This document shows, piece after piece, positions 1 to 64,000 of a DNA stretch of 64,000 nt (its first letter is position 1; each line of letters starts with the position of its first letter). The position numbers were made by a program, and so were the translations under genes. Below the pieces are notes generated by a model. It worked only from the letters and a program-made list of their open reading frames with translations, was not told the DNA's origin and ran no database searches. The DNA is taken from NCBI RefSeq assembly GCF_017498065.1, contig NZ_JAGDFX010000011.1, forward strand, positions 62,001 to 126,000, given 5' to 3'. This DNA comes from Oceanisphaera pacifica. GTDB lineage: Bacteria > Pseudomonadota > Gammaproteobacteria > Enterobacterales > Aeromonadaceae.

Positions 1-490
1 GTAATAATCTAAATTCGGTCGGCCCAAGCTCAAGCGTCTGTTCATTAGCCGTCACTCTATGAGTAACGGGGTCTAATTTAAGACCTTGTATTTCTATTGC
101 GTCATCTGCAGCCGTGGGCGCTACCCGGCGCAATACCGCATTCAGCCGAGATGTCAGCTCTTTAACGGAAAAGGGCTTAGTAATGTAATCATCTGCGCCG
201 ACATCTAGGCCGGTAATTTTATCTTCTTCTTCGGCACGGGCGGTAAGCATAATGACTGGTATTTGTCGGGTTAGCTCATTTTGCTTTAATTGTTTAATAA
301 ATTGAATACCGCTGCCGCCAGGTAACATCCAGTCTAATAAAATCAGTTCGGGGTAAGGCTCTTGTAGCATATCTACAGCTTGCTGATAATCCGCTGCAGG
401 GACTGGACTAAAGCCTTTTTGCTCTAGCATTAAACACACCATGTCGCGAATGGCAGTTTCATCTTCTACTACCAGAATTTTCCGTGTCAT
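1..490 (-). CDS. phoB: Phosphate regulon response regulator PhoB (partial, C-terminus cut by window edge)
   Basis: About 163 N-terminal residues are present and the frame runs off the left edge. The receiver domain is clear: acidic pair Asp10-Glu11, phospho-acceptor Asp53 in the stretch [11 protein letters not shown], then the conserved Thr (VIMLTAR) and Lys (DDYITKPF) of the CheY fold. A linker leads into the start of the winged-helix DNA-binding domain (LGPTEFRLL). The words [21 protein letters not shown] and [10 protein letters not shown] are typical of PhoB rather than OmpR or other family members. PhoB is phosphorylated by PhoR under phosphate starvation and binds Pho boxes. A Pho-box-like site lies about 47 bases upstream, consistent with the usual autoregulation. 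phoR would be expected beyond the window edge. Confidence 0.93.
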
Positions 491-536
491 TTCACTATCC
501 TTATAGCCGACCTTATGTATGACCATTATTAGCAAT

Positions 537-558
537 TAATGTGACACTTTTATGAATT
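537..558 (-). promoter_or_regulatory. Candidate Pho box upstream of phoB
   Basis: Read on the minus strand the site contains TTCATAAAAG followed directly by TGTCACATTA, two 11-base half-sites in direct orientation like the PhoB consensus (CTGTCATAAAT repeated). The second half carries a perfect TGTCA and the first keeps TCATAAAA. A TAATAA that could serve as a -10 element follows at the short distance typical of PhoB-activated promoters. It lies in the gap directly before the phoB start codon. Found by eye; the first half-site deviates from consensus. Confidence 0.55.
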
Positions 559-603
559 GGTGTCATTTGATGTTTATGATCCCCCTTGGGGAGCCGTCAG
601 CTT

Positions 604-890
604 TAAGACAAAAAAAGAGCTGGATTGCCGCGCTGCGCTCGCAAAGGCGAACAAAGAGCACTGTACGCTTTTGTTTTCGCTTAGCTCTTAACTGACAGCT
701 GAAAGCTGACAGCTAGCCGTATGCTGTAAGACAAACAAAGAGCTGGATTGCCGCGCTGTGCTCGCAAAGACGAACAAAGAGCACTGTACGCTTTACATTA
801 CATAAAAAAACGGCGCCAAGATGACTCTTGGCGCCGCTTTTGTTTTCGCTTAGCTCTTAACTGACAGCTTAAAGCTGACAGCTCGCCGTA
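604..890. repeat. Duplicated intergenic repeat block between nadA and phoB
   Basis: The gap holds two direct copies of a composite repeat (about 604-720 and 726-890). Each begins with AGACAAA and AGAGCTGGATTGCCGCGCT, passes through GAACAAAGAGCACTGTACGCTTT, and ends with TCGCTTAGCTCTTAACTGACAGCT. The right copy contains the nadA terminator between its two halves and the left copy lacks that segment. No coding potential is seen. Confidence 0.7.
804..842 (-). terminator. Rho-independent terminator of nadA
   Basis: A perfect 10-bp stem (CGGCGCCAAG pairing with CTTGGCGCCG, six-base loop) lies at 811-836. On the minus strand it is followed by a run of seven T. It sits about 55 bases downstream of the nadA stop. 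A shorter T run on the other side could give weak bidirectional action. Confidence 0.88.
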
Positions 891-895
891 AGGCG

Positions 896-1957
896 TTAGG
901 CATTACCTTTTACTTTCATCTTTAAATCTGCGGCAAAGTTCAGCATCCGCTCTAGGGGGATCATGGCCTTAATGCGCGTGGCTTCATCCACCTGAATTTC
1001 GTGGGTTTGGCCGCCAGTTAATAGTGCATCCCGGATCGCCTCTAGGCCATTCATGCCCATCCAAGGGCAGTTGGCACAGCTGCGGCAGGTGCCGCCGTTA
1101 CCACCGGTGGGTGCTGCCACCATTTCTTTATCGGGGCAAGCTTGCTGCATTTTATAAAAAATGCCTTGGTCGGTGGCCACAATCAGCTTTTTCTGGGGCA
1201 AGGTTTGCGCCGCTTTAATTAGCTGACTGGTTGAGCCAACCGCATCCGCCAGTGCGATAACAGCAGCAGGCGATTCAGGGTGAACTAATACCGCCGCATC
1301 GGGGTTTTGCGCTTTTAGCTCGGTAAGTGCTTTCGCTCTAAACTCATCGTGCACAATGCACGCCGCTTGCCAGCGCAGCATTTCAGTTCCGGTTTCTTTT
1401 TCAATGTAAGCGCCTAGGTGACGATCGGGGGCCCAAATAATTTTGTGGCCTTCACTGTCGAGGTGCTCCACTATTTCTAGCGCAATGCTCGAAGTAACCA
1501 CCCAATCGGCGCGAGCTTTTACCGCAGCCGAGGTATTGGCATACACCACTACGGTATGATCGGGGTGATTATCACAAAACTTAGTAAACTCATCAGCCGG
1601 GCAGCCTAAGTCGAGTGAACACTCGGCTTCTAAAGTAGGCATGAGTACGGTTTTTTCGGGGCTGAGTATTTTTGAGGTTTCGCCCATAAAGCGCACCCCA
1701 GCCACTATCAGAGTTTTGGCATCATGTTCTTTACCAAAACGAGCCATTTCTAGCGAGTCTGATACACAGCCGCCGGTTTCTTCTGCCAACGCCTGAATAA
1801 TAGGATCGGTATAATAGTGCGCCACTAGCACGGCATTGCGTGCCTTTAATAGTGCTTTAATTTCGGCTTTTAACTCCCGCTGCTGATCAACCGTCAGCGC
1901 AGCCGGCTTGGCGGGAAAGGGGTAATCAAATTCGTAAATATCAACAGCTTCAGTCAT
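896..1957 (-). CDS. nadA: Quinolinate synthase A
   Basis: NadA condenses iminoaspartate (from NadB) with dihydroxyacetone phosphate to give quinolinate, the first committed precursor of NAD. It is a cytoplasmic 4Fe-4S enzyme. The 353-residue product has the family's usual length. The three cluster cysteines fall at Cys113 ([10 protein letters not shown]), Cys200 (AACIVHDEF) and Cys297 (CRSCANCPW), the same positions as in the E. coli enzyme. The internal repeats that bind substrate (AHYYTDP, PDRHLG, HPESP) are visible. A sigma70-like promoter and a strong terminator frame it as a single-gene unit. The tRNA array and Tol-Pal cluster upstream reproduce the gene order around nadA in E. coli. Confidence 0.97.
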
Positions 1958-1998
1958 AACTTGTTCCAGTGTCCGTCCGGATTACGTCAAGGGCGGGT

Positions 1999-2027
1999 AT
2001 TATAGCGCGACCAGCGAAGTAACCCAA
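1999..2027 (-). promoter_or_regulatory. Sigma70-type promoter of nadA
   Basis: On the minus strand a TTGGGT -35 element and a perfect TATAAT -10 element are separated by 17 bases. The start codon of nadA is about 40 bases downstream of the -10. Found by eye. Confidence 0.65.
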
Positions 2028-2075
2028 ATCTAGTAAAACAAAGCCGGAAGCGTTCAAATACAAGAGACAAAAACG

Positions 2076-2094
2076 CAAAAATCCGCAGTGCGGC
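2076..2094 (-). terminator. Possible terminator of the tRNA operon
   Basis: On the minus strand a short GC-rich hairpin (CCGC, loop ACT, GCGG) is followed by A and five T. It lies 50-70 bases after the last tRNA and before the nadA promoter. The stem is short, so efficiency is uncertain. Confidence 0.4.
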
Positions 2095-2146
2095 TTGGGG
2101 GATAAAAATAATGTAAATAAAATAGCGAGGTGCAACAAAATGAGGA

Positions 2147-2222
2147 TGGTGGGGCATGCGGGATTCGAACCTGCGACCAATTGATTAAAAGTCAACTGCT
2201 CTACCAACTGAGCTAATGCCCC
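2147..2222 (-). tRNA. tRNA-Lys (TTT), copy 1
   Basis: 76 nt including an encoded CCA. Acceptor stem GGGGCAT/ATGCCCC, D-loop AGCTCAGTTGGTAGAGC, anticodon loop CTTTTAA (anticodon TTT) and T-loop GGTTCGAATCC are all present. It is the last gene of the ten-tRNA run, which is transcribed toward lower coordinates. Confidence 0.97.
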
Positions 2223-2268
2223 GATAAATCGGTATTGCTAACCGCCCTTAGGCAATTATTACTAAATA

Positions 2269-2344
2269 TGGTGGGTGATACTGGGCTCGAACCAGTGACC
2301 CCTTCCTTGTAAGGGAAGTGCTCTCCCAGCTGAGCTAATCACCC
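2269..2344 (-). tRNA. tRNA-Val (TAC), copy 1
   Basis: 76 nt with encoded CCA. Acceptor GGGTGAT/ATCACCC, D-loop AGCTCAGCTGGGAGAGC, anticodon loop CTTACAA (TAC), T-loop GGTTCGAGCCC. Belongs to the alternating Lys/Val array. Confidence 0.97.
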
Positions 2345-2386
2345 TGGGACTTGCTTAACACGCTTGTGCTACTAAGTAGCAAAAAC

Positions 2387-2462
2387 TGGTGGGGCATGCG
2401 GGATTCGAACCTGCGACCAATTGATTAAAAGTCAACTGCTCTACCAACTGAGCTAATGCCCC
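2387..2462 (-). tRNA. tRNA-Lys (TTT), copy 2
   Basis: Same sequence as copy 1, exactly 240 bases away from it. Anticodon loop CTTTTAA, encoded CCA. Confidence 0.97.
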
Positions 2463-2508
2463 GATAAATCGGTATTGCTAACCGCCCTTAGGCAGTTATT
2501 ACTAAATC

Positions 2509-2584
2509 TGGTGGGTGATACTGGGCTCGAACCAGTGACCCCTTCCTTGTAAGGGAAGTGCTCTCCCAGCTGAGCTAATCACCC
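2509..2584 (-). tRNA. tRNA-Val (TAC), copy 2
   Basis: Same sequence as Val copy 1 at a 240-base period. Anticodon loop CTTACAA, encoded CCA. Confidence 0.97.
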
Positions 2585-2626
2585 TGGGACTTGCTTAACA
2601 TGCTTATGCTACTAAGTAGCAAAAAC

Positions 2627-2702
2627 TGGTGGGGCATGCGGGATTCGAACCTGCGACCAATTGATTAAAAGTCAACTGCTCTACCAACTGAGCTAATGCC
2701 CC
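2627..2702 (-). tRNA. tRNA-Lys (TTT), copy 3
   Basis: Third identical Lys gene of the 240-base tandem unit. Anticodon TTT, encoded CCA. Confidence 0.97.
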
Positions 2703-2748
2703 GATAAATCGGTATTGCTAACCGCCCTTAGGCAGTTATTACTAAATC

Positions 2749-2824
2749 TGGTGGGTGATACTGGGCTCGAACCAGTGACCCCTTCCTTGTAAGGGAAGTG
2801 CTCTCCCAGCTGAGCTAATCACCC
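2749..2824 (-). tRNA. tRNA-Val (TAC), copy 3
   Basis: Third identical Val gene of the 240-base tandem unit. Anticodon TAC, encoded CCA. Confidence 0.97.
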
Positions 2825-2866
2825 TGGGACTTGCTTAACATGCTTATGCTACTAAGTAGCAAAAAC

Positions 2867-2942
2867 TGGTGGGGCATGCGGGATTCGAACCTGCGACCAA
2901 TTGATTAAAAGTCAACTGCTCTACCAACTGAGCTAATGCCCC
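2867..2942 (-). tRNA. tRNA-Lys (TTT), copy 4
   Basis: Fourth Lys gene of the 240-base tandem unit. Anticodon TTT, encoded CCA. Confidence 0.97.
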
Positions 2943-2988
2943 GATAAATCGGTATTGCTAACCGCCCTTAGGCAATTATTACTAAATA

Positions 2989-3064
2989 TGGTGGGTGATA
3001 CTGGGCTCGAACCAGTGACCCCTTCCTTGTAAGGGAAGTGCTCTCCCAGCTGAGCTAATCACCC
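2989..3064 (-). tRNA. tRNA-Val (TAC), copy 4
   Basis: Fourth Val gene of the tandem unit. Anticodon TAC, encoded CCA. The spacer on its upstream (higher-coordinate) side differs from the repeated spacers. Confidence 0.97.
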
Positions 3065-3119
3065 TGGGATTTTACTGTTACCGTTTAAGTCTTAGCACTA
3101 AACCATAACCTTTATAATT

Positions 3120-3195
3120 TGGTGGGTGATACTGGGCTCGAACCAGTGACCCCTTCCTTGTAAGGGAAGTGCTCTCCCAGCTGAGCTAATCACCC
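3120..3195 (-). tRNA. tRNA-Val (TAC), copy 5
   Basis: Identical Val gene outside the 240-base repeat, with unique flanking spacers. Two Val genes are therefore adjacent here (copies 5 and 4). Confidence 0.97.
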
Positions 3196-3229
3196 TGGGT
3201 ATTCTTATTGCCATTTTAACAGCAGTAAG

Positions 3230-3305
3230 TGGTGGGGCATGCGGGATTCGAACCTGCGACCAATTGATTAAAAGTCAACTGCTCTACCAACTGAGCTAAT
3301 GCCCC
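3230..3305 (-). tRNA. tRNA-Lys (TTT), copy 5
   Basis: First tRNA of the operon in transcription order. Anticodon TTT, encoded CCA. It lies just downstream of a good promoter. Confidence 0.97.
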
Positions 3306-3365
3306 AAATTTTCTTAATACGCCCGCAGATTTACTCTCTTAAAGCTCCCCTGCCAACGGCGGCCT

Positions 3366-3393
3366 ATAATACGGATTTAATTTCTCTGTGCAA
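3366..3393 (-). promoter_or_regulatory. Promoter of the tRNA operon
   Basis: On the minus strand TTGCAC, a 16-base spacer and TATTAT are followed by a GC-rich stretch (GGCCGCCG) like the discriminator of stringently controlled stable-RNA promoters. The first tRNA begins about 60 bases downstream. Found by eye. Confidence 0.6.
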
Positions 3394-3469
3394 CTGCTAA
3401 ATCAACATTTTATTCCGCTTGCTTAAAGAACGAGCACTCAAGACCATCAACAGAGATAATAAACGCGAT

Positions 3470-4255
3470 TTATAACTCAGCTAGGCTTTTTTTAGCCAAA
3501 GTGGCGGCAGCTGAATTCGCGTACTCACTGATCACTTGTTCAAAGCGCTGTTGAGCTTGGCCGTTATCATTTTGTTGTTGGGCAATTAACCCAAGTTTTA
3601 GCAGTGAGTCGGGCCGCTTATTGGATTTAGGGTAGGCACTAACTACACGAGAAAACTGTGACTTAGCTTGATCAAACCGTTGTTGCGAAAATAATAATTG
3701 CCCTAACCAGTAATGCGAATTAGGTACATAGCTTGATTTGGGATACTGGGTAATAAAGCGGGCAAAGGCAGGAATTGCAGCATCGTAGTCTTTGGCTTGT
3801 AGTACTAAGTTAACTGCATTGTCATAAGCCGCTTGTTCATCACCGTGAGCAGTGAGTGAGCCGCCAGCCTCGCCTGCACTGGCTTGCTGACGCTCTGAGC
3901 GTTGCTCATTATTGCTGTTAGACTCAGAAGCTTGGCTTGTGGAAGTTTTTTTTTGTGGCTTATCTGGTATCTCTTGCAGCTTAAGCAACACTTCACGTTG
4001 GCGATTAATGACTTGATCTAGACGATGGTTTTGCTCTTCTAACATGCCACGCAATTCACTTACTTCGCGTTGTAATGCGCTAAATTGACGTTGCTGAGCA
4101 ATTTGTATCTGGTTTTTAGCGTTGAAGGCCCGTTCCAACTCAGCCAGACGATCATTCACAGAGCCGCTGCTACCTACATTACTCACTGGCGCTTGTGCCA
4201 AGCAAGCCGTAGATAAAACAGCGGCCATTACAATGGCCGCTAATCTATAGGTCAT
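3470..4255 (-). CDS. cpoB: Cell division coordinator CpoB (YbgF)
   Basis: CpoB is a periplasmic protein that links the Tol-Pal machine to PBP1B peptidoglycan synthesis at the division septum. The 261-residue product begins with a signal peptide (hydrophobic stretch to about residue 19). A coiled-coil segment follows (roughly 30-95, rich in Q, L and R), then a low-complexity linker of S, Q, E and N (about 97-135). The C-terminal TPR-like repeats start near residue 140 (YDNAVNLVLQAKDYDAAIPAF, SHYWLGQLLFSQQRFDQAKSQF). It directly follows pal, as in E. coli. The N-terminal stretch STACLAQ contains a Cys but is not a convincing lipobox. Confidence 0.95.
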   Translation of the reverse strand: MTYRLAAIVMAAVLSTACLAQAPVSNVGSSGSVNDRLAELERAFNAKNQIQIAQQRQFSALQREVSELRGMLEEQNHRLDQVINRQREVLLKLQEIPDKPQKKTSTSQASESNSNNEQRSERQQASAGEAGGSLTAHGDEQAAYDNAVNLVLQAKDYDAAIPAFARFITQYPKSSYVPNSHYWLGQLLFSQQRFDQAKSQFSRVVSAYPKSNKRPDSLLKLGLIAQQQNDNGQAQQRFEQVISEYANSAAATLAKKSLAEL

Positions 4256-4270
4256 AAATCAATGTAAACC

Positions 4271-4804
4271 TTAATAAACAAGAACCGCACGACGGTTCTT
4301 AGAAAACGCAGATTCGGTATGCGAGGCATCCACTGGCTTTTCTTCGCCATAGCTCACTATGGCCAGCTGAGCCCCACTCACACCTAAACTCTGCAAGTAA
4401 CTGGTTACCGCCTTAGCACGACGCTCACCTAAGGCAATATTATATTCAGGGGTACCACGCTCATCGGCGTGCCCTTCAATTAAAATACTCACTGACGGGT
4501 TAGAACGCAAGAAATTGGCGTGCGCTTCTAACACTTGAGCATAATGACCACTCACTTCGTCTTGGTCAAATTCAAAGTAAATCACATTTTCACGGCGCAA
4601 AGCTTCATACTGCTCACGCATTTGCTCTTCGGCAGATGGAACACCGCCATTTTGAATACCACCGGTTTGCACGCCACCTTCTTGGTAACTGCCATCGGTA
4701 ACGCTACCCGTCATGGTTTCAGAATCACTGGTAGAGCTACAGGCTGCCAAGGTTAACATAGGGAGCGCAATAGCCAGACTTTGCAATAACTTTTTCATTT
4801 GCAT
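4271..4804 (-). CDS. pal: Peptidoglycan-associated lipoprotein Pal
   Basis: Pal is an outer-membrane lipoprotein whose OmpA-like domain binds diaminopimelate in peptidoglycan and, alternately, TolB. The product has a signal peptide ending in the lipobox LAAC with Cys at residue 22, then a Gly/Ser/Gln-rich linker. The OmpA domain runs from about residue 73 ([12 protein letters not shown]) and carries the peptidoglycan-binding signature [21 protein letters not shown]. An alternative start two codons in (MKKLLQ) gives the usual Pal N-terminus. The first ATG is kept because AGAGGAAA is spaced suitably before it. Gene order tolB-pal-cpoB is standard. Confidence 0.96.
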
Positions 4805-4834
4805 AATGTGTATTTCCTCTCGTTTAGTATTAAA

Positions 4835-6133
4835 TTAATTAAGGTACGGTGACCATGCTGGTGCACGAACATCACCCTTTCGTACCGGAAGTCTAGCTTT
4901 AAAACGCCCATCCATAGACACCAAAGATAGCACTTGGCGGCCTTGATAAGTGGTACTGTAAATAATCATAGTGCCATTAGGTGCCGGACTTGGTGACTCA
5001 TCTAACTGTGTTTTAGTTAACACTTGTAGCTGGCCTCCGTCTAAGTCTTGGCGGGCAATACGATATTGACCTTGAGTGCGATTAACCAACACCATGCTAT
5101 CCCCACCATGGGTAATACGTGGCCCTAAATTAGTATCCCCTTGAAACGTCACTCGGCGCGTTTCGCCTGAATTAAGATCCGCCTTATATACCTGTGGCCG
5201 CCCGCCGCGTTCAGACACAAAATAAAGTGTTTTGCCATCAACGGACCAAGTCGGCTCTGTGTCTATACTGCGGTTATTGGTAATACGCCTTAATTGCTTA
5301 TTGGCTAAGGTCAGCACATACACTTCTGGCTGACCGTCTCGCGATAATACAAGTGCCAATTGCTTACCATCTGGCGACCATTGCGGTGCCCCATTTATGC
5401 CTTTTTGTGAACTCACCACTTGGCGTTGCTGGCTATAAATATCTTGCACTATAATTTCGGCTTTTTTATTCTCAAACGACACATAAGCCAGCTTGCGGCC
5501 ATCGGGTGACCAAGCCGGTGACATTAAAGGCTCGCGAGAGCGCAGCAATAACTGCTCATTAAAACCATCGTAGTCGGCAATCATTAACCGATAAGGAAAC
5601 TGTGCACCATGTTGTACATTCACATAAGCAATACGGGTTAAAAAGGCACCTTTAATGCCAGTTAGCTTTTCAAAAGCAATATCTGCCATACGATGCGCAT
5701 ATTGACGAAGTTGCGCCGCGGGTACGGTGGCGCTACGACTTTCTAGTAACTCAGCACCGTTTTTACCTAGTACATCCGCCAATTCAAAATGAATGCGATA
5801 TTGATCACCGGCTGCAGGCTCAATAGAGCCCACTAGCACGGCTTCTACTTGATGCGATCGCCATTGGCTGGCAACCAAGTCATCGGCCCGAGAGACCTGT
5901 TGTGGTAAGCGGTTGCGCTCTAACGGGCGAAAAATACCACTGTTGCGAAAATCATTGCTAATCACCTCAGCCAGATCTTTAGGTGCTTCGCCGCTGCCCG
6001 TCCATTGAAATGGCACGACAGCCACCGGGCGCGCACTATCGGTACCGCCGATAATTTCAATTTCAAAGGCCGCTTTTACAGGTGTTGTTAACAACAACAT
6101 TGGCAGCCATAACCCTATCCATCGTTTTATCAT
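4835..6133 (-). CDS. tolB: Tol-Pal system protein TolB
   Basis: TolB is the periplasmic partner that shuttles between Pal and the TolA/TolQR inner-membrane complex. The 432 residues start with a signal peptide (cleavage near VKA-AFEIEI, about residue 21). An N-terminal alpha/beta domain follows to about residue 160. A six-bladed beta-propeller comes next, with repeated WSPDG(K/R) words ([47 protein letters not shown]). Length matches E. coli TolB (430). The start is two bases from the tolA stop, indicating cotranscription. Confidence 0.97.
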
Positions 6134-6135
6134 TA

Positions 6136-7287
6136 CTATAGCTCCGGTATCAGCGTTAGATTTGAGTTTTGTAGTTCTTTAATTAATGCAGGATCTTTAG
6201 GCATAGGCAAGGGGCTGGCTTTATTAATTGCCACCAAGGCTGAGCGACACACAGCACTGTCACCACTGATCACACTCGATTTAAGCACTAAGCCATCTTC
6301 TGCCAAACGCACATTAATTTTGCATTGTTTACCTAGCATGGGGCTGCTAACGGACCAGTTTCGCCTAACTTTCGCTTGAATGGCATTAACAGCCTGATCA
6401 ATCTCACCCTGTGAAGGCGGCTTAGGGGCACTGCTATTACCCAAGTCATCGCCCATTAAACTTTCCAGATCTGCCAAAGCTTTGTCACTGGCGGCTTTCT
6501 TGGCCTCAGCCGCTTTCTTGGCCTCAGCCACTTTCTTGGCCTCAGCCGCTTTCTTGGCCTCAGCCGCTTTCTTAGCCTCAGCCGCTTTCTTGGCCTCAGC
6601 CACTTTCTTGGCCTCAGCCACTTTCTTGGCCTCAGCCGCTTTCTTGGCCTCAGCCGCTTTCTTAGCCTCAGCCGCTTTCTTAGCCTCAGCCGCTTTCTTG
6701 GCCTCAGCCGCTTTCTTAGCCTCAGCCGCTTTCTTGGCCTCAGCCGCTTTCTTAGCCTCAGCCGCTTTTTTAGCCTCAGCCGCTTTTTTAGCCTCAGCCG
6801 CTTTTTTAGCCTCAGCCGCTTTCTTGACTTCTGCCGCTTTTTTAGCCTCAGCGGCTTTCTTCGCTTCGGCGGCCTTTTTAGCGGCTTCTGCTTGGCGTTG
6901 TTCTATCACCTGCTCTCGCTCGGCTTGGGCTTTAGCTTGTTCAGCTGCTAGCGTTGCTTGCTGTTCAGCAAGGCGAGCCGCTTCTGCTGCTTGCTCTTGT
7001 TCAATGGCATCTTGCTCTGCCTTTACTTGGGCTTCACGCTCTGCTTCAGCCTGTGCCTGCTCTTGGGCGGTGTCTTGTGCTTGCTTGGCGCGCATCTCTT
7101 CTAAACGCTTAGCTTGCTGAGCCACCATGCCATCATCAATCATGGTGGCTTCAATAATAGACACCGACTGTGTGGGTCGTTTAGGTGCCTTAACATCGAT
7201 GCCAATTAACAACACAGCCCCCACCAGCAAATGCAGCGCCAGTGAGATAATCACCGCTTTTTTGATACCGCTTTGCTTTGTCATCAC
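6136..7287 (-). CDS. tolA: Cell envelope integrity protein TolA
   Basis: TolA spans the periplasm, anchored by one N-terminal membrane segment (about residues 11-30), and transmits force from TolQR to Pal/TolB. The middle domain is a long charged helix. It starts with Glu/Gln/Ala-rich sequence (about 45-135) and continues with about twenty tandem copies of the six-residue word AKKAAE, a few reading AKKVAE. The C-terminal domain III (about 290-383) has the conserved features [11 protein letters not shown] and a Cys pair (GKQCKINV and SAVCRSAL). Family members vary widely in the helical domain. Copy number here may also vary between strains because the DNA is an 18-bp tandem repeat. Confidence 0.96.
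6487..6890. repeat. 18-bp tandem repeat within tolA
   Basis: The word GCCTCAGCCGCTTTCTTG (and close variants with TTTTTA or CACTTT) repeats about twenty times in register with the AKKAAE peptide repeat. Synonymous variants (CTTGG or CTTAG) are scattered along the array. The repeat also creates a long meaningless antisense frame. Confidence 0.93.
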
Positions 7288-7291
7288 AAGG

Positions 7292-7720
7292 CTACGACTC
7301 CGCCGGTTGTGTCATTAATCCTACGCTGGGTACGCCGGCTGCCTTTAGCGTAGCCATCAGCTGAATAATCACGTCGTAACGCACACTGGCATCCCCTTTA
7401 ACCACCACAGGCGCGTTAGGAGTAATCTTTAACTGTGCCATCACCATGTCTGATAATGCGAGTAAATCGACCGCCTCGTTCAGATTATCGCCTATATCCA
7501 AAAAGTAGTTTCCGTTTGCATCCACAGAGGCGACTAAGGGGGGGTCACTGTCTTCTGGCATCATTTCGGCTTCGGCCTGGGGTAGATCGACATTTACCCC
7601 TTGGGTGATCACGGGTGCCGTGGCCATAAAAATAATCAACAGCACCAACATGACATCAATATAGGGCACCACGTTGATTTCGGCCACGCTTTTACGACGA
7701 CGACGCTGATAACGCTGCAT
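7292..7720 (-). CDS. tolR: Tol-Pal system protein TolR
   Basis: TolR is an ExbD-family inner-membrane protein that works with TolQ as a proton-driven motor. The 142-residue product has a basic N-terminus (RYQRRRRKS), then AEINVVPYIDVMLVLLIIFMAT. That stretch is the single membrane helix with the proton-path aspartate of the family (YIDVMLVLL). The periplasmic C-terminal domain follows. The start codon overlaps the tolQ stop region at 7720, the usual translational coupling. Confidence 0.97.
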   Translation of the reverse strand: MQRYQRRRRKSVAEINVVPYIDVMLVLLIIFMATAPVITQGVNVDLPQAEAEMMPEDSDPPLVASVDANGNYFLDIGDNLNEAVDLLALSDMVMAQLKITPNAPVVVKGDASVRYDVIIQLMATLKAAGVPSVGLMTQPAES

Positions 7721-8400
7721 TATGGTTTACCTGCCGCCACTTGGCGGTTAAGAATGGCTGAAAATTCATCCATAAAGTTCGCTAAATTATTTTCTTGGCG
7801 CTCTACTTGATAACCAAAGCGGTTATAGGCAATCACCGCAGGAATAGCCGCAAACAAGCCCAAAGCGGTTGCAATTAATGCCTCGGCAATACCGGGGGCG
7901 ACCATAGATAAAGTCGCTTGTTTCACTTCTGCCAGAGCAATAAAGGCATTCATAATGCCCCAAACCGTACCAAACAAACCAATATAAGGACTAATAGAGC
8001 CAATGGTCGCCAACATAGACAAGTTGGTTTCTAAGCGATCCACCTCACGAGACAAAGCCACTCGCATAGTACGGTAGGTCCCTTCTAGTAAGCTTTCTTG
8101 GCTGCGGCCTTGTTTTTGCAAACGCACAAACTCTTTAAAGCCGGAGTAAAATACTTGCTCCATGCCCGCAAGATTATCGCGACGCGCATTGCTCTCGTGA
8201 TATAGGCGACTTAAGTCGGCACCAGACCAAAACTTATCTTCAAATGCTTCTGAAGCGCGCTGTGCCGAAACCAATACTTTGCGACGATTAATGATCATCG
8301 CCCACGACAAAATAGACATGGCCATTAATAGCAACATCACAAATTTCACCAGTAAACTGGCTTGTAAGAAAAGACCTAAAAATGATATGTCAGCATGCAC
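7720..8400 (-). CDS. tolQ: Tol-Pal system protein TolQ
   Basis: TolQ is an ExbB/MotA-family proton channel subunit of the Tol motor. The 226 residues contain three membrane segments: about 14-36 ([18 protein letters not shown]), about 135-155 (the conserved [20 protein letters not shown]) and about 165-195 ([21 protein letters not shown]). The last two hold the polar residues that face TolR. It overlaps ybgC by 11 bases, so ybgC-tolQRAB-pal-cpoB is one operon. Confidence 0.97.
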
Positions 8401-8800
8401 CTGATATTACTCCCATTAGCGGCTTAGGAATGGCAAAGGGTTTCATTTTTTCTATTTGAACGCAGGCAATCAGTACACTTGCTCGCGCTAATACATGGCC
8501 TGCTTCATCTAACACCTCTTGTTCAAACACCATAGAGGCACGTTTTAACTGTGTCACCTTAACGGTCACGGTCAATAACGCATTAAAGCGGCCTGGCTTT
8601 TGCAGATCAAGTTCAACCTTACGCACCACAAATGCCACGCCTTCAGCTAACAGGGTATCTTGTTCAACCCCTAAGCTTCGTAGCCATTCGGTGCGGGCTC
8701 TTTCCATGTATTTCAAATAATTAGCGTTATAAACAATACCACCGGCATCGGTATCTTCGTAGTAAATGCGCACCGGCCAGTTAAAGACTGTATTAGACAT
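8390..8800 (-). CDS. ybgC: Acyl-CoA thioester hydrolase YbgC
   Basis: YbgC is a hot-dog-fold thioesterase acting on acyl-CoA or acyl-ACP. It is the conserved first gene of the tol-pal operon. The 136-residue product has the 4-hydroxybenzoyl-CoA thioesterase signature [26 protein letters not shown] (catalytic Asp in DTDAGG) near the N-terminus and the usual length. On the minus strand a TATAGT lies about 55 bases upstream as a possible -10, but no clear -35 was seen. Confidence 0.95.
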
Positions 8801-8864
8801 AATTCAATTAGCCATAAGGGGCCACAAAGGTGCGCTTACTATACCTCAGGCAAATTTAGGAAAG

Positions 8865-9385
8865 AAGACAATGACTCACAGCGACGACAATTCTCGGCTA
8901 ATCAGCTATCAGCTATCAGCTATCAGCTATCAGCGAATCAAATTCGCAAAAAAAGGCAGTGCCAAGCATTAAGCTTAAAAACTACACCAGAGATTTTGGC
9001 ATGGTGCATTAATGCAGCCGCTGTGAGTTATGTAGATACTCTGTTGGACGTCAAGGCTTTGCACTATATGGTTATGCGCCCTTATTTCGTCTTTGCGAGC
9101 GTAGCGCGGCAATCCATTTCAAAGGAAAGCGCTACATCTAACGCTGACCGCGTTACGTTAAAGAAAAACTGCGGTTTTGTTTTTTCGTCAGGCGCTCAGC
9201 GTAAAGCGTACGGCTGCTTGTTAGATGGATTGCCGCGTCGTTGCACTCCTCGCAATGACCAAAGGGTGGCTCTGGCTTTTCGTAGGGGCGAATTTATTCG
9301 CACAAAAGGGCAACGCCGAGTGCCCGGCGCTGTGTTTTCTTTAACTGACAGCTTACGGCTGAAAGCTGATAGCTGACGACTGTCT
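8865..9385. repeat. Composite intergenic repeat region, copy A of the GCAATCC element
   Basis: The 585-base gap between ybgC and ruvB holds only repeats. First comes a heptamer microsatellite (ATCAGCT, nearly five copies, 8901-8934). Then comes a composite element at 9071-9307: left arm with TTTGCGAGCGTAGCGCGGCAATCCAT, a 107-bp core (9118-9224), and a right arm starting ATGGATTGCCGCG and ending in GCGAATTTATTCGC. CTGACAGCT/GCTGATAGC words follow before ruvB. Apparent reading frames here also recur in the copy near 17.6 kb and are repeat by-products. Confidence 0.85.
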
Positions 9386-10402
9386 TTAAGTGAGTCGCCC
9401 TTCGGGCTGTTCGAAGCCGAAGTGGAGATAGGCGCGAGGGGTGGCCATGCGCCCGCGGGGGGTGCGTTGTAAAAAGCCTTGTTGAATCAAATAAGGTTCA
9501 ATCACATCTTCAATGGTTTCTTTCTCTTCACCAATGGCGGCGGCTAAGTTATCAAGCCCTACAGGGCCGCCCATAAACTTATCGAGTAATGCCATCAGCA
9601 ACTTACGATCCATGTAATCGAAGCCTTGCTTATCCACATCCAGCATATCGAGCGCTTGGCTGGCAATATCAGCATTAATCTCGCCGCTGCCTTTTACTTC
9701 GGCAAAATCTCGCACTCGGCGTAATAACCGATTAGCAATACGTGGGGTGCCACGGGCACGACGTGCCATTTCATAAGCACCGTCTTCGTCAATCATCAAA
9801 CCTAGCTTTTCAGCACTGCGGCTAATAATGTGTGCTAAGTCTGATACTTGGTAAAATTCCAAGCGCTGTACTATCCCAAAGCGATCTCTAAGTGGTGAAG
9901 TTAACGATCCTGCGCGCGTGGTGGCCCCCACCAAGGTAAAAGGCGGCAGTTCTAACTTAATAGAACGTGCGGCAGGCCCTTCGCCAATCATAATATCCAG
10001 CTGATAGTCTTCCATGGCCGGATATAGAATTTCTTCTACTACTGGGCTAAGGCGGTGTATTTCATCAATAAACAATACATCACCCGACTCTAAATTAGTC
10101 AACATGGCCGCCAAGTCACCGGCTTTTTCTAACACTGGCCCCGAGGTAGTCTTAATGCTGACTCCCATCTCAAAAGCCACAATGTTAGCCAGCGTGGTTT
10201 TTCCTAAACCTGGTGGACCAAAGATCAATAAATGATCGAGTGCTTCTTCACGACGGCGCGCCGCTTCAATAAAAATCTCCATTTGCCCACGTACATGATC
10301 TTGGCCACGATACTCCGCCAGCGCTTTAGGGCGAATGGCGCGATCGATCACCTCTTCTGCTTGTTGAGGCTCAGGATTAATAAAACGGTCCGCTTCTATC
10401 AT
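9386..10402 (-). CDS. ruvB: Holliday junction branch migration ATPase RuvB
   Basis: RuvB is the hexameric AAA+ motor that drives branch migration with RuvA. The 338 residues show the Walker A motif GPPGLGKT (about 62-69), Walker B DEIHRL (about 113), sensor 1 (GATTRAG) and arginine finger region ([15 protein letters not shown]). A C-terminal winged-helix DNA-binding domain ends in TPRGR and AYLHFG. It follows ruvA by four bases in the same operon. Confidence 0.98.
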
Positions 10403-10405
10403 TTA

Positions 10406-11011
10406 TTACACCATGCTTTTAAGTGCTTCACGGATCAACTGCTCTGCATCTAATCCGGGCTTGGCCGACTTTTTAATCATTTGCTCGGCCTGATTGGCTT
10501 TATAGCCCAAGGCTTGCAAGGCCGCAACGGCTTCGCTTTTCGCACCATCTATTTGGCCAGCATTGGCGACGGCATCGGGCACCGGATTAAAGAGATCGTA
10601 ACCGCCAAAGTTTTTCAAGCGATCGCGCATTTCAATAATCAAACGCTCGGCGGTTTTTTTACCCACGCCTGGCAGTTTCACCAGCGCAGTAACATCCCCT
10701 TGATCCACATTATAGATAAACTGCTCGGCGGTCATGCCCGACAAAATACCCAGCGCCAGCTTAGGGCCCACACCGTTAGTTTTAATAAGTTCACGAAACA
10801 GTGCACGCTCGGTTTTAGTATTAAAGCCAAATAATAGTTGAGCGTCTTCGCGCACCACAAAGTGGGTCAGCACGGTTACCGTCTCTCCCACATTAGGCAG
10901 TTCATAAAAACAACTCATCGGCAGGGTCACTTCATACCCTACTCCATTAATATCTACTAAAATCTCAGGCGCCTGCTTTTCGCTGATCACCCCTTTCAAC
11001 CGACCAATCAC
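10406..11011 (-). CDS. ruvA: Holliday junction DNA helicase subunit RuvA
   Basis: RuvA forms tetramers that hold the four-way junction flat and load RuvB. The start is placed at a GTG ([15 protein letters not shown]). Known RuvA proteins begin MIGRL, and AGGGAGA lies just upstream. A longer frame would begin ten codons earlier at a TTG with no ribosome site. From this start the protein has 201 residues. It comprises an OB-fold, the two helix-hairpin-helix motifs ([30 protein letters not shown]) and the C-terminal RuvB-binding domain ([12 protein letters not shown]). Confidence 0.95.
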
Positions 11012-11069
11012 GGCACGTCTCCCTAAAATGCAATGCCTCAAGAATAATAGAACACTGGATGAATATCCA

Positions 11070-11325
11070 GTAAATACAGCTATCAGCTATCAGCTATCAG
11101 CTATCAGCTAAAGATAACCCCCACGGCTTTACATTCAAAGATTGCCGCGTCGCTGCGCTCCTCGCAATGACAAAAGGGTGGTCATTGCGAGCGTAGCGCG
11201 GCAACCCATTTTTTAGGCCTGTACAGGACCAACACTAGATTGCCGCGTCGTTACGCTCCTCGCAATGACGAACAGGTTTGGCCCTTGATTTTCTGACAGC
11301 TGATAGCTTACCGCTGACAGCTGGG
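11070..11325. repeat. Intergenic repeats between ruvA and ruvC
   Basis: The gap separating ruvA from ruvC contains a heptamer microsatellite (CAGCTAT, about five copies, 11077-11110). Two GCAATCC-type palindromes follow (ATTGCCGCGTCG...CTCCTCGCAATGAC facing CATTGCGAGCGTAGCGCGGCAACCC, then a second). CTGACAGCTGATAGC words complete it. No gene is seen. Confidence 0.8.
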
Positions 11326-11327
11326 TT

Positions 11328-11849
11328 TTACCGCATTCTCCCGCGTACTGTGCTTTTTACTTGGCCGGCCATGCTAATTAAACTTTGGTAAGTGTGGCCG
11401 TGGCACAAGGCGACGGCTAAGCCATCGGCGGCGTCTTCTTGGGGCGTGCCGGGTAAATTAAGCATTCGCACTACCATGTGCTGCACTTGTGATTTTTGTG
11501 CGCCGCCCTGCCCTACTACCGCTTGTTTAATTTGGCGCGCCGAATACTCAGCCACTTCGAGCCCTGCATTCGCAGCAGCCACAATAGCAGCGCCGCGGGC
11601 TTGGCCAAGTTTAAGAGCAGAGTCGGGATTTTTAGCCATAAAGACTTGTTCTATGGCAAATAAGTCGGGCTGAAACTGTAAAATAATTTCGCTTACGCCG
11701 TCGTAAATTTTTTTAAGGCGCGGAGCAAGATCAGAGTCTGTCATGCGTATGCAGCCCGATCCTAAGTAGGTCATTTTATTACCGGTTTGGCGAACCACAC
11801 CATAACCAGTAATACGAGAGCCGGGGTCTATCCCCAATATAATGGCCAT
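11328..11849 (-). CDS. ruvC: Crossover junction endodeoxyribonuclease RuvC
   Basis: RuvC is the Holliday junction resolvase, an RNase H-fold nuclease. The 173 residues begin with the first catalytic aspartate ([14 protein letters not shown], Asp8) and contain the catalytic Glu in [23 protein letters not shown]. They end with the acidic pair in [15 protein letters not shown]. Length equals that of E. coli RuvC. A repeat-filled gap separates it from ruvA. Confidence 0.97.
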
Positions 11850-11976
11850 GGATAATAGCGGTAAGCTATAAGCGGTCAGCTAAAAGCCAGAACGAGAAGT
11901 GAATAGCTAAAAACTAGAGGTTGTCTAGCTTTTAGCTTCCAGCTTTGTTTTAGGCTTCTGGCTTCAAGCTTAACGC

Positions 11977-12717
11977 TTACAGCAACTCTGCCAATTCGTC
12001 GGAAATATCGGCGTTGTGATACACCTCTTGCACATCGTCTGCTTCTTCTAGCATATCGATAAGCTTCATAAACTTAGGCGCTGTGTCTTCATCCAATGGG
12101 GCATTGGTTGAGGGGATCATGGTTACTTCGGCATTGACCGATTCAAGACCAGCAGCATCAAGCGCATCTTTCACCGCGCCAAATTCTTCCCACTGGGTGT
12201 ACACATCAATGGCCCCATCGTCGTGTACTTCTACATCGTCGGCACCTGCCTCTAGGGCTGCATCCATTACCATCTCTTCATCTAGGCCTTGGTAGCTGAT
12301 TACCCCTTTTTTCTCAAACAGGTAAGCCACTGAGCCGTCGGTTCCGAGGTTGCCGCCGTTTTTCGCAAATGCATGGCGTACTTCAGCCACAGTACGGTTA
12401 CGGTTGTCGGTCATGCACTCCACCATAATCGCCGTGCCTGCAGGGCCATAGCCTTCATAAATAACGGTTTCTAGTGCCGCACCATCTTGTTCACCCGCGC
12501 CGCGCTTAATGGCACGATCAACGGTGTCGCGGGTCATGTTATTTGATAAGGCTTTATCTACTGCCGCACGCAAACGTGGGTTGCTGTCTGCATCTGATCC
12601 CCCTTCGCGGGCAGCTGTGGTTAGCTCGCGGATAAGTTTAGTGAAGATCTTACCGCGCTTAGCATCTTGAGCGGCTTTGCGGTGTTTGATATTGGACCAT
12701 TTACTATGACCTGCCAT
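11977..12717 (-). CDS. yebC: YebC/PmpR family protein
   Basis: The family (TACO1/YebC) was long annotated as a transcriptional regulator. More recent work ties members to relief of ribosome stalling during translation. The 246-residue protein has the strongly conserved N-terminus [22 protein letters not shown], the central [26 protein letters not shown] and a C-terminal acidic domain ([14 protein letters not shown]). Start supported by AAAGGAG upstream. It precedes nudB by 14 bases in the transcript from aspS. The order aspS-nudB-yebC-ruvC is the E. coli order. Confidence 0.96.
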
Positions 12718-12731
12718 CAGTATTGTCTCCT

Positions 12732-13166
12732 TTATAACGTATGTATTAGTCTGTCGATGGCCAGCTTATTCGTCCACGAGCTGGCTTGCGATCTGGCTTG
12801 CTCAAAAGGCAGCCAACACTGAGCTTGATGCTCAGTTAATGTCACCTGCTCTGGCCGTGACAAACGTAAATAAAATTCATATTCCCAATTATGGGTGACC
12901 CCCGCTCGGTAGCGATGCCGCCAGCGGGGATAAATTTCAAAACGCACTCGGCGCCCTGTTTCTATTAGCTCAGCCCCTGCCCCCAGCTGCAAACCAGTTT
13001 CTTCTAACACTTCGCGCTCAGCCGCCTGCCAGCGGGTTTCTCCCACTTCTAAGCTGCCGGTTACCGATTGCCAAAAGTCCGGATTATCTAAGCGTTGCAG
13101 TAATAACACCTGCTCTTGGGTGTGAATCAGGACTAATACCGACTCTGGGTGCTTAGGGGCCTTCAT
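12732..13166 (-). CDS. nudB: Dihydroneopterin triphosphate diphosphatase NudB
   Basis: NudB is a Nudix hydrolase that removes pyrophosphate from dihydroneopterin triphosphate, an early step of folate synthesis. The 144-residue product has a complete Nudix box: G at [10 protein letters not shown], then [17 protein letters not shown], matching GX5EX7REUXEEXGU. Its position between aspS and yebC is conserved with E. coli. It abuts aspS with no gap. Confidence 0.93.
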
Positions 13167-14969
13167 TTAGTGGCTCGCCTGTTCAGCGTTATCGGCCTTA
13201 TTCGCCGCAGCAGGCAACTCAGTACGAATCGCCAGCTCAGCCAAAGCGTCTGGGTTAGCTTGGCTGGGCGCATCGGTCAGCAAACAAGAGGCTGTGGTGG
13301 TTTTAGGAAAGGCAATCACGTCGCGAATATTATCGGTACCCGTTAGCAGCATCACCAAGCGGTCTAAACCAAAGGCCAAACCAGCATGCGGTGGGGTGCC
13401 GTATTTTAATGCTTCAAGCAAGAAGCCAAATTTCTCTTGTTGCTCGGTCTCATTAATACCCAACAAGCGGAACACGGTTTGCTGCATCTCATTATTATGA
13501 ATACGCACCGAGCCCCCGCCCACTTCGTAGCCGTTAATCACCATATCATAAGCATTGGCTAAGGCGGTTAATGGTGCTGCTTCTAGCTCGTTGGCATCCA
13601 AGTCTTTGGCAGCGGTAAAAGGATGGTGCATAGCGTAAAGGCGATCATCATCTTCTTCTTGTTCAAACATAGGGAAGTCGACCACCCACAGTGGTTTCCA
13701 GCTATCTTCAAACAAGCCTAAGTCTTTACCCAGTTTCAAACGCAATGCACCCATAGCATCACTTACCACTTTGGCAGAGTCGGCACCAAAGAAAATCGCA
13801 TCACCGTCATTGGCACCAGTACGCGCCAGCAACTCAGTAACTATGTCTTCGTTTAAAAACTTAGCAATCGGCGACTGTACGCCTTCTAGGCCTTTAGCGG
13901 CTTCGTTTACTTTTAGCCATGCCAAGCCTTTGGCACCATAAATACCCACAAACTTGCCATATTCATCAATTTGCTTGCGTGATAAAGCCGCACCGCCGGG
14001 CACTTTAAGCGCTGCTACGCGGCCTTTCGCATCGTTTGCTGGGCCCGAGAACACCTTAAACTCAACATCTTTCACCAAGTCAGCAATGTCGACCAGCTCG
14101 GTGGCAATACGCAAGTCAGGCTTATCAGAGCCAAAGCGGCGCATGGCCTCGCCATAGCTCATAATCGGGAAAGTACCTAAGTCTACGCCTAGCACTTCTT
14201 GCCATAAACCGGTGACTAACTGCTCCATAATAGCGCGCACTTGCTCGGCGCTCATAAAGGAGGTTTCTACATCTATTTGGGTAAATTCAGGTTGGCGATC
14301 GGCACGCAAATCTTCATCACGAAAGCACTTTACAATTTGATAGTAACGGTCGAAACCACTCATCATCAGTAGCTGTTTAAACAGCTGCGGTGACTGCGGC
14401 AATGCATAAAAATAACTTTTATGTACACGGCTTGGCACTAAATAGTCACGGGCACCTTCAGGGGTCGCCTTGGTTAGCATAGGGGTTTCTATATCTAAAA
14501 AGCCGTTATCATCTAAAAAGCGACGCACATGGCTGGTCACTTTAGCGCGGGTTTTTAAGAAGGTTGCTTGCTCTGGGCGACGCAGGTCTAAATAGCGAAA
14601 TTTAAGACGCTGCTCTTCAGAGTTGTTTTGGTTAAAATCAAGCGGCAGTGCCTCTGCTTTATTAATAATGGTCAACTCGTGGGCAAAAACCTCTATGGCA
14701 CCAGTGGCCATGTCTTTATTCACTTGTGACTCGGGGCGGGCACGCACTATCCCAGTAATTTGAATACAGAACTCAGCACGCAAAGTTGAAGCCAAATCAT
14801 AGGCTTCAGCTTTATCTGGGTCGAAAAACACCTGCACTATGCCTTCACGGTCACGCATATCGATAAAAATCAAACCGCCTAAGTCACGACGACGATGTAC
14901 CCAACCACTAAGCGTAACGCTCTGGTCAACCAGGGCCGCATTTACCTGCCCGCAATAATGAGTGCGCAT
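13167..14969 (-). CDS. aspS: Aspartyl-tRNA synthetase
   Basis: AspRS charges tRNA-Asp; this is the bacterial class II type. The 600 residues contain the N-terminal OB anticodon domain ([26 protein letters not shown]), class II motif 1 and motif 2 ([24 protein letters not shown]), the GAD insertion domain and motif 3 ([12 protein letters not shown]). The C-terminus is about ten residues longer than the E. coli enzyme, rich in Ala. The start has AGGAAAA upstream. Confidence 0.98.
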
Positions 14970-15070
14970 GGAGTTTTCCTATTGTTTACCGTATAAAAAG
15001 TAAGCACACGGCATGAGTGTGATAGCAATTGCGCGCTAGTATAAGGGAAAACACCAAGCTCGGTAAAATC

Positions 15071-16402
15071 TTAAAGGGCAGCGCTGTAATTAAGCTGGCC
15101 TAAACCGCGTTGATAAAGTTGCCAAGAGATAAGCCCAGCCGCCACATTACCCAGTAGTACACCAATATATAAACCGCTCATGCCAGCAAGCATAGCCCCT
15201 GCCCATAAAGCCGGTAAATAACAGGCAAATAAGCGTAATATCGAAATCCATACCGCACGCATCGGCAAGCCGAGTGCATTACACACCGAGACCATTAACA
15301 TACACACCCCAAGTGCAGCATAGCTAAGCGGCACCCACAGCATATAACTCATTAGATAGCGCTCGCTCTCTAGGTCGGGCGCTAAAGCGGGGGCAATCAC
15401 CCAACGACTGGCCAACCAAAACAGGGCAATCATCACTTGCAAGCCCATTACAAAGCGCACCGCAATCAGCACCAAGCTCTGCACACGGTCCAGTTGTTGA
15501 GAGCCCAATAAACGCCCCACCATAGGAGGAAGCGCCATGGTCAGCGCCAGCACAATAACAATTGAGAATGACTCTAAGCGACTGCCCAGCGTCCAAGCAG
15601 CAATGGCCGCCCCACCAAAACTGGCCACTAAACGAGTCGCTAACAAGGCCGCCATACCTGGCATTAACTGGCTAAGCATGGCTGGAGCGCTGGTGTTAAA
15701 AATATCGCGCAGCGCTTGCTTAATCGGTAATTGGCTTGGCTTAAAGTCTAACCAATGGCGCTTTAAAATACGGGAATACATAATGGCCGAACCAACCAAA
15801 CAGGCAACAATGGTGGCGTAAGCGGCACCGGGCAACCCCCAACCAAACGTAAAAATAAACACAGGATCCAGCAGCATATTTACCACACTGGTAAGCACCA
15901 TCATCAGCCCTGGCAAGCGTGTATCACCATTGGCACGAGCAATACTGTTGGCAAAGTATAAGAAAGCCGCCAGCCAAGCACTGGTTAGCCAAGGCAACCA
16001 GTAATCTTCAGTGTAGGGCAGTAAGGCTGTACTGGCTCCCAAGGTAGTCAGCAGCGGAACACGCAACAACCAAATAGCCGTACATAGCAACAAAGAGACA
16101 CAACACCCAGTAAGCACCACTAAGCCGCCCATGTGTTGGGCTCGCGTGTATCTTCCTGCCCCCAGTGCGCGAGAAATCAAAGCTGTAGCGGCAATGCCGA
16201 TACCAATTTGCACCCCTACCAGCAGCTGTTGCATGGGTAAAGTAAAGCCCAGCGCTGCCAGCGGCTCTACACCTAACAGACTAATATACACACTATCAAC
16301 CAGTTGAAAGCTCATTAGCGCCACTACGCCAAACAGCATAGGCCAAGTCATGCTAAATAACGCACGGGGCAAGGATTCACCAGCTAAGTATTTTTTTGAC
16401 AT
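15071..16402 (-). CDS. MATE family multidrug efflux transporter
   Basis: MATE proteins export cationic drugs or metabolites in exchange for sodium or protons. The start is placed at MSKKYLAGESLPRALFSMTWPM. The longer open frame reads through a repeat palindrome upstream that encodes a non-homologous extension. From here the product is 443 residues with about twelve hydrophobic segments in two similar halves and the typical N-terminal words MTWPMLFGVVALMSFQLVDSVYISLLG and PLAALGF. GAGRYTRAQ and ANGDTRLPG are family-like loop sequences. Substrate cannot be told from sequence. Divergent from the yecE gene. Confidence 0.88.
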   Translation of the reverse strand: MSKKYLAGESLPRALFSMTWPMLFGVVALMSFQLVDSVYISLLGVEPLAALGFTLPMQQLLVGVQIGIGIAATALISRALGAGRYTRAQHMGGLVVLTGCCVSLLLCTAIWLLRVPLLTTLGASTALLPYTEDYWLPWLTSAWLAAFLYFANSIARANGDTRLPGLMMVLTSVVNMLLDPVFIFTFGWGLPGAAYATIVACLVGSAIMYSRILKRHWLDFKPSQLPIKQALRDIFNTSAPAMLSQLMPGMAALLATRLVASFGGAAIAAWTLGSRLESFSIVIVLALTMALPPMVGRLLGSQQLDRVQSLVLIAVRFVMGLQVMIALFWLASRWVIAPALAPDLESERYLMSYMLWVPLSYAALGVCMLMVSVCNALGLPMRAVWISILRLFACYLPALWAGAMLAGMSGLYIGVLLGNVAAGLISWQLYQRGLGQLNYSAAL

Positions 16403-16499
16403 AAAAATTAAAGTAGACACAAGCAAACGGGCCGCTATGGTAGCATTTAAATGCAGCGCCCTGCGCCCAGCATCAAGCGCCCAGCAAAAAGAAAACACT

Positions 16500-16712
16500 G
16501 CCTGTTGTTTAGCTTGGCGCCCTATGCTGTCTTGCCGGACTTGCTCCGGTATCTGCTCTATGTTTAAAGGCAGATCCTGACTTGCGTCAGGATGACGGCT
16601 TATATACAAAACATACCCGGTGTTTAGCTTGGCGCTTGGTTTGATCTTTACCTGACAGCTGATAACTTTCTTTAAGCTGACGGCTTTAAACTAACAGCTG
16701 CCCAAAGGAGCA
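16500..16712. repeat. Intergenic palindromes between the MATE gene and yecE
   Basis: Contains GCCGGACTTGCTCCGGTATC and AGATCCTGACTTGCGTCAGGAT palindromes side by side, then CTGACAGCTGATAAC-type words up to the yecE ribosome site. No further gene is seen in the 310-base gap. Confidence 0.7.
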
Positions 16713-16714
16713 TA

Positions 16715-17557
16715 ATGTCACTATATATTGGCCTAAGTCAGTGGTCGCACCCCGCTTGGCCGGGCAACTTACTGAGTGCAGAGCTAAAAACCACTGAACA
16801 TTTGCAAGATTATGGCAAGGTCTTTAATTCGGTTGAAGGCAATACCAGCTTTTATGGCGTGCCCGACTCCAACAGTTTAACGCGCTGGGCAAGTCACACC
16901 TCCGATGATTTTCGTTTTACCTTTAAGTTTCCCGCCACTGTTAGCCATCAGGGCCAATTAGCCGACAATAGCGCCGGCGCATTACACTTTATCGAACAGC
17001 TCGCCCCCGTGCGTGACAAACTGGGCATGCTAATGTTGCAGCTTCCTGCAGCCTGTGGCCCAGAGCAATTGCCCGGCCTTGACGCTCTTTTAAATGCCCT
17101 CCCTCAAGATTTAACGTACGCTGTAGAAGTACGGCACCCGGCATTTTTTGCTAAAGGAGACGCAGAGCGCCAGCTTAATCGCCTGCTATTAGATAGTGGG
17201 GCTAACCGTATTATTATGGACTCACGAGCGGTATTTTCTTGTCCACCCACCACGCCAGCATTGGTTGAAGCCCAACAAAAGAAGCCTAAAGTGCCGGTGC
17301 ATATTATTAGCACTGGCAATGCTCCAATTATTCGCTTTATTGGCCATCCCGATCCTGATTATAATCAGCGTTTTTGGCAGCCTTGGGTACCGCGCATTCA
17401 GGGCTGGCTGAGTGAGGGGAAATCTGTGTATTTATTTGTGCACACCGCCGACAACAAGCAAGCTCCTCAGCTAGCCGCAACCATAGCCGACGCACTACAA
17501 CACCCCCTACCCGATTTCCCAGGCCTCACCCCCAGCCCCCAAGGCCTGCTGTTTTAA
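16715..17557 (+). CDS. yecE: DUF72 domain protein (YecE-like)
   Basis: The family has a TIM-barrel-like fold and no established reaction. The 280 residues show the usual start YIGLSQWSHPAWPGNLL, then FNSVEGNTSFYGVPDSNSLTRWASHTSDDFRFTFKFP, MLMLQLPA, YAVEVRHPAFF and YLFVHTADNKQAPQLA. All are recognisable DUF72 signatures. The start has AAAGGAG six bases upstream. In E. coli yecE also lies between aspS and cmoA, so the neighbourhood is conserved although here repeats separate it from cmoA. Confidence 0.9.
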   Translation: MSLYIGLSQWSHPAWPGNLLSAELKTTEHLQDYGKVFNSVEGNTSFYGVPDSNSLTRWASHTSDDFRFTFKFPATVSHQGQLADNSAGALHFIEQLAPVRDKLGMLMLQLPAACGPEQLPGLDALLNALPQDLTYAVEVRHPAFFAKGDAERQLNRLLLDSGANRIIMDSRAVFSCPPTTPALVEAQQKKPKVPVHIISTGNAPIIRFIGHPDPDYNQRFWQPWVPRIQGWLSEGKSVYLFVHTADNKQAPQLAATIADALQHPLPDFPGLTPSPQGLLF

Positions 17558-18003
17558 GCAAAAAACCGGTCGAATGAATTCGACCCTACGCTATTGTTAT
17601 GCGCCTTTATTTCGTCTTTGCGAGCGTAGCGCGGCAATCCATCTAACAAGCAGCCGTACGCTTTACGCTGAGCGCCTGACGAAAAAACAAAACCGCAGTT
17701 TTTCTTTAACGTAACGCGGTCAGCGTTAGACGTAGCGCTTTCTTGTGAAATGGATTGCCGCGTCGTTGCACTCCTCGCAATGACCAAAGGGTGGCTCTGG
17801 CTTTTCGTAGGGGCGAATTTATTCGCACAAAAAAAACAGCACGGCTTAAAACCAGTCGAATGCTCACGCATAAAATAAGTTTTAGCACTTACCAAGCAAA
17901 TCTCTATTTTTCCGTGTTCTTCCGTGGCAAAAGTCTTGAGGCTCTATGTTTAAACTTAGTGCTTTTTGTTCTGACCGCTGATAGCTAACAGCTTTCTCTT
18001 AGC
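17558..18003. repeat. Intergenic repeats, copy B of the GCAATCC element with reversed core
   Basis: The gap before cmoA starts with an isolated REP palindrome (GGTCGAATGAATTCGACC, 17569-17586). It continues with a composite element at 17596-17828. Its outer arms match the element at 9071-9307 in the same orientation, but its 107-bp core (17643-17749) is the reverse complement. Further right are a TTTTTCCGTGTTCTTCCGTGG repeat word (near 17909) and a CTGACCGCTGATAGC word. Open frames here are repeat by-products. Confidence 0.85.
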
Positions 18004-18050
18004 TTGTCGCTCGCCATGGCTTCTTTTACAATGGCCGCCATTGTGTGTAG

Positions 18051-19835
<1,785 letters not shown>

Positions 19836-19843
<8 letters not shown>

Positions 19844-20600
19844 TGCTGTAATATCACTGTTTGTTCCGCTATTGCTCACAGCCTGTGTTAGCCAAACGTC
19901 ACCAACGGACGCAGTGCCTAAGCCTCAGCCTATAACTGAGCCCGAGCTCAGTGCTAATCTTATTAGCTTAGAGGCACGACTAAACGACAGCATGCTCAAA
20001 CAAAACACGCAACTTAGCCGCCGTCAGCATCTTAAAATGACAGCCCTGCAGCAGGATATTAGAAACTTGAAAAACACATTAAATCGTTCTGTAGCAACGC
20101 CATCGCCAGTGGTGAGTAACAGCGCAACTCGCTCGCCTGAAAATGAAACCCAAGACGGTAAACTCATTGTCGGAGAAACCGAAACTATCTGGCTTGATAG
20201 CATAAATGACAGTTTTGCCGCGCGTATTGATACAGGAGCCACCACCTCATCGTTAAGCGCCCAAGACATTACCGTCTTTGAGCGAGACGGAAATCCTTGG
20301 GTGAGCTTTAATATGGCTCATGAAGGGGTAGATGAAAAGCTACAAGTAGAAACACCTTTAGTGCGTTATGTACGTATTCGTCAAGCCTCTGCCGATAAGG
20401 TAGAGCGTCGCCCAGTAGTGGAGTTAACTTTACGCCTAGGCCGTTTATCAGAAAAAACCGAATTCACCCTTACCGACCGCAGTCAAATGACCTACTCGGT
20501 ATTATTGGGCCGAGAATTCTTAAAAGACATCGCTGTCGTTGATATTGCCCGCAAAAATGTACAAGGCAAACCAAAGCGCCCGCTTCCTGCTAAAGAGTAA
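19836..20600 (+). CDS. Retropepsin-like aspartic protease lipoprotein (PF05618-type)
   Basis: The 254-residue product begins with a lipoprotein signal (LLLTAC, Cys17), then a helical, probably coiled-coil linker (about 35-90). The C-terminal domain (about 110-245) contains [17 protein letters not shown], the catalytic D-T-G of retroviral-type aspartic proteases, and a second conserved block [17 protein letters not shown]. Proteins of this family are often labelled ATP-dependent zinc protease, a name without sequence support. Genome comparisons place such genes with RimK-like ATP-grasp ligases, as here. A role in trimming or releasing a peptide tag in the periplasm is an inference. It overlaps cmoB by eight bases. 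Confidence 0.85.
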
Positions 20601-20605
20601 CCCTT

Positions 20606-22135
20606 ATGTACTCTCGTAAACCCTTTTATATTATTGTGGCCGTGCTGTTTTTAGCCGGTCTGGCATTAATGCTACAACGCCACTTTGTTTATGAAGTGCC
20701 CTGGATGCCCGGTGAAAAACGCCAAATTTGGTCGATTGAAGCTAAAGTGGAATTTGAAGCCCAAGGCAAACCCGTTAAAGCCTCTTTAGCTATTCCGGGT
20801 AGTCAGCCAGGCTTTACGCTAATGAATGAGTCTGCCGCCTCTCCTGGCTACGGTTTGTCTTTTGTTGAGGCCAATGGCAGCAGTCGAGCGGAATGGACCA
20901 TTCGCAATGCCCAAGGCCATCAAGAGCTGTATTACAAAGTCGACATGATGCACGACCCCTTTGCCAAAGCGCCTTTATCGACCCAAGCTCCGGCCATGAT
21001 GGCAGTCGAGGTGGCCGAGCCTTATGCGACCGCCATGGACCAAGTGTTATCTTTAGCCAAAGAGCGCTCAGCTGATGGCATTACTCTGACCCGCGAGCTA
21101 ATCAAAGAGCTCAACAATCGCGGTCAAAACGCTGAGCTACTGGCGCAATATAAGGCACCGGGCCCATTATTAGTGGAGCTGTTGCACCGTGCCGCTGTGC
21201 CAGCGCGATTATTACAAGGGTTACAGCTAGAAGATGGCCGCCGTCGCCAACCGCTGATTAACTTGCTGCAGGTATACGAGGGGGAATCATACGAGTTATT
21301 TAACCCAGAAACCGGCGCTCAGGGTCTGCAAGAGCAACAACTATTATGGGAGTATCATTCCTCACCTGTGCTGGATTTGGTGGGGGGGAATAACTCTCGG
21401 GTGACCTTTACCATGCTGCAACAAGAGCAGCCCACCAATATTGCCTTGGCTAAAAAGTTTGACCAACCCAGCTGGATTGACGTTTCTTTATATAACCTGC
21501 CCTTAGAAGAACAAGCGCTGTTTAAAGGCATTTTATTAGTACCTATTGGTGTGCTGGTGGTGGTATTTTTACGCATTATTGTTGGCGTAAAAACCTCAGG
21601 CACCTTTATGCCGGTGCTGATTGCGATGGCGTTTATTCAAACCAGTTTGATCACAGGACTAGTGGGCTTTTTAATCATTGTTGGCACAGGGTTAATACTG
21701 CGCTCTTATCTCTCACACCTTAATTTGCTGCTGGTGGCGCGAATATCGGCGGTGATCATTATGGTGATAGGCATTATTGGCTTCTTTAGCATAATGGCCT
21801 ATCAGCTTGGTCTGACCGAGGGCATGAAAATCACTTTCTTCCCCATGATCATTTTGGCTTGGACCATAGAGCGCATGTCTATTTTATGGGAAGAAGAAGG
21901 CCCCAAAGAAGTGGTTAAACAAGGCGGTGGCTCGCTAATGGTGGCTGTGGTGGCGTTTTTAGCCATGAACAGTGAAATTGTACGCCACATTACCTTTAAC
22001 TTTTTAGGCTTACAGCTCATTGTGATGGCAGTGGTATTACTGCTGGGCAACTACACCGGTTATCGTCTTACTGAATTAAAGCGCTTTAAACCGCTGGTAG
22101 ACGAATATAATACGGACGGCCACAAGCATGATTAA
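20606..22135 (+). CDS. Inactive transglutaminase fused to a 7TM domain
   Basis: The 509-residue membrane protein starts with one anchor helix (about 8-25). A large extracytoplasmic region follows (about 30-300) resembling the transglutaminase-like domain found beside RimK-type ligases, including LLVELLHRAAVPARLLQGLQLEDGRR. It lacks an obvious Cys-His-Asp triad: no cysteine was found in the product. From about residue 305 there are seven hydrophobic segments (LLVPIGVLVVVFLRIIVGV through LIVMAVVLLLGNYTGY). Five bases separate it from the lipoprotein gene and it overlaps the next gene by eight. A membrane platform for a peptide-ligase system is an inference. Confidence 0.82.
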   Translation: MYSRKPFYIIVAVLFLAGLALMLQRHFVYEVPWMPGEKRQIWSIEAKVEFEAQGKPVKASLAIPGSQPGFTLMNESAASPGYGLSFVEANGSSRAEWTIRNAQGHQELYYKVDMMHDPFAKAPLSTQAPAMMAVEVAEPYATAMDQVLSLAKERSADGITLTRELIKELNNRGQNAELLAQYKAPGPLLVELLHRAAVPARLLQGLQLEDGRRRQPLINLLQVYEGESYELFNPETGAQGLQEQQLLWEYHSSPVLDLVGGNNSRVTFTMLQQEQPTNIALAKKFDQPSWIDVSLYNLPLEEQALFKGILLVPIGVLVVVFLRIIVGVKTSGTFMPVLIAMAFIQTSLITGLVGFLIIVGTGLILRSYLSHLNLLLVARISAVIIMVIGIIGFFSIMAYQLGLTEGMKITFFPMIILAWTIERMSILWEEEGPKEVVKQGGGSLMVAVVAFLAMNSEIVRHITFNFLGLQLIVMAVVLLLGNYTGYRLTELKRFKPLVDEYNTDGHKHD

Positions 22136-23114
22136 ACGTTGGCTAGCACAATACGCCTCCCCTTTTGCCCTCGATAAAATGGGCATTATGGGCATGAATC
22201 AGCGCAATATTTCTTATATCAGCCGTTATAACCCGCGGCGTTTATATCCACTGGTGGATGATAAACTAGAAACTAAGCGCATTGCCCTAGACGCCGATGT
22301 AACAGTGCCCGACTTAATTGGCGTAATTGAGTTTCAACATCAGGTATCGAGTCTGCTAGAAAAAATTAAAGACAGGCCAGGGTTTTGTATTAAGCCGGCC
22401 AAAGGCTCGGGGGGTAAAGGTATAGTGGTGATTGTGAGCCACGACGGCCAGCACTTTATTAAGCCCAGCGGCAAAGGCGAAAGCATTGTTGATTTAGAAC
22501 GCCATGTATCGAATATTCTTGCCGGTTTATTCTCTTTAGGCGGTAAGCCTGATGTGGCGTTAATTGAGGCATTAATTGATTTTGATGAGGTGTTTGACGG
22601 CTTCTCTTACGAAGGCGTGCCCGACAGCCGCGTGATCGTCTTTAAAGGTTTTCCGGTTATGGCCATGATGCGCTTATCTACCAAGGCCTCAGACGGCAAA
22701 GCCAACCTGCACCAAGGTGCCGTGGGCGTGGGGCTGGATATTAACACCGGCAAAGCCATACGCGCCGTGCAGTTTAATCAGCCCGTTCGCTATCACCCCG
22801 ATACCGGACGCGACTTACTCGAGCTTAAAGTGCCCTACTGGGAGCTACTACTCAGCTTGTCATCGTCTTGCTACGAGATGTCGGGTCTGGGTTATATTGG
22901 CACCGACATGGTGCTAGATAAGCAAAAAGGCCCCATGTTATTGGAGCTAAACGCCCGCCCAGGCTTGGCTATTCAAACCGCCAACGGCGCCGGTTTACTA
23001 CCGCGTTTGCGCAAAATAGAACAACTCGGTAAAAATGCCACCTTTAGTCCCGAAGAAAGAGTCACCTTCGCCCGCAAAGAATTTGCCGCTTCAGTAAAAA
23101 ACAAAGCTACATAA
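22128..23114 (+). CDS. RimK-related alpha-L-glutamate ligase-like ATP-grasp protein
   Basis: The 328-residue protein has ATP-grasp features: FCIKPAKGSGGKGIVVI (glycine-rich ATP loop), ALIEALIDFDEVFDGF, DSRVIVFKGFPVMAMMRL and the metal-binding end MLLELNARPGLAIQ. RimK-type enzymes ligate amino acids, often glutamate, to a protein or peptide carboxylate. The substrate here is unknown. It completes the trio with the retropepsin-like lipoprotein and the 7TM protein, an arrangement recurrent in proteobacteria. It has no signal peptide, so ligation would be cytoplasmic while the protease partner faces the periplasm. Confidence 0.87.
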   Translation: MIKRWLAQYASPFALDKMGIMGMNQRNISYISRYNPRRLYPLVDDKLETKRIALDADVTVPDLIGVIEFQHQVSSLLEKIKDRPGFCIKPAKGSGGKGIVVIVSHDGQHFIKPSGKGESIVDLERHVSNILAGLFSLGGKPDVALIEALIDFDEVFDGFSYEGVPDSRVIVFKGFPVMAMMRLSTKASDGKANLHQGAVGVGLDINTGKAIRAVQFNQPVRYHPDTGRDLLELKVPYWELLLSLSSSCYEMSGLGYIGTDMVLDKQKGPMLLELNARPGLAIQTANGAGLLPRLRKIEQLGKNATFSPEERVTFARKEFAASVKNKAT

Positions 23115-23121
23115 GCAAGCC

Positions 23122-23609
23122 GTAGGGTCGAATTCATTCGACCGGTTTTAGGCCACGTACCACGGTTTTTGGTCCAATAAATTGGACCCTACGAAAAGAT
23201 TAAAACCCACCGAATGTCTAAAATGTAGGGTCGAATTCATTCGACCGGTTTTAGGCCACGTACCACGGTTTTTGGTCCAATAAATTGGACCCTACGAAAA
23301 GATTAAAACCCACCGAATGTCTAAAATGTAGGGTCGAATTCATTCGACCGATTTTAGGCCACGTACCACGGTTTTTGGTCCAATAAATTGGACCCTACGA
23401 AAAGATTAAAACCCACCGAATGTCTAAAATGTAGGGTCGAATTCATTCGACCGGTTTTAGGCCACGTGCCACGGTTTTGGTCCAATAAATTGGACCCTAC
23501 GAAAAGATTAAAACCCACCGAATGTCTAAAATGTAGGGTCGAATTCATTCGACCGATTTTAGGCCGTACCACGGCTTTTGTGCGAATAAATTCGCCCTTA
23601 CATAAACAA
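23122..23609. repeat. REP-like array: 103-bp unit, nearly five tandem copies
   Basis: Units begin at 23122, 23225, 23328, 23431 and 23533 (period 103, 103, 103, 102; the last is incomplete). Each full unit has two perfect palindromes, GGTCGAATTCATTCGACC and GGTCCAATAAATTGGACC. The first is preceded by GTAG and the second followed by CTAC, so the outer words are themselves inverted. The partial last unit ends with a GCGAATAAATTCGC palindrome. The array lies immediately downstream of the transposase gene. Confidence 0.92.
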
Positions 23610-23629
23610 AAAATAATTATTTACCACTC

Positions 23630-24079
23630 TTATAACCATATTGCATCCCAATGCGGATAATCTTCTATACGCTCAACTAATCCCTTGCGCAATGGGTTAG
23701 CAACAATATAACGGGCAATATGCTTTATATCTTCTTCCTGCCTTAATGCATGATCGTAATATCCTTTTTGCCATATTGCCCCCTGCCTTTGCATCGTCAC
23801 ATTTAACTGCCTGGCGGTTTTTCCTTTTAGCATTTTGACAACCTCAGACAATGTCAGTGAAGTATTCAAAGCAAATAACCAATGCAAGTGATCAGGCATC
23901 ACTACCCATGCTAGCGAGCTAACACTATAGGTGTCATGTAGGTTTTTTAATTCACTGATAACGATACGAGCATTCGTAAATTGACTAAATACCGGTTCGC
24001 GATTGTAGGTACAAATCGTAACGTGATAGGCAGTGTTAGCCATAGAATTACGCCCGATAAGCAGCTTCTCTCTCGACAT
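23630..24079 (-). CDS. REP-associated tyrosine transposase (RAYT, Y1/HUH superfamily)
   Basis: The 149-residue product contains the HUH motif MPDHLHWLF (His64, His66) after a first strand AYHVTICTYNREPVF. MLKGKTARQLN, IWQKGYYDHALRQEEDIKHIARYI (probable nucleophile Tyr124) and ANPLRKGLV follow. This is the TnpA_REP/RAYT signature, distinct from IS200 TnpA. Such enzymes nick single-stranded REP hairpins. Here the gene is bracketed by palindrome arrays on both sides, the classic REPtron layout. The start could be the first Met or Met13 (MANTAYHV). The frame looks intact. Confidence 0.9.
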   Translation of the reverse strand: MSREKLLIGRNSMANTAYHVTICTYNREPVFSQFTNARIVISELKNLHDTYSVSSLAWVVMPDHLHWLFALNTSLTLSEVVKMLKGKTARQLNVTMQRQGAIWQKGYYDHALRQEEDIKHIARYIVANPLRKGLVERIEDYPHWDAIWL

Positions 24080-24159
24080 AATGTGTACCGCGCAGAAACA
24101 GAAGAGATGCGATAAGAGTAGCAGAGGCTTAGCCAGCTAGGGTTTGTTTTGATCCAGTC

Positions 24160-24296
24160 ATTTTTGGTCCAATGAATTGGACCCTACGAAAAGATTTAAA
24201 CCCAACGGGTGTATTAAATGTAGGGTCGAATTCATTCGACCGGTTTTAGGCCACGTACCACGGGTTTTGGTCCAATGAATTGGACCCTACGAAAAT
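24160..24296. repeat. REP-like array upstream of the transposase
   Basis: About one and a half copies of the same unit as at 23122-23609, with GGTCCAATGAATTGGACC at both ends and GGTCGAATTCATTCGACC between them. The spacer at about 24190-24215 (AAGATTTAAACCCAACGGGTG) is diverged from the downstream array. Confidence 0.9.
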
Positions 24297-24331
24297 AAAA
24301 AAGCCCCAGACCGTTTGGTTGGGGCTTTTGC
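24297..24331 (-). terminator. Terminator of the rnm-yciO-rluB unit
   Basis: On the minus strand AAGCCCCAACCAAACGGTCTGGGGC is a stem-loop followed by six T, about 30 bases after the rluB stop. It closely resembles the trp operon terminator at 33784. Confidence 0.85.
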
Positions 24332-24356
24332 TTTAGCTAGGCGCTTGGCGCTGTTT

Positions 24357-25307
24357 TTACAACCTTGTTTTCGGTTTTTGCTTGGGGTTGCGGGCGCGTT
24401 TAGGGGCGGCGGGCTTTTTCTTTGGCCCTGTGCTGGCACCGGTTCCGGCGTTGGTGCCGCCGCTTTTTACACGGGTATTATGGCGGCGTACGGCTTTGCG
24501 AATTTGCGTTAGCTGCTTATGACGCTTAGGCGCATCCACCTCTACCTTAGTTTCTTTTTCTGCTGTTAACCCCACGGCACCGCGCAGGTAATTCACCTGA
24601 TCCAGAGGCATTTCAGACCAGCCCCCACGAGGCACATCTTTGGGTAGCAGTATTTTACCGTAACGCACCCGGATCAAACGGCTAACCTGCATCTCTTGTG
24701 ACTCCCACAAGCGACGTACTTCGCGGTTACGACCTTCTTTTAACGTCACATGAAACCAGTGGTTCATGCCCTCGCCACCGCTGTATTTAATGGTATCAAA
24801 TTTCCCCATACCATCTTCTAGCATCACGCCTTTTAACAAACGTTGCACCATGGCTTGGTCAACTTCACCAAAAACGCGCACCGCATATTCACGGTCAATT
24901 TCGTGGCGTGGGTGCATTAAGCGGTTGGCTAACTCGCCGTCTGTAGTAAACAGCAATAACCCTGAGGTATTCACATCTAAACGCCCTACCGAGATCCAGC
25001 GAGCGCCTTGCAGTTTTGGCAGGCGATCAAATACCGTTGGTCGCCCTTCGGGATCTTTACGGGTACTCACTTCACCTTCTGGCTTGTGGTAGGCCAATAC
25101 GCGGCACATTACATCGGCTTCAGCTTGCGTTTCTATTTGGTGGCCGTCTACGCGAATTTGCTCGCGCCCCGTCACACGATCGCCTAATACGGCAACCTTG
25201 CCATCCACACTCACTCGTCCTTGGCTGATCATCGCCTCAAGTTCACGGCGTGATCCTCTGCCAGCTCGCGCCAGCACTTTTTGCAGTTTTTCTGTCATGT
25301 TACTCAT
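24357..25307 (-). CDS. rluB: 23S rRNA pseudouridine 2605 synthase RluB
   Basis: RluB converts U2605 of 23S rRNA to pseudouridine. The 316-residue product starts with an S4 RNA-binding domain ([22 protein letters not shown]). The RsuA-family catalytic domain follows with the aspartate motif [28 protein letters not shown] basic, Lys/Arg-rich tail (about 265-316) is usual for RluB. In E. coli rluB lies beside yciO and the trp operon, as here. Confidence 0.95.
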
Positions 25308-25321
25308 TGTTCACCAAGGAC

Positions 25322-25942
25322 TTATTCAAAAGGGCGAGTATCGCCGGCACCCGCACGGGCAATCACAGGGCTGTCGTCATACAGCTCAACCACTGTGGTG
25401 GGTTGTGGGTCTAACACGCCACCGTCAATAATTAAATCAACGTGTTTTTCTAGCTGCTCACGGATCAAGTGTGGATCGTACTCAGCGTCGGTTTGCTCAG
25501 GCAAAATTAAACTACCCGACATTAATGGCTCGCCCAGCGCCTCTAATAACGCCAGCGTAATAGGATTATTAGGCACCCGCAGGCCAATGGTTTTACGCTT
25601 AGGGTTTTGCAAACGCTTAGGCACTTCTTTAGTGGCGCGCAAAATAAAGGTATAAGCACCTGGGGTGTTATTTTTCATTAATCTAAAGGCGCCATTATCA
25701 ACTCGCGCATAAAACGACAGTTCAGATAAATCACGGCACACTAAGGTAAAGTTATGATCTTTTTCTAGCTTACGGATGCGACAAATTCGCTCCATGGCAT
25801 TTTTATCACCTACTAGGCAGCCAATGGCATAGCCTGAGTCTGTAGGGTAAACCAGCACGCCACCTTGACGAATAATCGCCACCGCCTGATTAATTAGGCG
25901 CGGTTGTGGGTTGTCGGGGTGCAGTTCAAAATATTGGCTCAT
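25322..25942 (-). CDS. yciO: YciO family protein (Sua5/YrdC fold)
   Basis: YciO resembles TsaC/Sua5 threonylcarbamoyl-AMP synthases but is usually regarded as a distinct paralogue whose cellular role is unsettled. The 206 residues (identical length to E. coli YciO) show GGVLVYPTDSGYAIGC, ICRIRKLEKDHNFTLVCRDLSE, PGAYTFILRATKEVPKR and TIGLRVPN. These cover the carbamoyl and nucleotide-binding region of the fold. It sits between rnm and rluB with short gaps, suggesting one transcript. Confidence 0.92.
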   Translation of the reverse strand: MSQYFELHPDNPQPRLINQAVAIIRQGGVLVYPTDSGYAIGCLVGDKNAMERICRIRKLEKDHNFTLVCRDLSELSFYARVDNGAFRLMKNNTPGAYTFILRATKEVPKRLQNPKRKTIGLRVPNNPITLALLEALGEPLMSGSLILPEQTDAEYDPHLIREQLEKHVDLIIDGGVLDPQPTTVVELYDDSPVIARAGAGDTRPFE

Positions 25943-25959
25943 GATTCCTCCCGGAATGA

Positions 25960-26799
25960 TTAGGTTTGTTCACCTGAAATAAAACGTGTCCACACTGGGG
26001 TAGCTTCTTTAGGCAGCCACAATTGTCGGCCCAGTTCGCGCCATTGGCTAGGAAAATGAAAATCTGAGCCAACCGATGCTTCCAGCTGATACTCTTTGCT
26101 CCATTCCCCCAAGGTAGCACGCTCTTGTGGGCTTTGCTGTGCCATAGAGACTTCCATGGCATCACCGCCGGCTTCGGCAAAGGCGATGATCATTTTTCTG
26201 ATCCATTTGTTCGATAGGTCGTAACGGGTAGGGTGCGCCAGCACCGCCACGCCGCCCGCCTGATGAATTGCCGTTATGGCCTCATCTAACGAACACCAAT
26301 TAGGCGGAGCATACCCCGTATTGCCACGGCTTAAAAACTTTTTAAACACTTTTCCCATCGAATCCGCCGCCCCTTGGCTAACTAACCACTGCGCCATGTG
26401 GCTGCGGGTAATGGGCGCGTCTCCGGCAATGGCCCGTGCGCCCTCATAACCGCCTGCAAAGTTGGCTTTTTCGAGGCGCTCCGCCATTAGATGTGCGCGC
26501 AGCTCACGTCGGTTTTGCTGCTCTGCCAACAAGGCATTTAAGCCTTGATGATCGATTTGAATATTCAGCCCCACCACATGCACTTCTAACGATTGCCATA
26601 AGCAGGATATTTCTACGCCATTAATCAATCGCACCCCAAACTCTGTTGCAGCTTGTGCCGCTTCGGCTAATCCGCCCAAGGTATCGTGATCGGTTAACGC
26701 CAGCACATCCACTTCTTTTTCGGCCGCGCGCGCCATTAATTCCCTTGGCGTAAGCTGACCGTCGGACGCTGTAGAATGGCTGTGTAAATCAATTCGCAT
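25960..26799 (-). CDS. rnm: RNase AM (YciV/TrpH), PHP-domain 5'-3' exonuclease
   Basis: The PHP-family enzyme of E. coli (RNase AM) trims 5' ends of rRNAs and also hydrolyses 3',5'-nucleotide bisphosphates. The 279-residue product has the metal-binding motifs DLHSHSTASDG (near residue 4), ALTDHDTLGG (about 36), a conserved HPTRYDLSNKWI block and the C-terminal GSDFHFPSQW. It is divergent from the trp operon, starting about 80 bases from trpL. Confidence 0.93.
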   Translation of the reverse strand: MRIDLHSHSTASDGQLTPRELMARAAEKEVDVLALTDHDTLGGLAEAAQAATEFGVRLINGVEISCLWQSLEVHVVGLNIQIDHQGLNALLAEQQNRRELRAHLMAERLEKANFAGGYEGARAIAGDAPITRSHMAQWLVSQGAADSMGKVFKKFLSRGNTGYAPPNWCSLDEAITAIHQAGGVAVLAHPTRYDLSNKWIRKMIIAFAEAGGDAMEVSMAQQSPQERATLGEWSKEYQLEASVGSDFHFPSQWRELGRQLWLPKEATPVWTRFISGEQT

Positions 26800-26819
26800 A
26801 AAAAATCCTGAACTTTGGG

Positions 26820-26859
26820 TTGACTTGTGCCCCCGATTATCGTTTAACTATACATAGTT
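26820..26859 (+). promoter_or_regulatory. trp promoter with candidate TrpR operator
   Basis: TTGACT (26820-26825) and TTAACT (26844-26849) are separated by 18 bases. The -10 hexamer is the same as in the E. coli trp promoter. A perfect dyad AACTAT-AC-ATAGTT (26846-26859) overlaps the -10, the place where TrpR binds in E. coli. It lacks the exact CTAG half-site words, so the operator call is tentative. Confidence 0.55.
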
Positions 26860-26881
26860 TTAGATTAACGAGCAGAGCGAT

Positions 26882-26935
26882 ATGTTTCAGCAAATTCCCA
26901 CTTTACGTATTATTTGGTGGTGGCACACTCCTTAA
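26882..26935 (+). CDS. trpL: trp operon leader peptide
   Basis: A 17-residue frame reads MFQQIPTLRIIWWWHTP, with three consecutive Trp codons near its end. This is the classic control peptide for ribosome-mediated attenuation. A GAGCAGAGCGAT ribosome-site region precedes it. CACAC right after the Trp codons can pair with GTGTG (26942-26946), and a strong terminator follows at 26986. Stalling at Trp codons would favour an antiterminator and transcription into trpE. Confidence 0.93.
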   Translation: MFQQIPTLRIIWWWHTP

Positions 26936-26985
26936 ACGGGCGTGTGATTTGCTGTATCTGTCTTTAAAGGCTCAGCGAACATAAA

Positions 26986-27011
26986 AGCCCGCCCCAGTGC
27001 GGGCTTTTTTA
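26986..27011 (+). terminator. trp attenuator terminator
   Basis: A seven-base stem AGCCCGC/GCGGGCT with a six-base loop is followed by six T. It lies 50 bases after the leader peptide stop and well before trpE, the position of an attenuator. Confidence 0.92.
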
Positions 27012-27033
27012 TTATCTAGCAAAAGGTGGCGTG

Positions 27034-27171
27034 ATGAAACCAACCCAGCACATTTTTTGGCGATGGCAAGCAGAAACTCATGTAACACCCATCAAAACGG
27101 CATTTGTTTCTATTATTGATACCGACATTGCCAGCCAGGTGATCAGGCAAGTACCTGATGACCGCGATTAA
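27034..27171 (+). CDS. Small 45-residue ORF between the trp attenuator and trpE
   Basis: An ATG frame begins MKPTQHIFWRWQAETHVTP and ends QVIRQVPDDRD, with AAAGGTGG just upstream. It lies entirely between the attenuator and trpE and would be translated only when transcription passes the attenuator. It contains two Trp codons (FWRW). It ends 19 bases before the trpE start, whose own site is ATAAGGAAAAAAC. I do not recognise the peptide. It could be a real small protein, a second leader or chance. Confidence 0.4.
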   Translation: MKPTQHIFWRWQAETHVTPIKTAFVSIIDTDIASQVIRQVPDDRD

Positions 27172-27190
27172 TACATAAGGAAAAAACATC

Positions 27191-28741
27191 ATGGCGCATG
27201 GTCCGCTCCAGATATTATTGCAAGACGCACCCTACACAGACGATCCACTGGCATTATTTGCCGCCCTCACTCAGCCTGGCGACAACAGCCTCTTGCTAGA
27301 GTCAGCCGAAATAGACACCAAAGCCGGCACCCAAAGCTTATTAATGCTTGATGCCTGTGTACGCTTAGTCTGCCAAGGTCGCACCGTAACCCTAACGGCG
27401 CTTAACAACAACGGCCTACCGGCGCTCGATTTAGTGGCACAAGCGCTGGGGGGCGAGCGCCTTGCAGAGCAATTGGTGGTCACCTTTGCAAAAGCCGACG
27501 ACACACTCGACGAAGATAACCGCTTAAAAGCGCCCTCTGTGCTAGAAACCTTGCGCCTTATTTTAACGCGCTTTAATGCCGACCTTGGCCCGCAGCATAT
27601 TTTTATGGCCGGCACCTTTGCCTACGATTTAATTGCCTCGTTTGAGCAACTGGCCGAGGTTCCTCAAGGCATTAACACTTGCCCCGATTTTTGTTTTTAT
27701 CTGGCCGAAACCCTGATCACTTTGGATCATAAACAAGAAACAGCGCATTTATCAGCCTGCGTATTTGATAGCGCAGAGCAGCCAAGATTAGCCGAGCGCC
27801 TTAACCAGCTGAGTCATGCTTGTGGCGAACAACATCCTGAGCCCATCGCCGATACGCAACTGCATGGCCACATTGAAGCCAGCAAGAGCGACCGCGAGTT
27901 TAAACGTGATGTGAACGACCTAAAACAGCACATTAAAGATGGCAATATTTTTCAGGTGGTGCCCTCGCGCAGCTTTAGCCTGCCCTGCCCGCGCCCCTTG
28001 GCGGCCTATCGCAAGCTCAAGCAAACCAACCCCAGCCCCTATTTGTTTTATGTGAACGATCAAGACTTCACCTTATTTGGCGCCAGCCCCGAAAGCTCAG
28101 TAAAATTTGATCATGCCAGCCGCCAAGTGGAAATGTACCCCATTGCCGGCACCCGTAAACGGGGTATTAACCCCGATGGCAGCATTAATCTGGACTTAGA
28201 CGGACGCATCGAACTCGACCTGCGCCAAGATGCCAAAGAAACCGCCGAGCACTTAATGTTGGTCGACTTGGCCCGCAACGACATTGCGCGCATTAGTGAG
28301 CCCGGCAGCCGCTATGTAAAAGATTTATTAAGCGTCGATCGCTACAGCCATGTGATGCATTTAGTGTCGCGTGTAGTAGGCACCCTTCGCCACGACTTAG
28401 ACGCCCTGCACGGTTATCAGGCCTGCATGAACATGGGCACGCTCACCGGCGCGCCAAAAATTCGCGCCAGCGCACTTATTCGCGAGGTAGAGCAACAACG
28501 CCGTGGCAGCTATGGCGGCGCTGTGGGTTATGTTAACGGCCAAGGCGATATGGACACCTGCATTGTGATTCGCTCCGCTTTTGTCAGCGATGGCGTGGCT
28601 CATGTACAAGCCGGCGCCGGTGTGGTGTATGACTCAGATCCGCAATCGGAAGCTGATGAAACACGCAACAAAGCAGCGGCGGTACTCAATGCCATCGCCC
28701 TTGCCCACGGCACCACATTGGCGGAGGTGAGCCATGACTAA
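27191..28741 (+). CDS. trpE: Anthranilate synthase component I
   Basis: TrpE converts chorismate to anthranilate using ammonia supplied by the TrpG glutaminase. The 516 residues include the regulatory Trp-binding LLLESAEI near position 38. The chorismate-binding domain includes [61 protein letters not shown] and [23 protein letters not shown]. Length is close to E. coli (520). The stop overlaps the trpGD start by eight bases. Confidence 0.98.
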
Positions 28742-30335
28742 GACGATTTTTTTACTGGATAATTACGACTCTTTTACCTACAACTTGGTTGACCAATTTC
28801 GCAGCCTAAATGCCAGCGTTAAGGTATTTCGCAATTCAGTGCCGGTGGCGCAACTCGTGGCCGCCATAGAAAGCAGTGAACAAGCCGGCGAGCGCCCTAT
28901 TCTGGTGCTGTCTCCAGGCCCAGGCACACCTAGCCAGGCGGGCAATATGCCCGAGCTGATTAATGCCTGTATTGGCCAGTTTCCTATTTTAGGGATTTGT
29001 TTAGGTCATCAAGCCTTGGTTGAGCACTATGGCGGTGTGGTAGAAAGTGCCGGTGAAATTAAGCACGGCAAAAGCTCATCCGTTAGCCACAATGGCCAAG
29101 GGGTATTTGCTAACCTATCTAACCCGCTGCCGGTGGCGCGTTATCATTCATTGGTGGGGTCAAAAATCCCTAGCACTTTAGCCGTTATTGCCGACTATCA
29201 TGGCATGACCATGGCCGTGCAAGACACCGCCAAGCGGGTATTGGGTTTTCAGTTTCATCCCGAGTCCATTATGACCACAGAAGGGGCACAACTGCTGGCG
29301 CAAAGCTTAGATTTTTTAAACGCCCCCGAAACCAAAGCCATGGATCAGTTATTTAGGGGCGAGCATATTAGTCGCACCCAAGCTCATGGTTTATTTAGCG
29401 AGCTAATTAAGGGCGACATGGATCAAATGACCATGGCATCTTTATTAACAGTGCTCAAAATGAAAGGCGAAACCCCCGACGAAATCGCCGGTGCCGCCCA
29501 AGCCCTGCTAGATGCCGCCTCGCCTTTCCCGCGTCCTGAATACCCGTTTTGCGATATTGTGGGCACCGGTGGCGATGGCATGAACACCATAAATGTGTCT
29601 ACCACCTCGGCATTAGTGGCAGCGGCCTGTGGCATTAAAGTGGCCAAGCACGGCAACCGAGGCGTGTCATCTAAGTCGGGCTCCTCTGACTTACTTGAAC
29701 AATTGGGCATCGACCTTAATATGAGCGCCGATCGCGCCCGCAAATGCCTAGACGAAGTGAATGCTTGCTTCTTATTTGCGCCTAACTATCACGGCGGCAT
29801 TCGCCACGCCATGCCCGTGCGCCAAGCTTTAAAAACCCGCACCATCTTTAATATATTAGGGCCGCTTATCAACCCCGCTCGCCCCAACTTTATGTTGTTG
29901 GGCGTTTATGCCGAGCACCTAGTGCGCCCCATTGCCGACACCTTGCAAGCCATGGGCTTAAAGCGCGGCATGGTGGTGCACGGTAGTGGACTCGATGAAG
30001 TGGCCATTCATGGCCCCACTACAGTGGCAGAAATACATAATGGCGTGATCAGCGAATATCAAATTACCCCGGAAGAGTTAGGCCTAGAGCGCTTTGACAT
30101 TAGCGCCATTGCCGGTGGCGAGCCCAGTGAAAATAAAGCCATTACCCTAAGTCTTTTAGAAGGTGGCGGCACCCCAGCACAACAAGGCGTGATTGCCATG
30201 AACGTGGCGCCCTTGTTGGTGATGAACGGCCAGGCTGAGACCCTAAAAGAAGCCGCAGCCCAAGTGCTGACTGTGTTAAAATCGGGCAAAGCCATGGATG
30301 TAGCCAATAAATTGGCGGAGTTTAGTCAATGTTAA
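28734..30335 (+). CDS. trpGD: Bifunctional anthranilate synthase glutaminase / anthranilate phosphoribosyltransferase (TrpGD fusion)
   Basis: The first 195 residues form a class I glutaminase that passes ammonia to Trp[14 protein letters not shown], the nucleophile cysteine in [12 protein letters not shown], and [10 protein letters not shown]. The rest (from about 205) is the phosphoribosyltransferase, with [60 protein letters not shown] and VHGSGLDEV. The fusion is the arrangement seen in Enterobacterales and relatives. It overlaps both trpE and trpCF, indicating translational coupling. Confidence 0.98.
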
Positions 30336-31741
30336 GTACCGTATTGGGCAAGATTGTTGCCGATAAAAAAATCTGGGTGGCCGAGCGTAAAGTCAGCCAG
30401 CCATTAAGCGACTTTGAAGCTAAGTTAACCCCCAGTGATCGCTCTTTTGTGGATGCGCTTAATGCCAAGAGCCCGGCGTTTATTTTGGAATGTAAAAAAG
30501 CCTCGCCCTCTAAAGGCTTAATTCGTGAAGACTTTGACCTAGACGCCATCGCCCAGGTCTATGGCCGCCATGCCTCGGCGGTTTCGGTATTAACCGATGA
30601 AAAGTATTTTCAGGGACAATTCGACTTTGTAACTCAAGTACGCGCTCAGGTAAGCCAGCCGGTCATTTGCAAAGACTTTATTATCGACCCCTATCAAATT
30701 AAGCTGGCTCGCTTACACCAAGCCGATGCCATTTTATTGATGTTGTCGGTATTAGATGACGAGCAATATCGCACGCTAAGCGCGGTGGCTGAGTCATTAA
30801 ACATGGGCGTGCTCACCGAGGTGATTAGTGAAGAAGAAGTCACTCGTGCCATTGCCTTAAATGCCAAAGTGATTGGCATTAATAATCGCGACTTGCGCGA
30901 CTTATCGATTGATCTCGATCGCACTAAACGCTTATCGGCGCTGATCCCTGCCGATCGCGTGGTAATTTCAGAATCTGGCATTAACCATCATGCCCAAGTG
31001 CAAGCGCTGTCTGCCCATGCCGATGGCTTTTTAGTGGGCAGCTCTTTAATGGCGCAACACGACATTGAGCTGGCCGTACGCAAGCTGATTTTGGGGGCCA
31101 ATAAGGTTTGTGGCCTTACCCGCGCTCAAGATGCCGCTGCCGTTTATCATGCTGGTGCCGTGCACGGTGGGCTAATTTTTGTTAGCAAAAGCCCGCGCTG
31201 CATTAGTGCGCAACAAGCCCGAGCTATTATGGCTGCCGCCCCGCTTGAGTATGTGGGTGTGTTTCAAAACCATGCCATCGCAGAGGTGAGTGCCACCGCC
31301 AACGAATTGGGCTTACACGCAGTGCAGCTGCATGGCGATGAAGACGACGCTTATATTGGCACGCTAAAGCAACAGCTAGCCGAGGGCATTGCTGTATGGA
31401 AGGCGATACCGGTGAGTGAGCAATTACCTAACTTGCCAAAAGGCGCAGACCGCCTGTTGTTTGATACCCAAGCAGCAGGCCAAAGTGGCGGCACCGGTCA
31501 AACATTCGACTGGACCTTATTAAACGACATAGACAACAGCCAAGCCATGTTAGCCGGAGGCCTTACCCCAGAGAACGCCCAAGAAGCCGCCGCTAAAGGC
31601 TGTGTCGGGCTAGATTTTAACTCTGGTGTAGAAAGTGCGCCTGGCATTAAAGATGCCAGCAAATTAACCGCCGCTTTTACCACTCTTCGCCGCTATGGTC
31701 GCCAGTTGAGCCGCACTACAGAACACGGGAACAAAAAATAA
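30329..31741 (+). CDS. trpCF: Bifunctional indole-3-glycerol phosphate synthase / phosphoribosylanthranilate isomerase (TrpCF fusion)
   Basis: Two fused TIM barrels catalyse consecutive steps. TrpC (about 1-255) shows [43 protein letters not shown] and [12 protein letters not shown]. TrpF (about 256-465) shows [27 protein letters not shown] and the end [22 protein letters not shown]. The 470-residue length fits the E. coli-type fusion. Starts within the trpGD end and its last base is the first base of trpB. Confidence 0.98.
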
Positions 31742-32931
31742 TGAGCTTACTTAATCCTTTTTTTGGTGATTTTGGTGGCATGTATGTGCCACAAATTTTA
31801 ATGCCCGCCTTGCTGCAACTAGAAAAAGCTTTTGTTGATGCGCAGCAAGACCCGGAGTTTGATCGCGAATTTCGCGAACTGCTCAGCGAATATGCTGGTC
31901 GCCCTACGCCACTAACGCGGGTGCGTAACTTAACCGCACACACCAAAACCCGCCTTTACTTAAAGCGCGAAGACTTACTACACGGCGGTGCCCACAAAAC
32001 TAACCAAGTTTTGGGTCAGGCTTTATTAGCCAAACGCATGGGAAAAAGCGAAATTATTGCTGAAACCGGTGCTGGTCAACACGGCGTGGCTACCGCCTTA
32101 GCCTGTGCATTAATGGGCTTAAAGTGCCGTATTTACATGGGCGCTAAAGACTGCGAACGCCAAGAGCCCAACGTATTTCGTATGAAACTCATGGGCGCTG
32201 AAGTCATTCCTGTTCATGCCGGATCAGCCACCCTAAAAGATGCCTGTAGTGAGGCCATGCGCGACTGGGCCGCTAATTATGAAACCGCCCACTATATGTT
32301 GGGCACCGCTGCAGGGCCGCACCCCTTCCCCACCATAGTGCGTGAATTTCAGCGCATGATTGGTGAAGAAGCCAAAGTACAAATTATGGAGCACGAAGCC
32401 CAATTGCCCGATGCGGTTATTGCTTGTGTGGGCGGTGGCTCTAATGCGATTGGGTTATTTGCCGACTTTATTGAAGAAGAACAAGTACGCTTACTTGGCG
32501 TAGAGCCTGCGGGTAAAGGCATTAGCACCGGCCAACATGGCGCCACTTTGGGTGAAGGCACACAAGGCATTTTCTTTGGTATGTTGTCGTTAATGATGCA
32601 TAACGAAGACGGCCAAGTGTCTGAATCGTACTCTGTGTCTGCGGGACTCGATTTTCCTTCGGTAGGCCCACAGCACGCCCACTTAGCCACCACAGGCCGT
32701 GCCGAATATGTATCTGTAACCGATGATGAAGCTTTAGAGGCCTTTAAAGCTCTGGCGCGCAATGAAGGGATAATTCCTGCATTAGAGTCTTCTCACGCAC
32801 TGGCGTATGCCCTTAAAATGGCCGACGCCGAGCCCGAGAAAGAGCAAGTATTAGTGGTTAACTTATCTGGCCGTGGCGATAAGGATATTTTTTCGGTAGC
32901 CGAGCTACTTAAGCAAAAGGGAGAAATGTAA
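31741..32931 (+). CDS. trpB: Tryptophan synthase beta chain
   Basis: TrpB uses pyridoxal phosphate to join indole and serine. The PLP lysine is in [16 protein letters not shown]. The indole-side residues [12 protein letters not shown] and the phosphate-binding loop GGGSNAIG are intact. [10 protein letters not shown] and [11 protein letters not shown] end the protein. 396 residues as in E. coli. The start and stop codons touch those of trpCF and trpA. Confidence 0.98.
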
Positions 32932-33749
32932 TGAGCCGTTATCAACGCTTATTTGACCGTTTAACGGCCGAAAATCAGGGTGCTTTTGTCCCTTTTGTTG
33001 CCTTAGGCGATCCCACTCCTACTTTATCACTAGCAGTGATTGACGCCCTCATTGCCGGCGGTGCCGATGCTCTAGAGCTGGGTATTCCGTTTTCTGATCC
33101 CGTCGCCGACGGCCCCACCATTCAAGCTGCCACCTTGCGGGCATTAAATGCCGGTACTAACACCCAAGTTTGCTTTGATATGCTGGCAAGCATTCGCGAC
33201 AAGTACCCAGAAGTTCCTATTGGCCTGTTGGTGTACGCCAACTTAGTATTTGCCCCAGGCATGGATAACTTTTACCGCCGCGCCGCAGCCGCTGGCGTAG
33301 ACTCGGTATTAGTGGCCGATGCGCCCATTGAAATGTCGGCGCCTTTTAAAGCCGCTGCCGACAAAGCTGGCATAGAGACTATCTTTATTGCCCCGCCCAA
33401 TGGTGACGAAGCCACCTTAAAAGCCATTGCCGAAACCGGCGCAGGTTACACCTACCTGCTAAGTCGTGCTGGGGTAACCGGCACCGAAACCAAAGCCGGT
33501 AAACCGGTAGACGCCTTATTAGCCCAGCTTGCTAAATATAATGCGCCGCCCTCTTTATTGGGCTTTGGCATTTCCACCCCAGAGCAAGTACGCGACGCCC
33601 TAGCAGCCGGTGCTGCCGGTGCCATATCAGGCTCAGCTATTGTTAAGATCATTGAGCAACATCAAGATGATCCCAAAGCCATGACCGACGCACTAACCGC
33701 ATTTGTAAAAAACATGAAAGAAGCGACCAACTTACCCGCTGCGCGGTAA
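32931..33749 (+). CDS. trpA: Tryptophan synthase alpha chain
   Basis: TrpA cleaves indole-3-glycerol phosphate and channels indole to TrpB. Catalytic Glu is in [10 protein letters not shown] region and Asp in [53 protein letters not shown] and [10 protein letters not shown] are all present. 272 residues, normal length. Last gene of the operon, followed by a terminator. Confidence 0.98.
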
Positions 33750-33783
33750 TGTTGAATTAAACAAAAAATCGCCAGGCTAAAAA

Positions 33784-33814
33784 AGCCCCAACCAAACGGT
33801 TCGGGGCTTTTTTA
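33784..33814 (+). terminator. trp operon terminator
   Basis: AGCCCCAACC and GGTTCGGGGCT pair (one bulged base) around AAAC, followed by six T. It lies about 35 bases after trpA. Confidence 0.9.
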
Positions 33815-33822
33815 AATAAAAA

Positions 33823-33965
33823 GGGTCGGAGTCATTTATCAAAAAATATCGCAACCTGTTAGATAGGCAAAAACACAACCACAAAAAAATTCATAAAAAA
33901 AACAGCAAGTTAAGGGTTGTTAGTGTTTAGCTCTACTTCAATCTGCAATTAAATGACTCCGACCC
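33823..33965. mobile_element. 143-bp MITE-like element with 15-bp perfect terminal inverted repeats
   Basis: The ends are GGGTCGGAGTCATTT (33823-33837) and its exact complement AAATGACTCCGACCC (33951-33965). The inverted match continues outward with ATAAAA on both sides (one mismatch). The AT-rich interior encodes nothing recognisable. A second element with the same ends and nearly the same length, but a different interior, is at 36197-36340. End words of this kind are, as far as I recall, associated with Y1-transposase genes in gammaproteobacteria. Confidence 0.7.
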
Positions 33966-33984
33966 ATTTTATACTTAACTACAG

Positions 33985-34300
33985 CTCCCGAAGGGTTGGC
34001 GTAAACGTACAGCGTAAGACGTATCGCTTGTTTTTCAGCTTGGTGCTCGGCGCTATAGTCGCTTTGCTTTGGTAGAGGCCGCTTCAGCTGGCCGGTGGCG
34101 CGCAGCGGCGCTTTTTTTGCCGTCATTGCGAGGAGTGCAACGACGCGGCAATCCATTGAACAGACAGCCATACGTTTACGCCTAACGCGATACGAGCAAG
34201 CCGTGTGTTCTTTAACGTACAGCGTAAGGCGTACCGCTTGTCTTTCAGCTTGGCGCTCGGTGCTATAGTTACTGACAGCTACCCAAAGGAGGACTGATGC
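33985..34300. repeat. Intergenic repeat region upstream of leuA
   Basis: Holds a truncated GCAATCC element (GTCATTGCGAGGAGTGCAAC...GGCAATCCAT at about 34122-34156). Its core (ACAGCCATACG...) is in the orientation of copy B near 17.6 kb. It is flanked by two related stretches, each with ACGTACAGCGTAAG and TTTCAGCTTGG (near 34010 and 34215). From 34300 to the leuA start only unassigned sequence is seen, presumably the leuA promoter region. No leader peptide rich in Leu was found. Confidence 0.65.
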
Positions 34301-34462
34301 CCTTTCATTAGCACCCCTCACCCCAAAACACACAAATAACGCAATACTATTGCACAAAATAAGTAAAACCCGCATAACAACGCAATCATTATTCTCAATA
34401 ACTGCGGTATGCTATTACCTAACTTAGCCAAACCAATTTAACGCAATCTAAGGTGTCTGCCC

Positions 34463-36151
34463 ATGAGCTTTAACCATCAAAAATATGTCGCATTTAAACC
34501 GGTTAGCAAAACTAATCGCCGCTGGCCAGACCGCGTCATCGAGCAGGCGCCTCAGTGGTGTGCAGTCGATCTGCGTGACGGTAACCAAGCGTTAATTAAG
34601 CCAATGAACGTGGATCAAAAACAGCGCTTGTTTGATTTGTTGGTTAAGCTGGGCTTTAAAGATATTGAAATTGGCTTTCCGGCTGCCAGCCAGCCCGACT
34701 TTGATTTTTGCCGCAAGTTGATTGAAGAAAAACGCATCCCCGACGATGTGCGTATTCAAGTATTAACCCAAGCTCGCCAAGAGTTGATCGCCCGCACTTT
34801 TGAAGCCCTAAAAGGTGCAAACAAAGCCATTGTGCATGTTTATAACTCCACCTCTACCGTACAGCGCGAGCAAGTATTTGGTTTAGACAAGGCCGGTATT
34901 GTTGATATTGCCGTAAATGGCGCGCGCTGGGTTAAAGAATATGCTGAACAAGCCCCCGAAACACAATGGGCGTTTCAGTACTCTCCCGAAAGCTTTACCG
35001 GCACCGAATTAGATTTTGCCGTAGAAGTGATTGATAGCGTCAACCAAGTGTGGCGACCCGACTTAGGGCAAGATGTAATCATCAACCTGCCAGCTACGGT
35101 TGAAATGTCGACCCCTAACGTATTTGCCGATCAAATAGAATGGGTGTGCGATCATGTTAATCACCGTGAGCACATTAGCATTAGTGTGCACACCCATAAC
35201 GATCGCGGTTGTGGGGTGGCCGCAGCAGAGCTAGCCATTTTGGCCGGTGCCGACCGAGTAGAAGGCACCTTAATGGGTAATGGCGAGCGCACCGGTAACA
35301 TGGACTTAATTACCATAGCCATGAACCTGTATTCTCAGGGTATTGATCCTAAGGTTGATTTATCTGGCATGGCAGAAATTGTAGAAACCGTGGAAGCCTG
35401 CACCGATATTAGCACCCACCCTCGCCACCCTTACGCCGGTGACTTAGTGTTTACCGCATTTTCGGGTAGCCACCAAGACGCCATTCGTAAATGCTTGGCA
35501 CTGCGCAAGCCAGATGACATATGGAATGTGGCTTACTTACCGATAGATCCTGCCGACTTAGGCCGCCATTACGACGAAGTAGTGCGCATTAATAGCCAGT
35601 CTGGTAAAGGCGGCGTGGCGTATATATTAGAGCGTGATTACGACATTACATTGCCACGCTGGTTGCAGATTGAATTTAGTAAAGTGGTACAGGCAGAAGC
35701 CGAAACCAATGGCGGCGAAATTGATTCGTTAACCATTCACCGTTTATTTGAAGAAAAATACCTTAACGTACACTCAGACTGGGCCTTGGTGTCTTATGAC
35801 TTGCACCGAGACGAAGCTGGCGTACACGCAGACGTGCGTTTTGGTTCGCCCACACAAGTGCAATTGAAAGGCCAAGGTTCGGGGGCGGTAGAAGCGGTAG
35901 CCGAAGCATTAACAGCCGAGTTTGGTATAGAGCTGGCTGTAGAAGCCTATGACGAATTCGCCCTAGGCGAAGGCACCAAAGCCAATGCTTTAGCCTGCAT
36001 TCGCTTGCGCATCAACAATCAGCATTACAGTGCCGCGGCACTGGCAGAAGACACCACCTCTGCCACCCTACAAGCCTTGCTATCTGGCGTGGCCCAGCAA
36101 ATAAGCCTAGATGCACAGCGCCAGCCTGCGCATGCTGCAGTTACTCAGTAA
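34463..36151 (+). CDS. leuA: 2-isopropylmalate synthase, LeuA2-type
   Basis: The enzyme joins acetyl-CoA and 2-oxoisovalerate, the first step of leucine synthesis. The 562-residue protein is of the longer type seen in actinobacteria and many proteobacteria rather than the E. coli short type. It has WCAVDLRDGNQALIKPM, KDIEIGFPAASQPDFDF, the metal-binding SISVHTHNDRGCGVAAAELA and VEGTLMGNGERTGNMDL. A C-terminal LeuA regulatory dimer domain lies at about 430-555. It is a lone leu gene here; leuBCD are not in the window. Confidence 0.94.
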   Translation: MSFNHQKYVAFKPVSKTNRRWPDRVIEQAPQWCAVDLRDGNQALIKPMNVDQKQRLFDLLVKLGFKDIEIGFPAASQPDFDFCRKLIEEKRIPDDVRIQVLTQARQELIARTFEALKGANKAIVHVYNSTSTVQREQVFGLDKAGIVDIAVNGARWVKEYAEQAPETQWAFQYSPESFTGTELDFAVEVIDSVNQVWRPDLGQDVIINLPATVEMSTPNVFADQIEWVCDHVNHREHISISVHTHNDRGCGVAAAELAILAGADRVEGTLMGNGERTGNMDLITIAMNLYSQGIDPKVDLSGMAEIVETVEACTDISTHPRHPYAGDLVFTAFSGSHQDAIRKCLALRKPDDIWNVAYLPIDPADLGRHYDEVVRINSQSGKGGVAYILERDYDITLPRWLQIEFSKVVQAEAETNGGEIDSLTIHRLFEEKYLNVHSDWALVSYDLHRDEAGVHADVRFGSPTQVQLKGQGSGAVEAVAEALTAEFGIELAVEAYDEFALGEGTKANALACIRLRINNQHYSAAALAEDTTSATLQALLSGVAQQISLDAQRQPAHAAVTQ

Positions 36152-36196
36152 ATAACCAAGCGGCGTACCAAAGCGGTACGCCCTTGTTATAAAAAG

Positions 36197-36340
36197 GGGT
36201 CGGAGTCATTTTGGCTATTCGCTATACTCCCCCTCGGCCTAAAAATGGGCACCATACTTAATTAGCTCTATAAAATCAGCATTTTACACCAACTCCGTTA
36301 AACCTTGCAGCCAAGCCCTTGTGTTAAATGACTCCGACCC
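36197..36340. mobile_element. 144-bp MITE-like element, same ends as the one at 33823
   Basis: Perfect 15-bp inverted ends GGGTCGGAGTCATTT (36197-36211) and AAATGACTCCGACCC (36326-36340), with A/T runs continuing the inverted match outside. The interior is unrelated to that of the first element although the lengths differ by one base. It fills the gap between leuA and the deaminase gene and may act as a terminator for both. Confidence 0.7.
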
Positions 36341-36351
36341 TTTTTTATGTT

Positions 36352-36828
36352 TTATACACCAAAGTAGCGCATGTGTAGTGCTCGTACTTCTTCCATCAAC
36401 TCAGGTACTGGGCCTATCACCTGCACTTCGGGGGCCACTTCGTTAATAGATAATGCCTTAACTGGCGAGGGGGCTAAATTCCACTCTTCACACCAAGCGG
36501 CAAACTGCTTACCCGAGCAAATATAAACTACTCGCCCCAAGCCCGCCCAGGCATGTGCTGCGGCACACATAGGGCAATGTTCACCCGAGGTATACATAGT
36601 CGCTTGTGCGCGCTCAGTTTCGCTTAAATGCTCAGCTGCCCACTGCGCCAGCGCCAACTCAGGGTGAAAAGTGGCATTGGTATGAATTTGATTATGATCT
36701 TCAGCCAACACAGCACCGTTGGCCGACACCAATACAGAGCCAAAGGGTTGGTCGCCTTCATTTAATGACTCTTCAGCCAACGCCACACAACGGCGCAAAT
36801 GTCGCATATCTTGTTCAGTTAACGTCAT
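36352..36828 (-). CDS. Nucleoside/cytidine deaminase family protein
   Basis: Zinc-dependent deaminases of this family act on guanine, adenosine in tRNA or cytosine derivatives. The start is set at MTLTEQDMRHLRRCV because AGGAGAG lies six bases upstream; the frame could extend 23 codons further. The 158-residue product has HPELALAQW in place of the usual HAE zinc/catalytic motif and TSGEHCPMCAAAHAW for the PCXXC motif. NEGDQPFGSVLV precedes them. The family is clear but the substrate cannot be assigned; guanine deaminase-like is a guess. Confidence 0.85.
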   Translation of the reverse strand: MTLTEQDMRHLRRCVALAEESLNEGDQPFGSVLVSANGAVLAEDHNQIHTNATFHPELALAQWAAEHLSETERAQATMYTSGEHCPMCAAAHAWAGLGRVVYICSGKQFAAWCEEWNLAPSPVKALSINEVAPEVQVIGPVPELMEEVRALHMRYFGV

Positions 36829-36899
36829 TTCAACTCTCCTGCCTACCAAACGCGCATTAGCCTTAACCCTACCTAAATAGCAACGCCTTTGCCACATAC

Positions 36900-37193
36900 A
36901 GAGCAGCGCCGAGCGCCTAGCACCAAGCTAAAAGAAAGCGGTACGTTTAGTGCGCTACGCCTTACGTTAAAGAAAAACACCGGTTTTTGCCCCTTCGGGG
37001 AGCTGTCAGCCGTAAGCTAGAAGCTGTCAGTTAAAGAAAAAACCAAAACGTCGGTCATTGCGAGGGACGAAGCAATCCATGGTAAAAGAGAGCAGAACGT
37101 CTAACGCTGTACGCCTTACGTTAAAAATAAAACAGGTTTGATTTTTCGTACCGCGCTCAGCGTAAAGCATATAGCTGCATGCTAGTGTTCAAT
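36900..37193. repeat. Repeat region left of hipBA, including a 125-bp direct repeat
   Basis: Contains GCCTTACGTTAAAGAAAAACACCGG words, GCTGTCAGCCGTAAGC words and a copy (37054-37178) of a GCAATCC-type element truncated on its right. That copy is repeated almost exactly at 38729-38852, on the other side of hipBA. Confidence 0.8.
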
Positions 37194-37247
37194 ATAATGT
37201 ACAATGGTTATAATTATTCGACAAATGTAGGGTATTTTGTACATTAT
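37194..37247 (+). promoter_or_regulatory. Inverted operator pair upstream of hipB
   Basis: ATAATGTACAA (37194-37204) and TTGTACATTAT (37237-37247) form a perfect 11-bp inverted repeat 32 bases apart. The right arm overlaps the proposed hipB start codon. Each arm contains the self-complementary TGTACA. Antitoxins of the HipB type bind such paired sites and repress their own operon. Confidence 0.7.
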
Positions 37248-37488
37248 GGATTATTTAGAGCTAGGCCAAGCAATACGTGAATTACGCCAACAGAAAAAAA
37301 TTTCGCAACAACAGATGGCTGAACACCTAGCGATGTCTCGCACCACAATCAATGCTTTTGAACTGGGCCGCTCAGGCGATGTCGGGCTGAAAAAAGTAAT
37401 GAAAATGCTAGATTATTTAGGCTACGAAGTCGCAATTCGTGAAAAATCCCCTTTCCCTACTTTTGAGGAGATACGCGATGGCCGTTAA
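37246..37488 (+). CDS. hipB: HipB-like antitoxin, XRE-family helix-turn-helix regulator
   Basis: The 80-residue product (from MDYLELG) is a Cro/C1-type DNA-binding protein: LGQAIRELRQQKKISQQQMAEHLAMSRTTINAFELGR covers the helix-turn-helix. A C-terminal strand region (EVAIREKSPFPTFEEIRDGR) resembles HipB. A TTG three codons earlier is an alternative start. It overlaps the hipA start by 11 bases, the usual coupling in these modules. It would neutralise HipA and repress the operon through the inverted repeats at its own start. Confidence 0.9.
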   Translation: MDYLELGQAIRELRQQKKISQQQMAEHLAMSRTTINAFELGRSGDVGLKKVMKMLDYLGYEVAIREKSPFPTFEEIRDGR

Positions 37489-38641
37489 TGAAAAGCCTTT
37501 ATCTGTAATGGTGGCGGGACAAGCCGCCGGTGAGTTGTTTAACGAACAAAACGAATTTGTATTTCGCTATGCTCCTGATACAACACAACAAAATTTTGTC
37601 TCGTTAACGATGCCAGCGCGCAGTAGAGATTATTCACACTCTGCCTTACCCCCACTATTTGAGATGCATTTGCCCGAGGGATATTTGCTATCGGTGTTAC
37701 AACGTCATTTTTCTAAGCTCAATGGCGCCGATGATCTAAGCTTGTTGAAGCTGTTAGCGCCTAGTGTGCGTGGGCGAGTTCATTATCAAACAAATATAGA
37801 TGTCACTCAGCCCTTAGAGCTAACCGACTTACTATCGCCTACTGCGGGGTTATTCGACGAATTAGTTGCACGCTTTGCTTTGCACTCACCTGTGAGCGGT
37901 GTGCAGCCAAAGGTATTGGCGCAGATCCAAGATAAAGCCACCTTGCGCATGGAAGATTACATCGTTAAAGCTTGGGGACCAGACTACCCACAGTTAGCGC
38001 TCAACGAGTATTGGTGCATGCGGGTATTAAAAGCTGCGGGTATTACAGTGCCCGAGTTCTATTTATCTGACGATGACGCACTTTTTATCATGAAGCGCTT
38101 TGATTTTACATCATCAGGCCAATGGCTCGGTTTTGAAGACATGTGTGTGTTAGCAGCAAAAGGTCGCCAACAAAAGTACGAAGGCAGCTACGAACAGCTA
38201 GCTAAAAACATTGCCAACTTTGTCTCTCCTTCACATAAAGTCACAGCATTGCAGCAGTTTTTTAAGATGTTAGTGCTAAATAACCACTTACAAAATGGCG
38301 ATGCTCATCTAAAAAATTTCGGCCTATTGTATGAAAACATTCATAATATATGGTTAGCTCCAGCTTTTGATGTAGTTAGCACTACGGCCTACATTAGAAA
38401 CGATGTGTCTGCTTTAACTTTAATGGGCAGCCGTGAATGGTGGACACGTAAACATTTGTTAACTTTTGGTGTTCAACAGTGCGCACTAACTCAAGCACAG
38501 GCAAATGCTTTATATGACGAATGCGAGCTGGCAATGGAGCAAGTGGCAGTACAAATACAGCAGGCATTAGTCACAGAAAAAGCAGCTGATAAACAGCAGA
38601 TACTTACACACTTGCTGTTATGTCTAAACCTTGCTAAATAA
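37478..38641 (+). CDS. hipA: HipA-like serine/threonine kinase toxin
   Basis: HipA kinases phosphorylate targets such as glutamyl-tRNA synthetase and cause growth arrest. The start MAVNEKPLSVMVAG has GAGGAG seven bases upstream. The 387 residues have the N-terminal subdomain (about 5-95), the ATP-loop HSPVSGVQPKVL (137-147), the catalytic and metal-binding NGDAHLKNFGLLY (273-285) and PAFDVVSTTAY (296-304). It is about 50 residues shorter than E. coli HipA but appears intact. The surrounding repeats suggest the module was acquired. Confidence 0.92.
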   Translation: MAVNEKPLSVMVAGQAAGELFNEQNEFVFRYAPDTTQQNFVSLTMPARSRDYSHSALPPLFEMHLPEGYLLSVLQRHFSKLNGADDLSLLKLLAPSVRGRVHYQTNIDVTQPLELTDLLSPTAGLFDELVARFALHSPVSGVQPKVLAQIQDKATLRMEDYIVKAWGPDYPQLALNEYWCMRVLKAAGITVPEFYLSDDDALFIMKRFDFTSSGQWLGFEDMCVLAAKGRQQKYEGSYEQLAKNIANFVSPSHKVTALQQFFKMLVLNNHLQNGDAHLKNFGLLYENIHNIWLAPAFDVVSTTAYIRNDVSALTLMGSREWWTRKHLLTFGVQQCALTQAQANALYDECELAMEQVAVQIQQALVTEKAADKQQILTHLLLCLNLAK

Positions 38642-38664
38642 TGATAGATGGACTGGAAAGACAA

Positions 38665-39320
38665 GAGCAGCCGTACGCTTTACAACGACCGTTGTACAAA
38701 AAATTAAACTGGTTTTTAACTTCCAGCCGTCATTGCGAGGTACGAAGCAATCCATGGTAAAAGAGAGCAGAACGTCTAACGCTGTACGCCTTACGTTAAA
38801 AATAAAACAGGTTTGATTTTTCGTACCGCGCTCAGCGTAAGCATATAGCTGCCTGTTAGATGGATTGCCGCGTCGCTGCGCTCCTCGCAAAGACTGATTG
38901 GGGTTGCCCTCCTCACCCCTTACGTTTCACCATTAGTTTTTAGTCTCATGTCTCCAGCTCGCCCCTTTCCTGCTGTCATTGCGAGGTACGAAGCAATCCA
39001 AGTCTTCGGTCTTATCTTTTGAACTTAATTAAACATTCAAAATTTAGCATTCAACATTGCTCTTAATCCTGGGCGCAGGGCGCTGTTCTCTAGCCGTCAT
39101 CCTGAACTCGATTCAGGATCTCGATTTAGTCTTTAGGCCTTAAACATCAAAGCGAGATACCGGGGCGAGCCCGGTATGACGGCAAAGGGCCAAAGCAGCG
39201 TTTCGATTTAGTTTGGCGCTGCTCTTGCTGTCTTTGCGCTCTTAGCTTGGTGCTGGGCGCTGGGCGCTATGTTTTGCTCTTCTAAATCTAATTAAACATT
39301 CAAAATTTAGCATTCAACAT
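38665..39320. repeat. Composite repeat region between hipA and the beta-CASP gene
   Basis: Includes a complete GCAATCC element (38729-38893: left arm GTCATTGCGAGG...GCAATCCAT, core, right arm ATGGATTGCCGCG...CTCCTCGC). A further GTCATTGCGAGGTACGAAGCAATCC follows at 38977. Two GATCCTGA-type palindromes (39097-39122 and 39161-39181) come next. An ATTAAACATTCAAAATTTAGCATTCAACATTG word occurs twice (39028 and 39291). No gene is supported in this 750-base gap. Confidence 0.8.
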
Positions 39321-39399
39321 TGCCTTCAGCCTGGTGTTAACTATATTGGACTCAAGAGAACCAACTTATTAAGCGCATTAGCCGCAGCGGGAGTAACGT

Positions 39400-40827
39400 A
39401 TGGGCCAACAACAAATGACGATACTGCATCACGGTGCAGTGCAAAGCGTTACCGGCTCATGTCACGAGCTACAAGTTAACGGCTCAGGCATTCTAATAGA
39501 CTGCGGCTTATTTCAAGGTAAAGAGCAACGCGACGATCTCGCCATCGACTTTGCCATCAGCCATATTAAAGCACTGGTGATCACCCATGTGCATATCGAC
39601 CACATAGGTCGACTGCCTTACTTATTAATGGCTGGTTTTAAAGGCCCTATTTATTGCTCACAACCCACAGCATTGCTGTTGCCCGCCATGTTAGAAGACG
39701 CGCTAAAAATTGGCTTTACCCGCAATAAGAAGCTGATAAACAAAGTACTAAAGTTACTCAAATCACGTGTGCGCCCCCTGTCCTATAACGAATGGCAAGT
39801 CATTGCGAACACAGACATAAGCATACGCTTACAACGCGCCGGGCACATACTGGGCTCAGCCTATGTAGAATGTGTAACCCCTCATCAGCGCGTGGTGTTT
39901 AGTGGCGACTTAGGCGCGCCCCACTCGCCCTTGCTCATGGCCCCTGCTTCACCCAAGCAGTGTGACGTATTAGTACTCGAAAGCACCTATGGCGATAAGG
40001 TTCACGACAGCCGAGAAGACAGGCGACTGCGCTTAAAAGTGGCCATAGAGCATGCGCTGGCCGACGGCGGCACCTTATTAATTCCTGCATTTAGCTTGGG
40101 CCGCACCCAAGACTTATTGTATGAAATTGAAGGCTTAATCAATGAATTTGCCCAAGACTCCGCCGCCCCCGGCTTACCGTGGCAAGACTTAGAAGTAGTG
40201 GTAGACTCGCCGCTTGCCGCCAACTTTACCCGTTTATATCGCAAGCTAAAGCCCTATTGGAACACCGAAGCAAAGGCGCGATTACAAGCAGGCCGCCACC
40301 CGTTATCTTTTCAACAAGTGACTGTGGTTAACAGCCACCAAGATCACTTAAAAGCCGTGCAATACCTGGCCAACACCCACAACCCCTTTATTGTGTTGGC
40401 AGGCTCAGGCATGTGTACCGGCGGGCGCGTGGTCAACTACTTAAAAGCTTTACTCGAAGATAGCCGTAACGACGTATTATTTGTCGGCTATCAAGCCGAA
40501 GGCACACCCGGTCGAGATATTTTAAATTACGGCCCTCACTTCTCAGCACACCAAGTCTCAGCAAACCAGGTCTCAACAAACCAAGCAGCCCAACAAAAAG
40601 CAGGCTGGGTAGCACTCGACGGCACCCGATACACTATTAACGCCAAAGTACACCAAGTCAGCGGTTACTCAGCCCACGCAGGGCAAGACGACTTAATACG
40701 CTTTGCGACAGACATAACCCCAGCCCCTAAACAAATTCGCCTGATCCACGGCGAACACAACGCCAAAGTCACACTGCAACAAAAACTCACCGCCGCACTG
40801 CCTAATACCGAGGTGCTAATTCCTTAA
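39400..40827 (+). CDS. Beta-CASP metallo-beta-lactamase-fold RNase/hydrolase
   Basis: The family includes RNA-processing nucleases related to CPSF-73. The 475 residues contain the metal motif THVHIDHIGRLPYL (His63, His65, Asp67, His68), further metal ligands RAGHILGSAY and VVFSGDLG, and an Asp-containing VLVLESTYGD. The beta-CASP domain (TLLIPAFSLGRTQDLLYEI, VVDSPLAANFT, GSGMCTGGRVV) is followed by the closing VSGYSAHAGQDDL and LIHGEHNA. A small insertion with tandem SAHQV, SANQV, STNQ words (about 380-398) is unusual. Met6 is an alternative start. It is followed after 117 bases by the methyltransferase/helicase pair. Confidence 0.88.
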   Translation: MGQQQMTILHHGAVQSVTGSCHELQVNGSGILIDCGLFQGKEQRDDLAIDFAISHIKALVITHVHIDHIGRLPYLLMAGFKGPIYCSQPTALLLPAMLEDALKIGFTRNKKLINKVLKLLKSRVRPLSYNEWQVIANTDISIRLQRAGHILGSAYVECVTPHQRVVFSGDLGAPHSPLLMAPASPKQCDVLVLESTYGDKVHDSREDRRLRLKVAIEHALADGGTLLIPAFSLGRTQDLLYEIEGLINEFAQDSAAPGLPWQDLEVVVDSPLAANFTRLYRKLKPYWNTEAKARLQAGRHPLSFQQVTVVNSHQDHLKAVQYLANTHNPFIVLAGSGMCTGGRVVNYLKALLEDSRNDVLFVGYQAEGTPGRDILNYGPHFSAHQVSANQVSTNQAAQQKAGWVALDGTRYTINAKVHQVSGYSAHAGQDDLIRFATDITPAPKQIRLIHGEHNAKVTLQQKLTAALPNTEVLIP

Positions 40828-40944
40828 AGCAAAGCCCAGCATCTTTAATCAATACCAAGATCGACAAGATCAAAGCAAGCCCACCATGAGTCTGGTAAAG
40901 TCTCTTACATTACTCACTGTTAAATATTCAATGTAACGCCAACT

Positions 40945-41535
40945 ATGTCTGTCGACTACTACCAGCAACAAGCCGAGCCTTTCTACCGCAGCACCATAAA
41001 TGTAGATATGACGCCGCTCTACCAACGCTTTTTGCCTTATATTACTGAGGGCGGCAGCATAGTTGATGCCGGTTGTGGGTCGGGGCGCGATAGTCTGTAT
41101 TTTGCTAATCTTGGCTTTAAGGTCACCGCCTTTGATGCCAGCCCCGAATTAGTCAAACTTGCCCAGCAACATACCGGCTTGCCAGTGAGTGTAAACCGCT
41201 TCGAACAATTTATTGCCACCGAACCCGTCGATGCCATTTGGGCTTGTGCCTCTTTACTGCACGTTCCAAGAGCCGAGCTTAACCTCGTTCTAGCGCATTT
41301 AACCGCGCAGCTAAAAACAGCAGGCGTATTTTATTGCTCATTTAAGTACGGCCAAGATGATGTAAGCCGCGAAGGTCGTCATTTTACTAACCTAGATGAA
41401 GCAGGCTTCGGCGAGTTAATTAAAGATCTACCGTTAAGTGTCATTGAGCAATGGCAAACTGGCGACTTACGCCCAGGTCGCGAACACGAACGCTGGTTGA
41501 ATGTCATCTGCAAGAAAGAAGTAAGGAAAGCATAA
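40945..41535 (+). CDS. Class I SAM-dependent methyltransferase
   Basis: The 196-residue protein is a small Rossmann-fold methyltransferase. SAM motif I is IVDAGCGSGRDSLYFA (39-54), motif II VTAFDASPELVKLA, and VDAIWACASLLHVPRAEL corresponds to the post-I/motif IV region. Nothing defines the substrate. Its stop is two bases from the PLD-helicase start, so the two are probably translated together. I believe such methyltransferases recur next to this type of helicase. Confidence 0.85.
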   Translation: MSVDYYQQQAEPFYRSTINVDMTPLYQRFLPYITEGGSIVDAGCGSGRDSLYFANLGFKVTAFDASPELVKLAQQHTGLPVSVNRFEQFIATEPVDAIWACASLLHVPRAELNLVLAHLTAQLKTAGVFYCSFKYGQDDVSREGRHFTNLDEAGFGELIKDLPLSVIEQWQTGDLRPGREHERWLNVICKKEVRKA

Positions 41536-41537
41536 CC

Positions 41538-44033
41538 ATGAGTGCCCCACAGCTACTAACTGGCGGTAGCCTACAAGATCCCAGCTTCAATCAACCGCTA
41601 TTAGATGTCTTAAAAGATGCCATCAATAACACCGACTCCGCCAGTCAGATCACCATTGCGGTGTCGTTTATTCGCCACAGCGGTTGGCGCTTATTGCATG
41701 ACGCCTTATTTGAAGCCCTTGGCCGTGGGGTCGCACTCAATATTATTACCTCTGATTACTTAGACGTAACCGAGCCGGTGGCGCTGCGCGAAATGATGCA
41801 ATTAGCTGAACGCGGAGCCAATATATACATTTATGAAAGTGCGCAAAATGCGGGTTTTCATCTTAAGTCATACCTATTTATTCAGCAGCACACAGATCAG
41901 CAATTAACAGGATTAGGTCTTGTGGGCTCCAGCAACATTTCTCGTGCAGCTCTCACGCAATCATTAGAATGGAACTGGCAACTAAAAGTTGATCATGACA
42001 TTAGTAGCCCGGCGGCCGTCAGCCTACTGGCGCTGCAGGAAGAACTAAATAAACTCGCACAAGATCAGCGTTTAGTACCGCTAACTCATCACTGGATTGA
42101 TGATTATCTAACGCGTTACCAACACAGTGCTCTAACGCAGCTGCGCGTGATCACAGGCGATACCGCCAGCGACGATGAAACATTGCGCGAAACTCCATTA
42201 CCCAACGCCGTGCAAGAAGAAGCACTAAGTGCTTTACATCATACTCGCCAACTCGGTTTTAAACGCGGTTTAGTGGTGATGGCAACCGGCTTGGGGAAAA
42301 CATGGTTGGCCGCCTTTGATGCTCGCCAGCTGCATGCTAAAAGACTACTATTTGTGGCCCACCGCGACGAGATTATTCGCCAAGCCCAAGCGACTTTTAT
42401 TCGCATGAACCCCAAGGCACACACCGGGCTATATAACGGTCAACAGCAACAACAAGCCGATTGGTTGTTTGCATCAGTGCAAACCCTAGGCCGCAGTGAG
42501 CACTTGCAAAATTTTGCTCAAGACCACTTTGACTACATTATTATTGACGAATTTCACCACGCTACCGCTCCAACTTACCGCAAGTTATTGAATCACTTTC
42601 GTCCACAATTTTTGCTTGGCCTCACCGCTACACCAGACCGTACCGACCAAGCAGATATTCTCGCCTTGTGTGACGATAACCTAGTATTTGAGCGTGGCCT
42701 GCGTGATGCCATTGTTGATAAACATCTTGTGCCTTTTATCTACCAAGGTGTGTATGACGAGTTTATTAATTACGACGAGATCCCATGGCGCAATGGACGC
42801 TTTGATCCCGATGCACTCGATGCCGCTTTTGCCAGCCAAAAACGTGCTAAACATGCGCTAAATAAATGGCAAGCGTTCAAACAAAATCGCACTTTAGCGT
42901 TTTGTATTTCTACTCGCCACGCCGACTTTATGGCGCGTATTTTTAACGAAGCAGGCATTAATGCCGCCGCCGTATATGCAGGCTCAGTCAAGCCACGCAA
43001 CCAAGCACTCAGTGAACTAGCTGAGGGCACATTAGAGGTGATTTTCTCGGTTGATTTGTTTAACGAGGGCACCGATTTACCAGCCATAGACACTCTATTG
43101 ATGTTGCGCCCTACCGAATCTCGCATTGTGTTTTTGCAACAACTAGGGCGCGGTTTACGCTTGTGTGAAGGTAAAACACACCTGATAGTTGTAGATCTGG
43201 TTGGTAACCATAAAGCCTGCTTATTTAAGCCCGAGTTACTGCGTGAAATCACTCAAATAGAGTCCAGCGAGCAGAGCGCAACCACAGCGCGCTTACCCGA
43301 AGGTTGCTTTATTAATGTTGAGCCGCAGTTACTGCCATTAATGGACAAACTCCGTTACGGCGGCCGCGTTAAAATAGTGGATGATTATCGTCGCTTAAAA
43401 GATCAATTGGGCCAAAGGCCCACGGCCATTCAAGCATTTCAGGCAGGATTTGATTTTACTAAGCTGCGTAAACAACACAGCAGTTGGTTTGAGTTAGCAT
43501 TCAGTGAAGGTGACTTGAGCGCATCTGAAATACGGGTGCTAGATAAGCTTAAAGACTTTTTACTAACCGGCATCGAAACCACCACGCTCACTAAAAGCTT
43601 TAAAATCATCTTGCTGCAAGCCCTGCTAGAACTAGATGGCTTACAAAAGCCACCTACGCTGCAAGCATTGGCCGAACAATCGCGCTATGTGCTAGAACGC
43701 CACCCCGATCTTCTCCAACTCGACTTAGCACCTAAGCAACAAGCCATGACAGCAAACTCAAAAGCTTGGCTAACATATTGGAAGAATAATCCGATAAAAC
43801 ATAGCAGTAACATCGGCAGCAACCGACAAGTGGCCGAAACTAGCCAAGATTACGACGTATCAGCCGTAGCCAAAAGCCAAGCTGCTAAATATTGGTTTAG
43901 TAGAGACAACGAGCGCTTCACACCCGACTTTATCTTTCCCGAACAGGAGTTGGAGACCCTGCATCAGATGATGCAGGAGCTCGTCGACTTAAGACTGGCG
44001 GAGTATAGGCGCAGGAAAAGGAAACTCAGTTAA
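41538..44033 (+). CDS. PLD-like nuclease domain fused to a DEAD/DEAH superfamily II helicase
   Basis: The start MSAPQLLTGGSLQDP follows the methyltransferase stop. The longer frame would run back through that gene. The N-terminal domain (about 1-165) is phospholipase D-like with one HxK-type motif FHLKSYLF (108-114) and LVGSSNISRAALTQS (128-142). The helicase core has Walker A MATGLGKTWLAAF (248-260), AHRDEII, DEFHHATAPTYR (337 on), GLTATPDRTDQ, FSVDLFNEGTDLPAIDTLLMLRPT and QQLGRGLRL. A C-terminal region of about 250 residues ends in a basic tail. Such proteins are found in defence-like accessory regions. The function of this one is unknown. Confidence 0.88.
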   Translation: MSAPQLLTGGSLQDPSFNQPLLDVLKDAINNTDSASQITIAVSFIRHSGWRLLHDALFEALGRGVALNIITSDYLDVTEPVALREMMQLAERGANIYIYESAQNAGFHLKSYLFIQQHTDQQLTGLGLVGSSNISRAALTQSLEWNWQLKVDHDISSPAAVSLLALQEELNKLAQDQRLVPLTHHWIDDYLTRYQHSALTQLRVITGDTASDDETLRETPLPNAVQEEALSALHHTRQLGFKRGLVVMATGLGKTWLAAFDARQLHAKRLLFVAHRDEIIRQAQATFIRMNPKAHTGLYNGQQQQQADWLFASVQTLGRSEHLQNFAQDHFDYIIIDEFHHATAPTYRKLLNHFRPQFLLGLTATPDRTDQADILALCDDNLVFERGLRDAIVDKHLVPFIYQGVYDEFINYDEIPWRNGRFDPDALDAAFASQKRAKHALNKWQAFKQNRTLAFCISTRHADFMARIFNEAGINAAAVYAGSVKPRNQALSELAEGTLEVIFSVDLFNEGTDLPAIDTLLMLRPTESRIVFLQQLGRGLRLCEGKTHLIVVDLVGNHKACLFKPELLREITQIESSEQSATTARLPEGCFINVEPQLLPLMDKLRYGGRVKIVDDYRRLKDQLGQRPTAIQAFQAGFDFTKLRKQHSSWFELAFSEGDLSASEIRVLDKLKDFLLTGIETTTLTKSFKIILLQALLELDGLQKPPTLQALAEQSRYVLERHPDLLQLDLAPKQQAMTANSKAWLTYWKNNPIKHSSNIGSNRQVAETSQDYDVSAVAKSQAAKYWFSRDNERFTPDFIFPEQELETLHQMMQELVDLRLAEYRRRKRKLS

Positions 44034-44382
44034 GCCGATATATTGAGTGATAATTTTCCGTGTTCTTCCGTGGCAAAGTATCTTGTTGGGTAAAGGCATA
44101 AGGGATCGAAGCTAAATATTCATTAAGTTATCTTGCAGATCTTATCTCTATTTTTCTGCGAGTTTAGTCAATGAATTGGACCCTACAAAAACAAGAGGCG
44201 GTGTGGGTTTTGTAGGGCGACAATTTATTTAGAGCGGTTTGGGTGTTTGCCTTTAGCTTAAGGCTTACAGCTTTACTTTGCGCCAGCGGCGAAATGCGAG
44301 GGCAAGTGTGCGCCTACAACACCCAAAAAAACTTGTATATTCAGCCTCTATTTCGTCTTGCGCTTTATGCCGTTGTGCCAAG
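44034..44382. repeat. Intergenic region with repeat remnants
   Basis: The 350-base gap contains TTTTCCGTGTTCTTCCGTGG (near 44054, also near 17909), a half REP palindrome CAATGAATTGGACCCTAC (44169-44186) and a decayed GTAGGGCGACAATTTATT. Otherwise nothing is recognised. Confidence 0.55.
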
Positions 44383-44715
44383 CTAGCGTCGGCTTCTTAC
44401 TCTTTGTTGACGCATGGCTTTGCGTTCTTTTTTGCTGGGAAGGTGCTCTCGGGTGTCGAGTACACTTTTTAAATCTTGATAGGCTTTGCGCCATGCTGCG
44501 GTATCTTTAAAGCGAATATCGCCGGTGGGCAGTGCTTTGTCTAGCTCGGGTAGGGTTGAGGTTTCTGGGCATTTTAGCAGGGCTTTGCGCCGGTTCATTA
44601 AGCTACCGGTGTGCATAGCTTCTAACTCGGCTAAGGTTTTGGGTTCTATCTGGCTGGCTAAGCCTATTATTTTTTTAGGCTTTACTGCCTTTGTAAACTT
44701 TATTTTTTCAGCCAT
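44383..44715 (-). CDS. Conserved-looking hypothetical basic protein
   Basis: The product (about 110 residues from MAEKIKFTKAVKPKK; a GTG three codons earlier is equally possible) is strongly basic. It ends in KKERKAMRQQRVRSRR and has a central LASQIEPKTLAELEAMHTGSLMNRRKALLKCPET. No signal peptide or membrane segment is seen. The Lys/Arg-rich ends suggest nucleic-acid or ribosome association, but I do not recognise a family. AAAAGGAG lies upstream. Transcribed alone, convergent with the helicase gene. Confidence 0.65.
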   Translation of the reverse strand: MAEKIKFTKAVKPKKIIGLASQIEPKTLAELEAMHTGSLMNRRKALLKCPETSTLPELDKALPTGDIRFKDTAAWRKAYQDLKSVLDTREHLPSKKERKAMRQQRVRSRR

Positions 44716-44829
44716 TACGCTCACTCACTCCTTTTGGATATCAGCTAACGAATACAGTGTAGCCCAACGGGGCTAACAAGCCTAATTTTGAAAAGTTATT
44801 GCTAAAAATTCTATATTTTTCAAACGTTT

Positions 44830-45282
44830 TTAAGCTATTTTTGTCTCTAGCTCGTCTTCATCGCCTTTTAGCACTAACACCGCGCAAGGCGCATTAATGG
44901 TCACATACTCTAAAGTGGCGCGGCGTAATGACCAACGGCTGCACGATCCGCGCGAGGTAAGCACCACTAAGTCTGATTTAAGTTGTGCCGCTAGGGCATT
45001 AAGCTGCTTGGCAGTTTCGCCAGTTAACACATGCAAGGTGGCACTCACATCTAGCGGCAGGTACTTGCGCATAAGCAGGTCTAGGTTATCGCGCACTTCA
45101 TTTTCTTTGGCATCGGGCGCTTCTTCATTTACATGAGGAAAAAACGCGGTGCCACTGGGATTATAGACACTCACCAGGTGCAGCTCTCCCCCATCGGCCA
45201 GTAGCCTTGCCCCTTCTTGTAATGCTTGTTTAGCTTCATCTTCGTTAGTGGGATGAACAGCAATTAAGATGTTATTGAACAT
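44830..45282 (-). CDS. Universal stress protein (UspA family)
   Basis: The 150-residue product has the Usp fold signature FNNILIAVHPTNEDEAKQALQEGARLL at the start and DLVVLTSRGSCSRWSLRRATLEYVTINAPCAVLVLK at the end. The usual ATP-binding GX2GX9G(S/T) is degenerate, so ATP binding is doubtful. It overlaps the BCCT transporter gene by 11 bases with AGGAG before its start, so it is cotranscribed with it. That suggests regulation of, or response to, the transporter. Confidence 0.88.
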   Translation of the reverse strand: MFNNILIAVHPTNEDEAKQALQEGARLLADGGELHLVSVYNPSGTAFFPHVNEEAPDAKENEVRDNLDLLMRKYLPLDVSATLHVLTGETAKQLNALAAQLKSDLVVLTSRGSCSRWSLRRATLEYVTINAPCAVLVLKGDEDELETKIA

Positions 45283-46873
45283 TTTTTGGCTCCTGTTGAG
45301 TACCCGCTGTGGCGTTTACTTTGTCAAACGCGCGCCCTTGTACCAATTCATTTACGCTATAGCCTAAGGAGTCTGCTTTTAAGGCGCGATATAAAGACAC
45401 CGCCATAAACATTAATAGTAAGCAAAACGGCAACCCTAGGGCGGTGATCACGTTTTGTAGGGCTTCTAGCCCTCCAGCTAGCAACATAGTAGCGGCAATC
45501 ACACCTTGGGCTGCGGCCCAAAATATGCGTTGCCTGACTAATGACGGCTGATCTTCTCGCCGAGTGAGCATGTCGATAACCAGTGAGGCTGAGTCTGATG
45601 AAGTGGTAAAAAATACGATAATAATGATAACGCTTAGCAAAGACGCAAGCTGAGTTAGCGGAAAAGCTTCTAAAAAGGCGAAAATGGCCACAGAGGGATC
45701 TTGTTGTACATGTTCGGCTAAGGCTATTTGACCGTCCATTTCTACGCTGATGGCCGATAAACCAAAAATACCAAACCAAACAAGAGTGAAAGCGGTGGGT
45801 GCAAATAAAACGCCGGTAATAAATTCACGAATGGTACGCCCGCGTGATATTCGGGCAATAAATATGCCCACGTACGGAGCCCAAGTAATGGTCCAAGCCC
45901 AGTAGAACAGTGTCCATTGGCGCTGCCAGTCTGATGCTTTAAAGGTGTCGGTCCAAAATGCCAGCCAAGGTAAGGCGCTAATATAACTGCCCACACTTTC
46001 TACCATCCCATTAGCAATAAACACGCTCGGTCCCACCACAAATACGGTAAGTAGCAATAAAATGGCTAGGCCAATATTAATTTGTGATAGCCGGCGCACC
46101 CCTTTATCTAAGCCAAAGGCGACCGATACTGCGGCAATACTGGTGATCACTGCAATTAGCACCACTTGTACCCAACCTGTGGTGGGCACGCCAAATAAAT
46201 AAGATAGGCCACTGTTAAGCTGTAATGCGCCCAGCCCCAGTGAAGTGGCCACACCAAATAATGTGCCGAGCACGGCAATAACATCAACCGTCCAGCCAAT
46301 GGGGCCATAGGTGCGCTTGCCCAAAATGGGATAAAACAAACTACTGATGCGCATCGGTAGTTGATGCCGATACGAGAAGTAAGCAATTGCTAAGCCGGGC
46401 ATGGCAAAGATGGTCCAGGTGTGTAGGCCAAAGTGATATAGGGCTATGGTCATGGCATCGCTGGCGGCTTGTTCACTACCGGGTTCAACGTCGTTAAAGG
46501 GTGGTTTTACAAAGTGCGAGACCGGCTCTGCAACCCCCCAAAACATTAAAATGGTACCTATGCCGGCGGCAAAGAGCATGGTGAACCACGTTAAGGTGGA
46601 ATAATCGGGTCGGGCATCGTCACTGCCAAGGCGGATTGAGCCATAGCGGCTCACGGCCAGCCAAAGTAAGAACACTAAGAGTGAGCTGACCGAGAAGATA
46701 TAAAACCAACCCAAGTGATGTGCCACCCAGCCGGTTAATACTGCAAAAGCGCCAGCCACTTCTTGGTCAAAGGGAATAGCGAGTATGACAAAAAGTAAGG
46801 CGATGCCTGCTGAGGTAAAAAATACACCAGGTATGGTTTGCAGCCCCAAAACACGTTGTAGTCGTTCTAGCAA
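45272..46873 (-). CDS. BCCT family betaine/carnitine/choline transporter
   Basis: BCCT transporters import quaternary ammonium compounds for osmoprotection or catabolism. The 533-residue protein has about twelve membrane segments. It carries the family block WTLFYWAWTITWAPYVGIFIARISRGRTIREF, plus MLFAAGIGTILMFWGVAEPVSHF and FFTTSSDSASLVIDMLTRRED. The start is a TTG preceded by AGGAGG at five bases, the only good ribosome site. The cytoplasmic C-terminus is short, unlike the osmosensing tail of BetP. The substrate is not determined; no bet genes are nearby. Confidence 0.92.
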   Translation of the reverse strand: MLERLQRVLGLQTIPGVFFTSAGIALLFVILAIPFDQEVAGAFAVLTGWVAHHLGWFYIFSVSSLLVFLLWLAVSRYGSIRLGSDDARPDYSTLTWFTMLFAAGIGTILMFWGVAEPVSHFVKPPFNDVEPGSEQAASDAMTIALYHFGLHTWTIFAMPGLAIAYFSYRHQLPMRISSLFYPILGKRTYGPIGWTVDVIAVLGTLFGVATSLGLGALQLNSGLSYLFGVPTTGWVQVVLIAVITSIAAVSVAFGLDKGVRRLSQINIGLAILLLLTVFVVGPSVFIANGMVESVGSYISALPWLAFWTDTFKASDWQRQWTLFYWAWTITWAPYVGIFIARISRGRTIREFITGVLFAPTAFTLVWFGIFGLSAISVEMDGQIALAEHVQQDPSVAIFAFLEAFPLTQLASLLSVIIIIVFFTTSSDSASLVIDMLTRREDQPSLVRQRIFWAAAQGVIAATMLLAGGLEALQNVITALGLPFCLLLMFMAVSLYRALKADSLGYSVNELVQGRAFDKVNATAGTQQEPKNVQ

Positions 46874-46988
46874 GAAAGCCTCCTATCGAGATACCCGCAT
46901 TTTGAGCCATGCGCTATATAATTATTTACCTATTGGTGAACAGTCTGACATATATATTAGGGTTTGTTAAATGAGTAAGGGGTAGCTA

Positions 46989-47118
<130 letters not shown>

Positions 47119-47129
47119 TAAAAAAACAA

Positions 47130-47835
47130 GAACAAACAAAAGCAAAACCTAAACCAGCGTAAAGCGTATCGCCGTCTGTTCGATGGATTGCCGCGTCGCT
47201 ACGCTCCTCGCAATGACGGCAAAAACGAGATCCTGAATCAAGTTCAGGATGACGGCTAAAAAACAGCTGTAAGCTATGAGCTGTCAGCCGTCAGAACAAA
47301 CAAAGGCAAAACCTAAACCGGCGTAAAGCGTATCGTCGTCTGTTCGATGGATTGCCGCGTCGCTACGCTCCTCGCAATGACGGCAAAAACGAGATCCTGA
47401 ATCAAGTTCAGGATGACGGCTAAAAAAACAGCTGTAAGCTATGAGCCGTCAGCCGTCAGAACAAACAAAGGCAAAACCTAAACCGGCGTAAAGCGTATCG
47501 TCGTCTGTTCGATGGATTGCCGCGTCGCTACGCTCCTCGCAATGACGGCAAAAACGAGATCCTGAATCAAGTTCAGGATGACGGCTAAAAAAACAGCTGT
47601 AAGCTATGAGCCGTCAGCCGTCAGAACAAACAAAGGCAAAACCTAAACCGGCGTAAAGCGTATCGTCGTCTGTTCGATGGATTGCCGCGTCGCTACGCTC
47701 CTCGCAATGACGGCAAAAACGAGATCCTGAATCAAGTTCAGGATGACGGCTAAAAGACAGCTGTCTTTTAGCCGCTCTGTGTTCGGTTTGCTTTTTGTTT
47801 CTCTGACCGCTGACGGCTTAAAGCTGACAGCTATT
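47130..47835. repeat. 165-bp tandem composite repeat, nearly four copies
   Basis: Units repeat at 47181, 47345, 47510 and 47675 (periods 164, 165, 165, measured at CGATGGATTGCCGCG). Each unit joins a half GCAATCC palindrome (ATTGCCGCGTCGCTACGCTCCTCGCAATGACGG), a GAGATCCTGAATCAAGTTCAGGATGACGG palindrome, AGCTGTAAGCTATGAGC words and GCGTAAAGCGTATCG. The region ends with CTGACCGCTGACGGC words before the next gene. No coding function. Confidence 0.92.
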
Positions 47836-47842
47836 TCTACGT

Positions 47843-48907
47843 TTATTCTTTTGCTAACCGAGCGTCGCGCTTGAGCTTGAATGGGGCAAAGATCAGTGCG
47901 AATACCAAGAACAAACCCAGGTAGCCAATTAAGGGGTAGAAGAAAGCGACCAGTTTGGTAAAGCCGGCAAAGCTTGCGATAAAGCCTATTACCAAGGTCG
48001 CTATACTAAAGCGATTGCCAGTGGGAGTACGCATGGTGACAAAGCGGGCCACAAAGGCGTAGAACATGCTGGCCCCGGTACTAAAAATCATACCAAACAG
48101 TACAAACGACATGGCGGTGGCCAATATGGGCGAGATGCCATCAATAATTTTGAGTAGCGGTAATGGATAGCCAACAATGTTGTCAATTTGCGAGAACATG
48201 GCTAAGTGGCTGATCATAATTAATACACCAATGGCCACACCGCCTAATAAGCCACCCCACTTGGCTACTTTTTCATTAATTTGGGCACCCCCCATCACCA
48301 ATGACATGGCCGCCCCTACTGCAATATTAAACGACACATAGTTCACCGCAGATACAAACCAATGTGGCAAAGTAGACTTCACTCCTTCGGCAATAGGCGC
48401 TAACTCGGCAAAGGTACGCTCCATGGTCAGCAAGCTATAACCACAAATAAGTACCAGCGCTAAAATTAAAAAGGGAGTAATGCTGCCAATTAGTCCCACA
48501 ACTTTATCGACCTTGAGCATTAAGGTCATGCCCATTAATAAGGTCATAATGATGCTGCCGACATAGGGCGGAAAGCCAAATTGCTGATCAAGAATAGAGC
48601 CTGCGCCCGCAATCATAACTACGCCTACGCCAAATAACGTAAAAATAATCACATAGTCGACCACAACTCCTAAATAGCGACCACTAATTTGATAAATGAC
48701 GGTTTTATGGGATATTGCACGAGTACGACTGCCAAGCATGGTCAGCATCATGCCAAGGTAAGCGAATAACGCGGTGGCGACAATAGCTGCAGCCGTGCCT
48801 AAGTGCCCAAAGCTGGTAAAGTACTGTAAGACTTCTTGGCCAGAGGCAAAGCCTGCCCCTACAATGATGCCCACGAATGCGCTGGCAATCTGCAATATTT
48901 TCCACAT
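47843..48907 (-). CDS. YkvI-like membrane protein (COG3949 type)
   Basis: The 354-residue integral membrane protein has about ten hydrophobic segments. The N-terminal FVGIIVGAGFASGQEVLQYF resembles the first helix of APC-superfamily transporters. GLIGSITPFLILALVLICGY, NIAVGAAMSLVMGGAQINEK and FYPLIGYLGLFLVFALIFAPF are further recognisable blocks. YkvI-type proteins are uncharacterised; transport of a small organic solute is an inference from fold. No operon partner: repeats lie on both sides. Confidence 0.8.
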   Translation of the reverse strand: MWKILQIASAFVGIIVGAGFASGQEVLQYFTSFGHLGTAAAIVATALFAYLGMMLTMLGSRTRAISHKTVIYQISGRYLGVVVDYVIIFTLFGVGVVMIAGAGSILDQQFGFPPYVGSIIMTLLMGMTLMLKVDKVVGLIGSITPFLILALVLICGYSLLTMERTFAELAPIAEGVKSTLPHWFVSAVNYVSFNIAVGAAMSLVMGGAQINEKVAKWGGLLGGVAIGVLIMISHLAMFSQIDNIVGYPLPLLKIIDGISPILATAMSFVLFGMIFSTGASMFYAFVARFVTMRTPTGNRFSIATLVIGFIASFAGFTKLVAFFYPLIGYLGLFLVFALIFAPFKLKRDARLAKE

Positions 48908-49059
48908 AATCGTCTATTAACCCACCGAATAGCTTGGCAACTAAATACCAAAAGCACATTAAAACAAAAGATGCTGTTGCAGCACCGAAACTGCGCTCGA
49001 CCTTAACAGAGTGCAACCGGAAGGCACATACCGCCTAAGGCTAATTTGTGATCGAGAGC

Positions 49060-49355
49060 ACGGCTGGCCCCTTCGGGAGCTGTCAGCGATAAGCGGTCAG
49101 CGGCCAGTTGTTAGCTTCAGCCGTCATACCGGACTTGCTCCGGTATCTCGCTTTGTGTTTTAAGGCTTTAAAGACCCAAACCCTAAACCGAGATCCTGAA
49201 TCTTCGTCATGCCGGGCCACGACCCGGTATCAGGATGACAGCAGGTTTCTTCGGGAGCTGTCAGTTAAAAAACAAGCGATACGTCTAACGTTAAGAGAAA
49301 CACGGTTTTGCTTTTTCGTATAGCGTATAGCGTACGGCTGTATGTATGTAGTCGC
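49060..49355. repeat. Intergenic repeats with a nested palindrome
   Basis: Contains GTCATACCGGACTTGCTCCGGTATCTCG (49126-49150) and then GAGATCCTGAATC...CAGGATGACAGC (about 49190-49243). The loop of the second is occupied by a second palindrome, GTCATGCCGGGCCACGACCCGGTATC-like. The stretch CTCGCTTTGTGTTTTAAGGCTTTAAAGACCC between them recurs near 51020. No gene is supported between 48908 and 49360. Confidence 0.8.
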
Positions 49356-49360
49356 GTGTT

Positions 49361-50404
49361 TTAGTTGCTAAATCCGGCGTTAATCAGACTATGGGGTCGG
49401 TAGCTGCTTATTTGTTGCCAACGCTGCCATACAGAGTCGTCTATGGTGACGCCTACCGAAAGATTGCCGGCAGTGTCTGTGTATAAAGGTCGGTGATAAC
49501 GACCATCACCGGAGTGAAACCAGTGCCGATAGCGAGCATACCAGCCCAATAAAAAGGCTTGATAAGAATCGGTGGGGGCAGTTAACCACCCCTGCTCGGC
49601 TGGGATTGTTGGGGTAAGTAACAAACCGGCATTGCTGGCTTGTTGTTGCATCCATGCCAGCGGCAAGTCGGCTAAGGGGTCGTGTGGGTAACCTCCGCCC
49701 ACATTAGCATGGGCACCAATAAACCAGCGCTGCTCTACTACTATTTGTGCCGGCTTTTTTTGGCCATTATGGTTGGTCCAAGGCACAGCTTGATAAACGG
49801 CTCTGTGCTCATCTAATGCTATGGCTTGGTAAGCGCGCTCGACTATTTTTGATAACTGAGTGTCGTGCCAAGAATAGGTGCCTCGCTCCGAGAGCAGAGT
49901 GCCAGGGATCCCTAAGGCTCCAACGGTGTCCCATACTCCCAGCAGATGTATTTTTATTTCTTGGCTGTATTGGCGCCTAAATTGTTGGCATATTTCGCCA
50001 TCGGGGGCGGCACTTTTGTTGCGGTATAACCGCTCTGCTGCGCTGAGCTGGCTGGGGGTGACTATGTGTAATAGTCCGCACTTTCGGATCATGCCCACCA
50101 TGCTACGGGCCGTATAAGCGCCACGACTAAAGCCAAATATCCAGACTTGATCGCCAGGGCGATAATGTTGTACAAGCCAGCTGTACCCAGCTTGCAGGTT
50201 TTTACTTAATCCCACACCAAACATGCCGCCTGTAAATCGAGTTGTGGCGCTGGTTCCTACACCTGGGCTATAAAAAAAACGTTGTCGGCATTCACCATCA
50301 AAGGGCGCTATGCTACGCGCTAGCTTAGCCACATTAGTGTTGTCTTGTGGATCGTTCCAAGTACCATCAAATAACACTATTAGTCGCTGGGGGTGATAAG
50401 ACAT
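49361..50404 (-). CDS. DUF2235 alpha/beta hydrolase (Tle1-like phospholipase domain)
   Basis: The start MSYHPQRLIVLFDGTWND has AGGGAG upstream; a longer frame adds eight codons. The 347 residues contain the nucleophile elbow WIFGFSRGAYTARSMVGMI (GxSxG), HLLGVWDTVGALGIPG (probable catalytic Asp region) and FIGAHANVGGGYPHDPLADLPLAWM (probable His). DUF2235 is the catalytic domain of type VI secretion phospholipase effectors of the Tle1 group. Here it stands alone without VgrG or an obvious immunity gene, so an effector role is not shown. No signal peptide. Confidence 0.85.
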   Translation of the reverse strand: MSYHPQRLIVLFDGTWNDPQDNTNVAKLARSIAPFDGECRQRFFYSPGVGTSATTRFTGGMFGVGLSKNLQAGYSWLVQHYRPGDQVWIFGFSRGAYTARSMVGMIRKCGLLHIVTPSQLSAAERLYRNKSAAPDGEICQQFRRQYSQEIKIHLLGVWDTVGALGIPGTLLSERGTYSWHDTQLSKIVERAYQAIALDEHRAVYQAVPWTNHNGQKKPAQIVVEQRWFIGAHANVGGGYPHDPLADLPLAWMQQQASNAGLLLTPTIPAEQGWLTAPTDSYQAFLLGWYARYRHWFHSGDGRYHRPLYTDTAGNLSVGVTIDDSVWQRWQQISSYRPHSLINAGFSN

Positions 50405-50509
50405 AAGCGTGCTCCCTAACGCAAACATTCCCTATAGCTTAGGTTAAAAACACAAGGTGCAAAAATAAGCGTAGGGGATCTTTCATTTATCAATGGGGCG
50501 TTTAAAAAG

Positions 50510-50848
50510 ATGCAGAGCATAACTCAACAGCAGCAATTAGATGGTTTATTGGCTGAGCATTCGGCTGTATTAGTGTTATATGGCGGAGCAAACTGTGGCG
50601 TATGTCAGGCCCTTAAACCGCAATTATTACACTTATTAACCGAGCAACTTCCTCGTGTAAAAGCCGTGTATGTCGACTGTCAGCAAGGCGGTGCCAGCTT
50701 GTGTGCTCAAGAGCGTATTATGGCGCTACCTGTGGTGCATATTTGGTTTGAAGGGCGCCGATTTGCTGAGTTTTTTAAGGTGTTTTCGCTGGCACATGTC
50801 AGTGCCGCCCTCACCCGCCCTTATCAATTATTGTTTGAGAATGATTAA
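50510..50848 (+). CDS. Thioredoxin-like protein
   Basis: The 112-residue product has a thioredoxin fold with active site GGANCGVCQALKPQLLHLL (Cys-Gly-Val-Cys) and the conserved cis-proline region MALPVVHIWFEG. YVDCQQGGASLCAQ supplies two further cysteines. It has no signal peptide, so it should act in the cytoplasm. It is divergent from the DUF2235 gene by about 105 bases. The family is clear; the partner is unknown. Confidence 0.85.
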   Translation: MQSITQQQQLDGLLAEHSAVLVLYGGANCGVCQALKPQLLHLLTEQLPRVKAVYVDCQQGGASLCAQERIMALPVVHIWFEGRRFAEFFKVFSLAHVSAALTRPYQLLFEND

Positions 50849-51000
50849 ACAACGCTATCAAGCCTTTAAGCAGCTGATAAGTAAACTAACGGCCTTAACG
50901 ATTTAGAGAAAAAACACCGTGCAGGAGAAGACATTACTGCCGCCGATGTGGGCTGGGCTTCATTAGATTTGCTTATTTTTGCAGGGGCGGCAAAAGTCAT
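50839..51000 (+). pseudogene. Possible frameshifted and truncated gene remnant after the thioredoxin-like gene
   Basis: An ATG overlapping the thioredoxin stop opens a frame MIKQRYQAFKQLISKLTALTI that stops at 50905. In another frame the sequence continues NDLEKKHRAGEDITAADVGWASLDLLIFAGAAKVM with no stop until repeats take over near 51000. The two parts read like one protein joined by a frameshift near 50895 and cut by repeat insertion. I do not recognise the family. Confidence 0.35.
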
Positions 51001-51375
51001 GTCGGACTTGCTCCGGTATCTCGCTTTGTGTTTTAAGGCTTTAAAGACCCAACCCCTAAACCGAGATCCTGAAACGAGTTCAGGATGACGGCTGGCCCCT
51101 TCGGGGAGCTGTAAGCGATATGCCTTACGCTGTACGCTTTACGTTAAGAAAACATCGGTTTTGCTTTTTCGTATAGCGTTCAGCGTAAGACGTACGGCTT
51201 TCTTTAAGCCGCTTGGCGGGACTGTTTAAAACATTCTTGCTCCGCAAGGCCCACAGCTGAAGCGTGGGACTACAGAAAACACGCTCGGCACTGGTTTAGG
51301 TTTTGCCTTTGTTTATTCTGACAGCTTACGGCTTATCGCTGACAGCTCCCGAAGGGTTGGCGTACGGCTGTTTAT
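50997..51375. repeat. Intergenic repeat region before hdhA
   Basis: Contains GTCGGACTTGCTCCGGTATCTCG, CGAGATCCTGAAACGAGTTCAGGATGACGG, GCCTTACGCTGTACGC and CTGACAGCTTACGGC words. The stretch CTCGCTTTGTGTTTTAAGGCTTTAAAGACCC is shared with 49150. No gene is seen. Confidence 0.75.
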
Positions 51376-51380
51376 TAAAA

Positions 51381-52157
51381 TCAATCTAGGGTTTGTACAC
51401 CGCCGCCGTTAACAAACAACACTTGGCCGCTCACCCACTTGGAGATAGGAGAGGCAAAGTACAATACCGCACCGGCTATGTCTTCTGGCTCGCCTAAGCG
51501 CTTAATGGGTGTATGTTCCAGCATGGTCGATTCAATTTCGGGGGTTAAAACGGAGGCCAAGGCATCGGTACGCACCGCCCCGGGCCCTACCGCATTCACA
51601 CGAATACCGGCAGGACCATAGTCGAATGCCAAGTTTGCCGTCATGTGGTTAATGGCCGCTTTAGAGGAAGCATAAGCACTAATGGCAGGGCTTTTATTAA
51701 TCGAGCTCATCGACGACATATTGACAATAGAGCCATAGCCGGCGGTTTCCATGTGGGGGGCGCACAGCTGGGCTAAACGCCAGTTGCTGAATACGTTGAG
51801 CTGAAAGGTGTGGGCAAATTGCTCTACCGTTAACGTAGCTGGATTTTCACGCCCGGCTCCGCCGCCGCCCACGTTATTGACCAAAATATTAATTTGACCA
51901 AACTCGGTCAAAGTCGCATCCACTAATCCGGTTAAATCGCCGTCTTCTAACACATTGCATGCCATGGCTTTGGCCTTGCCACCAGACTGGCGAATAAGCT
52001 CGGCGGTTTCTTCTGCGGCATCTAAGTCAAAGTCGGCAATCACCACACTGGCACCATGGGCGGCCAGCATTTGGCTGCAACCTTTACCAATGCCTTTAGC
52101 ACCACCGGTAATAATGGCGACTTTACCGTTCAGATCAAACAAGCTTGCTGTGTCCAT
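51381..52157 (-). CDS. hdhA: Short-chain dehydrogenase, 7-alpha-hydroxysteroid dehydrogenase-like
   Basis: The start MDTASLFDLNGKVAIITGG has AAAGGATG upstream; the longer frame adds 17 non-homologous codons. The 258 residues carry the NAD-binding GGAKGIGKG, acidic VIADFD, LVNNVGGGGAG, and catalytic Ser/Tyr/Lys in MSSMSS and SAYASSKAAINH. VRTDALASVLTPEIESTMLEHTPIKRLGEPEDIAGAVLYFASPISKWVSGQVL closely follows E. coli HdhA in word order. In a marine-type bacterium the true substrate may be another hydroxyl compound. Confidence 0.82.
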   Translation of the reverse strand: MDTASLFDLNGKVAIITGGAKGIGKGCSQMLAAHGASVVIADFDLDAAEETAELIRQSGGKAKAMACNVLEDGDLTGLVDATLTEFGQINILVNNVGGGGAGRENPATLTVEQFAHTFQLNVFSNWRLAQLCAPHMETAGYGSIVNMSSMSSINKSPAISAYASSKAAINHMTANLAFDYGPAGIRVNAVGPGAVRTDALASVLTPEIESTMLEHTPIKRLGEPEDIAGAVLYFASPISKWVSGQVLFVNGGGVQTLD

Positions 52158-52189
52158 AATGTCATCCTTTGAAGCGATAAAAAGAGCGG

Positions 52190-52340
52190 TTTTTGCCACG
52201 GAATACACGGGCGAAGAGAGATAAGTTTAAAAAAAGAGCATTCTTTTTGTAAGGCCTTACTTATAACCGATAAGTATTCGCTCTTAGTCTTAACCTTAAT
52301 TTTTCCGCAGGTTCCGTGGATTCCGTTGCAAAACCGGTAG
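52190..52340. repeat. Short TTGCCACGGAA/TTCCGTGG repeats between hdhA and the hydrolase gene
   Basis: TTTTTGCCACGGAATACACGG (52191-52211) and, inverted, TTTTTCCGCAGGTTCCGTGGATTCCGTTGC (52299-52328) face each other across about 90 bases. Related words occur near 17909 and 44054. Confidence 0.6.
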
Positions 52341-52343
52341 TTT

Positions 52344-53729
52344 TTAGTCGTGAGTTGTCTTAATTAAATAGTCGGCTACGGCTTGGTAGGCGGGTAGCGA
52401 GCTTGGGTCGTTAGCACCGTTGGCGGCAACCGGATGTGAGGCAAAGCGCACGAGTACCATTTCTGCCGTCGGATCAATGTAAATGGTTTGGCCATGTACA
52501 CCACGGGCGGCAAAGGCGCCGTTATCGTTATGGGTCACCCACCACATATTGCGATAAGACCAACCGGTTAGCTTGTCGTATCCGGCTTTGGCAAAGTTGG
52601 CAGGGTCGCCGCCTTGCTGAATATCTTTTACAGCGGCGGCAGGAATAATTTGCTCGCCCAGCCACTGCCCTTGGTTGCGAATTAACTCACCCAAACGGGC
52701 CATATCGCGCAGGCCAGCACTTAAACCGCCACCAGCAAACGGAACTCCTAGCTCATCAACCTGATAATAGGCATCTTGCTCCATACCAATACGACGCCAA
52801 ATTTTATCGGATAATAAGTCCGCTACCGACTTACCGGTAACCCGCGAAATAACCCAGCCCAGCGCATCGCTGTTAATGGTTTTATAACCAAAAGCATCAC
52901 CATGTTCGCCCTGCTTTTTCACTTGCATTAGGTACTCAAAATACCCAACTGGCCCAGTGTAATCGGCAGCTTTTGGAAGCGGATTGCCTGCTGCAGAATA
53001 CTCCCACACTTCAGCATTCGGATCGGCATAGCTTTCGCTGTATTTTAGGCCGGTAGTCATGTCCATCACTTGGCGCACTGTGGCATCACCAAAGGCAGAG
53101 TCTTTAAGTTCGGGAACGTACTCTCCTACTTTTTTGCTGGGATCAAGCCTGCCTTCTGCCACCAAAATAGCCGCTAAGGTGCCGGTGAATGACTTAGTGA
53201 CCGACATAGCCGCATGCTTTTTATCTTTTGCTAAGGCGCCAAAGTAATTTTCATACACCACTTCGCCTTTATGCATGATCAAGATGCCATCGGTGTAGTT
53301 TTTATGAAGTGAGTCGGCAAAGCTCATTGGCTGCTGGCTATTCCAAGGCGTAAATTGCAGTTCAGCAATGGCTGCGTCTAAGTTTTGAGGCAAGGGCTCG
53401 GGCGAACCTATGCCCCGCGACACTTCAACGGTGGGCATAAATTGGCGCATGTGGCTAACGCTATAGCGCAGTGCCGGAAAGGTAAAAAATGAGCCATCAC
53501 CGGCTTTTACACGTTTATCGGGTGCCGGTGGAAAACCCTGCATCCAGCCCATGTTATTAGGATCACTTTCTTGTGCTGAGAGTTGCACGGGCGTTTGAGT
53601 GGGTGGGTCACCTGGGGTGGCGCCAGCATAAGAAAAGCTGCTTACTGTGACCAAAGGTAAGCTAAATAACAGAGCTAGCTGAGATCTGCCATGTTTGCGC
53701 TTGCTGCTTGAATAAAGAGAGTCACTCAT
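52344..53729 (-). CDS. Secreted serine hydrolase, beta-lactamase (class C/EstB) fold
   Basis: The 461-residue product has a long N-terminus with a signal-like hydrophobic stretch (about 18-36, ending YAGA). A domain with the nucleophile motif AMSVTKSFTGTLAAIL (SxxK, Ser176-Lys179) and a Tyr motif near YSAAGNP follows. HGQTIYIDPTAEMVLVRFASHP is near the C-terminus. ILIMHKGEVVYENYFG and MDMTTGLKYSESY are typical of class C-like esterases and aminohexanoate-dimer hydrolases. It is more likely an esterase or amidase than a true beta-lactamase. Monocistronic. Confidence 0.85.
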   Translation of the reverse strand: MSDSLYSSSKRKHGRSQLALLFSLPLVTVSSFSYAGATPGDPPTQTPVQLSAQESDPNNMGWMQGFPPAPDKRVKAGDGSFFTFPALRYSVSHMRQFMPTVEVSRGIGSPEPLPQNLDAAIAELQFTPWNSQQPMSFADSLHKNYTDGILIMHKGEVVYENYFGALAKDKKHAAMSVTKSFTGTLAAILVAEGRLDPSKKVGEYVPELKDSAFGDATVRQVMDMTTGLKYSESYADPNAEVWEYSAAGNPLPKAADYTGPVGYFEYLMQVKKQGEHGDAFGYKTINSDALGWVISRVTGKSVADLLSDKIWRRIGMEQDAYYQVDELGVPFAGGGLSAGLRDMARLGELIRNQGQWLGEQIIPAAAVKDIQQGGDPANFAKAGYDKLTGWSYRNMWWVTHNDNGAFAARGVHGQTIYIDPTAEMVLVRFASHPVAANGANDPSSLPAYQAVADYLIKTTHD

Positions 53730-53884
53730 TATTTACCGCTCCTGTTTAACGCAAATGTTACATGAATGTTATATCCGCTAACTATCGAGTCTAGTGCCTT
53801 TTGTCAGAAGAACATAGACCGATGCTAAATGGTTACGCTGAGTGTTGTCGTCTTGAGTTTAAGCTACACCATTTATCCGAAATA

Positions 53885-53930
53885 TAAAAAAAGCTCCTAC
53901 CCAAAATGGGCAGGAGCTTTAGTTATTGCT
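53885..53930 (-). terminator. Terminator of the yrbG unit
   Basis: On the minus strand AAAGCTCCTGCCCATTTTGGGTAGGAGCTTTTTTT forms a long stem-loop (one mismatched pair) with a T run, shortly after the antiporter stop. Confidence 0.88.
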
Positions 53931-53937
53931 TAGTTAG

Positions 53938-54915
53938 TTAAGCAGCGCTTAATGCGCCTTGCGCTATCCACCCAGTGTAACTGATATAAATGAAAAGTAA
54001 CAGGGCACCACCGTAGCGACTAATGCGGGCTGGGCGACCTTTAAAGCCATAGCCCAATAGAAACAGCAATAAGGTTAAGCCGATCATCACCACAAAGTCG
54101 CGGCTAATCACCTCACTGGCCACGCTCATGGGGCTAATTGCCCCCGCCAAGCCCACCACAGCTAGGGTATTAAATAAGTTAGAGCCAATTACGTTACCTA
54201 TGGCTAAATCGTGTTCATTTTTACGAATTGCCGCCAAGGATGAAGCTAATTCTGGCAGTGAGGTGCCAATGGCGACAATGGTTAACCCAATAACCAAATC
54301 ACTTACGCCAAAGGCTTGTGCCACATCAATCGCTCCCCACACCAGTAAACGTGAGCTGGCCACTAATAATAATAAACCAACGATTAACCAAAACAGGGCC
54401 ATTTTTAGGCTCATGGGATTATCACCTAGCTCGACTGCTGCATCGGCACTCATGCTGTCGGTGTTACCTTTCATGCCTTGCCTAATGCTCCAACCCATTA
54501 ACAGCACAAACACCACTAACAGCACAATGGCATCAAGGCGCGAGATACTGCCATTCCACAACAGCGCCAGCGATAATAAAGTAATTAGAAGTAAGATAGG
54601 CAGCTCTTTGCGCAACACTTGTGAGTGCACGGCAATAGGGCTAATAAGAGCTGTGGTACCCAAAATAAGGCCAATATTGGCGATATTTGAACCATAGCCA
54701 TTACCTAGCGCCAACCCTGGGTTACCTTGCCAAGCAGAAATAACCGACACCACAATTTCGGGGGCAGAGGTACCAAAACCAACAATCACCATACCAATCA
54801 ATAAAGGTGGCATACCGGCAAAACGGGCGGTGGCCGATGCCCCATCAACAAAACGATCGGCACTCCATACCAATAACGCCAGTCCTAATACGATGGCGGC
54901 AATAGACAATAACAT
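53938..54915 (-). CDS. Calcium/sodium antiporter YrbG (CaCA family)
   Basis: The 325 residues form two homologous halves with about ten helices. The alpha-repeat motifs are GFGTSAPEIVVSVISAWQGNPGLALGNGYGSNIANIGLILG (about 47-88) and AIGTSLPELASSLAAIRKNEHDLAIGNVIGSNLFNTLAVVG (about 215-256). Glu in each (SAPE and SLPE) is the ion-binding residue of the family. Start LLSIAAIVLGLALLVWSADRFVDGA is typical of YrbG. It lies just downstream of the DUF2805-like gene and has its own terminator. Confidence 0.92.
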   Translation of the reverse strand: MLLSIAAIVLGLALLVWSADRFVDGASATARFAGMPPLLIGMVIVGFGTSAPEIVVSVISAWQGNPGLALGNGYGSNIANIGLILGTTALISPIAVHSQVLRKELPILLLITLLSLALLWNGSISRLDAIVLLVVFVLLMGWSIRQGMKGNTDSMSADAAVELGDNPMSLKMALFWLIVGLLLLVASSRLLVWGAIDVAQAFGVSDLVIGLTIVAIGTSLPELASSLAAIRKNEHDLAIGNVIGSNLFNTLAVVGLAGAISPMSVASEVISRDFVVMIGLTLLLFLLGYGFKGRPARISRYGGALLLFIYISYTGWIAQGALSAA

Positions 54916-54939
54916 AGGGAAATCCTTGCTTAATTAATG

Positions 54940-55194
54940 TTAGCGGTGCTTATACTGAGTGGGACAATAGCCTCGAGTAACGTTATCCCCTCGTAATTTA
55001 AGGTGTTTAGTTGTTCGCCCAGTGACGCGTTTTCGCCACAGTTTAAAGCTGTTCGGCTTTAATCGGCTACGCATAAATTTAATAAGAGCCGTTTCATTTA
55101 AACCAAATTGCAGCTTTATGGCTTCAAAGGGGCTTCTGTCTTCCCAAGACATTTCAATCACTCGTGATTCACTTTCTTGAGACAGCTTCATCAA
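54940..55194 (-). CDS. TIGR03643/DUF2805 family small protein
   Basis: The 84-residue product contains EMSWEDRSPFEAIKLQFGLNETALIKFMR and FKLWRKRVTGRTTKHLKLR, which I recognise as a conserved small-protein family (TIGR03643). It looks helix-turn-helix-like and basic, but no function is established. Start could be Met1 or Met2. It is 24 bases upstream of yrbG and may be cotranscribed, though the two are not an established pair. Confidence 0.8.
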   Translation of the reverse strand: MMKLSQESESRVIEMSWEDRSPFEAIKLQFGLNETALIKFMRSRLKPNSFKLWRKRVTGRTTKHLKLRGDNVTRGYCPTQYKHR

Positions 55195-55400
55195 TCAAAC
55201 TCGCAATTTATTAATATGGAGACATACCCAATTAAAACCCAAAAGGGTCTGCTGGAACGGCCACAAAGATTAACATATTCAAGCCTGTTACAGCTGCACT
55301 TATTATCGGCAAAACGTAAACTTGATTGAGCTCGCATAAGTTGCATCAAGTTAGCCTGTTTGTAACTTTTTTGTTACTTTGCTCTTGTCAATAGGATTTA

Positions 55401-55414
55401 TTGATCTATATCAG
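55401..55414 (+). promoter_or_regulatory. FNR/DNR-like site upstream of nirK
   Basis: TTGATCTATATCAG matches the FNR-type dyad TTGAT-N4-ATCAA at nine of ten positions. It lies about 100 bases before the nirK start. FNR-family control by low oxygen or nitric oxide is usual for denitrification genes. Confidence 0.65.
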
Positions 55415-55439
55415 TCTTTTAAATTTTAAAAGACTGATA
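55409..55439. promoter_or_regulatory. 31-bp perfect palindrome in the nirK promoter region
   Basis: TATCAGTCTTTTAAA, one centre base, then the exact complement TTTAAAAGACTGATA. Its left end overlaps the right half of the FNR-like site and its right end nearly touches the NsrR-like site. It could be an operator or a hairpin-forming element; no known regulator is assigned. Confidence 0.8.
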
Positions 55440-55440
55440 A

Positions 55441-55457
55441 TTGCATTTGAAATACAC
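55441..55457 (+). promoter_or_regulatory. NsrR-like operator upstream of nirK
   Basis: TTGCATTTGAAATACAC matches the NsrR dyad ATGCATTT-N-AAATGCAT at 13 of 16 positions. NsrR is a nitric-oxide-sensing repressor that controls nirK in several proteobacteria. Located about 50 bases before the start codon, where it would block transcription. Confidence 0.6.
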
Positions 55458-55507
55458 ATTTTCATTATTTGTATTGATAATGACAAACAAATAGCAGGGA
55501 GCAGTGT

Positions 55508-56929
55508 ATGAAACTAAATAAACTTGTCGCCGTAATTGGTATGACCTTTGCCTTGTCAGCCCAGGCCAATAGCCTACCCGTCATCGATGCCGTTCTGACT
55601 TCCCCCCCTTTAGTGCCGCCACCTATTGAGCGCGATCATGCCGCTAAAGTGGTGGTAAAAATGGAAACCGTAGAAAAGGTAATGGAAATTGCCGATGGCG
55701 TTGAATATATGTTTTGGACCTTTGGTGGCTCGGTACCCGGACAATTTCTACGTATTCGCGAGGGAGATGAAGTTGAATTTCATCTGTCTAACCACCCCAG
55801 CTCTAAAATGCCGCACAACATAGACTTACACGCCGTTAACGGCCCAGGTGGTGGCGCCGCTGCCTCTTTTACCGCCCCAGGACACACCTCAGTTTTTAAC
55901 TTTAAAGCACTGCACCCAGGGTTATATGTTTATCACTGTGCCACCGCCCCTGTGGGCATGCATATTGCTAACGGCATGTATGGCTTGGTGCTAGTGGAGC
56001 CAAAAGAAGGCTTGCCGCCGGTTGATCGTGAGTACTACGCCATGCAAGGCGACTTTTATACTAAGGGCGCGTATGGCGAGCAAGGTTTTCAGTCTTTTGA
56101 CATGGATAAAGCCATTAAAGAAGATGCCGACTATGTATTATTTAACGGCGCGGTTGGCGCATTAACAGGCGAGCAATCGTTGAAAGCAAATGTAGGTGAA
56201 ACCGTGCGTTTATATATGGGTAACGGTGGCCCTAACTTAGCATCGAGCTTCCATGTAATTGGGGAGATTTTCGATAAGGTAAGCGTAGACGGTGCGTCTC
56301 TTGAAAACCAAAACGTACAAACCACACTGATCCCTGCTGGTGGCGCTGTAGCAGCCGAGTTTAAGCTGGATGTGCCAGGCAACTACATTATGGTTGACCA
56401 CTCTATCTTTCGTGCCTTTAACAAAGGGGCATTGGGCATGATTAACGTGGAAGGCTCTGAAGATGCCACCATTTATTCGGGTAAAGTGGCAGATAATGTT
56501 TACTTGCCAGAAGGTTCAGCGGTACAAAGTATTTATGAAGAGCGGCCTAAGCTGGTGGCTAATAGCAAAGCGGATCGCATGCTGTATGGTAAGCGTGTTT
56601 ATGAGGCTAACTGTCAGGCCTGTCACCAAGCAGACGGGGCCGGTATTCCAGGCGCTTTCCCGCCCTTGGCTAACTCTGACTTCTTAAATGATGATCCAAC
56701 TCGCGCCATAGACGTAGTGGTACACGGCTTGAAAGGCCCAATTAAAGTAAATGGCAAAGCCTTTGACAGTATTATGCCGGCCATGAGCTTGTCTGATGAA
56801 GACACGGCAAACGCCTTAACCTATGTGCTTAATAGCTGGGATAATAACGGCACCGTTATTAGCACAGAAGAGGTCGCTAAGCGCCGTGAAGAAGGCAAAA
56901 CTATCATTATGGAAGGGAGCGCTCACTAA
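55508..56929 (+). CDS. nirK: Copper-containing nitrite reductase with C-terminal cytochrome c domain
   Basis: NirK reduces nitrite to nitric oxide in the periplasm, a denitrification step. The signal peptide ends near residue 20 (SAQA-NS). Two cupredoxin domains follow. Type 1 copper ligands are His103, Cys144, His152 and Met157; type 2 ligands are His108, His143 and His249. Asp106 and His298 match the catalytic pair. From about 350 a fused class I cytochrome c carries CQACH (369-373). The three-domain form allows electron entry through the tethered heme. The next two genes, nirV and a Sco-type gene, overlap in sequence. Confidence 0.96.
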
Positions 56930-57714
56930 TGATAATATCGGTACTGTTGCTTAGCTTAACGGCACTACCAAGCGCAAGCGCAGTGCCTGCTACCTTTGTT
57001 GCTAATATGGTCGAACTTCCCTCTGGGGAGGTTCGACCTCTTTATCTAACCAAAGACAGCCCTTTTACCCCTGTGGCATCTTTTTGGATAGACACCTTGC
57101 CGGTCACAAATAAAGAATTTGCTGACTTTGTGCAACAACATTCAGCCTGGCGTGCCGAGCAGATCCCTGCTTTGTTTGCCGAGGCACAATATTTAAGCCA
57201 TTGGCCAGCCGGTGGCCCAACTCCACAACAAGCAGCACAACCAGTTACCTATGTGTCTTGGTTTGCTGCCGATGCCTATTGCCGAGCGCAAGAAAAGCGG
57301 CTTCCCAGTGTATCGGAATGGGAGTATGTGGCTCAGGCTTCTGAGCACAGCGCTAATGGCCTTAATGACCCTGAATTTACGCAGCGTATTCTTGCTTGGT
57401 ATGCACGCCCTGCTACAGCAGAGCTAGCCAAGGTAGGCCAAGGCATAGCCAATTTTTGGCAAGTGCACGATATGCACGGGCTAGTATGGGAGTGGACACA
57501 AAATTTTAACTCAGCATTAGTCACTGGTGAGTCACGCGGTGACAGTGCATTAGATCAAGGCTTATTTTGTGGATCTGCGGCGTCTGGCAGTGCCGACCCG
57601 TCAGACTATGCCGCTTTTATGCGTTATGGTTTTCGCTCTAGCTTAAAAGCGCCTTACACCTTAAGAAATTTAGGCTTTAGGTGCGCTTACAGCCCAGAGG
57701 AGATTTTAAAATGA
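56929..57714 (+). CDS. nirV: NirV-like formylglycine-generating-enzyme family protein
   Basis: NirV is the SUMF1/FGE-fold protein found beside nirK in several denitrifiers. Its precise function is unresolved. The 261-residue product has a signal peptide (to about residue 18), then FWIDTLPVTNKEFADFVQQHSAWR, AQPVTYVSWFAADAYCRAQEKRLPSVSEWEYVA, GLVWEWTQNF and TLRNLGFRCAY, all typical of the fold. Cys near positions 206 and 255 are present, but the active-site pair of true FGEs was not confirmed. The start overlaps the nirK stop by one base. Confidence 0.9.
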   Translation: MIISVLLLSLTALPSASAVPATFVANMVELPSGEVRPLYLTKDSPFTPVASFWIDTLPVTNKEFADFVQQHSAWRAEQIPALFAEAQYLSHWPAGGPTPQQAAQPVTYVSWFAADAYCRAQEKRLPSVSEWEYVAQASEHSANGLNDPEFTQRILAWYARPATAELAKVGQGIANFWQVHDMHGLVWEWTQNFNSALVTGESRGDSALDQGLFCGSAASGSADPSDYAAFMRYGFRSSLKAPYTLRNLGFRCAYSPEEILK

Positions 57715-58250
57715 TGAAAATGTTATCCGCCCTATTATTACTCGCCGCAGTTAACGTGCAAGCCGCCCTGCCCGGCGATTCAATTTATCAACTCAATAGC
57801 CAATGGCAAGACCGAAAAGGCCACTCGCTCAATCTGCCTGAGTTAGCGGGCAAAAAACAAATTATTGCGCTTATTTATACCGACTGTATTACTGCTTGTC
57901 CGGTGATTGTAGCAGACATGAAGTCTATTCAAGATGCGCTAACTCCCGAGCAACAAGCAAAGCTTGGGTTTGTATTAGTGTCATTAACGCCTGCCCGCGA
58001 TACACCCAAGATTATGCGCCACTTCGCCAAAAAGAGAGTGTTAGACGAGCATTGGACACTATTAAGCGGTGATGACGACAAGGTGCGCACTTTAGCCATG
58101 GCATTAAATATTCAATATATGGGGCTGCCCGATGGCGAAGTCGCCCACTCTAATGCCATTACCGTATTAGATGAACAAGGCCGCCTACAACTACAACAAG
58201 TAGGCTTACCCAAAGGGCCCGAGGCGTTAATTAAGAAGATGTTTGATTAA
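57711..58250 (+). CDS. SCO1/SenC-type copper chaperone
   Basis: The start MMKMLSALLLLAAVNVQA uses an ATGA overlap with the nirV stop. A longer frame would overlap nirV by more. The 179-residue protein has a signal peptide, then a thioredoxin-like fold with the copper motif TDCITACPVIVADM (Cys59, Cys63) and the distant His146 in GEVAHSNAITVLDEQG. Sco proteins deliver copper to oxidases. Beside nirK, delivery of copper to the type 1 or type 2 site of NirK is the likely job (inference). Confidence 0.9.
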   Translation: MMKMLSALLLLAAVNVQAALPGDSIYQLNSQWQDRKGHSLNLPELAGKKQIIALIYTDCITACPVIVADMKSIQDALTPEQQAKLGFVLVSLTPARDTPKIMRHFAKKRVLDEHWTLLSGDDDKVRTLAMALNIQYMGLPDGEVAHSNAITVLDEQGRLQLQQVGLPKGPEALIKKMFD

Positions 58251-58254
58251 AGAC

Positions 58255-58545
58255 CCCTTTGGGGAGCTTTCAGCTTTCAGCGGTCAGAACAAACAAGGGC
58301 AAAACCTAAACCAACATCGAGCACCAAGCTGAAAAACAAGCGATACGTCTTACGCCAACCCCTTCGGGGGAGCTGTCAGCGATAAGCCGTAAGCTGTCAG
58401 TTAAAAAACAAGCGATACGTCTTACGCTGTACGCCTTACGTTAAGAACAATACGGTTTTGCTTTTTCGTATAGCGTTCAGCGTATAGCGTATCGCGTACG
58501 GCTGCCTGTCAGCGGTTGGCGTATCGCGTACGGCTAAAGAGTTGT
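58255..58545. repeat. Intergenic repeats after the nirK operon
   Basis: Contains CTTTCAGCGGTCAGAACAAAC, GCGATACGTCTTACGC (twice), GAGCTGTCAGCGATAAGCCGTAAGCTGTCAG and the CGTTCAGCGTATAGCGTATCGCGTACGGCTG words. These are also found near 49310 and 51170. No gene or clear terminator is seen. Confidence 0.65.
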
Positions 58546-58551
58546 GCCTTG

Positions 58552-59178
58552 TTATTCTTTTTCTAACTCTGCAATGCGTGCTTGTAGCTCGAGGATGTGT
58601 GCTTTTAAGTCGTTCACCTGTGTCAGCAGTGCCTGATTATCTTGGGCATTGCCGGTGTCGACATACTGTTCATAATCGGTATCACAAAATAAATGCCCAT
58701 AGCGGGCGTCTCGTTTTCTCGGGAGCTTGGCCAATTTAACCACATAGGGGCCTTTGCTGATCAAGCTTTGCAGACTGTCTTCCACGGCCGCTACATCAGA
58801 AAACTGATATAAGCGTGAGGTGCGACTGCGTAACTCACCGGGTGTTTGTGGGCCACGCAGCAATAATTCGCAAATAATGGCTAACTCAGCGGCGTTAAAC
58901 TGCAAGTCACCAAATTCAGTATTACAAAATCGATGTTGGTACTTAGCGGTGCGAGCATTAAAGTCGGCACAATTATTGACTTGATGGCGAGCGATTAACG
59001 AGTCTAGTGCCACTTGTAATTCCGCTTCCGTTAGGCTGAGCACAGGAAAGCGATTACTTTTTTGATTACAAGCATTAAGCAGTGACTTGAGTGAAAGTGG
59101 ATACACTTCAGGTGTTGAAACCTGCTTTTCAATTAAACAGCCAATAACACGTTGTTCTAATACCGAAAGCACTTCCAT
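58552..59178 (-). CDS. yceH: YceH family protein (DUF480)
   Basis: The 208-residue product has two winged-helix-like domains: LEQRVIGCLIEKQVSTPEVYPLSLKSLLNACNQKSNR and AELAIICELLLRGPQTPGELRSRTSRLYQF. A C-terminal coiled-coil ends in LLTQVNDLKAHILELQARIAELEKE. These words define the YceH/DUF480 family, whose role is unknown though DNA binding is plausible. It stands alone between repeats and the chemoreceptor gene. Confidence 0.93.
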   Translation of the reverse strand: MEVLSVLEQRVIGCLIEKQVSTPEVYPLSLKSLLNACNQKSNRFPVLSLTEAELQVALDSLIARHQVNNCADFNARTAKYQHRFCNTEFGDLQFNAAELAIICELLLRGPQTPGELRSRTSRLYQFSDVAAVEDSLQSLISKGPYVVKLAKLPRKRDARYGHLFCDTDYEQYVDTGNAQDNQALLTQVNDLKAHILELQARIAELEKE

Positions 59179-59477
59179 ACCCAGACTCCTCTCTTTTTAA
59201 CTCCAGCCTACAGTACAACCCCTGAAACACCAACAGATACCTAGGTTTACGCCACTATGGTCACGGCTCTTAACTCAACCATTCGTTTGATTACAGTTGA
59301 AAAAAACATTAAATTAACATACTTTCAACATCTCTTTACTAAGGCCTGACAACAAAGTCAGTCTCCCAGTACAACGAAAAGTATAGGCTAAGGCAACTAA
59401 AGCAGTCTGTAGTCATAATATACGCGGCTAATTTATAAGTCGTTTTTGAGCAGATTATTACTAAAGGATCTAGTTGT

Positions 59478-61361
59478 ATGCAAATAGCTCACAAAGTTGG
59501 CATTACTGCCGCCGCAGTACTGCTGCTAACGGTCAGCATTTTATCATGGATGCAACTCTCGCAAGTACGAAATGCCCTGCGCAGTCAAACTTCGGCAGCA
59601 ATTACTGAAACCAGCTCGGCCTTAGCAAGACAAATAGAAAACTGGCTGAACTCTAAGCTTAAACTCGTTGACATGATGGCCCAAAATATTAATAGCCAAT
59701 ATAGCTTGGAGCAAGTGCAGCAGGTGTTCGACATACCGCTATTAAAAGAAGAGTTTTTACTGGTGTTTGGCGGACTAGAAAGTCAGAACGGGCGCAGTAT
59801 TGGCAATGATCCTAATTGGAATCCTCTTAACTGGGATGCACGACAACGCCCTTGGTATACTCTGGCACAACAAGCAAATAGCGCAGTACTCACTGAACCC
59901 TATGAAGACTCAGCCACTGGGGATATTCTCATTTCAGTCGTTTCCGCCATTCGCACCAAAGGACAGTTTCAAGGGGCCTTTGGTGGTGATATCAGCCTAC
60001 AATCGGTGTCAGAAGCGATTAACCTTGTCGACTTTAACAGCGCCGGCTATGCCTTTTTGGTTGCCGAAAGCGGTAATATTATTTCTCATCCCAATGCTGA
60101 ATTAAATGGGCAACCACTCGATACTTTATTTGAAGGAACGAGCCCCGCACTGACGCCAGATATCAACAATTATTCATTAGCAGGCCAAGCTCACTGGGTC
60201 TCTTTTACACCACTAACGAACCTAAAAGGTGAAAAGTGGTACGTTGGCGTGATATTGAACGAAGCCATAGTGATGGCCAAAGCCGACAACCTGCAGTGGC
60301 AAACCTTACTTATTTCAGCACTTGGGGGGCTGATTAGCTTAATATTGTTAGTTTTACTCGTAAGTCGCTTACTTAAGCCTCTCCGCGGACTACATCAGTC
60401 ATTGGTGAATATTAACAGCGGTCAAGGTGACCTCACTAAACGACTCCCCATTTTACGCCAAGACGATTTTGGCCTTGTCGCTAATGAATTCAACGGCTTT
60501 TTAGGCCATTTACAAATACTCATCGGCGAAGTGATGGATAGCTCTCACAAACTAAAAGCCAGCATTAATGACACTTCGGAGCAATCGATGCAGGCTGAAA
60601 ATCAGCTACAGGAACAGCTACAAGAGCTTGATCAGCTAGCAACCGCCATGCATGAAATGGCGTCTACCGCCAGCGAAGTTGCTCAGAACGCCCAGCACGC
60701 AGCCGAAGCTGCTAACGCTGCCAATCTAGAAACAGAACAGGGTTCAATTGTTGTTTCTCGTTCAACACAGGCAATAGAGCGACTGGCCTCAGACATGGAA
60801 GACACCATGATATCGGTGAATGAGTTGGCACAGCTGAGCCATAACATAGAGTCAATTTTGTCCGTAATCACAGGCATTGCCGAGCAAACAAATCTGCTAG
60901 CGCTGAATGCGGCCATTGAAGCCGCTCGAGCTGGAGAGTCCGGCCGTGGCTTTGCCGTGGTGGCCGATGAGGTCCGCTCGCTGGCTTCTCGCACTCAGCA
61001 CTCGACTCAAGAAATAGGCGATATGATAGAGCAACTACAAAACGGCGTTAAGCTTGCAGAAAATAAGATGAAGCAAAGCCAAGAACTAGCGGCACAAACA
61101 TCGGTTGATGCCAGCGAAGCTAACGAAGTGTTGGCCCGCATTCGCGAGGCCATTACCCGTATCAACGACATGAATCTACAAATTGCAACCGCAGCAGAAG
61201 AACAAAGCGCCACCAGCGAAGAAATCAATCAAAACACCACTAACATTCGTGATATTAGCCAGCATGTGGCCAGTGGTGCCGTGGCACAGGTAAAACATTG
61301 CCAAGCCATGCTCGGGCAGATGCAGCACCAAAACAAGCTGCTAGGCCAGTTCAAGGTATAA
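59478..61361 (+). CDS. Methyl-accepting chemotaxis protein with a dCache sensor domain
   Basis: The 627-residue receptor has an N-terminal helix (about 7-27), then a periplasmic double-Cache domain. [35 protein letters not shown] and [16 protein letters not shown] are family words; such domains often bind amino acids. A second helix lies near 275-297. A HAMP follows, then a signalling coiled coil with the hairpin tip [42 protein letters not shown]. No flagellar sigma28 promoter was recognised upstream. The ligand is unknown. Confidence 0.94.
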
Positions 61362-61387
61362 GTGAGCTCTAATCTCAGCTCAACGTT

Positions 61388-61416
61388 AAAGGCGCCAACA
61401 AACCGGCGCCTTTTTC
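61388..61416 (+). terminator. Terminator after the chemoreceptor gene
   Basis: AAAGGCGCC, loop, GGCGCC followed by five T, about 30 bases after the stop. Confidence 0.88.
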
Positions 61417-61468
61417 TTTCTTCAACAAAGCGGCATACTGAGTTTAGCGTCATAATGAGGAGACAAAT

Positions 61469-62020
61469 ATGTTAATAGAACCGAGCAAAGCAGCCTTAAT
61501 GGTAATTGATGTACAAGAAAAGCTAGCGCCAGCCATTGCCGATAGCGCGCAACTAACAGCACGCATTCAATGGTTAATTGGCGCCTGCCAAATACTCAAG
61601 ACGCCGACCATTTTTACTGAGCAGTATCCAAAAGGGCTGGGCCATACTTTGCCTGCGTTACTGAGCACTGTGGAGCAACCAGAAGTTGTTGAAAAAACAC
61701 ATTTCTCTGTAGTGGCGGCTAATTGTCTGCCCGCCCAGTGGCAGCGCTATGAACAAGTGATAGTAACAGGCATGGAAGCGCACGTTTGCGTATTACAAAC
61801 GGTGTTAGAGCTATTAAAAGCCGGCAAAGAGGTGTTTGTGGTCGCTGATGCAGTGGGCAGCCGTAGTGAGCAAAATCGTCAATTAGGTTTAGAGCGTATG
61901 CGTAACGCCGGTGCACAGATTGTTAGCCGAGAAATGGTGGTATTTGAGTTATTGCAACAAGCTGGCACCGAGCAGTTTAAAACCATCAGCAAACAGTTTT
62001 TGCGCGGTGAACAGCCTTAA
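61469..62020 (+). CDS. Isochorismatase-family cysteine hydrolase
   Basis: The 183-residue product has the catalytic Asp in AALMVIDVQEKLAPAI, the Lys near VVEKTHFSV and the Cys in VIVTGMEAHVCVLQTVLELL, the D-K-C triad of the family. The nearest well-known relatives by these words are YcaC-like and nicotinamidase-like hydrolases. The substrate is not predictable. Start has GAGGAG upstream. Own promoter presumed, since a terminator precedes it. Confidence 0.88.
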   Translation: MLIEPSKAALMVIDVQEKLAPAIADSAQLTARIQWLIGACQILKTPTIFTEQYPKGLGHTLPALLSTVEQPEVVEKTHFSVVAANCLPAQWQRYEQVIVTGMEAHVCVLQTVLELLKAGKEVFVVADAVGSRSEQNRQLGLERMRNAGAQIVSREMVVFELLQQAGTEQFKTISKQFLRGEQP

Positions 62021-62094
62021 ATTCAGGGAATGGGGAATGGGGAATAGCATTTCCACTCCCTAATCACTCGCCCCCAACGCCAAGCCCTTGGTTT

Positions 62095-62130
62095 GTTCTG
62101 ACAGCTGAAAGCTTACCGCTGACGGCTATT
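62095..62130. repeat. CTGACAGCTGAAAGC repeat word before the symporter stop
   Basis: CTGACAGCTGAAAGCTTACCGCTGACGGC, the same word family found at many gene ends in the window. It can form a short hairpin. Confidence 0.5.
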
Positions 62131-62132
62131 TT

Positions 62133-63557
62133 TTATGCTTTCTTATCCCACACACCTTCTTCTAGTTGGCTGTGCAACTCAGGGTATTTAGTGGCATCGA
62201 AACTGGGTATTTTACCCAGTTTACGCTGGTCGTTGTAATCTCGCGCTAACTTCACGGCTACGCCAGAAAGCAACAAAATAGCCACTAAATTGGTTAACGC
62301 CATCAATCCCATAGAAACATCAGCCATGGCCCAAATCGTGGGTAGCTCGCCAATGGAGCCAAACATCACCATGGCTAAGACAAACAGCCTAAAGATAAGT
62401 AGTCCTTTTTTGCTGTCTTGCTCTAAGAAAACCAAGTTGTTTTCGGCATACGCGTAATTGGCCACTATGCTAGTAAAGGCAAAAAACAAAATGGCAATCG
62501 CAATAAAAATACTGCCCCACTCACCCACTTCATGAGATAACGCCCGTTGCGTAAGTTCGATACCGGTCACACCAGAGCCTGGCTCAAATTGCCCCGAGAG
62601 CAAAATAATAGAAGCGGTACAGGTACAAATAACTAGCGTGTCAATAAACACACCCAACATTTGTACATACCCTTGAGATGCAGGGTGTGGCGGATAAGGC
62701 GAGGCTGAGGCAGCAGCATTAGGTGCCGACCCCATACCGGCTTCATTAGAAAAAAGACCACGCTTTATACCATTCATTAATGCTTGAGAAATAGCATAAC
62801 CAATGGCGCCTCCTCCTGCTTGCTCTAATCCCAGAGCTGATTTAATAATCAATAATAATACGCCAGGCAGTTCGGTGATATTCATTAATACCACCACAAA
62901 AGCAATCACAAAATAAGCCAGCGCCATAACGGGCACCACTAACTCAGCAAAACGCGCTATCGCTCTTAACCCACCAAAAATAATAAGGCCAGCGCCTAGC
63001 ACCAATATGCCACCCGTTGCCCACTCAGGTATGCCAAAAGCCACATCCATAGCAGCACTAATGGAGTTGGCTTGCACCGCGTTAAATACCAAACCAAACG
63101 CCACAATTAAGAAGATGGCAAATAGCACCCCCATCCAGCGCATGCCTAAGCCTTTTTCCATATAGTAAGCAGGGCCACCGCGATAATTCCCCTGCCCATC
63201 TTTAACTTTATATAGTTGCGCCAGCGCACTTTCGGCAAAGGCAGTCGACATGCCGATAAGTGCAATTAACCACATCCAAAAAATGGCTCCGGGCCCACCT
63301 AAGTACAAAGCAACAGCCACCCCAGCCAAGTTCCCCGTACCCACACGTGCCGCCAAGCTGGTGCACAATGCTTGAAAAGAGGAAATGCCGGCGGCATCTG
63401 AACGTCGGCTGTGTTTGAGTACCGCAAACATGTGACCAAAATGGCGAAATTGGATAAAGCCCAGCCGAATGGTAAAAAAGACGCCAGCCCCCAGTAACAG
63501 ATAGACCAGCAGGCTTCCCCATAGCAGGTTGTTGATAAAGAAAATGGTGGTGTCCAT
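62133..63557 (-). CDS. Sodium:alanine/glycine symporter (AGCS family)
   Basis: The start is placed at MDTTIFFINNLLWGSLLVYLLLGAGVFFTIR, the family-typical N-terminus; the frame extends 28 codons upstream without similarity. The 474-residue protein has about eleven membrane segments. It carries the AGCS signatures FQALCTSLAARVGTGNLAGVAVAL, YRGGPAYYMEKGLGMRWMG and GLFSNEAGMGSAPNAAASA. The product resembles DagA/AlsT-type transporters taking up alanine, glycine or glutamine. Substrate is uncertain. Divergent from transaldolase. Confidence 0.93.
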   Translation of the reverse strand: MDTTIFFINNLLWGSLLVYLLLGAGVFFTIRLGFIQFRHFGHMFAVLKHSRRSDAAGISSFQALCTSLAARVGTGNLAGVAVALYLGGPGAIFWMWLIALIGMSTAFAESALAQLYKVKDGQGNYRGGPAYYMEKGLGMRWMGVLFAIFLIVAFGLVFNAVQANSISAAMDVAFGIPEWATGGILVLGAGLIIFGGLRAIARFAELVVPVMALAYFVIAFVVVLMNITELPGVLLLIIKSALGLEQAGGGAIGYAISQALMNGIKRGLFSNEAGMGSAPNAAASASPYPPHPASQGYVQMLGVFIDTLVICTCTASIILLSGQFEPGSGVTGIELTQRALSHEVGEWGSIFIAIAILFFAFTSIVANYAYAENNLVFLEQDSKKGLLIFRLFVLAMVMFGSIGELPTIWAMADVSMGLMALTNLVAILLLSGVAVKLARDYNDQRKLGKIPSFDATKYPELHSQLEEGVWDKKA

Positions 63558-63810
63558 AAATAAAATTCCGCTTGAGAGAAGTAATAAATTAACTGAGATA
63601 GCCGTGGCCAGTGCGCATAGACGATACCAGCCGACTAACATTCACGCCTTGATAATAAACCATCGCCCACCATAAAAACGGCCATGGCCTGTTTTTTTCA
63701 TTATTTACTGACTAAAACGCGACTCGGGTCAGAAGCTTGGCTTTATTTTACTGGGTCAAATAAGAGATACTGTGCACCGTTTATACAGACTCAAGCCAAG
63801 GATCCTGATA

Positions 63811-64000
63811 ATGACCGATATACTCTCGCAATTACGCACCCTGACCACAGTGGTTGCCGACACGGGTGATATTGAAGCAATTCGCAAATATCAGCCACAA
63901 GACGCCACGACCAACCCTTCGTTAATTTTGAAGGCAGCCCAAATTCCTGAGTATCAACCCCTGTTAGCTCAAGCGGTAGACTGGGCAAAAAATCAAAGTA
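63811..64000 (+). CDS. tal: Transaldolase (partial, C-terminus beyond window)
   Basis: The first 63 codons are present: [20 protein letters not shown] then [32 protein letters not shown]. The word DATTNPSL is the N-terminal signature of TalB-type transaldolases. The enzyme transfers dihydroxyacetone units in the non-oxidative pentose phosphate pathway. The start ATG follows AAGGATCCTGATA. The catalytic lysine lies outside the window. Confidence 0.93.

Follow-up and report, generated by a model that had tools for sequence, protein, structure and literature searches.

A rare and probably single spacer inversion, with probable later copying, in a family of paired palindromic repeats of Oceanisphaera pacifica

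Two copies of a dispersed repeat in the genome of Oceanisphaera pacifica carry the same 107-bp spacer in opposite orientations, between outer arms that run in the same direction in both. We argue here that the difference goes back to a rare inversion of the spacer, probably a single one, within a family of paired palindromic repeats, and that the inverted form was probably copied later. In its full form, which we hold with reasonable though far from complete confidence, the argument is that a single inversion took place between the 13-bp inverted repeats on either side of the spacer, likely by template switching, and that the flipped element subsequently reached a second site by copying or dispersal. 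Both copies lie in a stretch of 64,000 nucleotides (the window; positions 62,001 to 126,000 of contig NZ_JAGDFX010000011.1). Coordinates without a prefix are those of the window, and those with a contig handle (such as C33) belong to the genome at large. The features that enter the argument are as follows.

9031-9117, plus strand: left arm of the forward element, with an extended part from TGTAGATACTCTG and a CGTC-tagged palindrome ending in CGCGGCAATCCAT at 9105-9117; aligned with 15 other copies
9118-9224, plus strand: 107-bp spacer (core) of the forward element, in forward orientation
9225-9307, plus strand: right arm of the forward element (ATGGATTGCCGCG...GCAATGAC) and GTAG-type REP GTAGGGGCGAATTTATTCGC
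17592-17642, plus strand: left arm of the flipped-spacer element, lacking the outer extension; a GTAG-type REP (minus strand) abuts just outside
17630-17642, plus strand: left half of the 13-bp inverted repeat, CGCGGCAATCCAT
17643-17749, minus strand: 107-bp spacer of the flipped-spacer element, inverted relative to its own arms
17750-17762, minus strand: right half of the 13-bp inverted repeat, ATGGATTGCCGCG
17750-17832, plus strand: right arm of the flipped-spacer element and GTAG-type REP
23630-24079, minus strand: gene for a REP-associated tyrosine transposase (RAYT; NF047646, 154.7 bits against a cut-off of 80; PF01797), between tandem 103-bp units that contain GTAG REPs
34122-34245, minus strand: truncated forward element, right arm (34122-34156) and then spacer (34159-34245)
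38728-38894, plus strand: older, divergent forward element (76-79%)

When 17643-17749 is reverse-complemented, it aligns with the core at 9118-9224 without a gap over 107 of 107 positions, at 97.2% identity, and an E value of about 3e-38 excludes chance as the source of the match. The left arms (9071-9117 and 17596-17642) agree at 97.9% and the right arms (9225-9307 and 17750-17832) at 100% over 83 bp, in both cases in direct orientation. The 13-bp inverted repeat CGCGGCAATCCAT / ATGGATTGCCGCG flanks the core exactly in both elements, and the inverted match returned by a repeat finder, 133 bp long and 98% identical (9105-9237 with 17630-17762), takes in the 13-bp repeats on both sides. What is seen is thus the pattern of a spacer inversion, in which the spacer (here 107 bp) is exactly reversed between unchanged arms of more than 9 bp (here 13 bp). 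The inversion at 17596 is real, and the main part of the first-pass annotation, which had described a reversed 107-bp core between collinear outer arms, with a 13-bp inverted repeat at its borders, is correct on each of these points. A simple inverted insertion of the whole 17596 element was also considered and is rejected, since the arms keep their direction. The left arm, on the other hand, had been drawn too short: full copies start with TGTAGATACTCTGTTGG, about 40 bases further out (at 9031 in the first copy), and the 17596 copy lacks this outer part and has a GTAG palindrome in its place.

What kind of element is this? The unit consists of two palindromic repeats with their CCAT ends facing each other (CGTC...GCGGCAATCCAT / ATGGATTGCCGC...), a spacer between them and, at the right end, a GTAG-type REP. 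Such elements are pairs of REP-like palindromes (CGTC...CCAT-spacer-ATGG...), and what had been called the "core" is their spacer. The left arm reads CGTC...TCCAT and the right arm, from its outer end inward, GGTC...TCCAT. Because the left and right palindromes diverge just outside the 13 bases that they have in common, the orientation of a spacer relative to its arms can be read directly. The complete unit forms a single hairpin, and its fold is far better than those of shuffled sequences (z of -4.5 for the forward form and -6.9 for the flipped one), and the GTAG palindrome GTAGGGGCGAATTTATTCGC at the right end folds with a z of -5.3. The spacer is itself an imperfect palindrome, with a self-match of about 68-70%, so that a single strand of the unit can form one long hairpin. 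Single arms, in contrast, fold no better than shuffled sequences and do not form a stem of 8-9 bp with a loop of 4-5 nt.

Among described classes, CGTC-tagged REP dimers with structured spacers (Di Nocera et al. 2013, PMC3733652) come closest; their spacers are variable, mostly 20-100 bp, and can fold into one large hairpin. The elements described here have the CGTC tag, the CCA tail, two opposed units, the heterodimer arrangement and the large hairpin in common with that class; however, because the individual arms lack the stem of 8-9 bp and loop of 4-5 nt, we do not file them as full members, even though tag and tail fit. The word "inversion" is absent from that paper, and a literature search with sequence words from the arm repeats gave no relevant paper among those listed. 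The right end also resembles the GTAG REPs and REPINs that are associated with RAYT proteins, in that GTAG is followed by a short palindrome and a GTAG-flanked RAYT gene lies in the window. Unlike in those families, GTAG occurs only at the right end of the element, and mobilization by RAYT is putative here. It is possible that the RAYT encoded at 23630-24079 mobilizes the GTAG end of the element; we found no evidence to support a role for it in the flip itself.

The polarity of the spacer was then read across the genome. Among 72 places of the spacer family in the genome loci examined, 46 adjoin a recognisable arm, 25 are solo and 1 is ambiguous. Forward polarity was found in 43 of the 46 arm-flanked spacers, including old copies at 70-85% identity, and forward is accordingly the ancestral polarity. 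The three flipped spacers are C2:79643-79749 (the element at 17643-17749), C33:137832-137937, which has both arms, and C33:76413-76518, which has only a right-type arm. Two of the three elements are complete (the 17596 element and C33:137747) and the third is partial. Within the window, a third copy had been placed at 38729-38893 in the first orientation, and comparison bears this out. The truncated copy near 34122, which had been taken for a second example of the flipped orientation, is not flipped, because its right arm and core both lie on the minus strand; the copy is of the forward kind, truncated and placed in reverse. Five loci (L011, L013, L017, L018 and L019) hold a compound spacer of 206-209 nt within the same arms, all in forward polarity, in which the first ~93 bases of the 107-bp spacer are joined at a fixed point to other palindromic sequence (TAGAAAGCCGGAAGC...).

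In two sister species (G005 and G014), the same arms enclose spacers of only 24-29 nt, of two unrelated sequences (for example at L032, L041, L042, L049 and L050), and 0 of 53 classifiable units are flipped. The pairing of the same arms with unrelated short spacers suggests that, in the course of evolution, arm pairs have swapped their spacers or acquired new ones. The gap between the DUF72 gene and cmoA contains no such element in these two nearest species, nor in the other members of the genus whose gap was read. Pattern scans of the genome collection gave no match with a spacer of 85-115 bp, and nine short-spacer stretches in unrelated proteobacteria.

How many inversions are needed to account for the flipped spacers? 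The two full flipped spacers (17596 and C33:137747) are set apart by a single substitution (0.9%) and an indel of one base, and the distance from either to any forward spacer is 1.9% or more. They nest among the forward spacers of the same young subfamily. The right-end extension GCACGGCTTAA is present in both and in the forward copy C31:59011, and at alignment positions 19 and 35 of the spacer both have the variants of C31:59011 and C16:142. This combination, in which the full flipped spacers are nearest each other and have variants in common with forward copies, favors one inversion followed by copying, and the simplest history would be one inversion in the ancestor of the two full flipped copies. 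The right arms conflict with a single event, since an indel there differs between the two copies (GGGTG versus GGGAGTC), unless the arms were exchanged later. A tree of the spacers (107 columns) has no strongly supported branches and leaves one event undistinguished from two or three (AU p of 0.415), because there are too few informative columns. The third, partial flipped spacer (C33:76413-76518) lies 7.6-8.5% from the other two and may record a separate event. Perhaps inversion recurs at the paired palindromic repeats of this species, which would then be hot spots independent of any recombinase, with spacers of ~100 bp that flip repeatedly through template switching or exchange and at least two events behind the three flipped copies; we regard this broader proposal as doubtful.

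As to mechanism, the spacer, which had a fixed polarity, would have been inverted once, between its bordering 13-bp repeats, in the ancestor of the 17596 and C33:137747 copies. In this scenario the polymerase switches templates at the hairpin: the growing strand would jump to the opposite template inside one 13-bp repeat, copy the spacer backwards and jump back in the other; base pairing within the imperfect palindrome of the spacer could bring the arms together. The flipped element would afterwards have been copied or dispersed to a second site. Template switching fits the exact endpoints at perfect 13-bp repeats, the unchanged arms and the strong hairpin, and we infer this route by analogy with yeast, where spacer inversion at short inverted repeats by polymerase template switching has been documented (Abraham and Hazkani-Covo 2021, PMC8604942). 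The yeast inversions were seen only with arms of over 9 bp and involve spacers of 2-5 bp within genes. The likeness lies in the unchanged arms and in a spacer exactly reversed between short perfect inverted repeats, and the differences lie in the 107-bp spacer, which is long for template switching by the yeast measure, in the setting of a dispersed bacterial repeat rather than coding genes, and in the presence of the flipped form in more than one place. The absence of flipped units among the 53 short-spacer units of the sister species likewise runs opposite to a simple preference for short loops. Small inversions in noncoding chloroplast DNA, reviewed in PMC3123225, offer a second parallel; they are tied to stem-loop-forming palindromes, and the present case is similarly noncoding and palindrome-associated. 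The chloroplast inversions, however, are at single orthologous plastid loci where, in contrast to the present case, recurrent flipping has been shown.

The inversion could also have come about by exchange between copies rather than within one copy, a serious rival, albeit one that we judge unlikely. In such an ectopic gene conversion, a 13-bp repeat would have paired with the opposite arm of another copy during repair, and the spacer would have been copied in reverse. In its favor, near-identical copies number at least 16 in the genome, different spacers occur between the same arms (the compound 206-209 nt spacers here and the unrelated short ones in the sister species), and arm indels and spacer variants yield conflicting groupings. 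On the other side, strand exchange would have to take place inside no more than 13 bp of identical sequence at either end, and none of the copies stands out as the donor. Two independent insertions, in which a mobile spacer would have invaded the arm element once in each orientation, would make use of the spacer relatives found away from arms, at the 25 solo places, but are very unlikely: the junctions are identical to the base in both orientations with no remnant of an older spacer, the flipped spacers fall within the divergence of the young forward subfamily, and the polarity of arms plus spacer is older than that subfamily.

An invertible switch (inverton), in which the 13-bp repeats are the targets of a site-specific recombinase that turns the spacer around and possibly alters the expression of neighboring genes, is highly improbable. 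The elements do resemble such phase-variable inversions in having a segment between short inverted repeats in two orientations, 13 bp falls within the 10-40 nt range of inverton inverted repeats (PMC11892184), and the genome has 11 matches to tyrosine-recombinase domains. The tyrosine recombinases do not adjoin the element, however, and no match to a serine resolvase/invertase was found in the genome. The genes beside the two window elements encode a DUF72 protein, CmoA, YbgC and RuvB, none of them a recombinase of such a kind, and the sole promoter-like match near 17596 falls outside the spacer. Only 3 of the 46 spacers are flipped, and the element is a dispersed repeat rather than a fixed regulatory site; unlike known invertons, it has no such recombinase beside it and shows no sign of a regulatory role. 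The least probable alternative is an artefact of assembly, which a repeated element in a fragmented draft of 37 contigs might invite, since two contigs, of 132 and 202 kb, have the flipped junctions in common with different flanks and right arms, and since a read or k-mer over about 30 bp separates the two forms by the differences between the arms immediately beyond the 13-bp repeat.

We therefore return to a single inversion by template switching, followed by copying, as the preferred account. The earlier suggestion of inversion between short inverted repeats in non-autonomous repeats is supported by the exact endpoints, the polarity of 43 of the 46 spacers and the nesting of flipped spacers among forward ones. 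Active inversion is not supported, given only three flipped spacers, of which the two full ones look like one event, no serine recombinase match in the genome and no promoter-like site in the spacer. Rather than an on/off switch, the flipped form appears to be the product of an old error in copying that a further copy later received; events of this kind are known, the setting is new, and the case is fairly ordinary. It nevertheless shows, in a clean natural example, that inversion between 13-bp inverted repeats can affect a spacer as long as ~100 bp in a bacterial repeat. The flipped element is probably still able to spread, in which case spacer polarity would not be required for dispersal. 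If inversion should prove recurrent, multi-copy palindromic repeats would constitute a built-in record of template-switch inversion in bacteria, with loops well beyond the 2-5 bp of yeast.

Several other repeats in the window deserve brief mention. The RAYT gene sits inside an array of tandem 103-bp units (23100-24370), with two opposed palindromes per unit and GTAG units on both sides in unequal counts. At 46984-47755, a run of AGCGGTC heptamers precedes four tandem units of 165 bp, each with a palindrome of the right-arm type. Ten consecutive tRNA genes, five for Lys(TTT) and five for Val(TAC), mostly alternate in 240-bp tandem units at 2147-3305. Finally, more than 20 tandem repeats of 18 bp (6401-6976) lie inside an open frame on the minus strand (6136-7287), near a ybgC-like gene.
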